From the NCBI GenBank assembly GCA_016867265.1, contig VGJW01000019.1:1-64000 (forward strand): a stretch of DNA of 64,000 nt, written 5' to 3'. Position numbers and translations under genes: made by a program. Shown here piece by piece: positions 1-64,000 of this stretch. Source of the DNA: Candidatus Tanganyikabacteria bacterium. GTDB taxonomy: Bacteria > Cyanobacteriota > Sericytochromatia > S15B-MN24 > VGJW01. The notes under the pieces were generated by a model. It was not told the DNA's origin and did not search any database. It saw nothing but the letters and a program-made list of their open reading frames with translations. Within the stretch, counting starts at the first letter, position 1; each line of letters starts with the position of its first letter.

Positions 1-2
1 CC

Positions 3-1361
3 CAAGCCCTTCGCCAGGGGAAGGTTTCGGGCCTGAAAGGATTCGGCGCAAAAACGACCGAGAAGCTGATGCCCCACGTGACGTACATGCTGGAGACAGC
101 CGGCATGGCCCTTCTGCCGGATGCCGAAGCGCTCGCTGCCGACATGGCTGCAGACCTCGCAGGACTTGAGGGTGTGCGCGCCGTCCATGTCGCGGGAAGC
201 CTGGCCCGACGGGACGATCTTCACGCGCGTCTCGACCTGGTGATCATCACGGAGCATGGCGATCCGAACCGCCTGCCACTGGCCAGCCTGGGCCTGGTCC
301 CGGACGAGGGCGCGTGGGTATGCAGCCGCACGGGAGAACCGACCATTCGTGTCCACCTGACCACCCCAGCTACCGCCGGAACCGCCCGGATCCTCTGCGG
401 CGCCAACCCTGCCCACCTCGACCGGTTGGCGCCGCGACTCAGACAGGCCGGCCTGACGCACACGATTGCGGGCTTGATCCGGGCCGACGGTGCACTTGTA
501 CCGACACCGGACGAGGAGGCGGTCTACGCGGCGATGGGCCTGCCGCTCATCCCCGCGGAACTCAGGGAAGGCCTGGACGAGGTCGAACGGGCCGTCGCCG
601 GCACCCTGCCCCGCCTCGTCACGGAAGCCGACATACGCGGCCTCTTCCATAGCCATACGACGGCCAGCGACGGCAAGGCAGAGATGGCGGAAATGGCTCG
701 GGAAGCCGGTCGTCGCGGGCTTGCCTATCTGGCCATCACCGAGCACAGCCACGCCGCCGGCTATGCGGGGGGGCTGTCGACCGAACGCCTCTCTGCCCAG
801 CATGCCGCAGTCGCGGCGTGGAACGCGGGAGGTGGCAGGGCTGCCCTCTTGTCCGGCATCGAAGCCGACATCCTCGCGGACGGCAGCCTCGACATGGCCA
901 ATGCCCTCGATGCCTGCGACCTGGTGGTCGCCTCGATTCACAGCCGGCACGGCGAGGACGAGGCGGGTATGACACGCCGGGTATGCCGGGCGCTTGAAGA
1001 CCCCAGGACCACCATCCTTGGCCATATGTCCGGGCGCCTGCTGGGTGAACGCGCCCCCTATGCCATGGACCGAAGTCGCATTTATGAGACGGCAGCCCGC
1101 GAGGGCGTGCGCATCGAGATCAACGGCAATCCCCAGCGCCTCGACATCGACTGGCGCGAGATCCGTGCGGCCAAGGCCGCCGGTGTGACGTTCTGCCTGT
1201 CACCGGATGCCCATTCGACGGCAGGCCTGGGTCATGCCCGGTACGCCTGCGACATGGCCCGGAAGGGCGGCCTCGAAGTCGGCGACATCCTCAACACCCT
1301 CGACCTCGATGACCTGCGCACCGTGCTGGATGGCCGACGGGCCCGGGCAGCCGGCGCTTGA
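3..1361 (+). CDS. polX: PolX-family protein with PHP phosphoesterase domain, 5' end missing
   Basis: The frame is already open at the window edge. The residues before the first in-window ATG (69) read GLKGFGAKTTEKL, a helix-hairpin-helix like that of PolX, so the true start lies upstream of the window. A nucleotidyltransferase-like stretch follows (AGSLARRDDLHARLDLVI), then a complete PHP domain with HSHTTASDG, ITEHSH, IEADIL, ASIHS, GHMSGR and SPDAH, carrying all expected metal-binding His/Asp residues. Family members do gap-filling synthesis and 3'-5' exonuclease or AP-site processing in base excision repair. Here the polymerase acids look lost: ARLD stands where family members have GDxD, and the later VDLR motif is not visible. 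I infer that mainly the PHP nuclease activity remains. Confidence 0.85.
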   Translation, partial: QALRQGKVSGLKGFGAKTTEKLMPHVTYMLETAGMALLPDAEALAADMAADLAGLEGVRAVHVAGSLARRDDLHARLDLVIITEHGDPNRLPLASLGLVPDEGAWVCSRTGEPTIRVHLTTPATAGTARILCGANPAHLDRLAPRLRQAGLTHTIAGLIRADGALVPTPDEEAVYAAMGLPLIPAELREGLDEVERAVAGTLPRLVTEADIRGLFHSHTTASDGKAEMAEMAREAGRRGLAYLAITEHSHAAGYAGGLSTERLSAQHAAVAAWNAGGGRAALLSGIEADILADGSLDMANALDACDLVVASIHSRHGEDEAGMTRRVCRALEDPRTTILGHMSGRLLGERAPYAMDRSRIYETAAREGVRIEINGNPQRLDIDWREIRAAKAAGVTFCLSPDAHSTAGLGHARYACDMARKGGLEVGDILNTLDLDDLRTVLDGRRARAAGA

Positions 1362-1408
1362 CCGCAGGGCCGCGGGGAGGCAACCTTGGGGCCGGAGGAG
1401 GAATTTCC

Positions 1409-1960
1409 ATGGCGCATTGGAATGAGACGGCCACCGGCCTCGCCGTAATCGCAGTCGTGGCCGTCACGGCCCGCGTGACGCTGGCGGCGGACCTGCCCCA
1501 GGAAGCCCTGCCCAAGGCGCCCCCCCCCCAGGCGAGCACGTCTTCCCAGGCTGTCCCGCCGGCCCCTCCGGGCGTCGACTGGGCCAAGGAACTCCCCGGT
1601 AATCCGGAAGGCGAACGCAAGGTCCCCCGGGTCACGGTCGAGGATCTGATCCGGATGCTGGCCAGCGACAAGCCACCCGTGCTGATTGATGCCCGTGAGC
1701 ACCGGGCGTTCGAGGCCGGCCATATCCCCGGCTCCATCGAGATGGGCCTGCGCCTTTTCCCGTCCAAGTGGCGGTCGGTTCCGGCAGGCAGTCGGGTCGT
1801 GGCCTACTGCACCTGCCCCGAGGAGCATACGGCGGCCCGCGTGGCCTACATCCTGAACATGCGGGGCTACGAGGCGAGCGCCCTCAAGGGTGGCCTCGAG
1901 GCTTGGCGCGCAGCAGGCCGCGAGGTCGTCACCGCACCCGCCTTCCCGACCTCCAACTGA
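1409..1960 (+). CDS. Exported rhodanese-domain protein
   Basis: Predicted 183-residue single-domain rhodanese. A hydrophobic N-terminus (about residues 8-27) looks like a signal peptide or anchor, followed by a Pro-rich linker and a rhodanese fold at about 75-172. Visible motifs are VLIDAREHRAFEAGHIPGS and the active-site loop YCTCPEEHTAAR (Cys134/Cys136). This CTCP.E.T variant is common in periplasmic rhodaneses that handle sulfur or thiol groups; the substrate is unknown. The ATG at 1409 is preferred over upstream in-frame starts because GGAGGAGGAA lies 5 nt before it. A run of ten C at 1520-1529 encodes part of the Pro-rich linker. It is convergent with nrdD, only 3 nt away. Confidence 0.85.
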   Translation: MAHWNETATGLAVIAVVAVTARVTLAADLPQEALPKAPPPQASTSSQAVPPAPPGVDWAKELPGNPEGERKVPRVTVEDLIRMLASDKPPVLIDAREHRAFEAGHIPGSIEMGLRLFPSKWRSVPAGSRVVAYCTCPEEHTAARVAYILNMRGYEASALKGGLEAWRAAGREVVTAPAFPTSN

Positions 1961-1963
1961 CGG

Positions 1964-3892
1964 TCAGATCTTTCCCAGCCAGCCGGATACCCGGCGAACC
2001 CGGCGGATGAGGCCTTCGTCCGCGCCGCACATTGGGCATTCGCCGGACCACGTCCCCGCGTGACCGCAGGCAAGGCAGTGATCGAGGGGCAACGCGAAGC
2101 CGCCGTGCCCCGCTCCGCTGTCCGCCATCGCGAGGACCGCTTCGAGCGCACTTGCACCGTCCGTCGGACCGGCCGCCGACCAGACGGCCAAGTGGCCCCC
2201 ATCGCAGAGCGCGTGGTAGGGCACCTCGCGGGTCAGGCGATGTCGGGCAGACGAGGCATCGGCATCAGGCAACAGAAACGAGGGGGTGTAGCACGTTGAC
2301 GTGCCGCCCAGAGACCTGTCGGCGCGGGCAAATCTCCGCGCGATGCTCGGCCCGAAGCCTCCTTGCAAGGCATACGTCAGCCCCCGTTCGGCCGCGCGGG
2401 CCTGCAACAGCGTTCGCATCCGCCCCACCCAAGCAAGACCCAGCGCCTGCGCCTCGTCCGAATTCCCGTGGTGGCTTCCCGTCTCGAGCAGCAAGGCTTC
2501 CGCCAAGCCCATGAAACCCACGACAAGGGCGCCGTTGCGAAGCACAGCGGACACGCCGCCCGTCGCTCCACCGGGCATACGGCCAACGAGGAAGGGAAAG
2601 TCTCCTGGTCCGAGGCGCTCGAGGGTTTCGAGCCGGTGTTCCAAGCTGCGCATGGCCAGATCCACCCGCTGCTCCAGCAGCGCATCGAAGCCGAGAGGTC
2701 CACGCCTGGCCTTCAGGACCAGACGCGGCAGGTTGATCGAGACGGTGGCCAGATGCGCGACGCGGCCGCTCGCCGGCGTTCCGGGCACGCGGGCACAACC
2801 CGAGAGGTAGGCGCTGCGTGCTCCGGACGCTGCGTTGGCCGGAGCATCGCAGAAGGCGAACGTCGGCATCATGCGCTGGCCGGCGACGGCAACCGCCAGT
2901 TGCAGCAGATCGTGGTTGGGGTCCCCGGGATGCCGGTTGATGCCACGCGCCACCTTGAATACCACATTGGGGAAGATGGCCGGCTCGCCGCGCCCGATGC
3001 CGCGGGCCAATGCAGCGAGCAGCGCCTCGGTGCAACGGCGCCCGAGGGGCGTGACGTCAAGGCCCACGGAGACCGAGGCATAGGGCACCGGGCCGGAGCC
3101 TCTGGCCGGAGCCGTGTTGCACGCGTGGAGAAAGGCCTCGAAGGCCTGGTCCAGCGCGGGGCCGGGCACTTCGTGAGGCAGCAGGCGCGCAAGAACGCCG
3201 TCCAGATCATCCGCGAGCATGCCGCCGAAAATTTCGTCTTGGACGGCCTGGAACAACAGACTGACCTGTCCCAAGGCCGATGCCACCCGACGCGGGGGCC
3301 TTACCGAGCCCGTCCCTGTCCGGAAGCCCTCTCGCAGCAGGTCCTCGACCGGCAGGACCATCGAGTTGAAGGTCTTGGCGTAATGATCCAAGTCATGCAC
3401 GTGCAGATCGCCCCGAACGTGGGCATCGGCCACTTCCTCGGGCAACAGGCGCTTCAGGTAGAAATCCCGGGAAGCTGCCATACCGATTCGCCACATCTTG
3501 CCCCCGGCCGTCGTAGCACCGCCCTCGGCGTCCTCGTGGCCGGCCCCCGTGAGGATGTCCTCGACGGTCTGCAGCAGGGCCGTCTTGGTCTCTCGGATCC
3601 GGGCCCTGCGGGCGTGGTATAGGCTGAAGGCCCGCGCCACCGGCTCGAGAGCCTCGGCAGCAAGCACCTCCTCGATGCAGGCCTGAACCAACTCGACGGC
3701 CGGCACGCGCGGCGGCTCGGGAGCCCGGTCGCGGACACCTTCGAGGACGCGATCCACCAGGCCCTCGACGAGCGCGGCATCGCGCACGCGCACGGAGGCC
3801 ACCGCCCGGTCGAGGACGACGCGAATCTTCTCGGACTCGAAGACCACGACGCGGCCGTCCCGCTTGCGAATCTGTTCAGGGAGCGTGTTCAT
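1964..3892 (-). CDS. nrdD: Anaerobic ribonucleoside-triphosphate reductase (class III)
   Basis: This 642-residue glycyl-radical enzyme reduces ribonucleotides to deoxyribonucleotides without oxygen. An ATP-cone occupies about residues 5-95 (IRKRDGRVVVFESEKI). The catalytic barrel follows, with HVHDLDHYAKTFNSM, a substrate-region Cys in YLSGCARVPGTP and GSHHGNSDEA. The C-terminus has a zinc site, CLACGH and CPMCGADE, and then the radical loop RRVSGWLG with Gly637 five residues from the end. A Trp follows this Gly where family members usually have Tyr. It overlaps nrdR by 4 nt (ATGA), so the repressor and reductase are co-transcribed. The activase NrdG is not adjacent and must be encoded elsewhere if the enzyme is functional. 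Confidence 0.93.
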   Translation of the reverse strand: MNTLPEQIRKRDGRVVVFESEKIRVVLDRAVASVRVRDAALVEGLVDRVLEGVRDRAPEPPRVPAVELVQACIEEVLAAEALEPVARAFSLYHARRARIRETKTALLQTVEDILTGAGHEDAEGGATTAGGKMWRIGMAASRDFYLKRLLPEEVADAHVRGDLHVHDLDHYAKTFNSMVLPVEDLLREGFRTGTGSVRPPRRVASALGQVSLLFQAVQDEIFGGMLADDLDGVLARLLPHEVPGPALDQAFEAFLHACNTAPARGSGPVPYASVSVGLDVTPLGRRCTEALLAALARGIGRGEPAIFPNVVFKVARGINRHPGDPNHDLLQLAVAVAGQRMMPTFAFCDAPANAASGARSAYLSGCARVPGTPASGRVAHLATVSINLPRLVLKARRGPLGFDALLEQRVDLAMRSLEHRLETLERLGPGDFPFLVGRMPGGATGGVSAVLRNGALVVGFMGLAEALLLETGSHHGNSDEAQALGLAWVGRMRTLLQARAAERGLTYALQGGFGPSIARRFARADRSLGGTSTCYTPSFLLPDADASSARHRLTREVPYHALCDGGHLAVWSAAGPTDGASALEAVLAMADSGAGHGGFALPLDHCLACGHAGTWSGECPMCGADEGLIRRVRRVSGWLGKI

Positions 3893-4389
3893 CGCGACAG
3901 CAAGGCCTCATCGGCACCAGGACCGTCTTCAAGCGTACGCTGTTCCGCGAGGCGCGCCAACTCGCCCACGAAGTCCGCGATGCTGGTGAACTGCCTGACC
4001 ACCGAGGCAAAGCGGACATAGGCCACCTCATCCAGATCCCTCAGGCGCTCAAGCACCATTTCTCCGATGTCGGCAGACCGTACCTCGCGATCGCCCCTGC
4101 GCTGGAAGAAGCGCTCGACATCGCTGGCCAGCGCCTCGAGCTGAGCGACCGGCACCTCGCACTTCACCGTGGCCCGCAGCAAGCCCGTCACCAGCTTGGA
4201 CGCATCGAAGGGCTGGCGGCTGCCATCCCGCTTGACCACGACCAACGGCGGCGACTCGACCCGCTCGTAGGTCGTGAAACGACGTTGGCAGGTACTGCAC
4301 GCACGCCGCCTGCGCAAGGAAACTTCACCATCCACGAGCCGGGACTCGAGGACCCTGCTGTCGGGCGAAGCGCACGCAGGACATCTCAT
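3889..4389 (-). CDS. nrdR: Transcriptional repressor NrdR
   Basis: Regulator of ribonucleotide reductase genes, 166 residues, normal family length. The N-terminal zinc ribbon uses Cys3/Cys6 and Cys31/Cys34 (MRCPAC, CSTCQRRFTTYE). An ATP-cone follows from about residue 49 (VVKRDGSRQPFDASKL) and senses ATP/dATP. It is the first gene of the nrdR-nrdD pair, overlapping nrdD by 4 nt, so the repressor probably controls its own operon. A -10 like hexamer TAGAAT ends 6 nt before the ATG, which points to a leaderless message. No NrdR box is obvious in the 24 bp that separate it from the divergent lipoprotein gene. Confidence 0.95.
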   Translation of the reverse strand: MRCPACASPDSRVLESRLVDGEVSLRRRRACSTCQRRFTTYERVESPPLVVVKRDGSRQPFDASKLVTGLLRATVKCEVPVAQLEALASDVERFFQRRGDREVRSADIGEMVLERLRDLDEVAYVRFASVVRQFTSIADFVGELARLAEQRTLEDGPGADEALLSR

Positions 4390-4395
4390 GGTCTG

Positions 4396-4401
4396 ATTCT
4401 A
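4396..4401 (-). promoter_or_regulatory. Putative -10 box of nrdR, leaderless
   Basis: TAGAAT on the minus strand is followed by CAGACC and then the nrdR ATG. A 6-nt gap between a -10 hexamer and the start codon places the transcription start at or next to the ATG. No good -35 is visible. Confidence 0.5.
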
Positions 4402-4413
4402 TCAGGCTCGACC

Positions 4414-4857
4414 ATGCCCCACTCCGCCAGCCGCATCCACGCGTGCACCATCCTCGCCGCCGGCGTGGGCCTCACCGCGTGCGGTCCGGCCTCGTCCCCG
4501 GCACCCGGACACGATGGCCTCGTCCTGCAGGCCGGTGCCATCCGGGTCACGCCCATATCGGCGGGACGGGTGACCGTGACGGGAGGGCCCGGTAGCGCGG
4601 CACCGCCGGCAATCCGGGTAACGCTGACCGTGGAGGCTATCGCGACGAAGCGGACCATCAGCCATCTCGGTCACATCACGGCCTCAGCCAGCGTGGCGCT
4701 CGCGGGCGATGGCAGTTTCGGTCCCGTGACCCTCGCGGGTGCCGGTGAACTCGACCCCATCCTTGCCGGCTACGCGCTCGAAATGCAGGCTTGGACCGCC
4801 GATGGCGAGCCAGGCCCCTATCTCGTTAGGACCCTCGAGGCTCAGGCCAGCCCATGA
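4414..4857 (+). CDS. Putative lipoprotein of unknown function
   Basis: Short secreted protein of 147 residues, not recognised as a family. The start at 4414 is chosen because it gives a clean lipoprotein signal peptide (MPHSASRIHACTILAAGVG) ending in the lipobox LTAC; the longer frame would have a non-signal N-terminus overlapping nrdR on the other strand. The mature part is rich in Thr, Val and Gly in alternating patterns (IRVTPISAGRVTVTGG), suggesting a small beta-sandwich. It diverges from nrdR by 24 bp, and its last 32 nt overlap the 3' end of prmA on the opposite strand. Confidence 0.65.
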   Translation: MPHSASRIHACTILAAGVGLTACGPASSPAPGHDGLVLQAGAIRVTPISAGRVTVTGGPGSAAPPAIRVTLTVEAIATKRTISHLGHITASASVALAGDGSFGPVTLAGAGELDPILAGYALEMQAWTADGEPGPYLVRTLEAQASP

Positions 4858-5707
4858 TCAGGGCCTCCCAGTCGTCCTCGACGCTGTTGCCGAGTCGGAC
4901 CAGTCCGCGCACGACGAAGGCAGCCTCCACATCGGGTATGCGCCGGCGGATGATTCCGGACAGGATCAGCACCCTGCCCGTGGTCGCGACCAAGGCGTCC
5001 GCCATACCGATCAGCACGTCGGCGAGGATATTGGCCACGACTACATCGGCAGGTCGCGGCAATGGCACATCGGCGCGCTCGGCCTCGAAGCGCGCGTCCT
5101 CGCCGTTGCGTGCGAGGTTCTCGAGCGCCGTCTCGACGGCCACGCTGTCGTTGTCGACGCCCCACGCCCGGGAAGCCCCCAGCTTCAGGGCCGCGAGCGC
5201 GAGCAGGCCTGTCCCGCAACCGACATCGTAGACGGCCTCACCTTCCTGCAGGTGCTCCTCGAGCAAGGCCAGCGCCAATCGCGTCGTCGCGTGGGTCCCG
5301 GTCCCGAAAGCTTGGCGCGGGTCCAGATCCAGCACGAGATCTCCGGGCTGGGCCTGATAGTGCTCCCACGTGGGACGCACGACGATTCGAGAACCCAGGC
5401 GCTGGACCTTCCAATACTGCTTCCAGCCTTCGGCCCAGTCCTCCTCGTCCTGTTCGGACCGCAAGATCGTCACGGGCAGCCTGGACAATGCGACCTCCAT
5501 GCCCCGGGCCGCCTCCTCGGCCTCGATGACGGGCGCATGCAGGTCGATGCGACCTGTCGTGTGTGCCGGCACGTCGGGTTGCGGTTCATCCTCGGCATCC
5601 AGTTCGAGGGGCACGGACCAATGAACGAAGCCCCCCATCGCGAGCGCGGCCTCGACGTCCTCGAGCAGGTGTGGCGAAAACGACAGCGCGAAGGTGACGT
5701 AGCGCAA
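4826..5707 (-). CDS. prmA: Ribosomal protein L11 methyltransferase
   Basis: SAM-dependent methyltransferase of 293 residues that trimethylates ribosomal protein L11. Diagnostic motifs are DLDPRQAFGTGTHATT (about 127-142, linker and substrate region), the SAM-binding DVGCGTGLLAL (161-171) and NILADV (motif IV). The N-terminal part (about 1-110) matches the L11-recognition domain. It sits immediately upstream of nothing else on its strand and lies just downstream of the HD-GYP gene (1-nt gap), so it is likely read from that gene's promoter. Its 3' end overlaps the convergent lipoprotein gene by 32 nt. Confidence 0.93.
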   Translation of the reverse strand: MRYVTFALSFSPHLLEDVEAALAMGGFVHWSVPLELDAEDEPQPDVPAHTTGRIDLHAPVIEAEEAARGMEVALSRLPVTILRSEQDEEDWAEGWKQYWKVQRLGSRIVVRPTWEHYQAQPGDLVLDLDPRQAFGTGTHATTRLALALLEEHLQEGEAVYDVGCGTGLLALAALKLGASRAWGVDNDSVAVETALENLARNGEDARFEAERADVPLPRPADVVVANILADVLIGMADALVATTGRVLILSGIIRRRIPDVEAAFVVRGLVRLGNSVEDDWEALIMGWPEPRGS

Positions 5708-5708
5708 G

Positions 5709-6794
5709 CTACTCAGCGAGGACCTTGACGATGGCCAGCGACCGCTCGCGCCGCAGGTCCAGCAGCGGGAACGGAGCCTTCAGGTCGCGGCCGCCCGAGT
5801 CCTTGACGACGGCGACCATCGGCCGCAAAGCAGTGGACATATCGATGTCCGTAACGATGGCGTGCTCACCCGAAGACAGCTTCACCAGCGTGCCCTTCGG
5901 GAAGGGAGCAATATTGGCTACGAAGGTCGTCACCAACTGCCGATCAAAGAGCCGGTCCGCCGACCGGAGCAAGACATCGATGGCTTCGTGGGGCAAGAGG
6001 CGCTTGCGGTAGACACGATCGCTCGTCAAGGCATCGAAGACGTCAGCCAACGCGGCAATCTGCCCATAAAGGTGGATCTCGGGCCCCTTAAGCCCCTTGG
6101 GGTAACCCGAGCCGTCGATACGCTCATGATGCTGCAGCACCACGATCTTGGAATGCGCCGAGACGTTGAAGACCTCGCGGAGCGCATCAAAGCCTGCCCG
6201 GGGATGCTCCTTGACCTTGGCAAACTCCTCCTCCGTCAGGGCGCCCGGCTTCGAGAGAATCTCGGCGGGCACGACCGACTTGCCGATGTCAAGCAGCACG
6301 AGCCCCGTCGCCAAGTCCTTGAGCTTGGGCTCGGGCAAGCCAAGGCGCTGACCCATCATGACGCCCAGGACGCAGCAGTTGACGCTGTGCGCGAAGGTGT
6401 AGCTGTCGAGGCTGCGCAGGTCCATCAACTGGACGACGAGGTCCTTGTGGCTCATCAGGTTCTCGACGATGGACTTGGACATTTCGGCGACGGCATCGAC
6501 GTTGATGTTGACCTTGCCGGTCTCCTCCATCTGCTTGCGGATGTCCGCAAAGCAGCCTTCGATGGCCTGAACGGCCTCGAGGCGCAAATCCTCGGGGATG
6601 ACGTCATCCACCTCGAGGTCAGGCAAGCGCTCGTCCCTGACGTAGATGTGACTGAACTTGAGATCGCGCAGCGCCTTGAGGTAGCGCTCGGTCAGGGCTG
6701 TGCCCTGACGCAACAGGACGCGGCCATCCGGCGTGTAAATGTTCTTGCCGAGCACCTGTCCGGCAGCTGCGGAGACAATCGAAATGGCGCGCAC
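5709..6794 (-). CDS. HD-GYP domain signalling protein, HD dyad altered
   Basis: HD-GYP proteins hydrolyse the second messenger cyclic-di-GMP. This product has an N-terminal DUF3391-like segment (RAISIVSAAAGQVLGKNIY) and a C-terminal HD-GYP domain with FAHS, EHPRAG, HHERIDGSGYP (residues about 222-232) and DVFDALTS. Where the family has LLHDIGK this one reads VLLDIGK, so the His of the HD dyad is Leu168; activity may be lost or changed. I chose the GTG at 6794, which aligns with family N-termini. An ATG at 6842 is in frame, but a perfect TATAAT ends 2 nt before it, so that ATG is probably not in the transcript. prmA follows after 1 nt. Confidence 0.85.
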   Translation of the reverse strand: MRAISIVSAAAGQVLGKNIYTPDGRVLLRQGTALTERYLKALRDLKFSHIYVRDERLPDLEVDDVIPEDLRLEAVQAIEGCFADIRKQMEETGKVNINVDAVAEMSKSIVENLMSHKDLVVQLMDLRSLDSYTFAHSVNCCVLGVMMGQRLGLPEPKLKDLATGLVLLDIGKSVVPAEILSKPGALTEEEFAKVKEHPRAGFDALREVFNVSAHSKIVVLQHHERIDGSGYPKGLKGPEIHLYGQIAALADVFDALTSDRVYRKRLLPHEAIDVLLRSADRLFDRQLVTTFVANIAPFPKGTLVKLSSGEHAIVTDIDMSTALRPMVAVVKDSGGRDLKAPFPLLDLRRERSLAIVKVLAE

Positions 6795-6844
6795 GCGGAA
6801 GTTACCATCGGGTGCCAGACGACCCCGTGGCCGCCCGTGCATGA

Positions 6845-6850
6845 ATTATA
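6845..6850 (-). promoter_or_regulatory. Putative -10 box of the HD-GYP gene
   Basis: A perfect TATAAT on the minus strand, preceded by GAGGG. It lies 2 nt before an in-frame ATG (6842), so transcription would start inside or after that codon. This favours the GTG at 6794 as start. No clear -35 is seen. Confidence 0.55.
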
Positions 6851-6869
6851 CCCTCGGGGGACCGGTCCA

Positions 6870-7877
6870 TCATTCCTGTTCGGAGAGCAGGCCCTCGGTC
6901 TCGTCAGCGTCCGTGATCGTGTACAGGGCATCACGCAAGGGGTTGGCCGGCCAGAAGTACAGGAAGAGGTTGGCATGTTCCTGCGTCTCGACCTTGCCCC
7001 CGAAGGTCACGGTGACCTCCGTCCGGTTGACGTAATCGGCCGTGAACGAGACGCCGGACCCCGAGGCGATGGGAATGCCAGGCTCGGGATAGGTCTCGAA
7101 CGGCGGCTCCGCCCACGCCAGGCTCTCGTAGAGCAGTTCGCCGATCGAAGAACCGTCCCAACGCGAGACGGCGAAGCGCTTGCCACGGCTGTGGAAGTGG
7201 CCGGTCATCGCCGCCACGTGTACGTCGTGCCGGAACACGAACCACTGGGTGAAGCTCGCCGTGGCCTGTGGCGGGATGATCAGGCGCCGGTTGTTGGCGA
7301 ACAGGGTCCCCATCCGCGCAAGGGTGGCGCCCTCAGGGGCGAACCACAGGTTGACCTTGACCTCGGCGCGCTCCGGAGTGACCTGGGTCGAGGCATTGAC
7401 GTAATGAGCTTGAATCACCAACTGCTGGCGGGGCTTCAGGAAGATGCCCGTGCCCGCAGGCAATTGCCACTGGCCCCGGGGCGTCTGGTTGCCGGCGAAC
7501 AGGTCGTAGCGCGTGAACGGCACCTGGTCGAAGGTGTCCTCGAAGTGATCCGGGGTCGCCTCGTCTGTCTTGAACAGATTGCAGTGATGCGAGCCTTCGC
7601 GCATCGCGAGTTCGATGCGGGTGACGGCTACCTCGCGGTCCACGGGCAGCTTCATGTAAAAGTTGCGCTGAACTTCCTGACCCCGCCGCACCTCGAAGGG
7701 TTCGATCGCCAGTTGGACGCCCTGACCCGCAGGCGGCGGCGCCAACTCGAGCGGGGAAAGGAGCGTCGCGGCGGGCGCAGGCACGGGCGCACCGCTGACG
7801 GCAGGCGTGCCCGTGCCCGTACACGCCATCATCAGGGCGGCCACCCCAGCCGCCAAGACCACGCGCGACCGGCTCAC
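6870..7877 (-). CDS. Copper type II monooxygenase-like (PHM-like) lipoprotein
   Basis: Secreted lipoprotein of 335 residues (lipobox LMMAC, Cys19). It resembles the two-domain copper type II, ascorbate-dependent monooxygenase fold of peptidylglycine hydroxylase (PHM). The copper-H site ligands look present: His97-His98 in GSHHCNLF and His158 in QAHYVN. In the second domain GHFH (His227, His229) matches the HxH pair of copper-M. The Met ligand expected in the EMC motif appears as His301 in TQEHANLFLYF. That comparison is from memory of the family and is inference. The upstream CX4CH lipoprotein overlaps it by 4 nt, so the two probably act together in the periplasm, perhaps in electron transfer. 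The substrate is unknown. Confidence 0.7.
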   Translation of the reverse strand: MSRSRVVLAAGVAALMMACTGTGTPAVSGAPVPAPAATLLSPLELAPPPAGQGVQLAIEPFEVRRGQEVQRNFYMKLPVDREVAVTRIELAMREGSHHCNLFKTDEATPDHFEDTFDQVPFTRYDLFAGNQTPRGQWQLPAGTGIFLKPRQQLVIQAHYVNASTQVTPERAEVKVNLWFAPEGATLARMGTLFANNRRLIIPPQATASFTQWFVFRHDVHVAAMTGHFHSRGKRFAVSRWDGSSIGELLYESLAWAEPPFETYPEPGIPIASGSGVSFTADYVNRTEVTVTFGGKVETQEHANLFLYFWPANPLRDALYTITDADETEGLLSEQE

Positions 7878-8308
7878 GGCAAGGCTCCTTGCTCAATCCA
7901 CGCCCGGACCAGCGCCAACTGTGCCGCGTCCGGCATACGCCCAGGCGGCATGCGGTCCCAGCCACCGGGGGGCGGCCCGGCCATCTTGGCCAACAACCAG
8001 CTGCGCCCGGGCTGTCCGGGCACCACCATGCCGTAGCCCTGCTTCACGGCCTCGGCGTTCGTCGGCGAGAGCCCGACAAGTCTGTCGCGCAACCCGGCCC
8101 CCTCGAGGACGAGCCTGTCCTGCCCCCCTGCCGCACCGTGACACGATCGGCTCGAGCACGATGGCACAAAGACGCCTTCGACGACATCGGCCAACAGCAC
8201 CCGTCCCGGGGCAGGAGAAATCGGTGGATCGGGCCCTACCGCACCGCTTGGCCGACAGCCCGCGACAAACATCAGGGCCCACCATCGGGTGGGTCGTCGA
8301 GCCTGCAT
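7874..8308 (-). CDS. Cytochrome-like CX4CH lipoprotein
   Basis: Small lipoprotein of 144 residues (lipobox FVAGC, Cys18). It has a single CSSRSCH motif (Cys51, Cys56, His57), a CX4CH spacing rather than the usual CXXCH. VVPGQPGRSWLLAKM, RMP and LVRAWIEQGA follow, a pattern seen in planctomycete- and myxobacterial-type cytochrome c-like modules. Haem attachment is therefore possible but not proven. It overlaps the copper-monooxygenase-like gene by 4 nt and is the first gene of that pair. The start is supported by TATGAT ending 6 nt before the ATG (leaderless). Confidence 0.65.
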   Translation of the reverse strand: MQARRPTRWWALMFVAGCRPSGAVGPDPPISPAPGRVLLADVVEGVFVPSCSSRSCHGAAGGQDRLVLEGAGLRDRLVGLSPTNAEAVKQGYGMVVPGQPGRSWLLAKMAGPPPGGWDRMPPGRMPDAAQLALVRAWIEQGALP

Positions 8309-8314
8309 AGCACC

Positions 8315-8320
8315 ATCATA
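8315..8320 (-). promoter_or_regulatory. Putative -10 box, leaderless, cytochrome-like operon
   Basis: Minus-strand TATGAT preceded by a G run, then GGTGCT and the ATG at 8308. The 6-nt gap implies a leaderless mRNA. It faces away from a similar box at 8346 that serves the divergent transporter. Confidence 0.55.
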
Positions 8321-8345
8321 CCCCCCGAAGACCGCAGGCCTTTGC

Positions 8346-8351
8346 TATGAT
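8346..8351 (+). promoter_or_regulatory. Putative -10 box, near-leaderless, sugar ABC operon
   Basis: TATGAT within TTTGCTATGAT, followed by 7 nt and the ATG at 8359. Two earlier ATGs (8347, 8350) lie inside the hexamer itself and so are unlikely starts. The same TTTGCTATSAT string precedes glgP. Confidence 0.55.
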
Positions 8352-8358
8352 GGGCGCC

Positions 8359-9588
8359 ATGCGGAAGGCTGCCTGCAAGCTGCTCGGGATCGGATGCCTT
8401 TCGGTCCTTCTTTCCGCTTGCCAGGATCCTGCGGACCCACTTGTCCTGACGGTCTGGCACAGCTGGGGCGGTTCGGAGCTGGAAGCCCTTCGCAAGCTGG
8501 AGCAGGCGTTCCGCGATCGCGAACCCGGCATCCGCATCCAGTCCCTGCAGATCCCGCACGACCGACTCAAAGACAAGTTCCTGCGGTCTGCAGCGGCGAA
8601 CGGTGGGCCCGATGTCCTGATTGGTGACAACGACTGGGCGGCGACCTTCACCGAAGCCGATCTGCTTCTGCCCATCGCCGGCGCCCGGGACACGACGGCA
8701 CTTATGGCCGAGCAGGAAACGACGCAGTTCCCGCCTTCCGTTAGGGAAGCCGTCCGGGTCGGCGACCGGATGGTGGCGTGGCCGGAGTCCGTCGAGGCCG
8801 TCGCGCTGTATTACAACCGCAAGCTGATCAGCCGTCCGCCGGCCACCACGGCACGCATGTTCGCGGACGCTGCCGTCATTGACCGGGACGACGTACGCGG
8901 GCTCGTGCTCAACACCGCCTTCTACTTCGTTTCGCCGTTCTATCTTGGCGGTGGCGCCAAGGTTCTCGACGATCGCGGCAATCCCGCCATCGACACCGGG
9001 ACAGGCAGGCGGATGCTGGGCTGGATCCGCGACGCCGCCCGCGCCCCGGGCGTGCTCGCCACGCAGGAATACGGCAAGCCGGACGCCCTCTTCAAGGCCG
9101 GGAAGGCCGCGATGATCGTCAACGGCCCGTGGGCTCTGGCAGATTACCGCAGCAAGCTGGGACCGGATCTGGGCGTGGCCGTGCTGCCCCGACTGGGAAC
9201 AGGCAAGCCCGCTGCACCGTGGGTGGGCGTCAAGTGCATGATGGTCAATGCCAACCTGCCGATCGGACGCCGCAGCACGACAGCCAAGTTCCTGCGCCTG
9301 GTCGCCGAGCCGGCCATGCAGCGCATGCTTGCCGAGACAGCGGGCCACGTCCCCGCAGTCCGTGGTGTGGCCTTGGGCAGCGATTCCCCCCTCGAGGTCT
9401 TCCAGCGCCAGATCACGACGGGAACGCCAAAGCGGGTGGACCCCAGACTGGGCGTCGTCTGGGAGCCCATGGACCGGGCTATTCAGGAAGCGGTCGTACA
9501 TGGCATCCCGGCCGCCGAAGCCCTGAAGCGGGCCCAGGCGACCATCGTGGCGCGACTCGCAGCCATGACGGCGCAGGAGGCACCGTGA
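8359..9588 (+). CDS. Extracellular sugar-binding lipoprotein of an ABC transporter
   Basis: Family 1 solute-binding protein of 409 residues, the receptor of a carbohydrate importer at the outer face of the inner membrane. It starts with a lipoprotein signal (lipobox LLSAC) and then LTVWHSWGGSELEALRKLEQAF, the hallmark N-terminus of MalE-type receptors. Further on are PDVLIGDNDW, ALYYNRKLI and AAMIVNGPWAL. Two permease genes follow with overlapping ends, so this is one operon. The ATG at 8359 is chosen because it begins the signal peptide correctly and because a -10 hexamer occupies the earlier ATGs. The transported sugar cannot be read from the sequence. Confidence 0.9.
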   Translation: MRKAACKLLGIGCLSVLLSACQDPADPLVLTVWHSWGGSELEALRKLEQAFRDREPGIRIQSLQIPHDRLKDKFLRSAAANGGPDVLIGDNDWAATFTEADLLLPIAGARDTTALMAEQETTQFPPSVREAVRVGDRMVAWPESVEAVALYYNRKLISRPPATTARMFADAAVIDRDDVRGLVLNTAFYFVSPFYLGGGAKVLDDRGNPAIDTGTGRRMLGWIRDAARAPGVLATQEYGKPDALFKAGKAAMIVNGPWALADYRSKLGPDLGVAVLPRLGTGKPAAPWVGVKCMMVNANLPIGRRSTTAKFLRLVAEPAMQRMLAETAGHVPAVRGVALGSDSPLEVFQRQITTGTPKRVDPRLGVVWEPMDRAIQEAVVHGIPAAEALKRAQATIVARLAAMTAQEAP

Positions 9589-10484
9589 AGACGCGTCGTG
9601 CCTCGTTGCTGCCCATGGCTTTCATTGGTCCGGCAGCCTTGGTCATGGCGGCCGTCACGCTGTACCCCATCCTCTACGGCATCGGGATGGCCTTCACGGA
9701 TTTCTCGGTCCGGAACCTGCGCCACCAGGACCCTCACTTTGTCGGCCTGGCCAACTTCTGGGCGATTTTGGGCGGCAGTGACGCGCTCGGCATCTCGTTT
9801 CCCCGCATCCTGGGCTTCAACCTGCTCTGGACGGTGGTCAATCTCGCCTTCCATGTTTCGCTGGGCGTGGGCCTCGCCATGCTGCTCGACCGGCCCGGCC
9901 TCAGGGGAAGCCGCCTCTACCGCGCAGCGCTGATCCTGCCTTGGGCCGTCCCGACCTACGTCACGTCGCTGACGTGGCGCAACATGTTCGACGCCCAATC
10001 CGGTGCCGTGAACCTGCTGTTGGCTTCGTGGGGGATCCAAGGACCGGACTGGTTCGCCCACTTCGGTACGGCCTTTGCCGCAGTCTTGACGACCAACATA
10101 TGGCTGGGCTTTCCGTTCATGATGATGGTGACTTCGGCCGGGCTCAAGGCGATACCCCGCGAAACTCAGGAAGCGGCAGCGCTGGACGGTGCGTCGGCGT
10201 GGCAGCGATTCAGGCATGTGACCCTGCCCCAGCTTCGCCCGACGCTGGTTCCTGCCATCCTGATGGGCTTCATCTGGACCTTCAACCAGTTCAACGTGCT
10301 CTACTTCGTCGGCAAGGGCGAACCCCTCGGCCAGACGGAAATTCTGGTCACGCAGGCCTACCGGTTCGTGGACCCGCTCGGCCTTTACGGCACTGCATCT
10401 GCCTTCGCGCTCATCATCTTCGTCATCTTGCTCGGCTTCACGCTGCTGCAATTGCGACTCACCCGGGCGGTGGAAGAGCGATGA
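9585..10484 (+). CDS. Sugar ABC transporter permease, MalF type
   Basis: Integral membrane permease of 299 residues with about six transmembrane helices. The cytoplasmic EAA loop, which couples to the ATPase, reads ETQEAAALDGASAWQRFRHVTLPQLRP. The GTG at 9585 overlaps the stop of the binding-protein gene (GTGA) and has GGAGG about 5 nt upstream, so translation is coupled. It forms a heterodimer with the next gene product. A longer in-frame extension upstream is a shadow of the binding-protein gene. Confidence 0.9.
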   Translation: MKTRRASLLPMAFIGPAALVMAAVTLYPILYGIGMAFTDFSVRNLRHQDPHFVGLANFWAILGGSDALGISFPRILGFNLLWTVVNLAFHVSLGVGLAMLLDRPGLRGSRLYRAALILPWAVPTYVTSLTWRNMFDAQSGAVNLLLASWGIQGPDWFAHFGTAFAAVLTTNIWLGFPFMMMVTSAGLKAIPRETQEAAALDGASAWQRFRHVTLPQLRPTLVPAILMGFIWTFNQFNVLYFVGKGEPLGQTEILVTQAYRFVDPLGLYGTASAFALIIFVILLGFTLLQLRLTRAVEER

Positions 10485-11353
10485 ATACCCGCAAAGGCGG
10501 CTTCGCCAGTCTCATCGGCCTCCTGGGCGCCCATCTGGGCCTCGCGGCGGCCAGCTTGTTCGCGCTGTTCCCGGTGATGTGGGTGGTGGCCATGGCCCTC
10601 GACAAGGGCAGCGAGGCGCACCCGACCTCGTTGCGCCTGTGGCCTGCGCAGCCGTCACTCGACGCCTTCCGGCAAGTACTGGCACACCCGACGGAGATCG
10701 AGGGCATACGCTTTGCCGACCTCGCCCTGAACAGCCTGCTGCTGGCCGGCGGCACCGCCGTGGCGTGCATCGCGCTGGGTGCCTGCGCGGCCTATGCCTT
10801 CAGCCGATTCAACTTTCCTGGCCGCAGGGCCGGTCTCGTCGGCTTCATGGTGCTGCAGTTGTTTCCCCCCGTGGCCAGCATGGCGCCCCTCTTCGTCCTG
10901 CTGTCGTCGCTGCACCTGCGCACCTCGCTGGTCGGCTTGGCGCTGGCCTACGCATCCGGCACCCTGCCGTTCGCCATCTGGAACCTCAAGGGCACCTTCG
11001 ATACGGTGCCCCGCGAACTGGAGGAGGCGGCGGTCATGGATGGCTGCGGGCCCTTCAGGACCTTCCTGCAGGTCGTCCTGCCGCTGGCGGCCCCCGGACT
11101 CGCCGTAACCACGCTTTTCGGCTTCATGGCCGGCTGGACCGAGATCGTGTTGGCGTGGACCTTCCTCGAGGACCCACGGACCTTCACCCTGTCCATGGCC
11201 CTCTACAACATGGTTGGCCAGTACGGCACGACACGGCCTTGGTCCGAGTTCGCGGCACTGTCGCTGCTGCTTTCGCTGCCCGTCGTCGTCACCATGCTGC
11301 TTCTCCAGCGATTCATCGTTTCCGGCCTGACGGCGGGGTCCGTGAAAGGTTGA
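10481..11353 (+). CDS. Sugar ABC transporter permease, MalG type
   Basis: Second permease subunit, 290 residues, six predicted transmembrane helices, with the EAA loop ELEEAAVMDGCGPFRTFLQVVLP. Its ATG at 10481 overlaps the stop codon of the MalF-type gene (ATGA). The three-gene unit has no ATP-binding subunit; in many bacteria a shared MsmX/UgpC-type ATPase encoded elsewhere energises such importers. The next gene begins about 90 nt downstream with its own -10 box. Confidence 0.9.
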   Translation: MNTRKGGFASLIGLLGAHLGLAAASLFALFPVMWVVAMALDKGSEAHPTSLRLWPAQPSLDAFRQVLAHPTEIEGIRFADLALNSLLLAGGTAVACIALGACAAYAFSRFNFPGRRAGLVGFMVLQLFPPVASMAPLFVLLSSLHLRTSLVGLALAYASGTLPFAIWNLKGTFDTVPRELEEAAVMDGCGPFRTFLQVVLPLAAPGLAVTTLFGFMAGWTEIVLAWTFLEDPRTFTLSMALYNMVGQYGTTRPWSEFAALSLLLSLPVVVTMLLLQRFIVSGLTAGSVKG

Positions 11354-11361
11354 TTGGGGTA

Positions 11362-11367
11362 TAGAAT
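11362..11367 (+). promoter_or_regulatory. Putative -10 box of HDOD-radA unit
   Basis: TAGAAT in the context TTGGGGTATAGAAT, just after the MalG-type stop. It would give a leader of roughly 75 nt before the HDOD gene. A near-identical string, TTGGGGTATGAT, precedes the response regulator at 28951. Confidence 0.45.
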
Positions 11368-11446
11368 GGAGCGGCAATCTGCCCTCGTCCTCGCGAAGCG
11401 CGCGTGAGCCGGGCAGCCGTACCCTACGAGGGACCTTCGCTTCACC

Positions 11447-12247
11447 ATGGCAAATACCGAACTCGCCAGTTTCCTGCTCTCCAAGGTCGACCAACTGCCG
11501 GCCGTGGCGTCGCTCGCCAGCCTCTGGGACGAGTCCGGCACCCTGATGCCGGATGCCATCGACCGTATCCAGTCGGCGGCTGCGGCCGACCCCGTGCTTG
11601 CGCGGATGATCCAGCAGTCGGGCGAGTTCACGCTGCACAGCATGATGATGGCGTTGGGCCTGCGTACGGTCGAGATGCTGATGACCGCCACCGAGGGAGA
11701 CCGCGTCAACTCGGAGACGCTCGAACTCATGCAGGGCAACCTCTGGCGCCATAGCCGGATCGTCGGCTACTGCTGCCAGGCCCTCGCCCGCGAATCCGGC
11801 TACCGCAACACGCACGACGCCTTCGTTGCCGGCCTCTTCCACGATATCGGCAAGGCCGTCCTCAACCGTTACGCCTTCGACGAGATCAACGCCGTCCTTC
11901 GCGTGACCTCCGCCAAGGCCAAGGCGTTGTTCACGGCCGAGGACGAGGCGTTCGGCTTCAATCACAGCTATATCGGTGCCAAGATGTGCACCCACTGGGG
12001 CCTGCCTCCCCATATCCGCGAGGCCGTCGAGCACCACCACACGCCCGAGAAGGCCACGCTCGACGTCTCGCTCACCGAGATCGTCCATCTGGGCAACGTG
12101 CTCGTGAACTGGATCCAGATGAAGCTGGGCCTCAAGAGCAACTTCTATCCGCTGCGGCCCTACATTCTGGACAAGTTCGCCATCCCGACCGAGCGCCTGA
12201 GGCAGCTCGCCGAGGAAGCGAACGAGATCGTCCAGCGCCAGGGCTAG
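11447..12247 (+). CDS. HDOD domain protein
   Basis: Signalling protein of 266 residues in the HDOD family (HD-related output domain). The start is KVDQLPAVASLASLWDE, typical of HDOD, and the HD subdomain carries WRHS (His102), AGLFHDIGK (His132, Asp133) and HHH. Unlike many HDOD proteins the metal-binding HD motif is intact. Such proteins usually act in two-component or cyclic-nucleotide signalling that controls motility or stress. GAGGGA lies before the ATG. radA follows after 9 nt and is probably co-transcribed. Confidence 0.85.
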   Translation: MANTELASFLLSKVDQLPAVASLASLWDESGTLMPDAIDRIQSAAAADPVLARMIQQSGEFTLHSMMMALGLRTVEMLMTATEGDRVNSETLELMQGNLWRHSRIVGYCCQALARESGYRNTHDAFVAGLFHDIGKAVLNRYAFDEINAVLRVTSAKAKALFTAEDEAFGFNHSYIGAKMCTHWGLPPHIREAVEHHHTPEKATLDVSLTEIVHLGNVLVNWIQMKLGLKSNFYPLRPYILDKFAIPTERLRQLAEEANEIVQRQG

Positions 12248-12256
12248 GCGGTCCGC

Positions 12257-13645
12257 TTGGCCAAGGCCAAGGTCCGCTATACCTGCCAAGCCTGCGGCGA
12301 CATCCGGCCCGTGGCCTACGGGCGCTGCCCGGCTTGCGGTGCCTGGAACAGCTACGTCGAGGAACGTGAAGTCCCGGCTGCCCCGGCAGGTGCTGTGCGC
12401 CGCGAGGGACAGGGCTCCGCGCCGGTGCCCATCACCCGAGTCCCCGCCGAGGGACACGCCCGGATGACCACGGGGCTCGCGGAGGTGGACAGGGTTCTGG
12501 GCGGCGGAATCGTGCCGGGCGCCCTGATGTTGCTCGGGGGGGAACCCGGGGCGGGCAAGAGCACACTCACCATGCAGATGGCCGCCGCGCTCGCCCGACA
12601 GCAAAGGACGATCCTGTACCTGTCCGGCGAGGAGTCGGCCCACCAGATTCGCCTTCGGGCCGAGCGCCTCAGCGCCCTCGACGACCACATGCACCTGCTG
12701 TGCGAGTCGGACATGCCCTCGGTTCTCGAAGCCATCCGCGGGCTCAAGCCCGACTTCGTCGTCGTCGACTCGATCCAGGCCATGCAGGACCCCGAACTCT
12801 CCTCCGTCCCGGGCTCCGTCGCCCAGGTCCGCGAAGCGGCCCTCCAGTTCCAGCAAGTCGCCAAGCGCAGCGGCCTGCCCGTCGTCCTTGTCGGTCACGT
12901 CACCAAGGAGGGCACGCTGGCTGGTCCTCGCGTCCTCGAGCACTTGGTGGACACTGTCCTGTCCTTCGAGGGGGACCGCTATCGGGCGCATCGCCTGCTG
13001 CGAACCCTCAAGAACCGCTTCGGCTCGACACTCGAGGTCGGCGTCTTCGAGATGACGGGAAGCGGCCTGAGTGAAGTTGCCGATCCTTCCGCGCTGTTTC
13101 TGGCGGAACGCTCGCCCGGTGCCAGCGGCAGCGCCGTTGGCGTTCTGGTGGAAGGCAGCCGGCCGCTGCTGCTCGAAGTTCAGGCCCTCGTGGCACCCAC
13201 GCCCTCGGGTTCACCGCGTCGGGCCGCGAACGGCCTCGATCCAGGGAGGCTGGTACAAATCCTTGCCGTGCTCGACCGCAGGCTCGGACTCGACATGGCG
13301 CGCGCCGACGTCCACGCCAACGTCGTCGGCGGCCTGCACATGGACGAACCCGCGGGGGACCTCGCGTTGGCGCTGGCCATCATCAGCGCGGCACGTGGCG
13401 TGCCTCTGCCCGACCCCATGGTCGCCATTGGCGAGATTGGCCTAGGGGCAGAGATTCGGCGCGTCGGCCAGATCGAGGCAAGGCTTCACGAAGCCGCCAA
13501 GCTGGGCTTCAGCCAGGCCCTGATCCCACGCGGCAACCTCGAGGGCCTCGCGATCCCGGCCAGCCTGTCCGTCCACGGCATCGGGCAACTGGTCGAAGCC
13601 CTGCCGCACGCCTTTCCCGCGAGCCCGGACGCCGATAGATCCTGA
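12257..13645 (+). CDS. radA: DNA repair protein RadA (Sms)
   Basis: RecA-related ATPase of 462 residues that promotes branch migration in recombinational repair. The N-terminal zinc finger (CQACG and CPACGAW, residues 10-30) is followed by Walker A GEPGAGKST (95-103), Walker B FVVVDSIQ, the RadA-specific KNRFG motif (252-256) and a Lon-like C-terminal domain (MVAIGEIGLGAEIRRV). The first codon is TTG (12257): no ATG or GTG precedes the zinc finger at a suitable place. It lies 9 nt after the HDOD gene. Confidence 0.95.
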   Translation: MAKAKVRYTCQACGDIRPVAYGRCPACGAWNSYVEEREVPAAPAGAVRREGQGSAPVPITRVPAEGHARMTTGLAEVDRVLGGGIVPGALMLLGGEPGAGKSTLTMQMAAALARQQRTILYLSGEESAHQIRLRAERLSALDDHMHLLCESDMPSVLEAIRGLKPDFVVVDSIQAMQDPELSSVPGSVAQVREAALQFQQVAKRSGLPVVLVGHVTKEGTLAGPRVLEHLVDTVLSFEGDRYRAHRLLRTLKNRFGSTLEVGVFEMTGSGLSEVADPSALFLAERSPGASGSAVGVLVEGSRPLLLEVQALVAPTPSGSPRRAANGLDPGRLVQILAVLDRRLGLDMARADVHANVVGGLHMDEPAGDLALALAIISAARGVPLPDPMVAIGEIGLGAEIRRVGQIEARLHEAAKLGFSQALIPRGNLEGLAIPASLSVHGIGQLVEALPHAFPASPDADRS

Positions 13646-13653
13646 AAGGACCG

Positions 13654-14061
13654 TCAGTTCGGGAAGGCCACGCCCCGTTCGGCAAGCCAGCGGTCCATGG
13701 TCTCCGGGATGGCCATGCACGAAAGTCGGGATTGTCGCACCAAGGCGAACTCAGGCCAAGCGGCCTTGAAGTCGCCCAGCGTGACCGGACGCTCAAGCGC
13801 GCGCAAGACGCGAATGCGGACCTGTACAAACTTGCCGGTGGCATCCCCGGGATCAGGCTCGGGCAGGCTCACGGCCTGAGCGAGGCCCACAACAGCCTTG
13901 TCGGTGTTGGAATGGTAGATCAACAGGCCATCGCCCGGCCGGATGGCCGCCAGGACGCGGGAGGCTTGGACGTTGCGCACACCATCCCAGTTCGTTTCCC
14001 GGTCACGCAGCAAATCACCGAAGGCATAGGTCTCCGGGTCCGACTTCAACAGATAGAGCAT
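13654..14061 (-). CDS. EVE domain protein
   Basis: Single-domain EVE protein of 135 residues. EVE/PUA-like domains bind modified nucleobases in DNA or RNA. Diagnostic stretches are MLYLLKSDPETYAFGDL, TNWDGVRN, AIRPGDGLLIYHS and FALVRQSRLS. The ATG at 14061 is preceded by GGGAAGG at good spacing; an upstream in-frame extension into the neighbouring gene looks non-coding. It follows a DUF5995 lipoprotein by 7 nt on the same strand and is convergent with radA. Confidence 0.88.
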   Translation of the reverse strand: MLYLLKSDPETYAFGDLLRDRETNWDGVRNVQASRVLAAIRPGDGLLIYHSNTDKAVVGLAQAVSLPEPDPGDATGKFVQVRIRVLRALERPVTLGDFKAAWPEFALVRQSRLSCMAIPETMDRWLAERGVAFPN

Positions 14062-14068
14062 CCTTCCC

Positions 14069-14908
14069 TCACCCCACCCGCGTCGTCCAGCGCATCCACG
14101 CCCAGACGGCATCAAGCAGGGCTGGCTGATCGACCAACTTGCCGGACTGAGCGGCACGCTCCTCGACGACGCGCGCGCCAGCGACCGGATCGGCCGCCAA
14201 TTGGACGGCTAGGCGCCACGACAGGGCCCGCGCGGCACCCATGGCAAGCCCGGGCAGGCGATCATCCAGGCGGTCCGTCACGTCCTGTGGCCAATCACGG
14301 TACTGGCTGACCAGGGCACGCCGCACCTCGGGAACCTCGTCAGCCAGGACCTTGTTGAGGGCCTTGAAGTCCGGTTCGAGCGACGCGTCCGGGCGGGCCG
14401 CGGCGACCACGGCAAAGGGCAGGTCGCGAATGACGTGGGCATTGATCGAGAGCATCAGGACGCGGGCAGGCGAGACCTTGCCCCGCTTCCCCGCATCGAA
14501 CGCCAGGCGCCAGGCGGAGGGCACATCGTCTCGTCGCCCCTTGTCCTCGGCCTCGAGGGCATCCAGCCACAAGCCCCCGAAGGCCAGCGTGATGCGCTCC
14601 ATGCGCGCACGGTCCGAGAAAATCCGTCGATCCATGGCCTTGATGATGTTTCGGGTCGTCAGCAGGTAGGTCGTGGCAAAGATGGCCCTGGCATCGTCGG
14701 CGCGACGATAACGGCCCTCGATGCGCGCAATCTCTCGGGTCAGCTCATCGAGCCCGGAAGGGCGCGCAAAGCTCCACGCGTCCGCTGTGCCCTGCGCCAC
14801 CATCGCGCCGACCGACGCAGGTCCCTGCAAGCCTTGCGCGGCGCCACACGCCCCCAGGAGGACAGGCAGGATCACGAGGGCCATGCGCCACACCTTTGGA
14901 TATTTCAT
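14069..14908 (-). CDS. DUF5995-like lipoprotein
   Basis: Lipoprotein of 279 residues (lipobox LLGAC). The internal motif MLSINAHVIRDLPFAV matches the signature region of DUF5995 (INAH..DLP.AV), a family of unknown function seen in actinobacteria and others. The mature part is largely helical. It starts from an AT-rich divergent region shared with the unknown gene at 15010, and the EVE gene follows closely, so the two are likely co-transcribed. No enzymatic motif that I recognise. Confidence 0.7.
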   Translation of the reverse strand: MKYPKVWRMALVILPVLLGACGAAQGLQGPASVGAMVAQGTADAWSFARPSGLDELTREIARIEGRYRRADDARAIFATTYLLTTRNIIKAMDRRIFSDRARMERITLAFGGLWLDALEAEDKGRRDDVPSAWRLAFDAGKRGKVSPARVLMLSINAHVIRDLPFAVVAAARPDASLEPDFKALNKVLADEVPEVRRALVSQYRDWPQDVTDRLDDRLPGLAMGAARALSWRLAVQLAADPVAGARVVEERAAQSGKLVDQPALLDAVWAWMRWTTRVG

Positions 14909-15009
14909 AATTATTTAATGGACCACAAGGTGCCGAACCTTGCCAATCCCAAGCACCATGGAAAATGGAATACGGAGCATTCCACGCGCCCAACCGACCC
15001 AAGGCCGGC

Positions 15010-15951
15010 ATGACCAAAAAGAAAACCACCCTGAAGCGTGAGCCGGTCGAAGGCCGCAAAGCGCCCGAGCCCGAGCCGACCTTCTGGCAGCGCATCTTCG
15101 GCCGCAAGCCCGTGGCCAAGGAAAGCCTGCGTCTCGCGGGTGGCGCCGGGCTGTCCGGGCCCATCGGCAAGACCGGTCGCACCACACCCGACAAGGCCGG
15201 GGCCGACAGGGAGCGGCGCGCGAGCGCTACCCGCCCCATGGGCACGGCGCCGGGCGGCAGCAAGGCCCCGATGCTGACGACCATGCCCGAGGACCTCCTG
15301 GGCCGGCCGTCACGCAGTTTTCTGACTCGCAAGTTCAACGCGGCACCTGTCCGCGAAGCCTTGCTTGAAGCCATCGACAAGGCGATTGCCAATCCGCTCG
15401 AGTCCCGTGGGCCCCAGGACGACATGCGCTGGCTTCAGGGCCTCGCCGCGAAGCGGAGGATGATAGAGGCTTTCGATCCTGCCAGCCTGTCGGCGGAACA
15501 GCAGTTGCGCGCCGTGCACTGGATGAGCCAGATCGAGCGTCTTAACCCCATGAAGTTGACCTACTGGGAAGACCTGGTCATGACGCGCCACATGCTCGAC
15601 TGCGGGGCCGCGCGCGACGAGGCCAAGCCAGCATGGCTGGCGGAAATCGGCATAACCGTTCGCCGCCTGACCCAGGCGATCCAGCAGCGTGAGGCCAACC
15701 GCCAGGCTCCGGATGCCGTCCGCGAGCTCGCGGCGCTGGTGCCGCTCTTCGAAGGGCTGTGCATGCTGCCTACGGCGCAGTTGCGCGAGCCCTTCACGAC
15801 CCTGGTCCGGGATCTGTGTCGGGAACTCGACCCCATGAAACCGGTCTATCACGGTCGCCATCCCCGCTTCGAACGGGAGTCGGTGCAGCTCCGGGCCAAC
15901 CTTCAGCGCATCCAGGACGCCTGCGGGACGCTCGCCCCCGAATCCTTCTGA
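15010..15951 (+). CDS. Hypothetical protein, basic N-terminus, helical C-terminus
   Basis: Not recognised. The 313-residue product begins with a basic, low-complexity tail (MTKKKTTLKREPVEGRKAP) and a short amphipathic motif TFWQRIFGRK. After a disordered linker, residues from about 95 to the end look helical (WMSQIERLNPMKLTYWEDLV, LTQAIQQREANRQ). There is no signal peptide. The start at 15010 has AAGG upstream; an earlier ATG at 14965 is also possible. Its 3' end overlaps the convergent peptide-binding gene by 49 nt. Confidence 0.65.
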   Translation: MTKKKTTLKREPVEGRKAPEPEPTFWQRIFGRKPVAKESLRLAGGAGLSGPIGKTGRTTPDKAGADRERRASATRPMGTAPGGSKAPMLTTMPEDLLGRPSRSFLTRKFNAAPVREALLEAIDKAIANPLESRGPQDDMRWLQGLAAKRRMIEAFDPASLSAEQQLRAVHWMSQIERLNPMKLTYWEDLVMTRHMLDCGAARDEAKPAWLAEIGITVRRLTQAIQQREANRQAPDAVRELAALVPLFEGLCMLPTAQLREPFTTLVRDLCRELDPMKPVYHGRHPRFERESVQLRANLQRIQDACGTLAPESF

Positions 15952-17483
15952 GGCGCGGCCTCGGTCCACGTCCAAGGGTCACCCAGCGCCGACCAGGGGC
16001 TCGGCCCGCAGCCGGCAAGGCCATCGGGACAGGCCCATGCCTGTCGGGGCGCAACCAGCGGCAGCAAAACCGCGTGATACCGCAAGCGGACCGAGATGCG
16101 CTCGAGGGCGGCGTGACGCCGGTCCGGCCGGACCTCCCCCGCCGCTTCGTCCAGCAAGTGGTCCAGGACGGGATCGGCCAACCCGGACACATTGCCGCCC
16201 TTGGGCGGCCGCTTGTCGGAGCGCCACATGTTGCGCATGTCGCCATCCGGGTCCTGCTCCCATGACCAGAGGGCAGCTCCGTATCCCGGACGGGACAGGG
16301 GCCCTCCTGCGGCAAAGAATCGGGACGGATGCACAGGCTCGAGCCGGGTCTCGACCCCGATCCGCGCCCACATCGCGCGAATGGCCAGAGCCATGGCCTC
16401 GCGCGGCCGCCTGCTGGTAGGCATGAGCAAGGGGACGACAAGCCGCACGCCTTGACGCGTCCGGACGCCGTCGGCACCACGTCGCCAGCCGGCGCGATCC
16501 AGCAGGCCCGACGCGAGGACGGGATCGGGACGGGCAGCCCAGGCACGACCGGCGCCCCCTGCCCCGACAGCCCGATCCGCAGTTGCGGCGCGCGCAAGGC
16601 CAGACCACGCCACGCGAACCAGTTCATCTCGATCAAGTGTCCGCGACAGGGCCTCTCGGACCGTGCGATCGCCCAGCACCGGGTGCCCGAGGTCAAAGAC
16701 GATGGCTTCGCTCGCGATCGCGTCTCCCCGACGAAGCGCGACCCCCCGCACGGCGGCAACCTTCTCGAGCAGGGCGCCGGGAACGGCAGGCAACACGTCC
16801 AGGTCGCCGGCCATCAGCCGGACGATCGCGGCACCATCGTCCGGCAATATCTCGAGGACCAGATCACGGGCCCCGCGCCGCGACCAGGGTGCCAGATGCA
16901 ACCGCATCCCGGGTTGCCAGGACACCAGCCGGTAGGGACCTGCCCCGACGGGGCGTCGCGCCGAATCGCGCCAGCGTTCGGCATCCCCGAGGATGTGGGC
17001 CGGATAGACCGCCTCGAAGGCCGAGGGCCAGGCCGCGAGGGGGCGATCGAAGACCAGCCGTGCCCGATCCGCGCCAAGCCGCTCCACGCCTATCAGGTGA
17101 TCGAGGACGGCCCGATCCAGAACGCGTGCGCGACGGACATCTTTCAGATGGCGCCATGTCGCGACGAGATCATCCGCCCGGACAAGGCGACCATCATGCC
17201 AACGACGCCCTGGTGCGAGGCGCACATCGGCCTGCCACAGACGCCCTGCAGGGCGCAGTCGGGGCTGCCCGGCAGCCAGGTCCGCATCCCAGCCTCCCCG
17301 GCCATTGCGTCGCCACAGGCCCGCGTGGAGCAGCATGGCGACATCCCGCGCCACCGCCATGCCCGTCGCATGAGGCATCAGCACGTCCGGTTCCTGCGCC
17401 AGACGAATCCGCAAGGGTGCCGCGACCGCCATCCCGGCCCAGAAAAGCGTGCTGGCCGCGGCCAGCAGGGTGATGCTCCGCAC
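15903..17483 (-). CDS. Peptide/solute-binding protein, SBP family 5
   Basis: Periplasmic receptor of the DppA/OppA type, 526 residues. It has a Sec signal peptide (VRSITLLAAASTLFWAGMAVAAP) and family motifs such as the RRPVGAGPYRLVSW region, DGRLVRADDLVATWRHL and DRTVREALSRTLDRDEL. No permease or ATPase gene lies nearby, so it is an orphan receptor. The GTG at 17483 gives a compact signal peptide, and a TAGAAC hexamer lies 5 nt before it; an in-frame GTG at 17498 is the alternative. The last 49 nt overlap the 3' end of the gene at 15010 on the other strand. Confidence 0.82.
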   Translation of the reverse strand: MRSITLLAAASTLFWAGMAVAAPLRIRLAQEPDVLMPHATGMAVARDVAMLLHAGLWRRNGRGGWDADLAAGQPRLRPAGRLWQADVRLAPGRRWHDGRLVRADDLVATWRHLKDVRRARVLDRAVLDHLIGVERLGADRARLVFDRPLAAWPSAFEAVYPAHILGDAERWRDSARRPVGAGPYRLVSWQPGMRLHLAPWSRRGARDLVLEILPDDGAAIVRLMAGDLDVLPAVPGALLEKVAAVRGVALRRGDAIASEAIVFDLGHPVLGDRTVREALSRTLDRDELVRVAWSGLARAATADRAVGAGGAGRAWAARPDPVLASGLLDRAGWRRGADGVRTRQGVRLVVPLLMPTSRRPREAMALAIRAMWARIGVETRLEPVHPSRFFAAGGPLSRPGYGAALWSWEQDPDGDMRNMWRSDKRPPKGGNVSGLADPVLDHLLDEAAGEVRPDRRHAALERISVRLRYHAVLLPLVAPRQAWACPDGLAGCGPSPWSALGDPWTWTEAAPQKDSGASVPQASWMR

Positions 17484-17540
17484 GTTCCGTTCTAACACGG
17501 TCCCTCGTCGGGCATAAGGGGTTCACGAAGGATGTTGCCG

Positions 17541-18131
17541 ATGCCCAGGACCAAGCGACCACCGACCCCCGACTTCTCGCCACTTCTGGCCACAATCGAC
17601 CGGGAGCTGGCCGATTGCGTGCAGGAGAGCGGCTGGGTGACGCTGGTCGGCATTCAGGTCCGGGATCTGCTGGGTGAGGCGGCTGACGCGGTCAGGGCTC
17701 GCAGCGCGCTGGCGCTCCACCATGGGCGGATGGCCGGCATCCTGAAGCGCAGCGTGCGGCATCGCACGCGGACGGGCCGCGAGCCCGACGCGTTCATGCC
17801 GATGGGGGATGTCTACTACGTGGTGTTCCCGGGCACGTCGGACGAGCTGGTCCAGGTGCCCATCCAGCGCATCCTGCAACGTTGGCATGATGCCGCCGAG
17901 GAACTCGCCGTCCGTGAACGGCTGGCCCTCGACCGGACACTGGCCGTCGGGGTGGCCTCGTGGCATCCGTCCCGCCGCCAGGTTAAGGGCCAGGAACTGC
18001 TTGCTTTCTGCACGATGATGATTGACCAAGCCAACGGCGAGGACGGTCCCAGCGACATGTTGCGGCCCGCCGGCGAAGGCAGCGGGCAGGTTCACAGCAC
18101 GCTGCGGCTGGCAACCTTCCGCTGGCTCTGA
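17541..18131 (+). CDS. Hypothetical protein with degenerate GGDEF-like fold
   Basis: No confident family. The 196-residue product has a layout reminiscent of a nucleotide-cyclase/GGDEF fold: VTLVGIQVRDLLGEA early, then MGDVYYVVFPGTSDE where GGDEF would be, and LAVGVASWHPS near the expected SIGIA strand, followed by a helix. Catalytic GGDEF residues are absent, so diguanylate cyclase activity is unlikely. This resemblance is an inference from pattern only. The start at 17541 has AAGGA 8 nt upstream; an ATG at 17532 is also in frame. Confidence 0.6.
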   Translation: MPRTKRPPTPDFSPLLATIDRELADCVQESGWVTLVGIQVRDLLGEAADAVRARSALALHHGRMAGILKRSVRHRTRTGREPDAFMPMGDVYYVVFPGTSDELVQVPIQRILQRWHDAAEELAVRERLALDRTLAVGVASWHPSRRQVKGQELLAFCTMMIDQANGEDGPSDMLRPAGEGSGQVHSTLRLATFRWL

Positions 18132-18144
18132 CGCGGTTGTGCGC

Positions 18145-18756
18145 CTAACGAACGGCGTTGCTGGCGGAAGCGATGGGTGCCGACGGCGGTACCGTGGGAG
18201 TATGTGCGGCCAACTGGGCCTCCACGACGCTGAAGGCAACCATGTTCTCGACTTCCGAAACGACCAGTTTCTGGTCGTAGTTGCGGTCGGCCAGGTTGAA
18301 CGACGTCATCGAGATGCCGGTCCGGGCGGGATCGATGGCCCCTTGCAGGACCCCTTGCAGGAACTCGGCCCGCGACAGGGCACCATCCTTGTCGCCGTCA
18401 AGACGACCCACCAAGCCAGTCACGACATCACTGACCTTGCGCCGAAAATCGGTGAAGCCTTGGGTCCGAAGCAGGTCATTGAGACCCAGACGCCCCTGCC
18501 GGGAGAGATCGAGTTTCTTGAACTCGTTGGCATCCATGCCTGCCTTGGTCCATTCGGCCTGACTGACCCAGCCGTCGTTGTCCGCGTCAAGGCGCCGCAT
18601 CATGTCCTGGCCCAGCAGGACGCTGGCCTGCTGCATCCCCGTCCGCGAAAGCGAAGTCAACGGCTCGGACGCACCCTGCGTGACTCCCGGTGCTGCCTGC
18701 CCGCAGCCGGACAGAACCGCAACCAGGAGGAATCCGGACAGGGCAAGCCGGCGCAT
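18145..18756 (-). CDS. EF-hand lipoprotein
   Basis: Lipoprotein of 203 residues (signal MRRLALSGFLLVAVL, lipobox LSGC) with EF-hand calcium-binding loops. Two loops look canonical, DADNDGWVSQAE and DGDKDGALSRAE, and a third (DRNYDQKLVVSE) is plausible. It would sit on the cell envelope and bind Ca2+ or act structurally. The ATG at 18756 is favoured by GAGG 5 nt upstream and by the compact signal peptide. It is divergent from the desaturase gene across a 175-bp region, and convergent with the preceding unknown gene. Confidence 0.83.
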   Translation of the reverse strand: MRRLALSGFLLVAVLSGCGQAAPGVTQGASEPLTSLSRTGMQQASVLLGQDMMRRLDADNDGWVSQAEWTKAGMDANEFKKLDLSRQGRLGLNDLLRTQGFTDFRRKVSDVVTGLVGRLDGDKDGALSRAEFLQGVLQGAIDPARTGISMTSFNLADRNYDQKLVVSEVENMVAFSVVEAQLAAHTPTVPPSAPIASASNAVR

Positions 18757-18931
18757 ACAAACCTCACGTAAAGAAAAGCTCAAGAAATACCTGAGGGCTT
18801 ATCGCCGGGGTGTTCCCGCAACTTGCTTGTCCGGTACCTGAAGAAATGACGCAGCCATGACGTGCGTGACATGGCCATGAGCGACACGACCCATCTGACC
18901 GGTGACCATGGCGGCAGGAGGACACCATTCG

Positions 18932-19846
18932 ATGGGCATCGTCATGCGCGGGCCACGGCCCGCCCCCTCGCACGAGCAACTGGCACCCGAGGACTTGCCG
19001 ACCCTTGCCAACCTGGCCAAGGGTCGCGCTTCGGGCAGCACGTCCGCGCTCATTCGCAAGACGCCCCTCAATCCCGTTTACGTCGCGTGGATTGTCGTGC
19101 CGCACCTCCTGGGCCTGGCTGGCCTTGCCCTGCCGTGGTCAGCACGGGACGTGGCGGTCGCCATCGGCATCTACCTGTGGATCGGCTTCTCCGTGACATT
19201 GTACCTGCATCGCTACCTGACGCATCGGGGCTTCGACATGAAGGAACCGCTGGGTTTCCTGTTCGCCATGGGCAGTGCCGTCGGGCTTTCGGGCGACCCT
19301 GTCGGCTGGGTGAGTCACCATCGCCATCACCACAAGACCAGTGATACCGACAACGACCTGCACAGCCCGCGCCACGGCCTGATGCATGCCCACATGAAGT
19401 GGTTCCTGCGGGAACCCGCGGACCTTGACGATGCCATTCGCCCGCTGGCAGAGGATTGCCGCAAGGTGCCCTACCTCCGTTGGCTCGAGCGGCCGGGCTT
19501 CTTCATGATTCCCCACGTGGTCGTGGCCGTCGCCCTCTACGCCATCGGCGGTCTGCCGCTGATGCTGCACGGCCTCTACCTGCCTTGGATCGTGATGGCG
19601 CACCACACCTATGCCATCAATTCGCTGACGCACAAGAGCTGGTTCGGTTACCGGCGCTTCGAGACCACGGACGACAGCGTCAACGCTCCGCTGCTGATCA
19701 TGTCGCTGGGCGAAGGCTGGCACAACAACCACCACGCCCATCCGCGGCGCGCCAGCCACGGTCTTGCGTGGTACGAGATCGACGCGACCAAGATGATGAT
19801 CTGGCTACTGGAGCGCGTCCGCCTTGTGCGCAACGTCCACTGGTAA
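18932..19846 (+). CDS. Fatty acid (acyl-CoA/acyl-lipid) desaturase
   Basis: Membrane di-iron desaturase, about 304 residues, that puts a double bond in acyl chains. The three His boxes are present: HRYLTH, HHRHHH and HNNHH. Several hydrophobic stretches span the membrane, for example YVAWIVVPHLLGLAGLALP and FMIPHVVVAVALYAIGGLPL. The ATG at 18932 has AGGAGG about 10 nt before it; GTG 18902 and ATG 18908 are alternatives. A 13-bp hairpin follows the gene. Such enzymes typically respond to cold or envelope stress, and they require oxygen, so this organism is at least sometimes aerobic despite encoding NrdD. Confidence 0.9.
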   Translation: MGIVMRGPRPAPSHEQLAPEDLPTLANLAKGRASGSTSALIRKTPLNPVYVAWIVVPHLLGLAGLALPWSARDVAVAIGIYLWIGFSVTLYLHRYLTHRGFDMKEPLGFLFAMGSAVGLSGDPVGWVSHHRHHHKTSDTDNDLHSPRHGLMHAHMKWFLREPADLDDAIRPLAEDCRKVPYLRWLERPGFFMIPHVVVAVALYAIGGLPLMLHGLYLPWIVMAHHTYAINSLTHKSWFGYRRFETTDDSVNAPLLIMSLGEGWHNNHHAHPRRASHGLAWYEIDATKMMIWLLERVRLVRNVHW

Positions 19847-19866
19847 CGGAGCCCGGGATCGACGAA

Positions 19867-19897
19867 GGGGGCGGGAACCTGTGTGGTTCCCGCCCCC
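19867..19897. terminator. Hairpin between convergent desaturase and glgP
   Basis: A perfect 13-bp stem (19867-19879 with 19885-19897) and a 5-nt loop TGTGT lie between two convergent genes. There is no strong T tract, so it may terminate weakly in either direction. Confidence 0.65.
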
Positions 19898-19917
19898 CTC
19901 GGGCTTTGGGGCCGGGC

Positions 19918-22470
19918 TCAGGCCCAGCGCACCCGACCCGACTCATGCGGATGCAACATGGCTGCGTGGTGGGGACGAACCCTGACGGCCAGGCCGAACT
20001 CGCCGCCTGTGGCCGGTGCGACCGAGGCCCGATAGTGCCACGCGCCTTCCTCGTCCTCGCCAAGACGCTCCATGGTCGTGACCCGATGCTCCCCGGGCAC
20101 ACCACCCACGCACGGCCCGTGACACAACTCCACGGCGACATCGCCGGGAGCGAGCTCCCCGAGGCGAAGGCGCGCCTCGAGGGTGACGGACTCGCCGACT
20201 ACCACCTTGCCATGGGGGGGCAAGGTCGCCGAGATGCGGACCTCGTCCCAGTGCCGACGGATACGACGCTTCCAGGCGGACAACTCGCGCGCCACCGAAA
20301 GTCCGTGCTCCGCCAAGGCCTTGCCTGCATCCATGGCCGGCCGATACATCTGGTTGGTGTAGTCCTCGAGCATCCGGTGGGTGCTGAAGCGCCACGTCAG
20401 GGACTGGATGGCGTGCCGGGAACGTTCCATCCAGCCGGTCGGCACGCCGCGAGCGTCGCGCTCGTAGAAGAGCGGCACGATTTCGTGCTCGAGCAGATCG
20501 TAGAGGGACTGGGCATCCGCCTCGTCCTGGGCGGCCTCATCGGGGTAGTCGAGCGCCTGGCCGATCGCCCAGCCATTGCGCCCGTCGTAGCCCTCTTCCC
20601 ACCAACCATCGAGCACGGACGCATTCAGGACGCCATTGGCCGCAGCCTTCTGCCCGCTGGTGCCGCTGGCCTCAAGGGGGCGCCTGGGGTTGTTGAGCCA
20701 GACGTCCACGCCCTGCACCAGATGACGCGCGACATTCATGTCGTAGTCTTCGACGAAGAACACCGCGTGGGCGAACTCCGACATGCGGGACATTTCCATG
20801 ACCTGACGGATGACCTCGCGGCCGGGGACGTCGGCCGGATGGGCCTTGCCGGCAAAGAGGAACTGCACGGGACGTCCCGCCTGGTTGACGATGCGGGCGA
20901 GGCGCTCGGGGTCGCTGAACAGCAGCGCGGCACGCTTGTAGGTCGCAAAACGTCGGGCAAAGCCGATCGTCAGGGCGTTGGGGTCCAGAATGCTTTCGGA
21001 AGCCGAGACGCGCGCCGGGGCCTCGCCCAGACGCTGGCGCCGGGTCCGTGCCCGCTGGCGGATGACGTCGACGAGGCGCCCGCGCAACAGGTTGCGCACC
21101 TGCCAGAGGTCCTGGTCAGGCAAACGGTCGAGGCCCACCCACGTGTCGGGATTGGCAAGCTCCTCGCGCCAACGCGGTGCCGCCCAGCGGTCATGCAGCT
21201 GGGCCATTTCGGGTGCCAGCCACGTCTCGGTGTGAATGCCGTTGGTGACGGCACCGATGGGGCGCTCGACCGCCGGCACGTCGGGCCACAGGTCCTCCCA
21301 GATACGCCGGGACACCTCGCCGTGCAGCAGGCTGACGCCATTGGCCTGCTTCGAGAGGCGCAACGCCAGGACGGTCATGCTGAACAAGGGCCCCGTGCCG
21401 TGCGGATCATGGGCCGCCAACGCCATGAACTCTTCCGGACTCATCCCGAGGCGCGGGATGAACCGTCCGAAGGTCCTGAGGATGAGGTCGAAACCGAACG
21501 CGTCGTTACCCGCAGGGACGGGCGTATGGGTGGTGAAGACGGTTGCGGCCGAAACGGCCTCCATGGCTTCGGCCAGGCCGTGCCCTTCTTCTTCCACCAG
21601 CTCGCGAATCCGCTCCAGGCCCGAGAAGGCGGAATGGCCCTCGTTCAGGTGCCAGACGGTCGGCCGCAGGCCGAGTGCCCGAAGGGCACGCACGCCACCG
21701 ATGCCCAGGATGACCTCCTGAGCGATGCGCATCTCGTGGTCGCCGCCGTAGAGCTTGGCCGAGAGGCCACGGTCCTCGGTACCGTTCTCGGGGATGTCCG
21801 TGTCGAGCAAGTAGATGGTGATGCGACCGACCCGGACTTGCCAGACCTTGGCCCAGACCGTCCGGCCCGGCAACTCGACGCCCACGATGACGGGCCCGCC
21901 CTCGGGGGCCTCTGCCGGACGCATCGGCAACTCCGAGAAGGTCAGGCGATCGTACAGGGCCTCTTGGATGCCCGAGGGGTTGATCCGCTGCCGGAAGTAG
22001 CCCTGGTTGTAGAGCAGGCCGACGGCCACGAAAGGCAAGCCGAGGTCGCTGGCGCTCTTGCAGTGGTCGCCGGACAGCACGCCCAAGCCGCCCGAATAGA
22101 TGGGCAGGCTCTCATGCAGGCCGAACTCCGCCGAGAAGTAGGCGATGAGATCGGTGCGACGATCCGGGAATTGCCGGTTGAACCACGTGCCGGCATCGCG
22201 CAGGTACCCATCGAACTGCCCGAGCACGCGGTCGAGCCGCTCGAGGTAGTGGGGGTTGCGCGCGGCTTCATCGAGCAGGACCTGGTCGACCTCGGAGAGC
22301 AGCTTGACCGGGTTGTGGCCGACACGCTCCCAGACCTCGGGGGACATCTCGCGGAAAAGCGCCGTGGCCTCGGGGTTCCAGCACCACCACAAGTTGTGGG
22401 CGAGGTCCTCGAGTCGCTCGAGGCGGCGCGGCATGGACGGGAAAACGGCGATACGGCCGAGAAGCTTCAC
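19918..22470 (-). CDS. glgP: Alpha-glucan (glycogen) phosphorylase
   Basis: PLP-dependent phosphorylase of about 850 residues that releases glucose-1-phosphate from glycogen or maltodextrin. The DUF3417 N-terminal region (LERLEDLAHNLWWCWNPEA) marks the GlgP subtype found in many non-enteric bacteria. The cofactor Lys is in GTSGQKAAANGVLN, and GVLSGDHCKSASDLG and ALRALGLRPTVWHLNEGHSAF are conserved. The GTG at 22470 is preferred because GGAGG lies 5 nt upstream; a TTG at 22482 is also in frame. A TATCAT box within TTTGCTATCAT is about 30 nt upstream. No other glycogen gene is nearby. Confidence 0.93.
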   Translation of the reverse strand: MKLLGRIAVFPSMPRRLERLEDLAHNLWWCWNPEATALFREMSPEVWERVGHNPVKLLSEVDQVLLDEAARNPHYLERLDRVLGQFDGYLRDAGTWFNRQFPDRRTDLIAYFSAEFGLHESLPIYSGGLGVLSGDHCKSASDLGLPFVAVGLLYNQGYFRQRINPSGIQEALYDRLTFSELPMRPAEAPEGGPVIVGVELPGRTVWAKVWQVRVGRITIYLLDTDIPENGTEDRGLSAKLYGGDHEMRIAQEVILGIGGVRALRALGLRPTVWHLNEGHSAFSGLERIRELVEEEGHGLAEAMEAVSAATVFTTHTPVPAGNDAFGFDLILRTFGRFIPRLGMSPEEFMALAAHDPHGTGPLFSMTVLALRLSKQANGVSLLHGEVSRRIWEDLWPDVPAVERPIGAVTNGIHTETWLAPEMAQLHDRWAAPRWREELANPDTWVGLDRLPDQDLWQVRNLLRGRLVDVIRQRARTRRQRLGEAPARVSASESILDPNALTIGFARRFATYKRAALLFSDPERLARIVNQAGRPVQFLFAGKAHPADVPGREVIRQVMEMSRMSEFAHAVFFVEDYDMNVARHLVQGVDVWLNNPRRPLEASGTSGQKAAANGVLNASVLDGWWEEGYDGRNGWAIGQALDYPDEAAQDEADAQSLYDLLEHEIVPLFYERDARGVPTGWMERSRHAIQSLTWRFSTHRMLEDYTNQMYRPAMDAGKALAEHGLSVARELSAWKRRIRRHWDEVRISATLPPHGKVVVGESVTLEARLRLGELAPGDVAVELCHGPCVGGVPGEHRVTTMERLGEDEEGAWHYRASVAPATGGEFGLAVRVRPHHAAMLHPHESGRVRWA

Positions 22471-22500
22471 GTAGGCCTCCAAAGATGGGGTCAGGCCTTG

Positions 22501-22506
22501 ATGATA
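22501..22506 (-). promoter_or_regulatory. Putative -10 box of glgP
   Basis: Minus-strand TATCAT in the context TTTGCTATCAT, about 30 nt before the glgP GTG. It shares this extended string with the sugar ABC promoter at 8346. Confidence 0.45.
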
Positions 22507-22531
22507 GCAAACCCGCCGGCCCCGGCGCCTT

Positions 22532-22789
22532 CTAGGGATGCGCCGGCGGAGTCGTCGGGCCGATCTTCGGTGCCAGCAGCCGCGCCTTCAGGAGGTCTAT
22601 CGGCGCCCACCACGACCCGGTCTGCATCGCGCCGGCGAGGTACAGGCCGACGACCAGCACGGCGAGGGACAGCCAGCTGGTGCGCTGGGCCCGCTGCGCA
22701 CCATGGACCTGCTGGCTCTCGTAAATCGCGTGGTAGCGGCGCAGGCGCGGATGGCTGCGAAACCACGCGTCCAGATCGTCCCTGGGCAT
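22532..22789 (-). CDS. Small single-span membrane protein
   Basis: Not recognised. An 85-residue product with a polar, basic N-terminus (MPRDDLDAWFRSHPRLRRYH) and one predicted membrane helix (about 41-60, SLAVLVVGLYLAGAMQTG), ending in a Pro-rich tail. GGGAGG precedes the ATG at 22789. A longer in-frame start at 22855 exists but has no ribosome-binding site. It lies between glgP and the divergent S8 peptidase gene. Codon use matches its neighbours, which supports it as real. Confidence 0.55.
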   Translation of the reverse strand: MPRDDLDAWFRSHPRLRRYHAIYESQQVHGAQRAQRTSWLSLAVLVVGLYLAGAMQTGSWWAPIDLLKARLLAPKIGPTTPPAHP

Positions 22790-22898
22790 CCCCCTACCTC
22801 CCGCAACCTTCATCCTAGCCACCTCCGGACAAGTCTGCCAATACGGAATCTCCACCCCTCCTTAACCCAAGCACAAGAACAATCCGGTCCATGCGGCC

Positions 22899-22904
22899 GA
22901 CAAT
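22899..22904 (+). promoter_or_regulatory. Putative -10 box of S8 peptidase, leaderless
   Basis: GACAAT followed by ACGGCT and the ATG at 22911. The 6-nt spacing matches the other leaderless-type starts in the window, although the hexamer begins with G instead of T. Confidence 0.35.
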
Positions 22905-22910
22905 ACGGCT

Positions 22911-24155
22911 ATGCGCGGCAAGCTCTCCCTGACGTGGCCGAAGGCCATGGCCCCCGTGGCCATGGGCCTCGTCCTGTCGGGATGCGGCGCCCCGGCCGGC
23001 AACCCGATGGCCATCGGCAGTGTGACCACCCGTGACGCGGGCGCGAGCGGCGCGACGGATCGCCTGTTGATCCGCACGACGGCACCGGGCGGAGCAGCCC
23101 TGGTCGCCCGTCAGTTCGGCGCGACCACCCTGCGTGAAATTCCCCAGTTGGGCCTCGCCACGCTCCGTCTGCCCGGCGGCGCGCGCGCCGCGGACGCGAT
23201 GGCACGCCTGTCCGCCGTGCCCGGCGTGTCTTGGGCCGAGCCTGACCGCCGCATGAGCATCCGGACGACGGTCAACGATCCCGGCCGCCCCTCCCAGTGG
23301 GGCCTGGATGCGATGCGCGTACCTGCCGCTTGGACCCTGACGCGGGGGGACAGCCGGGTCGTCGTGGCCGTGCTCGACACCGGCGTCGACCTGTCGCACC
23401 CGGACCTGCGTACGCGCCTTGTCGAGGGCAAGTCCTTCGTGGCGGATCGCAGCGGCCCCTCAGACGACAACGGCCACGGCACCCACGTCGCCGGTACCAT
23501 CGTCGCCGAGGCGAACAATGGCGTGGGCATCGCCGGCGTGGCACCCGGTTGCCGCGTGATGCCCGTCAAGGTCCTCGACGCCGAGGGCGGCGGCCACACG
23601 GCCGACATCGTCGCCGGCCTGGTCTGGGCCGCGGACCATGGCGCCCGCATCATCAACCTGTCTCTCGGCGGTTCCGGCGGTGGCCAGGCGCTTGGCGAGG
23701 CCATCCGCTACGCCCAGGCCAAGGGCTGCCTCATCGTGGCGGCGATGGGCAACGAGGGTGCCCAGCAGCAGGAGTACCCCGCCGCGATGCCCGGCGTGCT
23801 GGCCGTGGGCGCGATCGACCGGGAAGGCAATCGTTCCTCGTTCTCGAACTTCGGGTCGTGGATCGCCGTCACGGCCCCCGGGTCTGGCATCCTGTCGACG
23901 ACGCCCACCTACGACGTGACGATGTCCCGGCAGGATGGCCTCGGCCGCGGCCATGGCAGCCTCAGCGGCACGTCGATGGCCACGCCCCACGCAGCGGGCC
24001 TCGCAGCCTTGCTGGCCTCGCTGCACCCCGAATGGAGCGCGAAGACGCTGCACAAGCAGATGACGTCGGGGACGCGCGACATCGCGACGCCGGGCTTCGA
24101 CATCGAAACCGGCCACGGCATGCTCGATGCCTGGAAGGCCGTGAACCTGCGCTAG
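22911..24155 (+). CDS. Subtilisin-like serine protease (S8), lipoprotein
   Basis: Envelope-anchored S8 protease of 414 residues. A lipoprotein signal ends at LVLSGC (Cys25). An inhibitor I9-like propeptide appears to span about 45-115 (RLLIRTTAPGGAALVARQFG, VSWAEPDRRM). The catalytic domain has Asp156 (AVLDTGVDLSHPDL), His189 (DDNGHGTHVAGT), the oxyanion Asn281 (AAMGNEGA) and Ser355 (SGTSMATPHAAGL), so it should be active. It probably cleaves exported proteins at the membrane surface. The large TamB-like gene follows 80 bp later with its own promoter-like box. Confidence 0.93.
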   Translation: MRGKLSLTWPKAMAPVAMGLVLSGCGAPAGNPMAIGSVTTRDAGASGATDRLLIRTTAPGGAALVARQFGATTLREIPQLGLATLRLPGGARAADAMARLSAVPGVSWAEPDRRMSIRTTVNDPGRPSQWGLDAMRVPAAWTLTRGDSRVVVAVLDTGVDLSHPDLRTRLVEGKSFVADRSGPSDDNGHGTHVAGTIVAEANNGVGIAGVAPGCRVMPVKVLDAEGGGHTADIVAGLVWAADHGARIINLSLGGSGGGQALGEAIRYAQAKGCLIVAAMGNEGAQQQEYPAAMPGVLAVGAIDREGNRSSFSNFGSWIAVTAPGSGILSTTPTYDVTMSRQDGLGRGHGSLSGTSMATPHAAGLAALLASLHPEWSAKTLHKQMTSGTRDIATPGFDIETGHGMLDAWKAVNLR

Positions 24156-24202
24156 ACTGCCGGATGCCGCGGGGATCACACCACGGCCGTCGCGGTCCGC
24201 AT

Positions 24203-24208
24203 TAAGAT
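24203..24208 (+). promoter_or_regulatory. Putative -10 box of tamB-like gene
   Basis: TAAGAT about 28 nt before the TTG start at 24236. GGGAGG at 24222-24227 serves as the ribosome-binding site. Confidence 0.4.
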
Positions 24209-24235
24209 GGGAGTGCGCCCCGGGAGGGCGTCACG

Positions 24236-27200
24236 TTGAAGGTCCTGGAACGCCTGCTGGCGGGCCTTGCAGCCTTGGTGCTGCTGGTGCTCGCGTGCCT
24301 TGGCGTGCGCGCTTGGGGCGACCGTGCCCTGCTCCTCGACCAGGCGCGCCACGCCCTGACGGCCGGGGTAGCCGCACAAGTCGGTTGGCGGGTTCGCGTG
24401 GGCAGGATCGACGGGCCCATCTGGAACGAGATCAAGGTCCACGACGTCGTCGTCGATGCCGGGCTCGGGCCCAGCGCACCCCGCGTGGGGACAGCCCGGC
24501 GGGTCACGGTGCGCTTCCACCCCCTCCATGTCCTGCGCCTGGGGCCCCGCCCCATCGACATCCTGGTGGAAGGCGCAGAGCTGTCGGCGCGCCGCCTCGA
24601 GGACGGCAAGGTGGCCCTCGTTCCGCCGCGATTGCCCCCACCGGACCCGAACGGCCTGAAGTGGCCCCCCATTCGCATCAGGGTCCCCGAGGCGCGCCTG
24701 TCATGGCGCGATGCGGCCAAGGTCAAGGGGGGGCCGATCGGTCCGTTCGCCCGCGATCTGATGGCCACGAACGTCGTCATCGAAGGCCGCGGGGATCTCT
24801 GGACGTGGCAGACCGACCTTGGCGAGGGCAACATCACGGCCCACCTCGAAGGCAGCCATCACGCGCTGTCGGGCAATGGCGACCTCGACGCACGGGTTGA
24901 CGGCCCCATCGGCGCCAGTTGGTTTCCATACATTTTCCCGCCAGAGAAGCAAGTCTTCCTGGCCGGGGACGCCGCGGTCCGCCTGGCCGTCCACTACGAA
25001 GTCCCGAGGCCCAAGGCCTTCCGGATGGCCGGCACCGTCAAGGCCACGGGCATTCGCATGCGCCAGAAGGGCGTCCGGCTGCCCCTCGAGGACGGCCGCC
25101 TCGACCTGGTCCTGACCGAGAAGCTGCTGGACTTCCGAAGCATCGAGGGTACGCTGGCCGGCAATGCCTTCAGGGCCAAGGGCCAGGTCATTCTTGGCCC
25201 GCTGCGTCCGCCCTTGGCCATGGAGGTCGAGGCGCCCGCCATCGATCTGGCCAGCCTCACGCCCCTGCTGCCGGATCTGGAGGACTTCAGGCTGGCAGGC
25301 ACGGCCAAGGCGACGGCCTCGGTCCGCGGGGACACCCTGGCCCCCGAGACGGATATCTCCGTCGTGAGCAAGGCACTCCGGGCACTTGGAGCGCCCATCG
25401 ACGAAGCGACGGCCTTTGCCCGGATGCGGGGTGACTTTGTCGACGTGCCCGATATCCGCATCGACGCCTTCGGCGGCATCGCGACGGGCTCTGCCCATTT
25501 CGGGCTGCTGCCGGGTGCGGCTTTGTCGGCCGACCTCGACTATTCGGCCATCGCCTCGCGACGCCTGCTGCAGCCCTACGTGACCGACCCACCCGACCTC
25601 TCCGGCGCCCTCGAGGGCCATGTCCGTGTCCGCGGGGCCGCCGGCATCACCCGTACGGAAGTCAGCACCGTCGGGCGTGGCGTCGGGATCGGACGTCAGG
25701 CCTTGGCCGCCCTGAGCGCCAGGATGACGATCGATCCCGCCGGCGTCCACGTCCGGACCGCGGCCGCCGTCGGCGACAGCGGCCGCATCACGATGGCGGG
25801 TCATCTGGACAAGCAGCGGCGCTGGCAAGGGCGCTTCGGTTTGGTGGGCCTGCCGCTCGAGGCCGTGGCCGAGGCGGGCCTGCCGGTCGGTATGCGCGGG
25901 CTTGCCGACGGAGAGGGGGTCGTCGACCTTCCCCTTGATGCCCCCGGGACATGGCGAGGGCAGGGTAGTCTCAGGGTTCGTGGTGCACGTGTCGAAGGCT
26001 GGCCCGTGCCCGAGGCCGAAGCCCGGCTCGTCCTTCACGGGCAGAGCCTCGCCTTGCCGGACCTTCGGGCACGACTGGGCAGTCCCGAGGGCCGGGGCGA
26101 AGTCCGTGGCAGCGGCATCGTCCGCCTGCCGGACAACGGGCGCCCCGCCCGGCTCCACCTCGAGCTGCTGGCCGAAGCCCTGCAGCTGGGTGAACTGGCC
26201 GCACCGCTGCGTACCCTCGCACCCAAGGCCGGAACCATCACGGGCCGCGTCGACCTGCCTTTCGCGACCCTCGACGCCGAAGGCAATCGCTGGCGGGTCA
26301 CGACCCGCGTGCGCGTGGCGGAAGTCGACGCTCCCGAATGGGGCCGTCTGGAACAGGCCGACGGACAGGTCATCGTCTCTCCGGAGACGCTCTGGCTTCC
26401 GGAGGCCACCGTGACGGCCGGTGACCAGACCGTGCACCTGTCGGGCACCGTGGCGCTAAGGCCCGGAGGCCGCCACGACCTCGATGTGCCCGTAGCCGAT
26501 CTGGACCTGCAGCCGTTCCTTGCAGCGTTCCACTGGGACCGGATTCTGGAAGGTACCATCCTGGCCGATGCCCTTGGCCAAGGCGGCGCGCGCGGTCGGA
26601 CCCGGCCGTGGGTCAATTTGCCCGAGCGGAATCCGGGCACGCGAGCCGACGGAGACTCGTGGCTCGAGGCCTACGGTCACTGGCTGCGCAATCACCGTAT
26701 CCCCGATCCCCCAGATCCGCGGACGGTCCTGGGCAGCCACCCCATCTGGGAGGAATTGCGTGGTCGCTTGACAGGCCGCATCCACCTCGGTGGAGACACT
26801 CGGCACCCGACTTGGTCGATGGACCTCGCCGGAACCCGCCTGTCGCTCTACGACAGGCCTTTGGCGCTGGGCCCCTGGCAGGCTGTGGTGGCGAACGACA
26901 GAATCGAACTCCACGGACTCGACCTCGATGCCGGCAACGGCGTCCAAGTCCGGGGCGAAGGCGTGCTGGGCGGCGAGGGGATCGAATTCGATCTTGCAGG
27001 CCTCGACCTCGCGTGGGCTGATCCTTGGCTGCGAAGCCGCAACCTGACGGTCACGGGTCAGGCTGCCGCCAAGGTCCGACTCGTCGGCACCGTGGGTGCA
27101 CCCGCCTTGCTCTTCGATGCCCGGGCCACGGGCGGGACCCTGGATGTCCTCAAGTATGACGAAGCCACGGTGAGCGGCCGCTACCAGGGTGGTCGCCTGA

Positions 27201-28843
27201 ATCTCGACGACGCCACCGTCATCGCCGGCGACCGCCGCACACGCCTCTACGGCGTCATCCCGATCGACGCGGCTCTGGCTGACGAACCCATGGCCCTGTC
27301 GCTGGGTGTCGAAGGGCCCAGCCTGGGGATCGTGTCGACCCTGACCAAGGGGCTGGTCGAATGGCAGGGCGGAGACGGCTACCTGCGGATGCGCATCCTC
27401 GGTTCCCGCTCCGCACCGAGGCTTGCCGGCGTGCTCGAGCTGACGCGGGCACGCCTGAGCATCCGCAGCCTGACGCAGCCGCTGACGGACGTGGAGGTCC
27501 GGGCTGTCATCGGCGATGGCATCGTCAAGGTGACGCGCGCCGATGGTCTGCTAGGGGGCGGCCGTGTATCCGCCAACGGCTACGTGACGATGAAGCAGTT
27601 CACGCTGGATGGCCTCGATCTGGCCGCGCAGGTCCGCAACTCCCGCATTGCCCTTCGAAGTGGCCTCTATGACGGCCAGGTCGATGCGGCCCTTCGCGTG
27701 GGCGGCACCCTCAAGAAACCGCGCATCGCCGGACAGCTTGCCGTGTCGAACGGAACGCTGGACCTTGGGGTCGACCCTCCCGAAGACGACGATGAGGATC
27801 CTGCGACACCCGTCGTCTTGGACCGGCTGGTGGTGACGCTCAAGGACACGATGCGCGTCTTCCAGCCCAACCTCATGGACGTACGGGTCGCGGGCAATCT
27901 CATCGTCGAAGGACTGCTTGACCTGCCCGACCCCAAGGGACAGATCACGGTCGTGCCCGTGGGCAGCAAGGTCACGACGTTCTACACGAACGACTTCCGC
28001 GTCACGGAAGGCACGGTCGAGTTCGTGGGATCGGGGCGGACCGATCTCGCCGACCTGCGCGGACCGAAGCCGACCATGAAACAATTGCTCGCCGGAACCC
28101 AGGTCCGCGTGGTCGCAACCGGCAACGTCAGGGACTCCGAGGGCCTCCGAACGGCGGCCGACGGCACGACAGGCCAGATGGTCAAGGTCACGGCCACCAT
28201 CGACGGTACGCTGGCCTCGCTCAGCAATCGCCTGACCAGCGACCCGCCGGGCTACACCCAGCAGGATATGGAGCGAATGGTCGGCAAACCGCAGTTGGTC
28301 AGCAACCTCTTCGTACTGGCCCAGGGCAACGTGGCCTCTGCCAGTACCGATCTTGCCCGCGAATTCGCTCCAGGCCTCGTCAACTTTGCATTCAACCGAA
28401 TCGTGCAACCGCTGGTCGACCCCCTGACCCGCAACCTGCTGCTTTCCGACCTGTCCTTCGACATTGTCAACGGGGCGCGCGCCAGCACCGGCATCGACCC
28501 CAATCAGGGCTTCCTGGGCGGATTCAACATGGCCCTGTCTGGAGAGACGCAGACCATCGGGCCCGTGTCGGGCTCCGGGCGCTACCTCTTCCGACGCGGC
28601 AGTCAGGCCCTGGGAACCCAGAACAACACGGACCTCTGGCGTGCCGGCCTCAACATGCAACTGGCCCAGAATCTGGCGCTGACCACGCAAATCGAGCAGG
28701 CCGATCGCTTGGCGACCCAGGCAGGCGTGGGCGTCCCGGCCATCCAGACGGAGGTCCGTCAGTGGCTGAATCCCGACTTGGCGGCCAACAACAGCACGGA
28801 GTTCATCATGACGCTGCAGTTGCGCTGGCGAGGCAGGTTCTAA
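24236..28843 (+). CDS. tamB: TamB-like translocation/assembly module protein
   Basis: Giant AsmA/TamB-type protein of 1535 residues. One N-terminal membrane helix (about 3-24) is followed by long stretches of repeated beta-strands typical of a periplasmic beta-taco groove, and a C-terminal TamB (DUF490) domain from about 1180. TamB proteins span the periplasm and help insert outer-membrane proteins or move phospholipids to the outer membrane. The last residues, TLQLRWRGRF, end in Phe like an outer-membrane beta-signal. The start codon is TTG with GGGAGG 8 nt upstream. No tamA/bamA gene is adjacent. Confidence 0.88.
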   Translation: MKVLERLLAGLAALVLLVLACLGVRAWGDRALLLDQARHALTAGVAAQVGWRVRVGRIDGPIWNEIKVHDVVVDAGLGPSAPRVGTARRVTVRFHPLHVLRLGPRPIDILVEGAELSARRLEDGKVALVPPRLPPPDPNGLKWPPIRIRVPEARLSWRDAAKVKGGPIGPFARDLMATNVVIEGRGDLWTWQTDLGEGNITAHLEGSHHALSGNGDLDARVDGPIGASWFPYIFPPEKQVFLAGDAAVRLAVHYEVPRPKAFRMAGTVKATGIRMRQKGVRLPLEDGRLDLVLTEKLLDFRSIEGTLAGNAFRAKGQVILGPLRPPLAMEVEAPAIDLASLTPLLPDLEDFRLAGTAKATASVRGDTLAPETDISVVSKALRALGAPIDEATAFARMRGDFVDVPDIRIDAFGGIATGSAHFGLLPGAALSADLDYSAIASRRLLQPYVTDPPDLSGALEGHVRVRGAAGITRTEVSTVGRGVGIGRQALAALSARMTIDPAGVHVRTAAAVGDSGRITMAGHLDKQRRWQGRFGLVGLPLEAVAEAGLPVGMRGLADGEGVVDLPLDAPGTWRGQGSLRVRGARVEGWPVPEAEARLVLHGQSLALPDLRARLGSPEGRGEVRGSGIVRLPDNGRPARLHLELLAEALQLGELAAPLRTLAPKAGTITGRVDLPFATLDAEGNRWRVTTRVRVAEVDAPEWGRLEQADGQVIVSPETLWLPEATVTAGDQTVHLSGTVALRPGGRHDLDVPVADLDLQPFLAAFHWDRILEGTILADALGQGGARGRTRPWVNLPERNPGTRADGDSWLEAYGHWLRNHRIPDPPDPRTVLGSHPIWEELRGRLTGRIHLGGDTRHPTWSMDLAGTRLSLYDRPLALGPWQAVVANDRIELHGLDLDAGNGVQVRGEGVLGGEGIEFDLAGLDLAWADPWLRSRNLTVTGQAAAKVRLVGTVGAPALLFDARATGGTLDVLKYDEATVSGRYQGGRLNLDDATVIAGDRRTRLYGVIPIDAALADEPMALSLGVEGPSLGIVSTLTKGLVEWQGGDGYLRMRILGSRSAPRLAGVLELTRARLSIRSLTQPLTDVEVRAVIGDGIVKVTRADGLLGGGRVSANGYVTMKQFTLDGLDLAAQVRNSRIALRSGLYDGQVDAALRVGGTLKKPRIAGQLAVSNGTLDLGVDPPEDDDEDPATPVVLDRLVVTLKDTMRVFQPNLMDVRVAGNLIVEGLLDLPDPKGQITVVPVGSKVTTFYTNDFRVTEGTVEFVGSGRTDLADLRGPKPTMKQLLAGTQVRVVATGNVRDSEGLRTAADGTTGQMVKVTATIDGTLASLSNRLTSDPPGYTQQDMERMVGKPQLVSNLFVLAQGNVASASTDLAREFAPGLVNFAFNRIVQPLVDPLTRNLLLSDLSFDIVNGARASTGIDPNQGFLGGFNMALSGETQTIGPVSGSGRYLFRRGSQALGTQNNTDLWRAGLNMQLAQNLALTTQIEQADRLATQAGVGVPAIQTEVRQWLNPDLAANNSTEFIMTLQLRWRGRF

Positions 28844-28878
28844 GACCGTCACAGGTTAAGGAACCGGCCCCGTTGGGG

Positions 28879-28884
28879 TATGAT
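28879..28884 (+). promoter_or_regulatory. Putative -10 box of response regulator gene
   Basis: TATGAT in TTGGGGTATGAT, about 67 nt before the GTG at 28951. The same TTGGGGTAT string occurs at 11355-11362. Confidence 0.45.
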
Positions 28885-28950
28885 TGCGGCGGTCACGGCC
28901 TTAACCATCCGCACCCGCCCTCGTACGCCCAAGTTCGCAAGGAGTTTCCC

Positions 28951-29640
28951 GTGGCAGAGAAGGTCCTGCTCGTCGACGACGAAGAGATGATCCTCGAGTC
29001 GATTGAATTCGCCCTGACGCAGGAAGGCTACGAAGTGGTCAAGGCCATGGATGGTCAGGAAGCCATCCAGCAGGTCCAGACGGCCAAGCCCAATCTGATC
29101 GTGCTCGACCTGATGCTGCCGAAGCTTTCGGGGCTCGAGGTCTGCCGGCTGCTGCGTCGCGAACAGAACGACATTCCCATCATCATGCTGACGGCCAAGG
29201 GCGAGGAGATCGATCGGGTCATCGGCCTAGAGGTCGGTGCGGACGACTACCTCATCAAGCCGTTCTCGCTGCGCGAGCTGGTGGCCCGAATCAAGGCCCT
29301 GCTGCGCCGCAGCAAGCCGGTCGAGCCCGAGAACAAGTCCAAGATATTCCAGCACGGCGAGTTGATGATCAACCTTTCGGAGCACCGGGTGCTGGTGGGT
29401 AGCCGCGAAGTCGAGCTGTCGCCCAAGGAGTTCAAGATACTCGCCATGCTGATGGGCACCCCGGGGAGAGTCTTCTCGCGCGAAGAATTGCTCGAGCAGG
29501 TCTGGGGGCTGGACTTCTACGGAGACACCAAGACCGTCGACGTCCATATCCGCTGGCTCAGGGAAAAGATCGAGAAGGATCCCTCTAGCCCCAAGTTCAT
29601 CCAGACGGTACGGGGCTTCGGCTACCGACTCGGGACCTGA
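28951..29640 (+). CDS. OmpR/PhoB-family response regulator
   Basis: Two-component regulator of 229 residues. The receiver domain (1-120) has the acidic pocket Asp9/Asp10, phospho-acceptor Asp53 (LIVLDLMLP), Thr81 and Lys103 (LIKPFS). The C-terminal winged helix (about 130-228) has LSPKEFKILAMLM and KTVDVHIRWLREKI ending in VRGFGYRLG. The start is the GTG at 28951 with AAGGAG before it; the frame extends upstream but as a shadow of the preceding gene. No histidine kinase lies next to it, so it is an orphan. A cyclic-nucleotide-binding gene follows after 3 nt. Confidence 0.93.
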   Translation: MAEKVLLVDDEEMILESIEFALTQEGYEVVKAMDGQEAIQQVQTAKPNLIVLDLMLPKLSGLEVCRLLRREQNDIPIIMLTAKGEEIDRVIGLEVGADDYLIKPFSLRELVARIKALLRRSKPVEPENKSKIFQHGELMINLSEHRVLVGSREVELSPKEFKILAMLMGTPGRVFSREELLEQVWGLDFYGDTKTVDVHIRWLREKIEKDPSSPKFIQTVRGFGYRLGT

Positions 29641-29643
29641 CGC

Positions 29644-30054
29644 GTGAACCAAGGAGCAGGTGCGCACACGCGGCGGCTCAAGTCGGGCAACGTCCTGTTC
29701 ATGGAGGGCGATACCGGCCGTGAGATGTTCGTCATCCTGAAAGGTTCGATGCTGCTGTATCGGGTCGTGGGCCGCAAGGTTCGCCAGGGCAGTGACGTGC
29801 TGTTCGGCGAAACGACGCAGACCATCGCCCACCTCAAAGAGGCCGACTTCTTTGGCGAGATGGCCCTGCTCGACGGACAGCCCCGCTCGACGTGCGCCGT
29901 CGCGACCAGTGACACGGTCCTGCTCGTGCTCGACGAGGCGAACTTCGGTCAGGTACTTGCCGAAAGATCCGACTTCGCGTTGCGCCTGATGCGTGAGTTC
30001 ACGCGGCGCATCCGGAGCCTCGAAGGCCAAATCCGGGCCCAAGGCGCCCAGTAG
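29644..30054 (+). CDS. Cyclic nucleotide-binding domain protein
   Basis: Stand-alone cNMP-binding domain of 136 residues with no DNA-binding helix. The phosphate-binding cassette is FFGEMALLDGQPRSTCAVA, with the Glu and Arg that contact cyclic nucleotides in the family. It could bind cAMP or a related molecule and modulate a partner, perhaps the response regulator encoded 3 nt upstream; the partner is an inference. It begins with GTG. The next region carries a large hairpin. Confidence 0.87.
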   Translation: MNQGAGAHTRRLKSGNVLFMEGDTGREMFVILKGSMLLYRVVGRKVRQGSDVLFGETTQTIAHLKEADFFGEMALLDGQPRSTCAVATSDTVLLVLDEANFGQVLAERSDFALRLMREFTRRIRSLEGQIRAQGAQ

Positions 30055-30065
30055 GGCACCCCGCA

Positions 30066-30105
30066 GCACATCGCCCCTCGTCCGGATGGACGAGGGGCGA
30101 TGTGC
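30066..30105 (+). terminator. Long hairpin after the cyclic-nucleotide-binding gene
   Basis: A perfect 18-bp stem with a GGAT loop starts 11 nt after the stop codon. There is no T run, but the position fits a terminator or mRNA-stabilising structure. A second, weaker stem (GCAAGACGG with CCGTCTTGC) follows at about 30104-30138. Confidence 0.65.
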
Positions 30106-30202
30106 AAGACGGACACTGCCTTGCAGGGCCCGTCTTGCGACTCCCCCTTGTTGACCTCGTAACGGAGGTATTGCCTCGAGAAGGACAGAGTGTCACAAAG
30201 TC

Positions 30203-30231
30203 TTGACACGACCCAAGACGCTTGCGATAAA
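30203..30231 (+). promoter_or_regulatory. Sigma-70 type promoter of the triple-HTH gene
   Basis: TTGACA (30203-30208), a 17-nt spacer and GATAAA (30226-30231), the best classical promoter in the window, about 60 nt before the ATG at 30291. The rest of the 236-bp gap after the preceding gene holds the hairpins described separately. Confidence 0.75.
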
Positions 30232-30290
30232 GGAATCGTGGGGTCACCCGGCCTAACGTCCCAGCAAGTCCTCACAATTTGGAGCAACTG

Positions 30291-31142
30291 ATGCCTTCTC
30301 AGCAATCCCGTGCCGCCCTCATCCGCGGAGCCTTCCGGGGCAGCTCGATGGCAGGAGCCACGCGCCCCGCCAGCCCGTCGGTCCACATCCTGAAGACGAG
30401 CCTGTCGCACGCTGCCGTTACCCGCAAGCAGTTCGTCCAGGCGACGGGTCTTTCATACGAGTATGTCTCCCGGATCTTCAACAGCAAGGTCAAGTTCCCG
30501 ACTGTCCGCGAGACGCTCGAGCGCTTTGCCGAGGTCGCCCAGATTGACCCGATGATCTTCGATGAGTACCGACAGTTGGTCGCCATCCTGCCGGACTCGA
30601 CCCGCAAGGTCTGGGCCCGCATGCAGGAGCTGGGGCTGATTCGTCAGGACTTCGCCAGCAAGGTCGACATCAGCCGAACCTACATGTATGAGATCCTGCG
30701 GGGCGACGTTCCGTTTCCGCGCAACCCGGAGGTCATCGAGAAGATCGCTGCGGCCCTCCAACTGCCGCCCGAGACCTTCGGGGAGTACCTGGCCCCGGTC
30801 ATCGACTGGGCCGAACGGAATCCCCAGGCCATCGAGCACGTGTTTCTCAACATGCTGGTCAGCAAGATGCTCGTGGCCCGTGGCTACATGAAGGCCGCGG
30901 ACACCTCGGCGTCTCAGCTTTCCGACAGCCTGCTGACGATGTTCCCGCCCGAGGAGCGCCTTGACCCCTTCGTCCCGAAGATCTACGCGGCCATGGGCCG
31001 ACGAAAGATGGACCTGCGCACGCTGGCCACGGAGGCCGACGTCGAGGAAGACAGCCTTCGCTTGCTGCTGTGTGGCCAGGTCGTCCCCGATGAAGTCGCG
31101 CATGTCTGCAAGGCAGTCAAGTCTCGCCTGAAAATTCGGTGA
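30291..31142 (+). CDS. Putative regulator with three HTH_XRE-like repeats
   Basis: Unusual 283-residue protein. I see three Cro/CI-like helix-turn-helix units: about 42-93 (TRKQFVQATGLSYEYVSRIF), 108-166 (LIRQDFASKVDISRTYMYEI) and 233-281 (RRKMDLRTLATEADVEEDSL). Units one and two share the pattern SRIF/YEI then P.....LE..A....I.P..F.EY. A helical linker (167-230) separates the third unit. It likely binds DNA or organises a regulatory complex; the target is unknown. The ATG at 30291 has GGAG 6 nt upstream, and a strong promoter and a rho-independent terminator frame it as its own unit. Confidence 0.72.
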   Translation: MPSQQSRAALIRGAFRGSSMAGATRPASPSVHILKTSLSHAAVTRKQFVQATGLSYEYVSRIFNSKVKFPTVRETLERFAEVAQIDPMIFDEYRQLVAILPDSTRKVWARMQELGLIRQDFASKVDISRTYMYEILRGDVPFPRNPEVIEKIAAALQLPPETFGEYLAPVIDWAERNPQAIEHVFLNMLVSKMLVARGYMKAADTSASQLSDSLLTMFPPEERLDPFVPKIYAAMGRRKMDLRTLATEADVEEDSLRLLLCGQVVPDEVAHVCKAVKSRLKIR

Positions 31143-31152
31143 ACGGATCCCG

Positions 31153-31184
31153 CACAAAGCCCTCGATAAGCGAGGGCTTTTGTG
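31153..31184 (+). terminator. Rho-independent terminator
   Basis: Stem AGCCCTCG/CGAGGGCT, extended by two A-T pairs and, past a bulged T, by CAC/GTG, with loop ATAAG and a T tract TTTTG, 11 nt after the stop of the triple-HTH gene. Confidence 0.85.
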
Positions 31185-31216
31185 TATCATGCAGCAACAA
31201 CATCATGTGAGTATTC

Positions 31217-31639
31217 ATGTCTGAGATATTGCGTGGCACGTACGCCTATGTCGTTGGCAAACCAAGCAAGCTGCGGCGCGCCAACGTCCTCGTCATCGAG
31301 GACCACGTCGATACCGGCGTGTGGATGGGGCGCGCCCTGCAGGAGCAGGGCTTTGCCGTGCGCTGGGAACGCCGTGCCGAGCATGCCCTGCTGGCGCTCG
31401 ACGAAACTCCCGTGCCCGATGCCATCGTCCTGGACCTGAAGCTGCCCGGCACCGACGGCGCTTTCATCTACGACCGTATCCGCGAACGCCAGGAATATGC
31501 GCGTACGCCCATCCTGGTGGTCACAGCGGTGGCGGAACAGGACCTTCCGACGTGGGATGACAAGCGCGTCCGGTTCCTGACCAAACCGGTCGCACGCAAG
31601 CCCATTCTCGAAACCCTCGAAGAACTGCTGGCCCGCTGA
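31217..31639 (+). CDS. Single-domain response regulator
   Basis: CheY-like receiver protein of 140 residues with no output domain. Conserved residues are Glu28/Asp29 (VIEDHVD), phospho-acceptor Asp73 (IVLDLKLPGTDG), Thr103 and Lys123 (FLTKPV). A 20-residue N-terminal extension precedes the domain. The kinase and target are not adjacent. It is flanked by terminator-like hairpins on both sides, so it is probably monocistronic. The ribosome-binding site is weak (GTGAG). Confidence 0.88.
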   Translation: MSEILRGTYAYVVGKPSKLRRANVLVIEDHVDTGVWMGRALQEQGFAVRWERRAEHALLALDETPVPDAIVLDLKLPGTDGAFIYDRIRERQEYARTPILVVTAVAEQDLPTWDDKRVRFLTKPVARKPILETLEELLAR

Positions 31640-31648
31640 AGCGCCCAA

Positions 31649-31684
31649 GGCCGGTGACCCCGCGCGCTGCAGGGACCACCGGCC
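31649..31684. terminator. Hairpin between convergent receiver gene and ndk
   Basis: GGCCGGTG at 31649-31656 pairs with CACCGGCC at 31677-31684, and inner CCC/GGG can extend it. It lies in the 57-bp gap between two convergent genes and has no clear T tract. Confidence 0.55.
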
Positions 31685-31696
31685 TCGCGGAAGGGA

Positions 31697-32146
31697 CTAC
31701 TCCGTCAGGTGGGCGTCGAGCGTGCGGTTCCAGTCCAGCAGTTCACCCGGCGCGAAGAAGATGCCCAGTTCGCGAACGGCATTCTCGGGCGAATCCGAGC
31801 CATGCACCACGTTGCGACCGATGTCGACGGCAAAGTCGCCACGGATGGTGCCCGGCTCGGCGTCGCGAGGATTGGTCTTGCCCATCATCAGGCGCGCCGT
31901 GGCCACGACGCCCGGCCCCTGCCACGCCATGGCGACGATGGGACCACTGGTGATGAAGTCGACAAGGCCCTTGAAGAAGGGGCGCTCCCGATGCTCGCCG
32001 TAATGCCGTTCGGCCATCTCGCGGCTGACATGCATCTGCTTCAAGCCGACGAGCTGATAGCCCTTCTGCTCGAAGCGAGCGATGATCTGGCCGACGAGCC
32101 CGCGCTGGACCCCATCGGGCTTGACTGCGATGAATGTGCGTTCCAT
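31697..32146 (-). CDS. ndk: Nucleoside diphosphate kinase
   Basis: NDK of 149 residues that transfers the gamma phosphate from ATP to other NDPs. It begins [19 protein letters not shown], and the active-site His115 lies in [13 protein letters not shown]. Length and motifs are standard. An in-frame extension upstream to 32404 overlaps the DUF4127 gene in another frame and is rejected. AGGAGGG lies upstream of the ATG, about 12 nt away. It lies 62 nt downstream of the DUF4127 gene on the same strand. Confidence 0.96.
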
Positions 32147-32208
32147 GGTGTTGTGCGGCCCTCCTGAAGGCTTCCATGCAAGCATGGCGGCCGGGAAGAC
32201 GCCACCGA

Positions 32209-33663
32209 TCAGGCGTCTTGCACGGGTCCCTTCGCCAAATCGACACCGGCCTCGAACCAGCGACGCCAAGGAAACCGGCCCCCGACCGGCAGCCAACCGA
32301 TCCCGGGGAAAATCCGCGAGAATTGTTCCCGAAACTCCGTCGGGAACAGGTCGGCAGCCGCTGCCAACCCGAGGCCCTTGGACTTCCAGCGCTGCCTGGC
32401 CCACCCCTGGTACAGCACGTCATCGGCAAGGCGTTCGGCAACCAGATGCTCCCATGCATCGGGATCCGCCGGACCCGTGCGCCACGCTGCCCACATTCCG
32501 AGCGCCGTGCCAATGGTGTTCCCGGCCGTATTCCAGGCGGCCATCCCGGCCAAGCCCATGGGGTCGAACCCCGGTCCGTCTTCCCTGGGGCGCCACAGGG
32601 CCGGGTCACCCCCATTGGCATAGGCCACGTCGGCGAGGATGACAGGCTTGTCCCGCCGCGCAAGGCGGGCACGCAATCGATCCAGAGACCTCGGGGGATC
32701 GTCGACACGATCCAGATGCAGCCCGAGGGCTAGGTCCCCCTGAGCACCAGCAGGCGCATTCAGTACCAGAATCGCCTCGGCATCGGGGGCCGAAACGAAG
32801 CGGGCACCCAAGGCACGAATCTGTCCGGCCGCGGTCTGGACCAAAGGCCGGTCCTCATACATCGCGACCAACCGGCCACCCTCCTCCGGCCAGGCCTCGA
32901 CGGCCAGGCCCGGGCCATCCCCCGCAAGCAGCACCCTGCCGACCAGCACCGAGGCGACTTCGTCCGCGCCCGGATAGATGAGCGTGCCGGGGGGCGCCAA
33001 CGCTTCGAGACGACGCTTCTCGGCCTGATTGAAGCCGTACGGCGTACAGTCGTCTTGCGTCAAGCACAGGCACTCGAGCACACCCTCCCGCACCAAATCC
33101 AAGCTGGCCAGGTGAACCGCGAAGTTGCGGGCTCGGCGCGCGAGGAACTCTTCGGCAAGCGCGTCCGGCACGGCAGCCCTCGCTGCCCGTGCCACCGCCT
33201 GAACCGTCGGATCCCCCGACTGGTCGTAGCGATCCGAGGCCACGCTCCAGCGATGGACCATGGGGCCGTAATCCGCCCACCAAGCGGGCTCCTCGTCGGC
33301 CACCGTCGAGTCGGGGATGCGCATCGTCACGGCAAAGCCCAGGAGGCGACAGCCCAAGGTCCGCAGGCGGGCGAGGCGGCCCACCATGGCGGCCACCTCC
33401 TCGAAGCTGCGGCGTGCTGGCACGAGCCCGCCGTGGACCAAGGTATCCAGCGCTACGATGGCACCCTCCGCGCCGGCGCAGGCCTCCTGCAGCCAAGACC
33501 AGACACGCTCGGGGTCCGCCGGGTGCTCCAGATCGCCCAGCAGTCCGGCGGGTGGCAAAACCAGGTCCAGCCCCCCCGCCCGGCCAATCGCGGCGGGAAG
33601 GTCGCGCGTGCATGGCCGCGCGTCGAGCGGCAGCAGAACCCAACGGGACCGACCGTGTTGCAT
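32209..33663 (-). CDS. DUF4127 family protein
   Basis: Protein of 484 residues that matches DUF4127, a family of unknown function found in Firmicutes and some other phyla. Recognisable stretches are [15 protein letters not shown] at the start, [40 protein letters not shown] and [15 protein letters not shown]. No signal peptide. GGGAGGG lies 6 nt before the ATG. ndk follows. The sequence gives no catalytic clue beyond conserved Asp/His/Asn positions. Confidence 0.85.
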
Positions 33664-33780
33664 CCCACACCCTCCCGGTGGTCGCCACGCACGATGACCC
33701 CGACCGGGGGTCGCCCTGGACTGCCTTCAGGGCGGCGGGCACCGTGCCCTTCCGCCCTCCCCAGCACCGAGGAGTCCGAG

Positions 33781-34074
33781 ATGCTGTCCCCGAAGACCAG
33801 TCGTCAAGATGGGACCACGCTGCTCAAGGTGGCGTCAAAGAGCAATCCTTCATCCGTTGCCGGGGCCATCGCCGGCATGGTCAGGGAAACGCGTGGCTGT
33901 GAGGTCCAGGCCATAGGAGCCGGCGCCGTGAACCAGACCGTCAAGGCCATCGGCATCGCCCGCGGCTACGTGGCACCCGACGGCATCGACCTGGTGACAA
34001 TCCCGGCCTTCCTGGACATCCAGGTCCTGGGTGAAGAACGGACGGCCATCCGCTTCATCATCGAACCCCGTTGA
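33781..34074 (+). CDS. spoVS: Stage V sporulation protein S homologue
   Basis: Small Alba-like protein of 97 residues. LLKVASKSNPSSVAGAIAGMVRE and AVNQTVKAIGIARGYVAPDGIDL are close to SpoVS, which is widespread also in non-spore-formers and may bind nucleic acid. No sporulation gene is seen here. CGAGGAG before the ATG supports this start; the open frame continues upstream as a shadow of the DUF4127 gene. Its last 17 nt overlap the 3' end of nadK on the opposite strand. Confidence 0.92.
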   Translation: MLSPKTSRQDGTTLLKVASKSNPSSVAGAIAGMVRETRGCEVQAIGAGAVNQTVKAIGIARGYVAPDGIDLVTIPAFLDIQVLGEERTAIRFIIEPR

Positions 34075-34900
34075 CGCCCCGCAGGGACCACTGCAGCTTG
34101 GCACGCAACCGGGGATAGAACGTCGCGGCCCCGAGGCGCACGAGGCGCACCGGCACCTGGGCCTTGCGTACCTCGATGAGGTCCCCTTCTCCCAGGTCCT
34201 CGACCAACGACACACCATCCACGAAAAGGCCCGCCCCCGGCGTCCGGGGGCGGACCGACATCCGGACCACGCAGGCATCGGAGATGACAAGCGGCCGTGC
34301 CGTCAGTGCGTGGGCACAAATCGGCACCATCACGAGCGCCGGGACCTCGGGTCCGAGCACGGGACCGCCCGCCGCCAACGCGTAGGCCGTGCTGCCCGTG
34401 GGCGTCGCGACGATGAAGCCATCCGCGGCATGGGTGGCCACCTCTTCATCTCCGAGGGAGACCCTTACCTCCAGCATCCGGCCGGAGGCTCCCCGATCCA
34501 CGACGACGTCGTTCATCCCGTAGGCCACCCGGTCCGGGACACCCGCCCTGCACAGGCGAACCTCGATGCGCACGCGCTCCTCGAGAACATATGCGCCAGA
34601 GGCCACGCGGGCCAGGGCCTCCGGCAGCTGATCAGGCGCGACCTCGGCCAGAAAGCCGAGCGTCCCCAAGTCCACGCCCAGCAGGGGAACGCCCGCCGAC
34701 GCCGCGAGGCGTGCGGCGCGCAACAAGGTGCCGTCACCGCCCAGCACGACCAGCAAGTCCAGGTCCTCGACGCTCGGGCTCGCTTCGTCCCCAAGCCAGC
34801 GGATCGGCCAGCCGCCGTCCGCCAGCAGGCGGCGCATGTCGGCCAGGCGAGGATGGTCCTCGCGCGCGACGACGCCGAGACGCTTCAGAGGGCTAGCCAC
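34058..34900 (-). CDS. nadK: NAD kinase
   Basis: ATP-NAD kinase of 280 residues that makes NADP. The signature GGDGTLL (54-60) and NDVVVDRG, then GFIVATPTGSTAYALAAGGP, are all present. The GTG at 34900 is chosen because GGAG lies 8 nt upstream and it gives the usual N-terminus (ASPLKRLGVVARE). It overlaps tlyA by 16 nt, so translation is coupled within ispA-PAP2-tlyA-nadK. An in-frame start at 34960 would add unconserved residues. Confidence 0.93.
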   Translation of the reverse strand: MASPLKRLGVVAREDHPRLADMRRLLADGGWPIRWLGDEASPSVEDLDLLVVLGGDGTLLRAARLAASAGVPLLGVDLGTLGFLAEVAPDQLPEALARVASGAYVLEERVRIEVRLCRAGVPDRVAYGMNDVVVDRGASGRMLEVRVSLGDEEVATHAADGFIVATPTGSTAYALAAGGPVLGPEVPALVMVPICAHALTARPLVISDACVVRMSVRPRTPGAGLFVDGVSLVEDLGEGDLIEVRKAQVPVRLVRLGAATFYPRLRAKLQWSLRGVNGVR

Positions 34901-35649
34901 AAGAGATACTCCACGTTGCCTTCGGGTCCCGTGATGGGGGAGGTCGTCACGCCGCGACACACGAAACCCAAGGCCTCGGCTTCGCGGACCACGGCCCCGA
35001 GCGCTTCCTCCCGGTGGGCAGGATCCCGCACGACGCCGCGGCTGCCCACGCGTTCCGGACCCACCTCGAACTGGGGTTTGACCAACGCCACCACCTCGCG
35101 GTCGCTTCCGGCTGGCCCCGCCTCGAGCCAGCCACGGACCGCAGGCAGGACCTTGGCGAGGCCGATGAAGGACACGTCCATCACGGCGAGGGTCACGGGT
35201 GGTCCCTCAGCCACGAGATCGGCTGCTCCGAGGTGACGCGCGTTGGTCCGCTCGTGGACGACGACACGCGGGTCCTGGCGAAGCTTCCACGCCAACTGGC
35301 CGTAGCCCACGTCGACGGCGTGGACCCTCGCGGCTCCCCGCTGCAGCAGCACATCGGTGAAGCCCCCGGTCGAAGCCCCGACATCGACGGCCACCCGATC
35401 CGCCACGGCAATGGGCCACAGGCCGAGCGCGTGATCCAGCTTGAAGCCCCCGCGAGAGACCCAGGGCACGGCCTCGCCGACCCGCCGCACCTGCTGGTCG
35501 TCTTTCACCCACGTTCCGGGCTTGGTCGCAGGCACATCGCCGATGCGGACCTCACCCGCCATGATGGCGCGACGGGCTGCCTCCCGGGATGGATAGAGGC
35601 CCTCGGCCACCACCCGCTGGTCCAGCCGCTGGCGGGCGGCGCCCTTCAC
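34885..35649 (-). CDS. tlyA: TlyA-family rRNA methyltransferase
   Basis: 2'-O-methyltransferase of about 254 residues that modifies 16S and/or 23S rRNA. An N-terminal S4 RNA-binding domain (RLDQRVVAEGLYPSREAARRAI) precedes the FtsJ-like domain, with SRGGFKLDHAL, VDVGASTGGFTDVLLQRGA for SAM binding and LAVMDVSFIGL. The GTG at 35649 overlaps the stop of the PAP2 gene (GTGA), a coupling that favours it over GTG codons at 35658 and 35679. nadK follows with a 16-nt overlap. Confidence 0.92.
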   Translation of the reverse strand: MKGAARQRLDQRVVAEGLYPSREAARRAIMAGEVRIGDVPATKPGTWVKDDQQVRRVGEAVPWVSRGGFKLDHALGLWPIAVADRVAVDVGASTGGFTDVLLQRGAARVHAVDVGYGQLAWKLRQDPRVVVHERTNARHLGAADLVAEGPPVTLAVMDVSFIGLAKVLPAVRGWLEAGPAGSDREVVALVKPQFEVGPERVGSRGVVRDPAHREEALGAVVREAEALGFVCRGVTTSPITGPEGNVEYLLWLAL

Positions 35650-36080
35650 CCCAGCCACCGGTGCAAGCCGACGGCCCACAGCACGCCAACCACCGCGCCA
35701 CCCAGCACCTCGGTCGGCGTGTGCCCGAGCAGTTCCTGAAGCTTGGGCATGGAGAAGCGCAGTTCCTGCTGGAACTCAGCCACGATACGGTTCAGGACCG
35801 CGGCTTGGCGGCCAGCGGCACGCCGGACACCGGCAGCGTCGTACATGATGATGGCGCTGAAGACCACGGCGCAATCGAAGAGCGGTGACGCAAGGCCCTC
35901 CGTGAGCCCGATGGAGGTGGTGAGGCCCACCACCAGCGCCGTGTGGGAGGAAGGAAAGCCACCCGTCCGGACCAGCAGGCGAAAATCCAGTTGGCGGTGA
36001 CGGACGAGCGACCAGAGAAACTTCCACGACTGGGCCACGAAGCCCGCCGAGAGGCCCGTTACCAGCGGCAGATGGTCCAC
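35646..36080 (-). CDS. Divergent PAP2 family protein (DUF212/YuiD-like)
   Basis: Membrane protein of 144 residues with several hydrophobic helices. The signature GGFPSSHTALVVGLTTSIGL matches the divergent PAP2 group, thought to act on lipid phosphates; the specific substrate is unknown. TPTEVLGGAVVGVLWAVG is also typical. The GTG at 36080 has AGGAGGG about 9 nt upstream, lying within the 3' end of ispA (4-nt separation from its stop). The neighbour upstream is a prenyl diphosphate synthase, a pairing also found in cyanobacteria, which suggests a role in isoprenoid phosphate metabolism. Confidence 0.87.
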   Translation of the reverse strand: MDHLPLVTGLSAGFVAQSWKFLWSLVRHRQLDFRLLVRTGGFPSSHTALVVGLTTSIGLTEGLASPLFDCAVVFSAIIMYDAAGVRRAAGRQAAVLNRIVAEFQQELRFSMPKLQELLGHTPTEVLGGAVVGVLWAVGLHRWLG

Positions 36081-36084
36081 GACC

Positions 36085-36912
36085 TCAGACCCTCCTGTGG
36101 AACGCGCCGACCGCGAACGACTCGAGGACGGCCGATCCGAGCCTGGCGGCCGCCGCCACGGCCCGGGCCAGCGCAGCCTCGCCGGCTGCCTCGGTAGCTG
36201 CCCGGCCATGCACGGCCACCCAGGAGGCGGGGTCCGCTTCGTCATCCAGCAAATCGTCGGCCAACTGGAACGCCAGTCCCAATTCCCGGCCATACTCAGC
36301 CAACACGTCGAGGACGGGGGCATCCGCACCCGCGGCAAGGCCACCGAGCAGGCAGGCCGCCTCCATCAGGCGACCTGTCTTCAGGCGGTGGATGGTCTCC
36401 AGATCCGGGGGGCCGACCATGTCCTTCGCCTCGAGATCCAGCACCTGTCCCGGGACCAAGCCGGCCCATGTCGCCTCGGCAAGGCAGGCACACGCCCTCG
36501 CCGACCACGCCCCGCCCGCGGAGGCCAGGCTGCCGAGACCGAGCGCCAGCAGGGCATTACCAGCCAGCAAGGCCGTGGCTTCCCCGTGAACCACGTGGAC
36601 GGTCGGCCTGCCGCGACGCTCGTCGTCGTCGTCCATGCACGGCAAATCATCATGGACCAGACTGAAGGCATGAACGGCCTCGACGGCGCATGCCGCGGGC
36701 ATGGCCGCGCCGGGTTCGGTGCCCGCGGCTTCGCAGGACGCCAAGACGAGCAGCGGACGAAGACGCTTTCCCGGCCCCAGCAGGCCGTAGCCGCACGCCT
36801 CGCGCAACCGGCCCTCGGGGAGGCCCGCGATCAGGCCGAGGAGCGCCTCATCGACCCTCGGCCGCCACAGGGCGGCGAAAGCCCCGGAGGCGTTGGCTGC
36901 GAACGACGACAC
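36085..36912 (-). CDS. ispA: Polyprenyl (farnesyl/geranylgeranyl) diphosphate synthase
   Basis: Trans-prenyltransferase of 275 residues. The first Asp-rich motif DDLPCMD (88-94) and the second, DDLLD (219-223), bind Mg2+ and diphosphate; GPGKRLRP and GQVLDLEAKD are also conserved. The extended DDxxxxD form is usual for bacterial IspA/CrtE; product chain length (C15 or C20) is not decided by what I can see. The first codon is GTG, and TACGAT ends 6 nt before it, suggesting a leaderless mRNA for the whole ispA-PAP2-tlyA-nadK unit. Confidence 0.92.
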   Translation of the reverse strand: MSSFAANASGAFAALWRPRVDEALLGLIAGLPEGRLREACGYGLLGPGKRLRPLLVLASCEAAGTEPGAAMPAACAVEAVHAFSLVHDDLPCMDDDDERRGRPTVHVVHGEATALLAGNALLALGLGSLASAGGAWSARACACLAEATWAGLVPGQVLDLEAKDMVGPPDLETIHRLKTGRLMEAACLLGGLAAGADAPVLDVLAEYGRELGLAFQLADDLLDDEADPASWVAVHGRAATEAAGEAALARAVAAAARLGSAVLESFAVGAFHRRV

Positions 36913-36918
36913 GGGCGG

Positions 36919-36924
36919 ATCGTA
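36919..36924 (-). promoter_or_regulatory. Putative -10 box of ispA operon, leaderless
   Basis: Minus-strand TACGAT, then CCGCCC and the GTG start of ispA. No ribosome-binding site could fit in the 6-nt gap, which supports a leaderless start. Confidence 0.5.
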
Positions 36925-36954
36925 CCATGCAGCCTTGAAGGAAGGGGGATCTCC

Positions 36955-38679
36955 GTGTTACCTTCGGCCCTCATGAACCCGCGCATCCGGTCCCTCGTCC
37001 CTGGCCTCGGTGCCGCCGCCGTGGGCACGCTGCTCGTCGGTACCCCGGCGTGGGCCGCAGCGCCCGTGCCTCCGCCACCGCAAGTACCGGCAGGCTTGCC
37101 GCCTGCCGCCTCACCCGCCCCGACGCCTGCCGCATCGCCGGCGCCCGACACGCTTGCGGACGACCTCAAGGTGCTGGGTCGCCGCCACGTGGCGCTCGCG
37201 GACGAAGTCGCCGCGCAGCAGAATCGCCTCGACACCCTTGAGGAACGCATGAGCCTGCAGGAACGCAGGCTTGTGGTCGGGGGAGCCCTCCAGATCCTGC
37301 ACCGCAGCTACGGTTCGGGCGTCGGCGGGCCAGACGACTTCCGGGTCCAGACGGACCTGCGCCTCGTCGCGGACCTCGCCCCCGAATTGTCCTGGCAGGG
37401 CGACCTGCTGTTTCTTGGCAACGGGTTTCAGCAGTCGGCCAGCGGCTTCCAGTCCGTCCAGGCAGCCAACCCCGCCGTTGCCGCGAACTTCCGGGACGAA
37501 GGGGCGGTCGTGCACGTCCGGCGGTCTTCGCTGACGTGGGTGGCCGAGGGGCAGCGCGTGCAGCTGGGCTTGCTGCGCCTCGCCGAGGCGATGCCCGTGA
37601 GCCCGGCGCTCGGAGGGTGGGTCTCCAGGGCGCCTCTGTGGCCCAATGGCGAGGGCGGCTACGGCTACGTGGGCCAGCCACCCATCGTAGACGGCGCCAT
37701 CCGGTCCATCGCCGCCACCGACGGATCGGGCAGGCAAGGACGGCTGCCGATGCATCCCGGCACCGATGTCGTCCGGGACCTGCTGCACCCGGCCGCAGCC
37801 GAGGACCTGATCCTCTCGGGCGCTCCCGGAGCCTCGTGGCAGACGGACTGGGGACCCGTGGCCTTCGGGGCGCTCATCCACGACGGCGTGCCCGGCGTCT
37901 CGGCGGCACGCGCGCGACAGGTCCTGCCCGGCCACTTCCCCCAGCCTGTCGATCCCCGGTCCGGCTATGGCCTGCTGAAGTTGGGCACCGATCTGGGCTG
38001 GTTCCGCGCATCGATGGTCGGACACCTCGACAACGGCAGGCTCGGCGAGGCGTTCGACACCACGAAGACGGCGGGCAAGGGCGTGGGCCTCTCGATGGAC
38101 CTGGGCGATCCCGGCCTCGGGGCCACGCTCTCCTGGGCGCAGGTACGGCGCGGTGGCGATGATGGACGTCACGTGCAAGAGGCAAGCGTGCAGGTCGGTT
38201 CCGAATCGCTCCTCGGTTCGGGCGTCGGCCTGTCCCTCGCCAGCCGCCTTGGTCTCGCCCCCTTCGGCAACAAGCCCGGCAACTCCGGCCCGACGCTTGC
38301 GGAGTTGGCCCTGCCGGACGGCAAGGGCGGGATCAGAGCCTCCCGTATCCCGCTCGTACCCTACAACTGGGTCTCGAGCGGCCTCGTCGTGCGATTCCCG
38401 GGCATTCCGACCGTGCCTGGCATCACCCTGGCGGCACAGACCAGCGGCTGGGACCTGCTCGAGAGCAACTTCGGCTCGGGCCTGACGGCGCTGGTCGAGC
38501 TGGCCCCGCACCCCCTGCTGCCCAGGCTCTTCGTGCAATACGACATGGGCAAGTACGGGCCGGGCGAGAACCCGCTCTGGTCCTCGGGCGGCACCGGGAA
38601 CACGACGGGTGCGGGCAACAACCCGACGGCACCCATCACGCACGAGCAGCTCGTGCTTGGCAGCCGCATCACCTTCTAG
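36955..38679 (+). CDS. Outer-membrane porin-like beta-barrel protein
   Basis: Exported protein of about 574 residues. A signal peptide (up to PAWAAAP) and a Pro/Ala linker lead into a coiled coil (about 70-105, LKVLGRRHVALADEVAAQQNRL), and then a barrel-like part built of alternating strands. The final strand LVLGSRITF ends in Phe, the classic BAM recognition signal. It probably forms a trimeric channel, with the coiled coil reaching into the periplasm. The GTG at 36955 has GGAAGGGGG 6 nt upstream; the ATG at 36973 is an alternative. No specific porin family is assigned. Confidence 0.75.
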   Translation: MLPSALMNPRIRSLVPGLGAAAVGTLLVGTPAWAAAPVPPPPQVPAGLPPAASPAPTPAASPAPDTLADDLKVLGRRHVALADEVAAQQNRLDTLEERMSLQERRLVVGGALQILHRSYGSGVGGPDDFRVQTDLRLVADLAPELSWQGDLLFLGNGFQQSASGFQSVQAANPAVAANFRDEGAVVHVRRSSLTWVAEGQRVQLGLLRLAEAMPVSPALGGWVSRAPLWPNGEGGYGYVGQPPIVDGAIRSIAATDGSGRQGRLPMHPGTDVVRDLLHPAAAEDLILSGAPGASWQTDWGPVAFGALIHDGVPGVSAARARQVLPGHFPQPVDPRSGYGLLKLGTDLGWFRASMVGHLDNGRLGEAFDTTKTAGKGVGLSMDLGDPGLGATLSWAQVRRGGDDGRHVQEASVQVGSESLLGSGVGLSLASRLGLAPFGNKPGNSGPTLAELALPDGKGGIRASRIPLVPYNWVSSGLVVRFPGIPTVPGITLAAQTSGWDLLESNFGSGLTALVELAPHPLLPRLFVQYDMGKYGPGENPLWSSGGTGNTTGAGNNPTAPITHEQLVLGSRITF

Positions 38680-38688
38680 GCCCGAGCC

Positions 38689-39531
38689 GTGCCCGAAATG
38701 CCGGAGGTCGAGACGGTTCGCCGCCAGCTCGAGCCCGGGCTCACGGGCCGCACCATCACGGCCATCTGGGTCGACAGGGGGCCCCGCTACGGCGACGTTT
38801 CGGCGGCCGTCGGGCGAACGGTCCTGCGGCTCGCGCGCCGGGGCAAGTACCTGCTCGCCGACCTGGGCGCCAGCACGCTGGTGCTGCACCTCGGGATGAG
38901 CGGCCGCCTTGCCTTGTTGCCGGCCGGGGCCGTGCCCGATCGCTTCGTCAGGGCCCGGTTCACCCTGGATGACGGCCAGGATCTGGTCTTCTCGGACATG
39001 CGTCGCTTCGGGACGATGGGCATCCTCGGCAAGGGCGCCGTCCCCCCGTGGGATACGCTGCGAACGATGGGCCCCGAGCCATTCTCGGAAGCCTTCACGG
39101 CCGACGCGCTGCACAGCGCGCTCAAGCATGCGCGACGGACCCTCAAGGCCCAGTTGCTGTCGCAGCGCCCCGTGGCGGGCCTGGGCAACATCTACGTCGA
39201 CGAGTCGCTCCACCGCGCCGGCCTGCACCCCCGGCAACGCAACCTGAGCAAGCCCGCGGCCACAAGGCTGCACCGGGCCATCATCGAGGTCCTGCACGCC
39301 GCCGTCGAGGCGCGCGGCACGACCTTTCAACTGTACCGGGACGGACATGGCGGGGCGGGAGACTTCTACCGCGAGTTGCGCGTCTTCGATCGCGCGGGCT
39401 TGCCTTGCCATGCCTGCGGGACGACCATCGTGAAGGAACAGCAGGAAGGACGCGGCACGCACTGGTGTCCCGGCTGCCAGCCCCCCCCTCGGAAACCGTC
39501 TGGCCGACAGGGACGGCGAGGCGTATCCTAA
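38689..39531 (+). CDS. mutM: Formamidopyrimidine-DNA glycosylase
   Basis: Bifunctional DNA glycosylase/AP lyase of 280 residues that removes 8-oxoguanine. The GTG start gives M-P-E-M-P-E-V-E-T, so the catalytic Pro2 and Glu3 are in place. Other hallmarks are LHLGMSGRL, RPVAGLGNIYVDE and the C-terminal zinc finger CHACG and CPGCQ. It lies 9 nt after the porin gene. A run of eight C at 39481-39488 falls near its 3' end. Confidence 0.96.
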   Translation: MPEMPEVETVRRQLEPGLTGRTITAIWVDRGPRYGDVSAAVGRTVLRLARRGKYLLADLGASTLVLHLGMSGRLALLPAGAVPDRFVRARFTLDDGQDLVFSDMRRFGTMGILGKGAVPPWDTLRTMGPEPFSEAFTADALHSALKHARRTLKAQLLSQRPVAGLGNIYVDESLHRAGLHPRQRNLSKPAATRLHRAIIEVLHAAVEARGTTFQLYRDGHGGAGDFYRELRVFDRAGLPCHACGTTIVKEQQEGRGTHWCPGCQPPPRKPSGRQGRRGVS

Positions 39532-39560
39532 ATTCGTCCGAACGCTCCAGAGCGACCGCA

Positions 39561-42500
39561 TTGAAACACTCCTGCCCCGGCTGCCGTGTGCCCGTCGAGT
39601 CCGGGCAGCGCTTCTGCATCCAGTGCGGCCTGCGCCTGCGCAAGGCTTGCCCGCGCTGCAACGAGGGTCTGGACGCACCTGCCCGCTTCTGCAGCCAGTG
39701 CCGCGCCGACGTGGCGGACGTGCCACTGTCCGCGGACGCGCCCGAGGCGCGCTGGCCCGCGCCCCCGCGTCACGTGCCCCTGGCCCAGCCCGTCGCCACG
39801 GCCCAGGCGCCAACCGGCACGACCGCCGCACCCAGTGCCGCGCCGACGGTCGCACCGACAGCGCAGGCCGCAAGCAGCGACAGGCGCATCATCACCGTGC
39901 TGTTCACCGATGTCACGGGCTTCACGGCCATGTCGGAGAAGCTCGATCCGGAGGAGGTCACCCGGATCATCAACGACTTCTTCAAGGTGCTGGTCGAGCC
40001 CATCTATCGCTACGGCGGTGTCGTCGACAAGTACATTGGCGACGCGATCATGGCGCTGTTCGGTGCGCCTGTCGCGCACGAGGACGACCCGGAGCGGGCG
40101 ATCCGGGCGGCCTGGGCCATGCAGGTCAAGGGCAAGGCTTTTGCGGACGCCCTCGAGGAGCGCACGGGCATCGGCCTCAAGATTCGAATCGGCATCCATA
40201 CGGGCCTGGTGGTCGCGGGACAGGTCGGCGGCAGCCAGCGATCGGCCTACACCGTCACGGGCGACACGGTGCTGGTCGCCCAGGCCATGGAAGCCGGTGC
40301 CTCGCCGGGCCGAATCCTGGTCAGCCAGGACACCATGCGCCTCGTCGGCCAAGGTGCGGCCTTCACGGCCCGGGAGCCCATCAAGGTCAAGGATCGCAAG
40401 GATCCCGTCGAGGTCTACGAGGTCGCGTCCGTCGGGCATTCCGGACGGACGGACCACGAGGATGATGAAGTCTTCATCGGCCGTGACGATGATCAGGACA
40501 TCCTGTATCAGGGCTGGGGGCTCGCCTCCGTGGGCCGGCCGCAGGCCATTCGGCTCGTGGGCGATGCCGGCAGCGGCAAGTCGGCGATCCTCCGCCACTT
40601 CGCGAGACAAATCCGGGGGCAATCCGCCCGCGTCCTCTGGGCGCGCTGCCTTTCCTTCGAGCAGGAAACGGTGCAGGCCGGCCTCGCCGACCTGCTGGTC
40701 CGGCGCCTGGGACTCTCCGCCTCACGGCCCGAGGCGCAGGTCAAGGAAGACATCCGTGCCGTGGTGGGCAAGGTCCTGCCGGGGGACGAGCATGCGCCCG
40801 AACTGCTGGGCAGCATCCTGGGCCTGCGCCTGCAACATCCCGATCTCACGGGCCTTTCGCCCCGCCAGCTGCGCACGGCGGCCTTCCTGAGCCTGACGGA
40901 GCTGGTCCTGGCTGAAGCGCGCGTCACGCCGGTGCTGCTCGTCTTCGAGGACCTGCACTGGGCCGACGATGCCACGTGCGGGTGGATAGGCGGCTTCCTG
41001 GACCGACTGGCCCTTGAAGAGGACGTTCGCGTGATGGTCGCGCTCGCGGCACGTACTGAAGGTCTTGCCCAGCTGCAGCAGCTGTCGGCCAACATCGGGT
41101 GTCACGAGATCATCTTGCGTCCGCTCACGGAGGAAGAGGCGCTGACGTTGGCAGCCCTGCAACTCAGCAGCACGCCCGACAACCTGCCGGCCGCGGTCCG
41201 CAGCCTGATCGAGCGGGTTCTCGAACGCGCCGAGGGCAATCCTTTCTACCTTGGCGAGATGCTGCAGCATCTGCTGGATCGTGCGGTACTCGTGCGTGAG
41301 GGGGCGGGCTGGTCGGTGTCGTCCCCGGGCGCGGAAGGCGCGCTGCCGACGTCGGTCCGCAGCGCGATCGCCGCGCGTCTCGACAGCCTGGACGACAACT
41401 TGCGCAGTTGGGTGCAATTGGCCGCCGTCATCGGCCGCCAATTTGAACCGGCACTTCTTGGTGCCGTGATTCGCTCGGAACCGGAAACGGGCCTGAAGGC
41501 GCTCATCGAGCAGAAGATTTTCCATCGTCGCAGCGACGGCAGTTGCGGTTTCAACCAGGCCATGGCCCAGGAAGTCGCCTACGAGAACCTGCTGCTGGCC
41601 AATCGGCGCGATCTGCACCGCAAGGTCGGCCAGGCGCTCGAGGAACAGGGGATCGCCCAGACGCAGCCCATGGTGCTGGCCCAGCATTACCTGCGCGCAG
41701 AGGAACCCGTGCCTACGGTCCGCTACCTCGACAAGGCCGCCGAGCAGGCCCACGCCGGCTTCGCGAACGCCGAAGCCCAGAAGGCGCTGCGTACGGCCCT
41801 CGACTGGCTTCCGCGCTGCCCGGCGGATGCGCCGGACATGCCTGCAAGACCCGACCTGTTGCTGCGACTTGCCCGAACGGAGACGCAACTGGGGAACCTC
41901 GAAGCCGCACAGCAAGCCCTCGGAGAACTCGACACCCTGGGCATCTCCAGCGCCGAGATCGCCGAGTGCCGCGGCGTGCTCCTCGACCGCAAGGGAGAGC
42001 TCGAGCCTGCGATCGTCGCCTATGCGCAGGCCTGTGCCTTGACCGCTGATCCGGCCAGCCGCGCCCGTGCGACGGCCGGCATGGCCGAGATTCACCGCCG
42101 TCTGGGCCAGTATCCGGAAGCGATGGCCAAGGCCAGGGAGGCCTTCAGGATCCTCGAGGACCTGGGGCGCTCCGCAGAAGCCGCCTTGATGCACAGTATC
42201 CTCGGCCTGTGCCTGTGGCGTCAGGGAGACCTGGAGGGCGCGATGCGCGAGCATGCCGAGGCCATGCGGCTCAGGGTCCAGGCGGGCGACATCCTGGGGC
42301 AGACCAAGAGCGCCAACAATCTGGGCGTTGCGGCCATCGCCAGGGGCCAATGGCCCGAGGCACTCGAGCACTTCGAGCGTTCCGTGATGCTGGCACGTCG
42401 GCTGGGCGATCGCATCCAGCTGGCCATGGCCAGCAACAATCTGGGCGATCTCTTGCTCAAATCCGGAGACGACGAAGGTGCTGAACGCGCCATCCAGCAA

Positions 42501-43034
42501 GCCCTGAAGCTGGCCGAACAGACGGGCAATGTGCTCGAAGGCCTGACGGCAAGGGCCAACCTGGCCGAGCTGCATATGGTCCGAGCCGAACATGACGAGG
42601 CACTCGCGCTCCTCGACGAGTGCCTGCGCCTGATGGCCGAAACGGGTGCTGACGAATTCGCTCCGGAGTTGTGGTGCCACCGCGGCAGGGCGCTGCTGGG
42701 AGCCGGCAGGCTTGGCGAAGCCAGGGAGGCGCTCGACCGGGCCATCGCGCTGGGTGAGACCCAGGGCAATACCAGCGCCACGGCGCTCGCGCGCAGCCAG
42801 ATGGCCGAGGTCACGGCTGCGGAAGGGCGGGAGGATGAAGCCGTCGTCGCGGCTCGCGAGGCGCTGGATCAGCTTCGAAGTCTGGGCAACGACCTGGAGA
42901 TCGGCAAGGCGATGCTGCGCCTTGTCCCTCACGTGCCGGGTCCCGAGGCCGCTCAGCTCCGTCTGGAGGCCGCCGCCTGCTTCCGCAAGCTGGGAGCACG
43001 ACGCGAACTGGCCGCTTGCGGCGAAACGGCCTGA
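39561..43034 (+). CDS. Class III cyclase-like domain, AAA ATPase and TPR protein
   Basis: A 1157-residue multidomain regulator. Two zinc ribbons at the N-terminus (CPGC/CIQC, CPRC/CSQC, 5-48) are followed by a class III nucleotidyl-cyclase homology domain (about 108-290), an AAA/STAND-type ATPase with Walker A GDAGSGKS (334-341) and Walker B LLVFEDLHW, then TPR repeats (NNLGVAAIARGQWPEALEHF). The metal-binding Asp117 and Asp161 are kept. The transition-state Asn and Arg of the VNLAAR motif read VLVAQA (Leu238, Ala242), so the cyclase is probably inactive and may only bind nucleotide. The start codon is TTG (39561). Confidence 0.88.
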   Translation: MKHSCPGCRVPVESGQRFCIQCGLRLRKACPRCNEGLDAPARFCSQCRADVADVPLSADAPEARWPAPPRHVPLAQPVATAQAPTGTTAAPSAAPTVAPTAQAASSDRRIITVLFTDVTGFTAMSEKLDPEEVTRIINDFFKVLVEPIYRYGGVVDKYIGDAIMALFGAPVAHEDDPERAIRAAWAMQVKGKAFADALEERTGIGLKIRIGIHTGLVVAGQVGGSQRSAYTVTGDTVLVAQAMEAGASPGRILVSQDTMRLVGQGAAFTAREPIKVKDRKDPVEVYEVASVGHSGRTDHEDDEVFIGRDDDQDILYQGWGLASVGRPQAIRLVGDAGSGKSAILRHFARQIRGQSARVLWARCLSFEQETVQAGLADLLVRRLGLSASRPEAQVKEDIRAVVGKVLPGDEHAPELLGSILGLRLQHPDLTGLSPRQLRTAAFLSLTELVLAEARVTPVLLVFEDLHWADDATCGWIGGFLDRLALEEDVRVMVALAARTEGLAQLQQLSANIGCHEIILRPLTEEEALTLAALQLSSTPDNLPAAVRSLIERVLERAEGNPFYLGEMLQHLLDRAVLVREGAGWSVSSPGAEGALPTSVRSAIAARLDSLDDNLRSWVQLAAVIGRQFEPALLGAVIRSEPETGLKALIEQKIFHRRSDGSCGFNQAMAQEVAYENLLLANRRDLHRKVGQALEEQGIAQTQPMVLAQHYLRAEEPVPTVRYLDKAAEQAHAGFANAEAQKALRTALDWLPRCPADAPDMPARPDLLLRLARTETQLGNLEAAQQALGELDTLGISSAEIAECRGVLLDRKGELEPAIVAYAQACALTADPASRARATAGMAEIHRRLGQYPEAMAKAREAFRILEDLGRSAEAALMHSILGLCLWRQGDLEGAMREHAEAMRLRVQAGDILGQTKSANNLGVAAIARGQWPEALEHFERSVMLARRLGDRIQLAMASNNLGDLLLKSGDDEGAERAIQQALKLAEQTGNVLEGLTARANLAELHMVRAEHDEALALLDECLRLMAETGADEFAPELWCHRGRALLGAGRLGEAREALDRAIALGETQGNTSATALARSQMAEVTAAEGREDEAVVAAREALDQLRSLGNDLEIGKAMLRLVPHVPGPEAAQLRLEAAACFRKLGARRELAACGETA

Positions 43035-43040
43035 CGGGGC

Positions 43041-44144
43041 TCAGGCCCCGGCAACTCCTGCGGCGTCCTCGGTGCGTCGCGCGACCTCCGCGTCAATCTC
43101 GCCCAGCAACGTGGGCAGCAAGTCGTCCTCGGCCAGGGTTGCCACGACCTCACCCTGCTTGAAGAGCACGCCACGCCCCTTGCCGAGGGCGATGCCCATG
43201 TCGGCCATGCGGCCCTCGCCCGGGCCATTGACGACACAGCCCATCACGGCGACGGCAAGAGGGACCTGCACCTTGGCCAGATGCTGCTCGACCTTCTCGG
43301 CCATCCCGATGAGGTCCCCTTCGCAACGACCGCACGACGGACAGGCCACGAGCGTAGCGCCGCGCTGGCGCAAGCCGAGGCTCTTGAGAATCTCCCAGCC
43401 CACGCGGACCTCTTCGACAGGATCGGCCGTCAGCGAAACGCGCAAGGTATCCCCGATGCCCAGCGAGAGCAGCGTGCCGAGGCCCACGGCGCTCTTGACG
43501 ATGCCGGCGGCTGGCGTCCCCGCCTCGGTGATGCCGATGTGGAACGGATGGTCGCAGCGATCGGCCAGCAGGCGATAGGCCGTGACGGCCACGACAGGAT
43601 CATGGCTCTTGAGACTGATCTTGACGTCGTGGAAATCCTCCTCGGCCAGGATCGCGAGATGACCCAGCGCGCTCTCGACCATCGCCTCGGGGGTCGGCCC
43701 CCCGAAGCGATCGATGAGTTCGGTCGCGAGCGAGCCCTGGTTGACGCCGATGCGAATCGGAATCGACCGTTCGCGGCACGCGGCCACCACTTGCCGCACG
43801 TGCTCGCGGCGGGGGATATTGCCCGGGTTCAGGCGGATGCAGGCGACCCCCTGCGAGATGGCCTCAAGCGCCAAACGGTAATCGAAGTGGATGTCGGCCA
43901 CCAGCGGGACACGCGAACGGGCGACGATGCCACCCAAGGCACGGGCCGCCTTCATGTCGGGCACAGCCACGCGAACGATATCGGCACCGGCATCGGCGAG
44001 GGCCGAAACGCCCTCGGCCGTGGCCTCGACATCCCGGGTATCCGAAATCGTCATGCTCTGCACGGCAATGGGCGCATCGCCACCGACCGGCACCTTGCCG
44101 ACATGAATCTGGCGCGTCTTGCGCCGGCTGAACAGCATGGTCAT
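43041..44144 (-). CDS. ispG: 4-hydroxy-3-methylbut-2-enyl diphosphate synthase
   Basis: [4Fe-4S] enzyme of the MEP isoprenoid pathway, about 367 residues. Cluster ligands are in CPSCGRC and in CVVNGPGEG, and GVNQGSL, VPLVADIHFDY and IRLNPGNI are conserved. The ATG at 44144 has an AGGAGCC site about 10 nt upstream; a longer in-frame start at 44237 overlaps dxr. It follows dxr directly, with 47 nt between; the protease gene rseP, often found here, is missing. Last gene of the rpsB operon. Confidence 0.94.
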   Translation of the reverse strand: MTMLFSRRKTRQIHVGKVPVGGDAPIAVQSMTISDTRDVEATAEGVSALADAGADIVRVAVPDMKAARALGGIVARSRVPLVADIHFDYRLALEAISQGVACIRLNPGNIPRREHVRQVVAACRERSIPIRIGVNQGSLATELIDRFGGPTPEAMVESALGHLAILAEEDFHDVKISLKSHDPVVAVTAYRLLADRCDHPFHIGITEAGTPAAGIVKSAVGLGTLLSLGIGDTLRVSLTADPVEEVRVGWEILKSLGLRQRGATLVACPSCGRCEGDLIGMAEKVEQHLAKVQVPLAVAVMGCVVNGPGEGRMADMGIALGKGRGVLFKQGEVVATLAEDDLLPTLLGEIDAEVARRTEDAAGVAGA

Positions 44145-44191
44145 CCGCTTGAGGCTCCTGATTCCCGAGGAAAGGGCCGGGAACCCGAATT

Positions 44192-45352
44192 TTAGCGGAT
44201 CGCGGACGTCATGGCCGCCGTTTCGGCCCGAGCCCAACGATCAAGCGCCCAGACATCGTCCTCAGTATGCAGATCGCACGGCTGATGACGCGCCATGACC
44301 GCCCGGACCATGGGCACGATGGCCCCGAACGGGATGTCGCCGGCAAGGAACCGCGCTGCCGCCACCTCGTTGGCCGCATTCAGGACGGCAGGCAGGCCGC
44401 GCCCGGCTCGACCGGCCTCGTAGCCCAGCGCCAAGGCGGGGTAGCGCGCCGGGTCGACGGCACGAAACTCCCACGAGGTCCAACTGCCGCCGGGCCACGG
44501 GCTCTCGGGACGGTCCGGATGCAGCAGGGCCACCTGGATCGGCATGCGCATGTCGGGTGGCCCCACCTGAGCCTTGACCGAGCCGTCCCGGAACTCGACG
44601 AGACCATGGATCGCGCTCTGGGGGTGAATCCGAACCTCTACACGATCCACGGGCAAGCCGAAAAGGATCTGGGCCTCGATGACCTCGAGCGCCTTGTTCA
44701 TCAGGTTGGCGCTGTCGACCGTAATCTTGCGCCCCATGGCCGGCCACGTCGGGTGGGCCAAGACCTGGTCGACGGTCGCCGTCGCCAGCTGGTCAACTGG
44801 CCTGTCACGCAGCGCGCCGCCAGAGGCCGTCAGCACGACCTTGCGCACGGCCTCGAGCGGTTCGCCGCGCAGGCACTGCCAAAGCGCGCTGTGCTCCGAG
44901 TCGACGGGCCAGAGTTCGGCATCCGGTGACCGGGCCAAGGCGCCCATCACCACATCCCCGGCCGCGACGAGCGTCTCCTTGTTCGCGAAGGCCACCTTGC
45001 GGCCCGCGCGGATGGCCGCAAGGGTGGGCGCGAGGCCCAGGGCCCCGCTGACGCCCACCAGAACGACATCGACATCGGGCGCCCCGGCCACCGCGACCAT
45101 GCCGGCAAGTCCGTGTCCGACGCTTCGCCCCACGGCAGCGGCCAGCAGGCTGGCCTCCGCTTCGTCGGCGACGGCCAGCGCAGCTCCCGGAAAGGTCTGG
45201 GCGAGGTCGCGCAGGGCGGCAACGTTGCTGCCGGCCGAAAGGCCCACGACTTCGAGACGATCAGGATGGGCGGCCACGACCTCGAGTGCCTGCCGCCCGA
45301 TGGAGCCCGTCGCTCCCAAGATGACCACGCGACGCCTTGTGGACAGCGTCAT
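44192..45352 (-). CDS. dxr: 1-deoxy-D-xylulose 5-phosphate reductoisomerase
   Basis: Second enzyme of the MEP pathway, 386 residues, converting DXP to MEP with NADPH. The NADPH loop GATGSIGRQ is at 13-21, and NKETLV, PVDSEHSALWQCL, LTASGGALRD, WPAMGRKITVDSA and FHVILNAANEVA-like sequence (AVLNAANEVAAARF) are diagnostic. The start overlaps the cdsA stop by 1 nt (TGATG). ispG follows, so two enzymes of one pathway are made together. Confidence 0.96.
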   Translation of the reverse strand: MTLSTRRRVVILGATGSIGRQALEVVAAHPDRLEVVGLSAGSNVAALRDLAQTFPGAALAVADEAEASLLAAAVGRSVGHGLAGMVAVAGAPDVDVVLVGVSGALGLAPTLAAIRAGRKVAFANKETLVAAGDVVMGALARSPDAELWPVDSEHSALWQCLRGEPLEAVRKVVLTASGGALRDRPVDQLATATVDQVLAHPTWPAMGRKITVDSANLMNKALEVIEAQILFGLPVDRVEVRIHPQSAIHGLVEFRDGSVKAQVGPPDMRMPIQVALLHPDRPESPWPGGSWTSWEFRAVDPARYPALALGYEAGRAGRGLPAVLNAANEVAAARFLAGDIPFGAIVPMVRAVMARHQPCDLHTEDDVWALDRWARAETAAMTSAIR

Positions 45353-46386
45353 CAGCGGACGGCCCCGACCATCAAAGGCCAGAAGAAGAGCACGAACCAG
45401 AACGCGACGGCCCCCGAAAGGAGGTAGCCGTCCACGCGGTCCAGCATGCCTCCGTGGCCTGGAATCAGCTCGGCGGCGTCACGGCGGCCAACGTCGCGCT
45501 TCAGCAGGCTCTCCGAGAGATCGCTGACTTGCGCGGTGATGGCCACGACGACGGCAAACAGAGCGATGCAGAGAGGATCGGCGAGATTCTCGGCGGTGGG
45601 ACCACCGGGCCAGACACGCGCGAGGGCAGCGATGCCGAGAGCACCCAGTACGGCCGTGAAGATGCCACCCATGGCCCCTTCGATGGTCTTGCGAGGCGAC
45701 AACGGCCCAATCAGGGGATGCCGGCCCAGAAACTTGCCGAAGAAGAAGCCGCCGGAGTCCGATCCGATGACGACGGCAAAGAACATCAGCGTGATCCAGA
45801 GACCGTGGGGATAGCCCTGAAGCGCCTCGATGAGGACGCCCGGACCGAGCACATCCTCGAGGTCCCGCGCACCCGGGTCGAACTTGCGCAGCATCAGGAT
45901 GAAACTGGGCATCCAACCGCAGTAGAGAATACCGAGTGCCGTTGTGGCCACGTCGGCGATCGAGGCCATGTCGGCGCGGTCCTCGGGGGCCTCGGGCAGC
46001 TCGAGGCGTGGCATCTGCCGATACCAGGGGGCACCGCGCATGATCAGCGCGAAGAAGCACAGGATGATCGAGACGGCGACGAACATGCCGTGGTAGCGCG
46101 TGCCCGTCTGGTCCGTGAGGACCATGATGGCCAGCGCCGAAACCGTTGCCAGGCGTGTGGCCGGTCGGTAGCCCTTGGCCTCGACCAGCTCGAAGTATTC
46201 ACGGCACGAGAACCACGCGAGCACCAGCAGCAAGGCAAGCAACCAAGGCCCCCCCAAGGTCACGAAGGCGATCGCGAGGACCGCCGCCAACAGGCCGAAG
46301 ACCACGCGCTTGCGGAACTTGGCCCGATCCCGGATGCCTACGGGCTCGCGTGGACCTTCGCCGGCAAGGGCCTGTTCAGCTTCCAC
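45352..46386 (-). CDS. cdsA: Phosphatidate cytidylyltransferase
   Basis: Integral membrane enzyme of 344 residues that makes CDP-diacylglycerol for phospholipid synthesis. Eight or so hydrophobic segments are visible. The C-terminal signature SESLLKRDVGRRDAAELIPGHGGMLDRVD spans the Mg2+-binding region. It is longer than the common 270-300 residues because of a basic N-terminal tail and an extra loop (about 125-165). Its start overlaps the small upstream orf by 11 nt, and dxr overlaps its stop by 1 nt. Confidence 0.94.
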   Translation of the reverse strand: MEAEQALAGEGPREPVGIRDRAKFRKRVVFGLLAAVLAIAFVTLGGPWLLALLLVLAWFSCREYFELVEAKGYRPATRLATVSALAIMVLTDQTGTRYHGMFVAVSIILCFFALIMRGAPWYRQMPRLELPEAPEDRADMASIADVATTALGILYCGWMPSFILMLRKFDPGARDLEDVLGPGVLIEALQGYPHGLWITLMFFAVVIGSDSGGFFFGKFLGRHPLIGPLSPRKTIEGAMGGIFTAVLGALGIAALARVWPGGPTAENLADPLCIALFAVVVAITAQVSDLSESLLKRDVGRRDAAELIPGHGGMLDRVDGYLLSGAVAFWFVLFFWPLMVGAVR

Positions 46387-46651
46387 GGTTCGACTCCTCG
46401 GGTCGGCGATGACGGTCTGGAGGCAGGGCGTCCGGATGTCCCGGCGTCACGTCGAGGCGCCAGCCCGGGCCTTCTTTCGTCAGCTTGACGATGCGCCACT
46501 CCGGATCCGCACCCGAAGGCGTCCGATCCCCGATCTGGCGGACAATCGCGCGCGGTGCCACGCGCACGACAACCCTGTGAGGTCGACCTTCCAGCCAGCC
46601 CGCCGCATCCTTCAGGCGCGCACCCACGAACCGCTCCGATTCCGGGCGCAC
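46376..46651 (-). CDS. Small conserved-position hypothetical protein (orf91)
   Basis: Not recognised. The 91-residue product begins with GTG (overlapping the frr TAG stop by 1 nt) and ends 11 nt inside cdsA, so it is translationally coupled on both sides. It is basic and looks like a compact alpha/beta protein (RPHRVVVRVAPRAIVRQIGD, EWRIVKLTKEGPGWRLDV). High third-position GC matches its neighbours. In many bacteria uppS occupies this slot between frr and cdsA; this product has no resemblance to UppS. Confidence 0.65.
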   Translation of the reverse strand: MRPESERFVGARLKDAAGWLEGRPHRVVVRVAPRAIVRQIGDRTPSGADPEWRIVKLTKEGPGWRLDVTPGHPDALPPDRHRRPEESNRGS

Positions 46652-47241
46652 TAGATCTCCAGGATCTCGGCTTCCTTGGCCGCGACCAGGCGATCGATGT
46701 CCGCCGTGGTGCGGTCGGTCAGCTTCTGCAGCTGGTCCTGAAGCGCTTTGGATTGGTCCTGCGTCAGTTCGCCCTTCTTTTCGAGAGCCTTGACCCTATC
46801 GTTCTCGTCACGCCTGACATTGCGGACGACGACCTTGCCCTCCTCGGCTTCGCGCTTGGCAATCTTGACCAGCTCGCGACGACGCTCCTCGGTCGGGGGC
46901 GGGAAGACCAGACGCAGATTCTGGCCGTCATTACCCGGATTGATGCCCAGGTCAGACTTCTGGATGGCCTTCTCGATGGCCGACAAGGCCGTCCTGTCAT
47001 AAGGCGTAATCAGCAAGGTGCGCGCATCCGGCGAGCTTATGGTGGCCATCTGTTTCACGGGCGTAGGGGTGCCGTAGTACTCGGCCTCGATCCGGTCCAG
47101 CAGAGCAGGCACGGCGCGACCGCTCCGAATGGACGCCAGCTCGTGCACGACACGATCGACGGCCTTGCGCATGCGACCCTCGGCCTCGGACACGAGGACG
47201 GCCCCGCCGACGCCCTCGGGCCTCTTTTCATCCTTGGCCAT
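46651..47241 (-). CDS. frr: Ribosome recycling factor
   Basis: RRF of 196 residues, acting with EF-G to split post-termination ribosomes. [40 protein letters not shown] and [21 protein letters not shown] are characteristic. About ten extra residues precede the usual start. Its ATG (47241) lies 14 nt inside the 3' end of pyrH, and its stop overlaps orf91, so translation is coupled. Confidence 0.96.
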
Positions 47242-48022
47242 GACCACCTCCCGGACCTTCCGGCCCGGCCTCCGAGACCATCGTGCCGATGGGCTCGCCA
47301 CGAACCACGCGTGCGATATTGCCGTCCACCGACATGTCGAAGACCACGATGGGCATGCCCGTGTCGCGACACAACGAGAAGGCGGTGGCATCCATGACCT
47401 TGAGGTCGCGGGCCAGCACTTCCCGGAAGGAAACGTGGTCGTAGCGGACCGCATCAGGATGCTTGCGGGGATCGGCATCATAGATGCCGTCGACCTTGGT
47501 CGCCTTGAGAAGGACCTCGGCCCCGATCTCGGCGGCACGCAGGGCAGCGGCCGTGTCGGTCGTGAAGTACGGATTGCCCGTACCCGCAGCAAAGATCACG
47601 ACCCGCCCCTTCTCCAGGTGGCGGACAGCCCGCCGGCGAATGAAGGGCTCGGCGACCTCGTGCATCGCGATGGCACTCTGGACGCGGGTACGGACACCCA
47701 CCTTCTCGAGGCCGTCCTGCAGCGCCAGGCAGTTCATGACGGTGGCAAGCATGCCCATGTAGTCGGCCGTAGAGCGATCCATCCCTGTGGCTGACGCCGC
47801 CAGACCACGGAAGATATTGCCACCACCCACGACCAGAGCCACTTCGACGTCGTCGGCACGCAGCTCAGCAACCTCGCGGGCCAGTTGGCCGATAACTGCC
47901 GGATCGATGCCGTAGCCCTGAGCGCCCATGAGGGCCTCACCCGAGAGCTTGAGCAGGATACGCCTGTACCGGCAACCCCGAGCGGCAGGATCCGGCGTGG
48001 TCAATGGCCCGGTCCCCAGCAC
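47228..48022 (-). CDS. pyrH: Uridylate kinase
   Basis: UMP kinase of about 264 residues. [63 protein letters not shown] and [14 protein letters not shown] are family hallmarks. The GTG at 48022 begins 1 nt after the tsf stop and adds about 20 residues to the conserved core; a TTG a few codons later is also possible. An earlier in-frame ATG at 48091 falls inside tsf and is unlikely. Confidence 0.95.
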
Positions 48023-48023
48023 G

Positions 48024-48689
<666 letters not shown>

Positions 48690-48721
48690 GTCATCACCTC
48701 AAAGCAAAAAGGGAATGGCCC

Positions 48722-48727
48722 ATGATA
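48722..48727 (-). promoter_or_regulatory. Putative internal promoter -10 box before tsf
   Basis: TGCTATCAT on the minus strand, 32 nt before the tsf start. It lies just downstream of the rpsB-tsf hairpin and resembles the TTTGCTATSAT boxes of glgP and the sugar transporter. Confidence 0.4.
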
Positions 48728-48732
48728 GCACG

Positions 48733-48763
48733 GCGGGGGCCGCGCCACAGGCGCGACCCCCGC
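48733..48763 (-). terminator. Hairpin between rpsB and tsf
   Basis: A 14-bp stem with one C-A mismatch and a 3-nt loop (ACA), 19 nt after the rpsB stop. A CCCTTTTTGC tract comes only after a further 22 nt, so it may act as a partial terminator that lowers tsf relative to rpsB. Confidence 0.55.
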
Positions 48764-48781
48764 TGTCGACCCGGATCGGGA

Positions 48782-49558
48782 TCAGCCGACCTGCGCAGGC
48801 TCCGCCTCGGCTCCGGAGGCATCCTCATCGCCGGTCAGCTCGGCGGGGATACCGCCGCCGTGGGGCGCATACTGCTCGCCCTGACGACCCTCGATGACCG
48901 CATTGGCGATGGCACCGGTGATCAGCTTGACGGAGCGGATGGCGTCATCGTTCGCAGGGATGATCCAGTCGACTTGGTCGGGGTCGCAGTTGGTGTCGAC
49001 CATCGCCACGACGGGAATGCCCAGGCGGCGTGCCTCGGCAACGGCGATGTGCTCCTTGTTGGTGTCGACGATGTAGACGATGTCCGGGCGGCGGGACAGG
49101 CCCTTGATGCCGCCGAGGATGCGCTCGAGCTTGGTGATTTCCTTCTCGAGGAGGATGACTTCCTTCTTGGGCAGGCGCTCGAAGGTGCCGTCGGCCCGCT
49201 TGGACTCGAGGTCACGGAGGCGGGCAAGCCGCTTCTCGATGGTCGCCCAGTTGGTCAGCATGCCGCCCAGCCAGCGAACATTGATGAAGTGCATGTTGCA
49301 GCGCTCGGCCTCCTCGCGAATGCACTCCTGAGCCTGCTTCTTGGTGCCGACGAAAACGACCTGCTTGCCGGCCGCGACCGAGGTCTGCACGAAGCGGTAG
49401 GCCGCGTCGAGCATCTTCGAGGTCTTGCGCAGGTCGATGATGTAGATGCCGCTCTTCTCATCATGGATGAAAGGACGCATCTTGGGGTTCCATCGACGGG
49501 TCTGGTGACCGAAGTGGACGCCCGCCTCGAGCAGGGACTTGATGGACGTGGTGGACAC
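48782..49558 (-). CDS. rpsB: 30S ribosomal protein S2
   Basis: S2 of 258 residues. [60 protein letters not shown] and [19 protein letters not shown] are textbook. The C-terminal tail is acidic and variable. The GTG at 49558 has AGGAG 8 nt upstream; the frame continues upstream to 49612 without conservation. First gene of the operon rpsB-tsf-pyrH-frr-orf91-cdsA-dxr-ispG, with a leader of about 140 nt. Confidence 0.97.
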
Positions 49559-49701
49559 GTGTGCGGCTCCTGTTGGGCCCGCGGGGCCCGGCTTGTCCTC
49601 CGCCACCTTCAACCCGTCGTCGGCCCGTTTCCGGGAGCCCGCGTCCAGTCCGGTGGCGTGCGTGATGTCCGCGGCCGAAAGCTAGGAGACCGCGGAGCGT
49701 C

Positions 49702-49707
49702 ATCATA
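49702..49707 (-). promoter_or_regulatory. Putative -10 box of rpsB operon
   Basis: Minus-strand TATGAT, with TTGCTC 18 nt upstream as a possible -35. The 251-bp gap between rpsB and the next gene holds this box and an rpsB leader; I see no recognised riboswitch or S2-binding structure in it. Confidence 0.45.
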
Positions 49708-49809
49708 CGCCACGCCGTGACAGGGGAGCAAGGACGCCGCCGCGGAGTGTGGCCCGGCGTCCCGAGGGGTACATGGCCGCCATCGCCCCGTGGCGGGAAA
49801 GGGATACCG

Positions 49810-50220
49810 ATGCCTGTCGTTTCCACCACCCTGTTCGAAAGCGTCGAAGTCGACATCTCGAACAACAAGCAACTTTTCATCCACCCCATCCACCGCGTCG
49901 TCGCCGAGACCTTCCCCGTGAACCTCGACCTGGTCGTGCTGAGCTCCCTCTACGACCTGAAGCCAGGCAAGTACAGCTGCAAGCACGCGGTGCTCTCGCC
50001 CAACAAGAAGGAGCGCCTGGCCGAGTTCGAGCACGCCGCCGTCGGCATCGACAGCGAGGGAGGCGGCGTCGGCTTCCGGACCGGCTTCGAGGACCTCTAC
50101 ATCGAAGGTCCCGGACGCTACTGGGTGCGGGCCGAGATCTCCGGAGGCATCAAGGCCGAGGACATCCTGATCCGCATCGAGGCGCGCAAGGGTGCCGGCC
50201 GCCTCAACATGAAGGGCTGA
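49810..50220 (+). CDS. Hypothetical protein
   Basis: Not recognised with confidence. The 136-residue product has no signal peptide, with long beta-strands (SVEVDISNNKQLFIHPIHRVVAETFPVNLDLVVLSSLY) and a C-terminal strand pair ending RIEARKG. The pattern is like small beta-sandwich proteins that carry names such as DUF6941, but this is only a loose resemblance. GGGAAAGGGAT precedes the ATG. It lies upstream of murA by 125 nt and could be co-transcribed. Confidence 0.6.
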   Translation: MPVVSTTLFESVEVDISNNKQLFIHPIHRVVAETFPVNLDLVVLSSLYDLKPGKYSCKHAVLSPNKKERLAEFEHAAVGIDSEGGGVGFRTGFEDLYIEGPGRYWVRAEISGGIKAEDILIRIEARKGAGRLNMKG

Positions 50221-50345
50221 GCCCGGGCTTCGCGACCGGGCCGTCTGGTACACTGCCGGACCATAAGGGCCGTGCGGCTGTCACTGTACGCCGTGCCCGC
50301 GCCGCGCAAGATGGGGTCATCCCCAGCCCCCCGGAGTCTCAACCC

Positions 50346-51620
50346 TTGGAAGCCATCCTGATCGAAGGCGGTCAACCCCTCGTCGGCACCCTCGCCGTCA
50401 GTGGGGCCAAGAACACGGCCCTCGCCCTGCTCGCGGCCACCTTGTGCGCCTCGGGCACGACGGTACTCGAGAATGTGCCCGAGCTCGCCGACGTTCAGGT
50501 GATGCTCGAGGTGCTAACCAGCATCGGGGTCAAGGTCCAGCGGCAACACGACGGCATCGCGCTCGATGCATCGGTCCTGACCAGCCACACGACACCTTAC
50601 GACCTCGTGACCCGCATGCGGGCCTCGTTCTTCGTGCTGGGCCCCATCCTCGCGCGGCTCGGCCAGGCCCGGATCCCGCTGCCCGGTGGCTGCGCCATCG
50701 GTTCGCGGCCGGTGGACCTGCACCTAAAGGGGCTTCGCGCCCTGGGTGCCGAGGTCGCCATCGAGCACGGCTATGCCATCGCCAAGGCGGACAAGCTTGT
50801 CGGCGCCGCCATCTACCTCGACTACCCCTCCGTGGGTGCCACCGAGACCATCATGATGGCCGCTGCCCTGGCCGAGGGCACCACCACCCTGACCAACGGT
50901 GCCCAGGAACCCGAAATCGTCGATCTGGCCGAGTTGCTGACGGCCATGGGCGCCCGCATCGAAGGCGCCGGGACCGAGTGCATGCGCATCGAGGGACGTC
51001 CCGACCTGGTCGGGGTCCGACACCGCTGCATCGGCGACCGCATCGAGGCCGGGACGTTCATGATTGCGGCGGCAGCGACCCGTGGCGACCTGACGCTGGT
51101 CGGCATCCGCCCCGAGCACGTGGCTTCGCTATCCGGCAAGCTGCAGGAGATGGGCGTGAGCGTGACGTGGACCGCCCCCGAAGCCTTGCGGGTGCAGGCG
51201 ACCGGCGAACTGACGCCCATCGATGTCCGGACGTTGCCTTTCCCGGGCTTCCCCACGGACCTGCAGGCCCAGACGATGGCCCTGCTCGCCATGACGCCCG
51301 GGACCTCGATGCTGACGGAAACGGTCTTCGAAAACCGCTTCCTTCACGTGGACGAGCTATTGCGGATGGGCGCCAACATCAAGACCGAAGGCAACTGCGC
51401 CGTCATCCAGGGTGTCCGCCCGCTGACCGGCGCCCCCGTGCGGGCCACCGACCTCCGGGCCGGTGCGGCACTGGTCGTCGCGGGCCTTGCCGCGCGGGGC
51501 ACGACCCAGATCACGGGCGTGCACCACATCGACCGCGGCTACGAGCGCCTCGAGGAGAAGCTCATCTCCGTCGGTGCCCGCATCACGCGTTCCGGGGTCG
51601 GAGAGACCGCCAAGCCTTGA
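50346..51620 (+). CDS. murA: UDP-N-acetylglucosamine 1-carboxyvinyltransferase
   Basis: First committed enzyme of peptidoglycan synthesis, 424 residues. SGAKNTALALLAA (Lys22, Asn23), the reactive Cys116 in LPGGCAIGSRPVDLHLKGL, and FPTDLQAQTMALL and TETVFENRFLHVDEL are conserved. Because Cys116 is kept, it should be fosfomycin-sensitive in principle. The start is TTG (50346) behind GGAG; no ATG or GTG fits the conserved N-terminus. The downstream glycosidase gene overlaps its stop (TTGA). Confidence 0.96.
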   Translation: MEAILIEGGQPLVGTLAVSGAKNTALALLAATLCASGTTVLENVPELADVQVMLEVLTSIGVKVQRQHDGIALDASVLTSHTTPYDLVTRMRASFFVLGPILARLGQARIPLPGGCAIGSRPVDLHLKGLRALGAEVAIEHGYAIAKADKLVGAAIYLDYPSVGATETIMMAAALAEGTTTLTNGAQEPEIVDLAELLTAMGARIEGAGTECMRIEGRPDLVGVRHRCIGDRIEAGTFMIAAAATRGDLTLVGIRPEHVASLSGKLQEMGVSVTWTAPEALRVQATGELTPIDVRTLPFPGFPTDLQAQTMALLAMTPGTSMLTETVFENRFLHVDELLRMGANIKTEGNCAVIQGVRPLTGAPVRATDLRAGAALVVAGLAARGTTQITGVHHIDRGYERLEEKLISVGARITRSGVGETAKP

Positions 51621-53056
51621 CGAGGCCGTCCGGCAGGACGCTGCTCCTGCTCTGCGCGGGCAGTCTTCTGGGCCTCGGTGCCGGCAAGGCTCGCCCCGCC
51701 CCCGAACCGCTGGTCGTCGGCACCTGGCGCGATGCCGGGACGCTGGCGATGCGCCTGAAATGGCGACCAGGCTCGCGACCGGCAGCCCTCGACGTGGCGC
51801 CCCTGCCCGAAGGCCTGCAGATCCGGCTGCGCCCCGTCCCGACCCGATGGGCTCCGGGGCCCCGCGAAACCGGGGACCCGTTGCTGCCCGTCGTGGCGAC
51901 GGCAACTTCCGACCAGGGTCTCATTGTGGGCGTGCCGTGGCCCTACGCCATGCCCTTCGAGGCCAAGGAGGACAAGGACGGTCTGACGGTCGTGCTGCGC
52001 AAGGTCTTCGACAAGGTGGCCACCCGCAGCCTCTCTCCCGGCATCACGCTCGTCGAGGAGGAGCGTGGACGCGACGAGGGACGGCAGCGGACCTTCGTAC
52101 TTCTGGCCGAGCCGGGTGCAGCACATTTGCGCTTGCTCAACCGGCAAGGGACCCGGCTCGAGTCCACCGGCACCCTGGCACGCCGCCACGCCCCGCTCGC
52201 GGCCGTCAACGGAGGATTCTTCAGCCCGAGGGACGGGATCGCCCTGGGGCTCGTCCAGCAGGACAACCGCATCGTGTCGGGTCCCATCCATGCCCGGTCG
52301 GCGCTGCACCTGGCCGGAAACCGCAGCACCGTGGCACGTGCCTCGGTCCAGCCCTGGGTCCTGCTTCCCGGCGGTGAAAGCGCCGAGGTTGACCAAGTGA
52401 ATGTCCTGCCGGCCGCTGCCGACGGGCTCAGCCTCTTTCGCGCGCCTTGGAACACCCGCAGCGGGACGCGAGGAGACGACGACAGCGTCGAACTGGCCGT
52501 TTCGCAGGATGGCATCGTCCTGGGCGTCGGCCAGCGCGACATGGGCTTGCCGCCGGGAGGCTGGATCCTGCACGCACGGGGCGTTCGGGCAGCATGGCTC
52601 GCCTCGCGCGCCAAGCGCGGTGCCGTACTGAACCTGCACGAGCCCACGACCGAATTCTGGGGCATGGGGGGCGACGCCCTGGGCGCCGGGCCCGAACTGG
52701 TCCGGGACGGACAGGTCCAGGTCGGCCAGGATGAGCGCTTCCGGCCGGACATCATGCGAGGCCGCCATGCACGGACCGCAGCCGGCTTCGGCAAGGACGG
52801 CTCGATCATCCTGCTGGCGACCGGGCAGGACCGACCGGGCGACCTCGGCATGACGCTCGACGAGACCGCCGCCACGTTGGTCCGCTGGGGAGCCCGGCAA
52901 GGCCTCAATCTGGACGGGGGGACCTCCACGACCCTTTGGACGCCGAACGGGACGCTCGTGGGCCAGCGGCCCGAGCGTCCCGTTGCCAACGCCGTCGGCT
53001 TGTTTGCCGGGGGTTACGGTCAGTTCCGCGAGGTCATCGAGGGCACGGCCCCGTAG
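51617..53056 (+). CDS. Phosphodiester glycosidase (NAGPA) family protein
   Basis: Exported protein of about 479 residues. The signal peptide (LLLLCAGSLLGLGAGKARP) is followed by a Pro-rich region and a C-terminal NAGPA domain (DUF2233) with PLAAVNGGFFSPRDG, LNLDGGTSTTLW and ANAVGLF. Such enzymes cleave sugar-phosphodiester links in wall polymers or exopolysaccharides. It begins with TTG, overlapping the murA stop by 4 nt, so it is coupled to peptidoglycan synthesis. The 3' end overlaps the convergent propeller gene by 37 nt. Confidence 0.85.
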   Translation: MTRPSGRTLLLLCAGSLLGLGAGKARPAPEPLVVGTWRDAGTLAMRLKWRPGSRPAALDVAPLPEGLQIRLRPVPTRWAPGPRETGDPLLPVVATATSDQGLIVGVPWPYAMPFEAKEDKDGLTVVLRKVFDKVATRSLSPGITLVEEERGRDEGRQRTFVLLAEPGAAHLRLLNRQGTRLESTGTLARRHAPLAAVNGGFFSPRDGIALGLVQQDNRIVSGPIHARSALHLAGNRSTVARASVQPWVLLPGGESAEVDQVNVLPAAADGLSLFRAPWNTRSGTRGDDDSVELAVSQDGIVLGVGQRDMGLPPGGWILHARGVRAAWLASRAKRGAVLNLHEPTTEFWGMGGDALGAGPELVRDGQVQVGQDERFRPDIMRGRHARTAAGFGKDGSIILLATGQDRPGDLGMTLDETAATLVRWGARQGLNLDGGTSTTLWTPNGTLVGQRPERPVANAVGLFAGGYGQFREVIEGTAP

Positions 53057-54507
53057 ACCTGCCGGAAGTCCGGCATCCGCATCATCAGGTAACCCTGGCG
53101 ACCACACACGGCGCCTTGCCCCTCGGGCAGCAGGTGGATGCCCGTGCACTCCTTGCTGAGGTTGTTGCCGACGATCCGGCTATCCGGACGGTAGTTGTTG
53201 CCGTCGAAAGTCAGCAGGTTGGCGAAGAGGTCGTTGACCGGGGCCACGGGAAGCAGCTGGCGGGGGGTGACGGTCTCGCCCAGCATCCAGCCCTCGTTGC
53301 CGGACAGCATCGACACGGCGTTCAAGGTGGCCTGCGCCAGGTAGGGCACGCCGGCATCGGCGGCCTCGACACGCTGCCACTGGGACCACTGGAAGCGGCT
53401 CTGGCCACGGGCGTCGAAGCGGAACACGAGGCCCTTGCGGAAACCGACAGCGGGCTCGGACCAGCCGACGGCATAACCCTGATCCCCGTTGAGCATGTGG
53501 ATGCCCTTGAGCTCGCCGGACTCGAGAAGGCCGGTGCCGAAGGGCAGGTTCTGCTTGGTCCAGCGGCTGCCGTCGAAGTGAAGCACGAGGGGGTTGTTGC
53601 CGTCGCGGCCAACAGCCCAGCCCTCGGAGCCCATCATCTGGATGGCGTTGAGTGCGCCCTTGCCGGTCCACGAGGAGTCCTGAATCCACGAGCGGCCGTT
53701 CCAGCGCATGATGAGCGCGCGGCCCGAGGCATCGGCGCCCACGGCCCACGCCCGATCGCGATCGATGGTGGCGACGGCGCGAAGGCCACCGGTGGCCGGC
53801 ACGGGAACCGGCACCCACTGCTGGCCGGCGAAGGCCAGGGCGACGGCGCCCTGCGGGCGATCCTCGGTCCCGCGATGGCCGACGATCCAGCCGGTGCCGG
53901 GGTCGGAGAACGACATGCCGCGGTGGGTGACACCGGCGTCGGTGGCGCCGGGATGCACGACCCACTGCTGGCTGACCCAGCGAAGGATGGTGCCGCGGGC
54001 CCCGACGGCCCAGCCGTCCTGACGGGAGAGCATGCGGACGGCGAAGAGGTCGGACGTGACGGGCGAGGTGACCTGCTGCCAGACGAGATCGGTCGGCACG
54101 ACGTCGAGCGCCACCTCGGCGACGGCATCGCCGACCTGCGCCCGGACCACGGCGGACCGGGGATTCAGACCGGTCACGAGCCCGGTGCGATCGACCGTGG
54201 CGGCCTGAGGATCGGACACGGACCAGCGGCAGAGCAAGGGATCGCTGACGACTTGGCCATTGGAAAGCTGCACGAGGACCTGAATGCGGATGCTGGAACC
54301 GACGGCAACCCGGCTGTCCTGCGCCGTGACGCGGATCGAGGTGGCGAGGACACCGGCCGGCAGGTGCGCGACGGGTGCCTGGGGCTGAGCCTGGCTACCG
54401 TTGCTGCCCAGCGGATCGGGCAACGCCGGGACGCCCGGTCGGCCACAACCCGAAAGCGTGATGGCGAGGCAAAGGCCTGCCAGCCACGTTCCCTTGGTCT
54501 GCGTCAT
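53020..54507 (-). CDS. Lipoprotein with Ig-like and YCF48-like beta-propeller domains
   Basis: Secreted lipoprotein of 495 residues (lipobox ITLSGC). An Ig-like (Big_2) domain about 50-140 (SVSDPQAATVDRTGLVTGLNP) precedes a propeller built from about six blades, each with a G[WY]xxG motif: DGWAVG, TGWIVG, RAWAVG, EGWAVG, QGYAVG and EGWMLG. The pattern resembles the YCF48/BNR group. It probably binds a surface partner; photosynthetic functions are not implied. AGGAGG before the ATG supports this start. It overlaps the glycosidase gene end by 37 nt. Confidence 0.75.
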   Translation of the reverse strand: MTQTKGTWLAGLCLAITLSGCGRPGVPALPDPLGSNGSQAQPQAPVAHLPAGVLATSIRVTAQDSRVAVGSSIRIQVLVQLSNGQVVSDPLLCRWSVSDPQAATVDRTGLVTGLNPRSAVVRAQVGDAVAEVALDVVPTDLVWQQVTSPVTSDLFAVRMLSRQDGWAVGARGTILRWVSQQWVVHPGATDAGVTHRGMSFSDPGTGWIVGHRGTEDRPQGAVALAFAGQQWVPVPVPATGGLRAVATIDRDRAWAVGADASGRALIMRWNGRSWIQDSSWTGKGALNAIQMMGSEGWAVGRDGNNPLVLHFDGSRWTKQNLPFGTGLLESGELKGIHMLNGDQGYAVGWSEPAVGFRKGLVFRFDARGQSRFQWSQWQRVEAADAGVPYLAQATLNAVSMLSGNEGWMLGETVTPRQLLPVAPVNDLFANLLTFDGNNYRPDSRIVGNNLSKECTGIHLLPEGQGAVCGRQGYLMMRMPDFRQVYGAVPSMTSRN

Positions 54508-54575
54508 GCCCCCGTCCCTCCTGCCTCGATTGTCGGTTCAAGATGGACCAAACTGACGTTAATTCCTGGGTAAGC

Positions 54576-54953
54576 CTAGTGGCCGGAGAGCACGTGCAGC
54601 GAGCATGTCGCGTCTTCGTTCCTGCCGGCCGCGACGACGGTCCACGTCCCCGGGGGAAGCACGGGCAGGGAGGCCGTCGCCGTGAAGGGAACCAGCACCA
54701 TGGGAAAAAAGCCGTCACGCCGGGCCGCACCGGCAAGGGCGACCACGACACGGCGCCCCTCCCTGCGCACATGGATGCGTCCGAGCGACCACGAGGGGTC
54801 CGGCCAGGAACCTTCGACCTTGACGACGGCCGTCTCGCCCTTGCCCACCGTCGCGGGGCCCGAGACCGACGTCACGTAGGGCAGGTTCGTCCGGGGCGGC
54901 GGCGTCTCGGCAGGGGCAGCGGCCAGACTGACGGCCAGGGCAAGCAGCGACAT
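54576..54953 (-). CDS. Small exported Ig-like protein
   Basis: Exported protein of 125 residues with a short signal peptide (MSLLALAVSLAAAPAETPPP). The rest reads like one Ig-like beta-sandwich (YVTSVSGPATVGKGETAVVKVEGS, TATASLPVLPPGTWTVVAAG). Not assigned to a family. GGAGG lies 8 nt before the ATG. It lies between the propeller lipoprotein and HEAT-repeat genes on the same strand; these three may form one envelope module. Confidence 0.65.
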   Translation of the reverse strand: MSLLALAVSLAAAPAETPPPRTNLPYVTSVSGPATVGKGETAVVKVEGSWPDPSWSLGRIHVRREGRRVVVALAGAARRDGFFPMVLVPFTATASLPVLPPGTWTVVAAGRNEDATCSLHVLSGH

Positions 54954-55040
54954 GGTGGCGACCTCCGCGAAGGGGACACCGCCATGACACCATCCCCGGT
55001 GCCAGCAGGCCAGTCCCGAAATAGGGACGAACGGCGGCGG

Positions 55041-57311
55041 CTACGGGTTCCCCCAGGAAGCCGGCTCACCGACGCGGCTCGCGAGGCGATCCGCAGCCCA
55101 ACGCACCCTAAGATCCCCGCTGGAGCGTCCGATCCGGACCCACGTGTCCCTGCGGGGATGATCCCCGGGACAGGCATCGAGGACACCGCGGGCGGCAGCC
55201 CCCCCGCCGGAAATCAGCCCGGAGACCAGGCGCTCCGCGCCCGGATCGAGCCAACGCAACGCTGCGCGCCAAGCAGCTCGGGCCACCTCAGGATCGCGAT
55301 CCCGGGACCGCAGTCCGAGCGGACCGAGCATGCCGGCCGTGGGCACGCCGCCCAGCGCCTCGGTCGCGGCAAGGCGCACGATGGGATCCGGATGGCTGAG
55401 CGCCCCCAGCCAGCGCCCACGTGCAGCCGCCCCCGCCTTGCCGGGAAGGCGTGCGGCACCGGCCCAGAGTCTGGCCGCCGAAAGGGGTTCGAGCTGTTCT
55501 GGCCCGGGCCAGCGTTCCCGTGGCACGACACCCCGCCACGCAAGCCTTGCGGCCCGCGCCCGCATGGCCGGATCGGGATCCCGCAGGAAGGCCGGCACGT
55601 CCGACAGGCGGAACGCTCCGCCACCACCGGCCTCGATACAGGCCAGCCAACGACCACGCAAGGCAGCATCCCCAGACGCCATGGCGACGTCCCGGGCCAC
55701 GTCCCCGACAGGTCCGCCCAGAATCCACGCGGCCTCGAGAGCAGCAGGCGTGCCCGCCTCGACCTCGGGAAGCAGGCGCCCCTCGAGGCCCGGTACGCCG
55801 AGCACCGCAAGCGTGGGCAAGGCCGCGATCCGAACGGTCTGCCCGGGCCCCATGGCCAGGCGGACGACGTCGGGTACGAGCCACGCGGAAGGATGGCGCC
55901 GGACAACCTCGAGGCCGGCAAGGGCTACGGCGGCATCCGTATCGGCAAGGGCCGGCGCGACATGATGCTGGTGACATCCCGGTCGGCCGGCAAGGGGCCC
56001 AGGCGCCAGCAGGGCGTCCGTACCCAGCGCTGCCGCGGGAGGTGCCGGACAGGCCGGAGGTTTGTGCCTGTCAAGGATCAGGCCCAGCGCACGAGTGGCC
56101 GCCAGACGGACGGATGCCTCGGGATCCCCGAGGCGCCTCGCCAGCACGGGCAGGTCGGCCACGGTCCCCCAATGCCCCAGAAGGATGAGCACGCCGGGTT
56201 GCACTGCGCCAACGGCAGGCCGGGCGGCCTCGCGCAGGCGAGGGACCACGCTGCGAGCCTCGAGACGCCAGAGGGCCAGCAGGGCCTGATCGGCACCCGC
56301 CCAGCGCAGGTCTCCTCGCAGCAGACCCTCGAGGAGTGCCTCGACCCCGGCAGGGTCGCCCAGACGCCCAATCGCTGAGGCGGCACGCCCACGGACCTCT
56401 TCGTCGTTTTCCTGCAAGGCCGCCGCGAAGACCGAACCGACGGCGGGGTTCAGGGTCTCCTCCAGCACGGCGACCGCGAGTCGTCGCACCTGAGGGTCGC
56501 TTGCATGGACGAAGGCGGCCAGTTGCTCGGTCTGGTCCGGTTCAAGCCGGCGCGCGAGGCCCCGCAGGATGACGTGGACCTCAGGCGTCCCGGAACGCCA
56601 CGCGGTCACGCCAGCAGGCGAGAACAGCACCTCCTGAAGGGCTCTGCCGTCCTGACGACCGGGCAAGCGTGCCATCGCAGCCCAACACGCCAAGCGCTCC
56701 GCGGCGGGAAGCCGACTTGCGGCCAAAAGCAGGGCTTCACGTCCGGCTCCGATACCCCCGAGGCCTTCGCGTGCCGCCTGCCTGACTCCGGGGTCAGGAT
56801 CCGCAAGGGCCGCCTCGAGGCTGCGCTGAGCACGCCTCGATGCCGTCCGGGCCAGCGCGGCAAGCATCGCGGCACGAACGCGCGCGACCGGATCGGCGAC
56901 GTGGAGCATCAGGAACGGTGGAGCTCCGGCATCCGCCATGTAGCCCAGAACGTGAGCAGCTTGCTCCCTGACAACAGGTTCGACGTGACCGAGCAGGACA
57001 CGCAGGCTCGGCAGGCCGTCCTCCGGCCAGTGCCGCGCGATACGGCGGGCGCGAAGCGAGCGCTCCGCGGGAGAGGGTGCCATGAGCCCCAGCGCTTGCC
57101 GCCAAGCGAGCGGCAGGGGCCTCGCCGGGGCGACTGCGGGCAGGGCTTCCTTGCGGGCGGCCAGCGAGAGGCGGTCGGCCACGCGCTCGTCGTCGGCCAG
57201 CCCCTGCCAGGGGTCCGGAGCGACACGGCCGCGTCCGGCCACGGCGGGGAGCGGCCCGGACAGCACCGTCATGGCCGCCAAGGCGATGAAGCCGAGGGTA
57301 TGCGCCCGCAC
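55041..57311 (-). CDS. Exported HEAT-repeat protein
   Basis: About 756 residues made almost wholly of HEAT/PBS-lyase-like helical repeats (ADPVARVRAAMLAAL, ADPDPGVRQAAREGLG, GDPEASVRLAATRALG, SHPDPIVRLAATEALG, DRDPEVARAAWRAAL). An N-terminal signal peptide (RAHTLGFIALAAMTVLSGPLPAVAG) points to export, which is uncommon for a HEAT solenoid. The GTG at 57311 is chosen because TACAGT ends 6 nt before it and the signal peptide then starts at once; the frame opens at 57344. Likely a scaffold for protein interactions in the periplasm. Confidence 0.82.
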   Translation of the reverse strand: MRAHTLGFIALAAMTVLSGPLPAVAGRGRVAPDPWQGLADDERVADRLSLAARKEALPAVAPARPLPLAWRQALGLMAPSPAERSLRARRIARHWPEDGLPSLRVLLGHVEPVVREQAAHVLGYMADAGAPPFLMLHVADPVARVRAAMLAALARTASRRAQRSLEAALADPDPGVRQAAREGLGGIGAGREALLLAASRLPAAERLACWAAMARLPGRQDGRALQEVLFSPAGVTAWRSGTPEVHVILRGLARRLEPDQTEQLAAFVHASDPQVRRLAVAVLEETLNPAVGSVFAAALQENDEEVRGRAASAIGRLGDPAGVEALLEGLLRGDLRWAGADQALLALWRLEARSVVPRLREAARPAVGAVQPGVLILLGHWGTVADLPVLARRLGDPEASVRLAATRALGLILDRHKPPACPAPPAAALGTDALLAPGPLAGRPGCHQHHVAPALADTDAAVALAGLEVVRRHPSAWLVPDVVRLAMGPGQTVRIAALPTLAVLGVPGLEGRLLPEVEAGTPAALEAAWILGGPVGDVARDVAMASGDAALRGRWLACIEAGGGGAFRLSDVPAFLRDPDPAMRARAARLAWRGVVPRERWPGPEQLEPLSAARLWAGAARLPGKAGAAARGRWLGALSHPDPIVRLAATEALGGVPTAGMLGPLGLRSRDRDPEVARAAWRAALRWLDPGAERLVSGLISGGGAAARGVLDACPGDHPRRDTWVRIGRSSGDLRVRWAADRLASRVGEPASWGNP

Positions 57312-57317
57312 GACGAG

Positions 57318-57323
57318 ACTGTA
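57318..57323 (-). promoter_or_regulatory. Putative -10 box of the HEAT gene, leaderless
   Basis: Minus-strand TACAGT, then CTCGTC and the GTG start at 57311. The intervening 6 nt leave no room for a ribosome-binding site. Confidence 0.45.
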
Positions 57324-57456
57324 CCGCGCACGGCCCCCCCGCAAACCCCCGGGGATTTCATCAAGGATTCATTCTGAAACCGTTAGGCCGGCGATAGGTT
57401 GCCGATCCGGCAGGGTACAGGAGGCTAACGCGCCCGGAGAAGACGGAGACTGGTCG

Positions 57457-57873
57457 ATGAGCAGCCGCGAAGTTCAGGCAATCGCCTATACCCCGCCCCC
57501 GCAGAAGCCGGGCAGCGCCACCTCGGTGGCGAGCGCACAGGAGCAGGCTGACGGCTTCCTCAAGATGCTGGTCGCCCAGTTGACCAATCAAGACCCTGAA
57601 GCGCCACTGAATGCGACGGACATGATTGCCCAGTTCGCGCAGGTAAATGCAGCCATCTCGATGAGCCAGATCAACGAGGTCACGCTCGCCAACCAGCGCG
57701 TGAACGCCGCCACGGCGCTCATCGACCGGATGGTCACGCTCAAGGTCGGCCGCGACAACTACATCAAGGGCCGGGTCGAGTCCCTCGACTTCAGCAAGCC
57801 CGACCAGATGCCGCGCGTCCGGGTCAATGGCGAGGACTACCGTCTAGACCAGGTCGAGGCCGTCGAGGCCTGA
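57457..57873 (+). CDS. flgD: Flagellar hook assembly protein FlgD
   Basis: Hook-capping scaffold of 138 residues. The diagnostic core is DGFLKMLVAQLTNQDPEAPLN, followed by MIAQFAQVNAAISMSQINE. It is short compared with many FlgD proteins (about 220 residues): the C-terminal Ig/FnIII-like region is reduced to one small strand cluster. GGAG lies 8 nt before the ATG. It is the first flagellar gene in this operon; the upstream 145 bp are shared with the divergent HEAT gene. A GCCGAT string at 57401 is not a convincing sigma-28 site. Confidence 0.9.
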   Translation: MSSREVQAIAYTPPPQKPGSATSVASAQEQADGFLKMLVAQLTNQDPEAPLNATDMIAQFAQVNAAISMSQINEVTLANQRVNAATALIDRMVTLKVGRDNYIKGRVESLDFSKPDQMPRVRVNGEDYRLDQVEAVEA

Positions 57874-57935
57874 CGGCCGTTCCGGGCGACGCGCCCGGCG
57901 CTTGAAAATCCCCCCGCGACGAGACGAGGTGTTCC

Positions 57936-59075
57936 ATGGGCGACATTCGCCTGACGGGCGTCAACAGCATCCAGTCGATGGACCAATGGCTCAAGGTGCT
58001 TGCGGGCAACCTCACGGGCTCGAATGTGACGGGCTACAAGCAGCAACGCGTCGAGTTCGACGACGTGCTTTCGCAGACGATGTACGGGGCCACCAAGCCC
58101 GAGGGCGCGTTCGGTGGCCTGAACCCTATCTCGATGCCGATGGGCGGCAGCCGCATCAGCGCCATCAAGACGGACTTCTCGCAAGGCCTGCTCGCGGAGA
58201 GCACGCGCCAGACGGACCTGGGCATCAACGGCGAGGGCTTCTTCATCCTCTCCAAGACCCCCACGCCCACGACCATGGATGAGCTGGTCTTCACCCGCGA
58301 CGGCAGCTTCCGCCTTGACTACGTCGTCGACGGACAATTGGGCACCCAGACCTCGGGCAAGTTCCGCCTGGTCAACCAGGAAGGCATGTTCGTGATGGGC
58401 ATCCAGGGCGAGAAGAACACCTACCGGGACGGCGCCGCCAACTTGCCCGGCTTCGCATTGGATCCCCCGGCCAGCCGGCGCTCGCCGAGCGGGGACGGCG
58501 CCAAGATTGCGGAATTCAAGCAGCTGACGAATGGCGAGCCGAACACCAGCCCATCGTTCCAAAGCTATCTCTTCAAGCCCATCGAGATCGATCAGGTCAT
58601 CTCCAGCGATGTCGCCTTGGCCCGCAACACCAACATCTCGGACGAGACCATCAGGTTCGACGAGCGTGGTGGCCTGCTCGTCAACGGTGACGTCACGACA
58701 GACAAGGCCGGGAACAAGACACCGGTCTTCGTGGCCCTCGCCAAGTTCCAGTCGCGGGAGGGCCTCGCCCGGACGTCCTCTGGCTCGCTCTTCTCGTGGA
58801 CCCCGGCTGCAGGTGGGGACATCTTCCTGGGCGCCGCGGGCAGCCGCGTGCCGACCCGGACCGCGCCGACCGCCGGAGTGGGCAATACCGCGGACACCCT
58901 CGACGTGGGCTTCGACGGCACGCAGGTGCTGGGCCGACGGCTCGAGGCCTCGAACAGCTCGGTCAACACGACGCTGCCCGAGATGACCATTGCGCAGAAG
59001 TCCTTCACGGCCAGCGTCAAGATCATTCAGGTCGGCAACGCCCTGATCGACGACGTCAACAACCTCGTCCGGTAG
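57936..59075 (+). CDS. flgE: Flagellar hook protein FlgE
   Basis: Axial rod/hook protein of 379 residues, exported by the flagellar type III system. The N-terminal motif LKVLAGNLTGSNVTGYKQQRV and the C-terminal SNSSVNTTLPEMTIAQKSFTASVKIIQVGNALIDDVNNLVR form the coiled coil of hook and rod proteins. The gene order after flgD favours FlgE over FlgF/G. GAGACGAGG lies upstream of the ATG. The next gene starts 71 nt downstream. Confidence 0.9.
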   Translation: MGDIRLTGVNSIQSMDQWLKVLAGNLTGSNVTGYKQQRVEFDDVLSQTMYGATKPEGAFGGLNPISMPMGGSRISAIKTDFSQGLLAESTRQTDLGINGEGFFILSKTPTPTTMDELVFTRDGSFRLDYVVDGQLGTQTSGKFRLVNQEGMFVMGIQGEKNTYRDGAANLPGFALDPPASRRSPSGDGAKIAEFKQLTNGEPNTSPSFQSYLFKPIEIDQVISSDVALARNTNISDETIRFDERGGLLVNGDVTTDKAGNKTPVFVALAKFQSREGLARTSSGSLFSWTPAAGGDIFLGAAGSRVPTRTAPTAGVGNTADTLDVGFDGTQVLGRRLEASNSSVNTTLPEMTIAQKSFTASVKIIQVGNALIDDVNNLVR

Positions 59076-59146
59076 CGCACGGGAGCGTGGCAGGATGCCA
59101 CGCCTGTCACCGAATTGCGTGGTGCCCTGCGGCATAGTGGAAATCG

Positions 59147-60025
59147 ATGGAGCCGCAGGCACCCGCCTTACAGCCCGCTCTCTTCCGCGCCCTCTACCAC
59201 TTGGGGATGCAGATGGCGGACGTGCTGCGCATGCCCCCCGAACCGGACGAGTACGGCCAACTTCCCGAAACGGGCCTGCCACAGCTCGAGTGGACGGTAT
59301 CCGGGCTCGAGATGTTGCCCTACGCAACCATGGCGGAACGGCACGGGCAAGAGGCCTTCTGGGGCGTCTACCAGTTCACGGAACAGGCAGGAGGCGTCCT
59401 CTTCCTGTTGTCGATGGCAGGTGTCCAGGCCCTGCTCGGAGGTGACGGGAACGAGGACCTGGACGACGAGGCCATCGGCATCGTCGATAACCTGCTCACC
59501 CGCGTCGCGGACCTGCATAGCCAGGCGTGGGCCGAAATCGCAGCCTTCGAAGGGCAACTGGGGACCTTCCCGGAGGCCCCGACGCTCGAGGAGCTGCAGG
59601 AAGTCGTCCCTGGACTCGCGCCTGCGACACCTATGGTCTGCACGTCCTTCCGCATCCGGACCTCAGGCCGGGCGACGGCGCGGCTGGTGGTGGCCTTGCC
59701 GCAACCGCTGATCTCTCCGCTCGACGAGGCCATGGAGGCCGTGGCCGAACTGACATGGCAGACGCGGGACGACTCGGCGGCTTCGGGCAGGCTGGCCCAG
59801 CTCGGGGACACACCCGTGCGCGTGCTCGTGACCTTGGGCAGCACCACGCTGACGCTGGCCGAGTTGCAGAACCTGGAACGTGACGACCTGCTGGTCCTCG
59901 ATCAGTTGGTCGTGGCGCCCCTGTCGGCGGATGTCGGTGGCGCGACCATCCGCGTCAGTCCCGGCACGACGCCCGACGGCCTGCGCCGGGCGGTGCAGGT
60001 CGTGCGTCTCGAGAGGGACGACTGA
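59147..60025 (+). CDS. FliM/FliY-like flagellar switch protein with SpoA domain
   Basis: Protein of 292 residues. A C-terminal SpoA domain (about 222-288, TPVRVLVTLGSTTLTLAELQNLERDDLLVLDQLV) is typical of FliN/FliM. The middle (GGVLFLLSMAGVQALLGG and LDDEAIGIVDNLLTRVADLH) resembles a CheC/FliM-like domain. The usual FliM N-terminal CheY-binding motif (LSQ.EIDAL) is missing, so it is closer to a stripped-down FliY/FliM. No signal or membrane span. The next gene starts inside its stop codon (TGATG). Confidence 0.72.
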   Translation: MEPQAPALQPALFRALYHLGMQMADVLRMPPEPDEYGQLPETGLPQLEWTVSGLEMLPYATMAERHGQEAFWGVYQFTEQAGGVLFLLSMAGVQALLGGDGNEDLDDEAIGIVDNLLTRVADLHSQAWAEIAAFEGQLGTFPEAPTLEELQEVVPGLAPATPMVCTSFRIRTSGRATARLVVALPQPLISPLDEAMEAVAELTWQTRDDSAASGRLAQLGDTPVRVLVTLGSTTLTLAELQNLERDDLLVLDQLVVAPLSADVGGATIRVSPGTTPDGLRRAVQVVRLERDD

Positions 60026-61404
60026 TGGCCCGCAAGCGCGCCGAGGTCCGTGTCCCCCTGCAGGGGCAGTGGTTGCCGCTGGTGGTGGGCGTGTACCCGA
60101 TCTTCCTCGTGATGAGCCTCATCACGCGGGGCAAGGGCGGTCTCAACCTGCTGCTGCTTGGTTTCTGGGGCGTGGCCGTCGCCGGACTGGCTGCGGCGCT
60201 GGCCCATCACCTGTGGTACCGGCGGCGCTTGCCACGCGTCGTCCTCATCCCGCCCGCGTGGTGGAAGGGGGCCGTGGTTTCCGTCGTCATGGGCCTGCTG
60301 GCGCTGCTGCTCCTCTGGGGGCTGTCGGCTCGGTGGGGGCTGACGCTCTCGCACAATCCGCTCGAGACACCTCGGGGCTGGCTGCAACTGACCGCCCGCT
60401 GGTTGCTGCGCGAGGCACCCGAGATGGCGCCCATTGCGCCTCGTGGCTTTGCGCGGTGGGTCTCCGGAGAGGGGACCTGGCGTGGGGCGTTGTGGGCGAC
60501 CGTCGGCATGGCCTCGGCCTTCGGGCTGGGTGGCCTGATGGCCTCGCTGCTGCGCAAGGAGCTCTTTGATCCTCGCCAGGAGCCCTTCGGTACGGCAGCG
60601 CTCTGGCCGGCGCTGCGCGGCCTTATCGGCTACTACTACGGTTGGAGCTTGGGATTCGCGGCCTCCTGGCTGACGGGCGTGCTGCTCGTTTCGGTCTTCG
60701 GGCCGGTCGGCAGCTCGATGCCGGCCGTCAGGGCCGTCCGCACCGCCCTCGGGTTCGTGGCGGATCCCGACCGGGCCATAAGCCACGGGTTCGTCGCCGG
60801 AGCCTGCATCGTGGCCATAGGTAGCCTGTTCATGGGCCGCGGAGACTTCACCGTGGCTTACAGCGATCCCAAGGCCCCGGACCGGGAACCCGACATGAAG
60901 GTCGCGATTCCCGAACTGCCCCAGTCCGAGCCGCCCGATTTGGACTTCAGCGCCCTCGAGGGCGAGACCGAGCAGCTTGCGGCGAGCTTCGGGCGCGATC
61001 TGGCCGCGACCATCCAGCAGATGGGCCTGACGGGCGAGGCAGGCAAAGCGGACCTCCCCGACCAACAGGACGACACTCCGGCTGGCGAGCCGGCAGTGGT
61101 CAATTTGCTGTCGCGGCGCCAACCGACCTTCGACACCTCCTTCGACCAGGCCTTGGGCCAGTTGGCTGGCGTCTACGTCCAGATCACGGCAAGCCTCGGC
61201 AGCGTCGACGTCTCCCTGGCTGACTGGATCACGCTCGAGGAAGGCTCGCTGCTCGAATTGCCCCGTGCCCAGGACGGCTCGGTCACGCTCTGCATCAACG
61301 GTCGGGCGGTCGGCAGGGCCAAACCGGCGCAGTACGAGGACCACGTCGCCATCAAGGTGCTTGCGTTGGAACCGGGGACCGTGGCGTCCCTGCGCGGAGG
61401 GTAA
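60025..61404 (+). CDS. Polytopic membrane protein with C-terminal SpoA (FliN-like) domain
   Basis: A 459-residue protein that I cannot place in a named flagellar family. The first ~275 residues hold about six membrane helices (for example VGVYPIFLVMSLI, LLLLGFWGVAVAGLAAALA, VVSVVMGLLALLLLWGL, GFVAGACIVAIGSLFMG). An acidic linker (about 275-370) leads to a SpoA domain (about 376-452, VQITASLGSVDVSLADWITLEEGSLLEL) homologous to the fliN product encoded next. It overlaps the upstream SpoA gene by 1 nt and precedes fliN by 4 nt. The likely role is to anchor a SpoA/C-ring or export-ATPase element at the membrane; this is inference. Confidence 0.75.
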   Translation: MARKRAEVRVPLQGQWLPLVVGVYPIFLVMSLITRGKGGLNLLLLGFWGVAVAGLAAALAHHLWYRRRLPRVVLIPPAWWKGAVVSVVMGLLALLLLWGLSARWGLTLSHNPLETPRGWLQLTARWLLREAPEMAPIAPRGFARWVSGEGTWRGALWATVGMASAFGLGGLMASLLRKELFDPRQEPFGTAALWPALRGLIGYYYGWSLGFAASWLTGVLLVSVFGPVGSSMPAVRAVRTALGFVADPDRAISHGFVAGACIVAIGSLFMGRGDFTVAYSDPKAPDREPDMKVAIPELPQSEPPDLDFSALEGETEQLAASFGRDLAATIQQMGLTGEAGKADLPDQQDDTPAGEPAVVNLLSRRQPTFDTSFDQALGQLAGVYVQITASLGSVDVSLADWITLEEGSLLELPRAQDGSVTLCINGRAVGRAKPAQYEDHVAIKVLALEPGTVASLRGG

Positions 61405-61408
61405 TCCC

Positions 61409-61747
61409 ATGACCGAAGACCCCACACAGGGCTACAGCAAGGTGCGGCTGGCCCCGCTCGCGCACCAGCCCGGCGACGGCGATCCTGCCCGACACAACCT
61501 GTCGCTGATGAGGGACATCCGCCTGACGGTCACCGTCGAGCTGGGCCGCACCAGCTTGCCCCTGCGCGAGGTCATGAAGCTGGTCGAGGGCAGTGTCATC
61601 GAGCTCGACCAGCTTGCCGGGGAGCCCGTCCATCTCTATGCGTCCGGACGCCACGTCGCCGAGGGCGAAATCGTCGTTCTGGGCGCCAACTTCGGCGTGC
61701 GACTGACGCGCATCCTGGGTACCGACCTCACGGGTATGGCCTCGTGA
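61409..61747 (+). CDS. fliN: Flagellar motor switch protein FliN
   Basis: FliN of 112 residues, a C-ring component. The SpoA domain covers most of it: IRLTVTVELGRTSLPLREVMKLVEGSVIELDQLAGEPVHLYASGRHVAEGEIVVLGANFGVRLTRIL. A short N-terminal tail replaces the longer one of enteric FliN. The start is behind GGAGGG. fliO follows with overlapping codons. Third SpoA gene in a row. Confidence 0.93.
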   Translation: MTEDPTQGYSKVRLAPLAHQPGDGDPARHNLSLMRDIRLTVTVELGRTSLPLREVMKLVEGSVIELDQLAGEPVHLYASGRHVAEGEIVVLGANFGVRLTRILGTDLTGMAS

Positions 61748-62169
61748 TGGCCACGGTGGTCGCCATCCTGACACCGATACCTGAAGCCGTCGCGACCGTC
61801 GCTCCCCTGGCGACGCCGACAGCGCCGGACTTTCCGATCGGCCAGTTCCTGCTCAACCTCGTCCTGGTCTGCGGCGCCCTCGCCGGCCTCGGGTGGCTTG
61901 CCAACCGCCTGGGCAAGGGCCGCCTCGCAGCCTCGCTGGGCGTCGGCGTCCGCCGGGACATCATCCGCATCGAGGACAGGCTGCCCGTGGATCCGCAGCG
62001 GGCCCTCCTCGTGGTCTCGGTCGAGGGGCAGCGCTGGCTCGTCGGGATGGGACCGAATGGTTTCGACCGCATCGGCGCGGTAGGCGAGCCTGCCGCCCTC
62101 GCGCCGCAGTCGGGACCCGGCAGCTTTGCCGACATCCTGGAACAGCAGCAGGAGGATCCGGAATCGTGA
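61747..62169 (+). CDS. fliO: Flagellar biosynthesis protein FliO
   Basis: FliO of about 140 residues, a membrane chaperone for FliP in the export gate. One predicted transmembrane helix (QFLLNLVLVCGALAGLGWLANRL), then a basic cytoplasmic segment with RRDIIRIEDRLPVDPQRALLVVSVEGQRWLVGMG, the typical FliO fold. The ATG at 61747 overlaps the fliN stop (TGATG); a GTG one codon earlier is also possible. fliP follows with a 1-nt overlap. Confidence 0.88.
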   Translation: MATVVAILTPIPEAVATVAPLATPTAPDFPIGQFLLNLVLVCGALAGLGWLANRLGKGRLAASLGVGVRRDIIRIEDRLPVDPQRALLVVSVEGQRWLVGMGPNGFDRIGAVGEPAALAPQSGPGSFADILEQQQEDPES

Positions 62170-62888
62170 TGACCCTGACCTTGCCCCCGCTCGCGGGGCT
62201 GAGCCAGGAGGCCAATCGCCTCCTGTCGGTCGTCGACCTGCGGGCCCCGATCGACAATCCGGGCCTGACGACGCCCATGCAGCTGATCTTCGCGCTGGCC
62301 CTGCTGACGGTGTTGCCCTTCATCGTGATCATGACGACCAGCTTCATGCGGACGATCATCGTTCTGGGCTTCCTGCGCCAGGCCATGGGCACCCAGACCA
62401 TCCCGCCCAACCCCGTGATGCTGGGCCTGGCGCTGTTCCTCGCCCTCTACACCATGAATCCTGTCTGGTCGTCGATCGACCGGGACGCCGTGCAGCCTTA
62501 TCTCGCGCGGCGCATCGACCAGCCCACGGCCATCAGCCGCGCCATCGCGCCGATGCACGCATTCATGATGCGCCAGACGAACGAGCAGGAACTGGCGTTC
62601 TTCCTGCGCATCACGAAGCAACCAGTCCCGGAACGGCGCGAGGACGTACCGCTGCTCGTGGCCATCCCCTCGTTCATGATTAGCGAGCTGACGACGGCCT
62701 TCAAGATCGGCTTCATCATCTACGTGCCGTTCCTCGTCATCGATCTGGTCGTGGCCAATGTCCTGATGGCGCTGGGCATGAGCATGCTGCCGCCCCAGAT
62801 GATCTCGACGGCCTTCAAGATCCTGGTGTTCTCGCTGGCCAATGGCTGGCACCTGGTGGCCCAGGCCATCATCACCTCCTTCAAGTAG
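62169..62888 (+). CDS. fliP: Flagellar biosynthetic protein FliP
   Basis: Core export-gate membrane protein of 239 residues. Signature stretches are LPFIVIMTTSFMRTIIVLGFLRQAMGTQTIPPNPVMLGLALFL, FMMRQTNEQEL, and LVAIPSFMISELTTAFKIGFIIYVPFLVIDLVVANVLMALGM. The N-terminus lacks a long cleavable signal. The ATG at 62169 overlaps the fliO stop by 1 nt (TGATG). Part of the FliPQR complex with the next two genes. Confidence 0.95.
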   Translation: MTLTLPPLAGLSQEANRLLSVVDLRAPIDNPGLTTPMQLIFALALLTVLPFIVIMTTSFMRTIIVLGFLRQAMGTQTIPPNPVMLGLALFLALYTMNPVWSSIDRDAVQPYLARRIDQPTAISRAIAPMHAFMMRQTNEQELAFFLRITKQPVPERREDVPLLVAIPSFMISELTTAFKIGFIIYVPFLVIDLVVANVLMALGMSMLPPQMISTAFKILVFSLANGWHLVAQAIITSFK

Positions 62889-62894
62889 GTCCCC

Positions 62895-63167
62895 GTGAGC
62901 GACACGACCGTCATCCACGTCGTCAGCCAGGCGATCATCTTCGTGCTGCTGCTGTCGGCACCCATCGTCCTGACCAGCCTCGTAGTGGGCTTCATCGTGG
63001 CGCTGCTGCAGACCATCACCAGCATCCAGGAGCAGACGCTCTCCTTCGTGCCCAAGACCCTCGCGGTCTTCGGCGTCATCCTGGCAGTGGGTCCCTGGCT
63101 GATGGCCACGATGGTGGGTTACATCAACCGGCTCTGGAGCTCGATTCCCGAGCTGCTGGGACGTTAG
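62895..63167 (+). CDS. fliQ: Flagellar biosynthetic protein FliQ
   Basis: FliQ of 90 residues with two membrane helices. HVVSQAIIFVLLLSAPIVLTSLVVGFIVALLQTITSIQEQTLSFVPK is characteristic. It starts with GTG, 6 nt after the fliP stop. fliR begins 6 nt after its stop. Confidence 0.95.
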   Translation: MSDTTVIHVVSQAIIFVLLLSAPIVLTSLVVGFIVALLQTITSIQEQTLSFVPKTLAVFGVILAVGPWLMATMVGYINRLWSSIPELLGR

Positions 63168-63173
63168 CCCGAC

Positions 63174-64000
63174 ATGATGGGAGAGGTCTGGCGCACGGCG
63201 GCCCTCGAGCTGCTGGGCCAAGCCATGCCGGTCTTCCTGCTCATGCTCGCGAGGGCCAGCGGGATGATGGGGCAGGCACCGATCCTCGGTGCCAAGGCCG
63301 TACCGGCGACAGGCCGCGCGGCCCTCGCGCTGGTGCTGACCTTTGCCTACTGGTCGAGCATGCCCCGGGCCCCCGAGGTCCCGAGCCAACTGCTGCCGTT
63401 CCTGCTGGCGCTGGTCGTCGAGGTCGCGACCGGCGTCCTCTTCGGCTACGCGGCGATGGTCATGTTCCAGGCCTTTCAGGCAGCCGGCGAACTGGTGGCG
63501 CAGCAGACGAGCCTGTCGATGATGACGACGCTGAACCCGATGTTGCGGACGCAGACGACAGCCGTCGGCAACCTGTTCTTCTATCTGGCGCAGACGGCCC
63601 TGCTGACGCTGGGCGGACACCTGTGGCTGGTACAAGGCTTCTACCAGAGCTTCGAGGTCATCCCGCTCGGGGGCTTCCAACTGACGGCCGAGGTCTGGGA
63701 GCAGATGGGCAAGCTGGTCATCAACTTCTTCCTCATCACCATCCAGGTCGCCATGCCCGCCACGATGGTGATGCTGATGGTGGACTTCGGCCTGGGCATC
63801 CTGAACCGGGCCATCCCGACGGTCCAGAACATCCTCGAGCTCGTGACGGCCGTGAAGCCCAGCATCGGCTTTGCCGTCATCGCGCTGATGACACCCAATG
63901 TCGTGGCCTCGGTCAAACTTTGGGGCGACAAGATGCTGCGCGAGTCCCACGCCACGGTCCTGATGACGCAACCCACGCCCGAACCGACGCCCATCGGGGG
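63174..64000 (+). CDS. fliR: Flagellar biosynthetic protein FliR, 3' end missing
   Basis: The frame from the ATG at 63174 stays open to the window edge, giving 275 residues so far. Many membrane helices and the FliR patterns LMLARASGMMGQAPILGAKAVP, MVMFQAFQAAGELVAQQTSLSM, and MVMLMVDFGLGILNRAIPTVQN are visible. About 260-270 residues is usual, so the stop should be close beyond the window. FlhB and FlhA would be expected next. An ATG at 63177 is the alternative start. Confidence 0.93.
   Translation, partial: MMGEVWRTAALELLGQAMPVFLLMLARASGMMGQAPILGAKAVPATGRAALALVLTFAYWSSMPRAPEVPSQLLPFLLALVVEVATGVLFGYAAMVMFQAFQAAGELVAQQTSLSMMTTLNPMLRTQTTAVGNLFFYLAQTALLTLGGHLWLVQGFYQSFEVIPLGGFQLTAEVWEQMGKLVINFFLITIQVAMPATMVMLMVDFGLGILNRAIPTVQNILELVTAVKPSIGFAVIALMTPNVVASVKLWGDKMLRESHATVLMTQPTPEPTPIG

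Follow-up and report, generated by a model that had tools for sequence, protein, structure and literature searches.

A conserved membrane-embedded SpoA protein encoded in a second flagellar-type system of Candidatus Tanganyikabacteria

We propose, with middling confidence, that a membrane-embedded SpoA protein, here termed TM-SpoA, belongs to the C ring of a second flagellar-type export system, where it would tie the ring to the inner membrane. Its gene occupies positions 60025..61404 (+) of the window, the 64,000-nucleotide stretch that we analysed, which comprises positions 1 to 64,000 of contig VGJW01000019.1 (assembly GCA_016867265.1) of a Candidatus Tanganyikabacteria bacterium. In favour of this reading are an architecture and gene order kept across the class, a FliF2 that carries the FliG middle domain (FliG_M), a FliM2 that lacks the CheY-binding motif, and a second gene set. 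The first-pass annotation had suggested a membrane-tethered C-ring or FliH-docking part of the flagellar switch operon, or else an anchor fixed close to the FliPQR gate. A tethered component of this kind stands as the best reading, given the FliN-type SpoA domain, the place of the gene and the conserved membrane domain, but it does not belong to the normal flagellar switch.

TM-SpoA is 459 amino acids long from an ATG start and consists of a six-helix membrane domain (60070..60834), an acidic linker and a SpoA domain at aa 380-446 (61162..61362), as had been anticipated from its hydrophobic N-terminal half. The six hydropathy peaks lie at aa 16-34, 42-60, 82-100, 158-176, 208-226 and 252-270, and orthologues mostly show four to six peaks at corresponding positions with an equal threshold. 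A Pfam check for a known family of this architecture returned only PF01052 (FliMN_C), at 45.8 bits against a cut-off of 23.8 (45-69 bits in orthologues), and aa 1-292 had no family match. Loop charges fit a topology in which both termini would be cytoplasmic and the loop joining helices 3 and 4 would lie outside; its length is about 50 aa in the order to which the window belongs, and families f6 and f7 have 110-170 aa here. The helices carry conserved glycines, and the predicted periplasmic loop is large and variable. An AlphaFold model of TM-SpoA (three sequences; mean pLDDT 37, pTM 0.33) was usable for the helices only. Relationship of the membrane domain to FlhA, FlhB, FliP, FliQ, FliR, FliO, FliF, FliL, MotA or MotB was rejected, as profile matches all fell below 1% probability, and no internal repeat of 3+3 helices was found in it.

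The SpoA domain is FliN-type as judged by profile comparison. In hhalign it matched the FliN2 encoded 4 nt downstream with an E of 3e-14, confirming the kinship noted earlier, and flagellar FliN/FliY with 7e-14, followed by FliM2 (1.5e-9) and FliM1 (5e-7). In NCBIfam the SpoA part matched SctQ best (TIGR02551, 44.2 bits; cut-off 100.8), while FliN (TIGR02480, 33.9 vs 84.05) and FliY (NF005995, 14.3 vs 218) likewise fell short of their cut-offs. Moreover, TM-SpoA departs from the soluble FliN/FliY proteins in its six hydrophobic helices, which are kept in 17 of 18 class genomes.

The gene is part of an operon with the order flgD2, flgE2, fliM2, TM-SpoA, fliN2, fliO2, fliP2, fliQ2, fliR2, which is shared across the order and retained from fliM2 onward in families f6 and f7. 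On the forward strand of the window it begins with a hook cap type FlgD2 (57457..57873; PF03963, conserved place) and a second-system hook or rod protein of the FlgE/F/G type (57936..59075; PF06429), whose gene precedes fliM2 throughout the order. FliM2 (59147..60025) ends within the TM-SpoA start, the two genes overlapping by one base (TGATG). Downstream lie FliN2 (61409..61747; 112 aa, TIGR02480 90 bits, over cut-off), FliO2 (61747..62169; PF04347 over cut-off) and the export gate proteins FliP2 (62169..62888), FliQ2 (62895..63167) and FliR2 (63174..63998, continuing beyond the window end), the last three identified from Pfam and NCBIfam comparisons. In several genomes FliO2 and FliP2 seem to form one fused ORF of about 346-413 aa (L028, L029, L030, L033, L034, L035).

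The product of 59147..60025, which the first-pass annotation had treated as unknown, is a SctQ-like FliM homologue, aligning to FliM1 by hhalign with 99.4% probability over FliM residues 55-331; the orthologues from f6 and f7 score above the PF02154 cut-off. CheY-P binds FliM through the N-terminal motif LSQxEIDxLL. This motif is present in FliM1 of the same class and absent from FliM2 orthologues.

The operon was initially taken for part of the organism's flagellar switch operon, an assignment that we reject, as the canonical one sits on another contig; the window operon is therefore part of a second flagellar-type system. Of the five SpoA domains encoded in the genome (G000), contig C15 has two and the window three. 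Contig C15 carries the canonical set, namely FlgB, FlgC, FliE, FliF, FliG, FliH, FliI, FlgD, FlgE, MotA, MotB, FliL, FliM, a CheC-type FliN/FliY, CheY, FliOPQR, FlhB, FlhA and CheA, together with flagellins, several of these names being taken from position and a look at the sequence rather than a family search. The genes of the second system are scattered over several contigs. Contig C5 holds a FliK-like gene, FlgF, FlgG, FlgA, FlgH, FlgI, a FlgJ-type rod-binding gene, a sigma factor, FlgB, FlgC, FliE, FliF2 and FlhA2, of which FliF, FlgF, FlgG, FlgA, FlgH and FlgI were assigned by Pfam and FlgB, FlgC and FliE by position and similarity. FlhB2 is on contig C3, and FliI2 on contig C16 behind a large acidic gene that, from its position, is read as FliH-like.

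Each genome thus equipped has a second set of FliP, FlhA, FlhB, FliF and FliI, and most class genomes with the second system also have a complete, separate canonical flagellum. Two family f7 genomes have the second system only, and flagellin, FliG/FliG_C and a second FliP were not found in them; these genomes are 74% and 87% complete, so the absences are suggestive only. FlgH and FlgI (L043:11762-13501) were seen only in the second-system cluster and in none of the canonical-flagellum stretches inspected, so the rings may be shared by both systems or the first flagellum may be without them. In G017:C23, FlgI and FlgG are each split into two overlapping or adjacent frames (L078:4362-7635), pointing to assembly frameshifts or decay.

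All tested parts of the second system score higher in NCBIfam as flagellar than as injectisome proteins. FliF2 (199 vs 129.75), FliP2 (235 vs 217) and FliQ2 (90.2 vs 88.9) exceed the flagellar equivalog cut-offs; FlhA2 (757 vs 772, the last residues missing from the query), FlhB2 (344 vs 349) and FliR2 (142 vs 169, the sequence clipped by the window end) fall below them, yet score above the injectisome models. In place of the SctJ, SctD and needle set of an injectisome, the system has FliF, FlgB/C/F/G and FlgH/I.

Within FliG, FliG_M is a part that binds FliM, and the torque helix is in FliG_C. The C-terminus of FliF2 (607-652 aa; L043:15999-17933, with orthologues in L045-L056 and L077) was identified as a FliG middle domain in each of the 11 genomes tested, at 30-52 bits against a Pfam cut-off of 25. 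The FliF2 family aligned with FliG1 over FliG residues 105-188 in hhalign (E 4e-9), and the same comparison of FliF1 with FliG1 gave nothing. A fusion of FliF to FliG_M has been published for Chlamydia FliF in non-flagellated cells (PMC4768692).

In the context of these findings we envisage the following assembly. FliM2 would dock directly on the FliF2-FliG_M ring, and with FliM2 held by the FliG_M at the end of FliF2 the C ring would hang directly on the MS ring. The SpoA domain of TM-SpoA may then pair with those of FliM2 and FliN2, taking by analogy the bridging slot that FliY has in Campylobacter, where it bridges FliM and FliN and helps to dock FliH and the ATPase (PMC6946799). The six helices could fasten the rim of the ring where the membrane surrounds the export gate, and a rim held in this way would offer a fixed platform for FliH2-FliI2 and for substrate sorting and export. 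The lack of a CheY-binding motif in FliM2 and of a FliG torque domain fused or linked to the core genes suggests that the second system works as a secretion machine or a hook-basal body rather than as a chemotactic swimming motor.

Several genes weigh against a purely non-rotating machine. FlgA, FlgH and FlgI are parts that guide a rotating rod, and the second system keeps all of them. In family f4, flagellin-like genes lie directly beyond FlhA2 (L047:11410-12399; L056:7499-9463), and their products may be exported by the second system. Furthermore, a membrane-tethered FliG is encoded elsewhere in the genome (L066:10644-12563 (-), corresponding to G000:C20:63643-65562; also L073, L075, L076 and L088). 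It begins with a signal peptide, after which come a periplasmic part with weak resemblance to FliF_C, a single helix and the N, M and C domains of FliG, and in most loci two further genes follow; MotAB-like genes are found close by in G006 and G009, and in G001 a MotB-like gene alone. Such a protein, in some genomes with MotAB-like partners, could drive the second system. The foremost alternative to a fixed ring is a true rotating flagellum, with rod, hook and P- and L-ring genes and a FliA-type sigma factor, in which TM-SpoA would be a rotor part turning with the MS ring, driven by the tethered FliG and MotAB-like proteins. We regard this as a real possibility, although on the unlikely side: the tethered FliG was found solely in families f1 and f3 and not in f2, f4 and f7, which also have the second system, FliM2 has no CheY-binding motif, and FliF2 already carries the FliG_M site as a fusion. 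As the tethered FliG may drive the second system, our confidence in the main reading is moderate.

A further alternative places TM-SpoA outside the ring, as an inner-membrane assembly or docking factor resembling an enlarged FliO, which would receive FliN2-FliH2-FliI2 and hand substrates to the FlhA-FlhB gate. Its gene does adjoin fliN2, fliO2 and fliP2, and six glycine-bearing helices with a large variable periplasmic loop would suit such a role. However, FliO2 is itself present and the SpoA domain is conserved at the level of a ring protein, and we consider this explanation improbable.

TM-SpoA, which we continue to favour as a ring component, has orthologues of the same architecture and place throughout the order, at 33-56% identity. 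The f6 and f7 proteins are longer (644-699 aa); their N-terminal tail is acidic and their third loop extended. The earlier suggestion that related genomes be scanned for a TM plus SpoA gene between fliM and fliN was borne out, as this arrangement recurs across the class, which is probably Sericytochromatia judging by how the phylum is made up. A1, a profile built from only the membrane half, detected the family in 17 of 18 class genomes, the one without it being 64% complete, and gave 0 matches in 368 genomes from elsewhere in the phylum, of which about 181 have an FlhA. The membrane half was not encoded in any plasmid record searched. Profile-level searching covered this phylum; the wider search, a single-protein scan over 84,980 species, returned two records only, both MAGs, at 52-53% identity, which seem to be contigs of G002 and G004. 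That sequencing or assembly error joined a membrane protein gene to a fliN-like gene, a danger raised at the outset, can be dismissed with near certainty, since the same single ORF recurs in independent genomes of several families and the second codon position is the least changed in both halves of the gene.

The SpoA proteins of C rings and sorting platforms are described as soluble, and literature searches for a membrane SpoA protein, and for the flagella of this class, yielded no relevant description. The closest counterparts are the FliY/FliN proteins of Campylobacter, Helicobacter, Bacillus and Thermotoga, which share with TM-SpoA a C-terminal FliN-type SpoA domain and a gene beside fliM; like Campylobacter FliY, TM-SpoA adds a third SpoA protein to FliM and FliN (PMC6946799). 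Where the FliY/FliN group has a CheC-like domain, however, TM-SpoA has its membrane domain, and it lies under the NCBIfam cut-offs of both families as well as that of SctQ. SctQ of the injectisome sorting platform, which the C-terminal part matches best in NCBIfam, is soluble, whereas TM-SpoA is membrane-embedded and the surrounding export genes score as flagellar. Chlamydia FliF (PMC4768692) resembles FliF2 in having a FliG middle domain at its C-terminus outside a chemotactic flagellum, but it is short and accompanied by few flagellar genes, whereas FliF2 matches both Pfam FliF domains within a system that has rod, hook and ring genes. The genome's own canonical flagellum (contigs C15 and C16) has homologues of the rod, hook, MS ring, export gate and C-ring genes; it differs in its separate FliG, a FliM with an EIDAL-type motif, CheC-type FliN/FliY, MotAB and flagellins, and in having no TM-SpoA.

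The origin of the second system was approached through a maximum-likelihood tree of 38 FlhA sequences, which is unrooted and contains long branches. FlhA2 forms one clade (100/100) whose branching follows the families of the class, and FlhA1 groups with the flagellar FlhA of other phylum members inside the flagellar group (89/91, not decisive). A tree constrained to hold FlhA1 and FlhA2 of the class together was rejected at p 0.026, which speaks, though not strongly, against a recent duplication of the class's own flagellum. On FlhA, the second system is thus supported as a separate deep lineage. Joining FlhA2 to SctV was not rejected (p 0.455), and FlhA2 may be a sister of the injectisomes.

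Other FlhA relatives were encountered alongside. A third FlhA clade occurs in other phylum members with small genomes (L128, L134, L135, L137, L138), many of them without a flagellar FlhA; in one family it is found as a cluster of FliF, two unknown genes and FlhA, joined in some cases by FliE or FliI. FlhA/FliI pairs occur at L129, L136, L139 and L140. Stand-alone FlhA cytoplasmic-domain proteins, some in frames of 400-900 aa, are present in G007, G008, G009, G011, G013 and G001:C41, with matches reaching about ten in G007 and G008, and a FliG_C-like fragment lies a few genes from such a protein in G001:C41 and G008:C407.

Taken at its widest, the second system might constitute a third line of type III secretion related to the flagellum, apart from the swimming flagellum and the known injectisomes and inherited vertically in a single class that stands beside the cyanobacteria. 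It would be a non-rotating hook-basal-body machine near the branch point of flagellum and injectisome, with a C ring both fused to the MS ring through FliF-FliG_M and anchored in the membrane through TM-SpoA; this wider reading is offered tentatively, and we think it more doubtful than otherwise by a good measure. A conserved membrane-embedded SpoA protein beside a FliF containing FliG_M would show a flagellar ring rebuilt without the standard FliG link. It would also provide a natural system, often beside a normal flagellum in one cell, for the role of the C ring in secretion apart from rotation, and the second system bears on how flagella and injectisomes parted.
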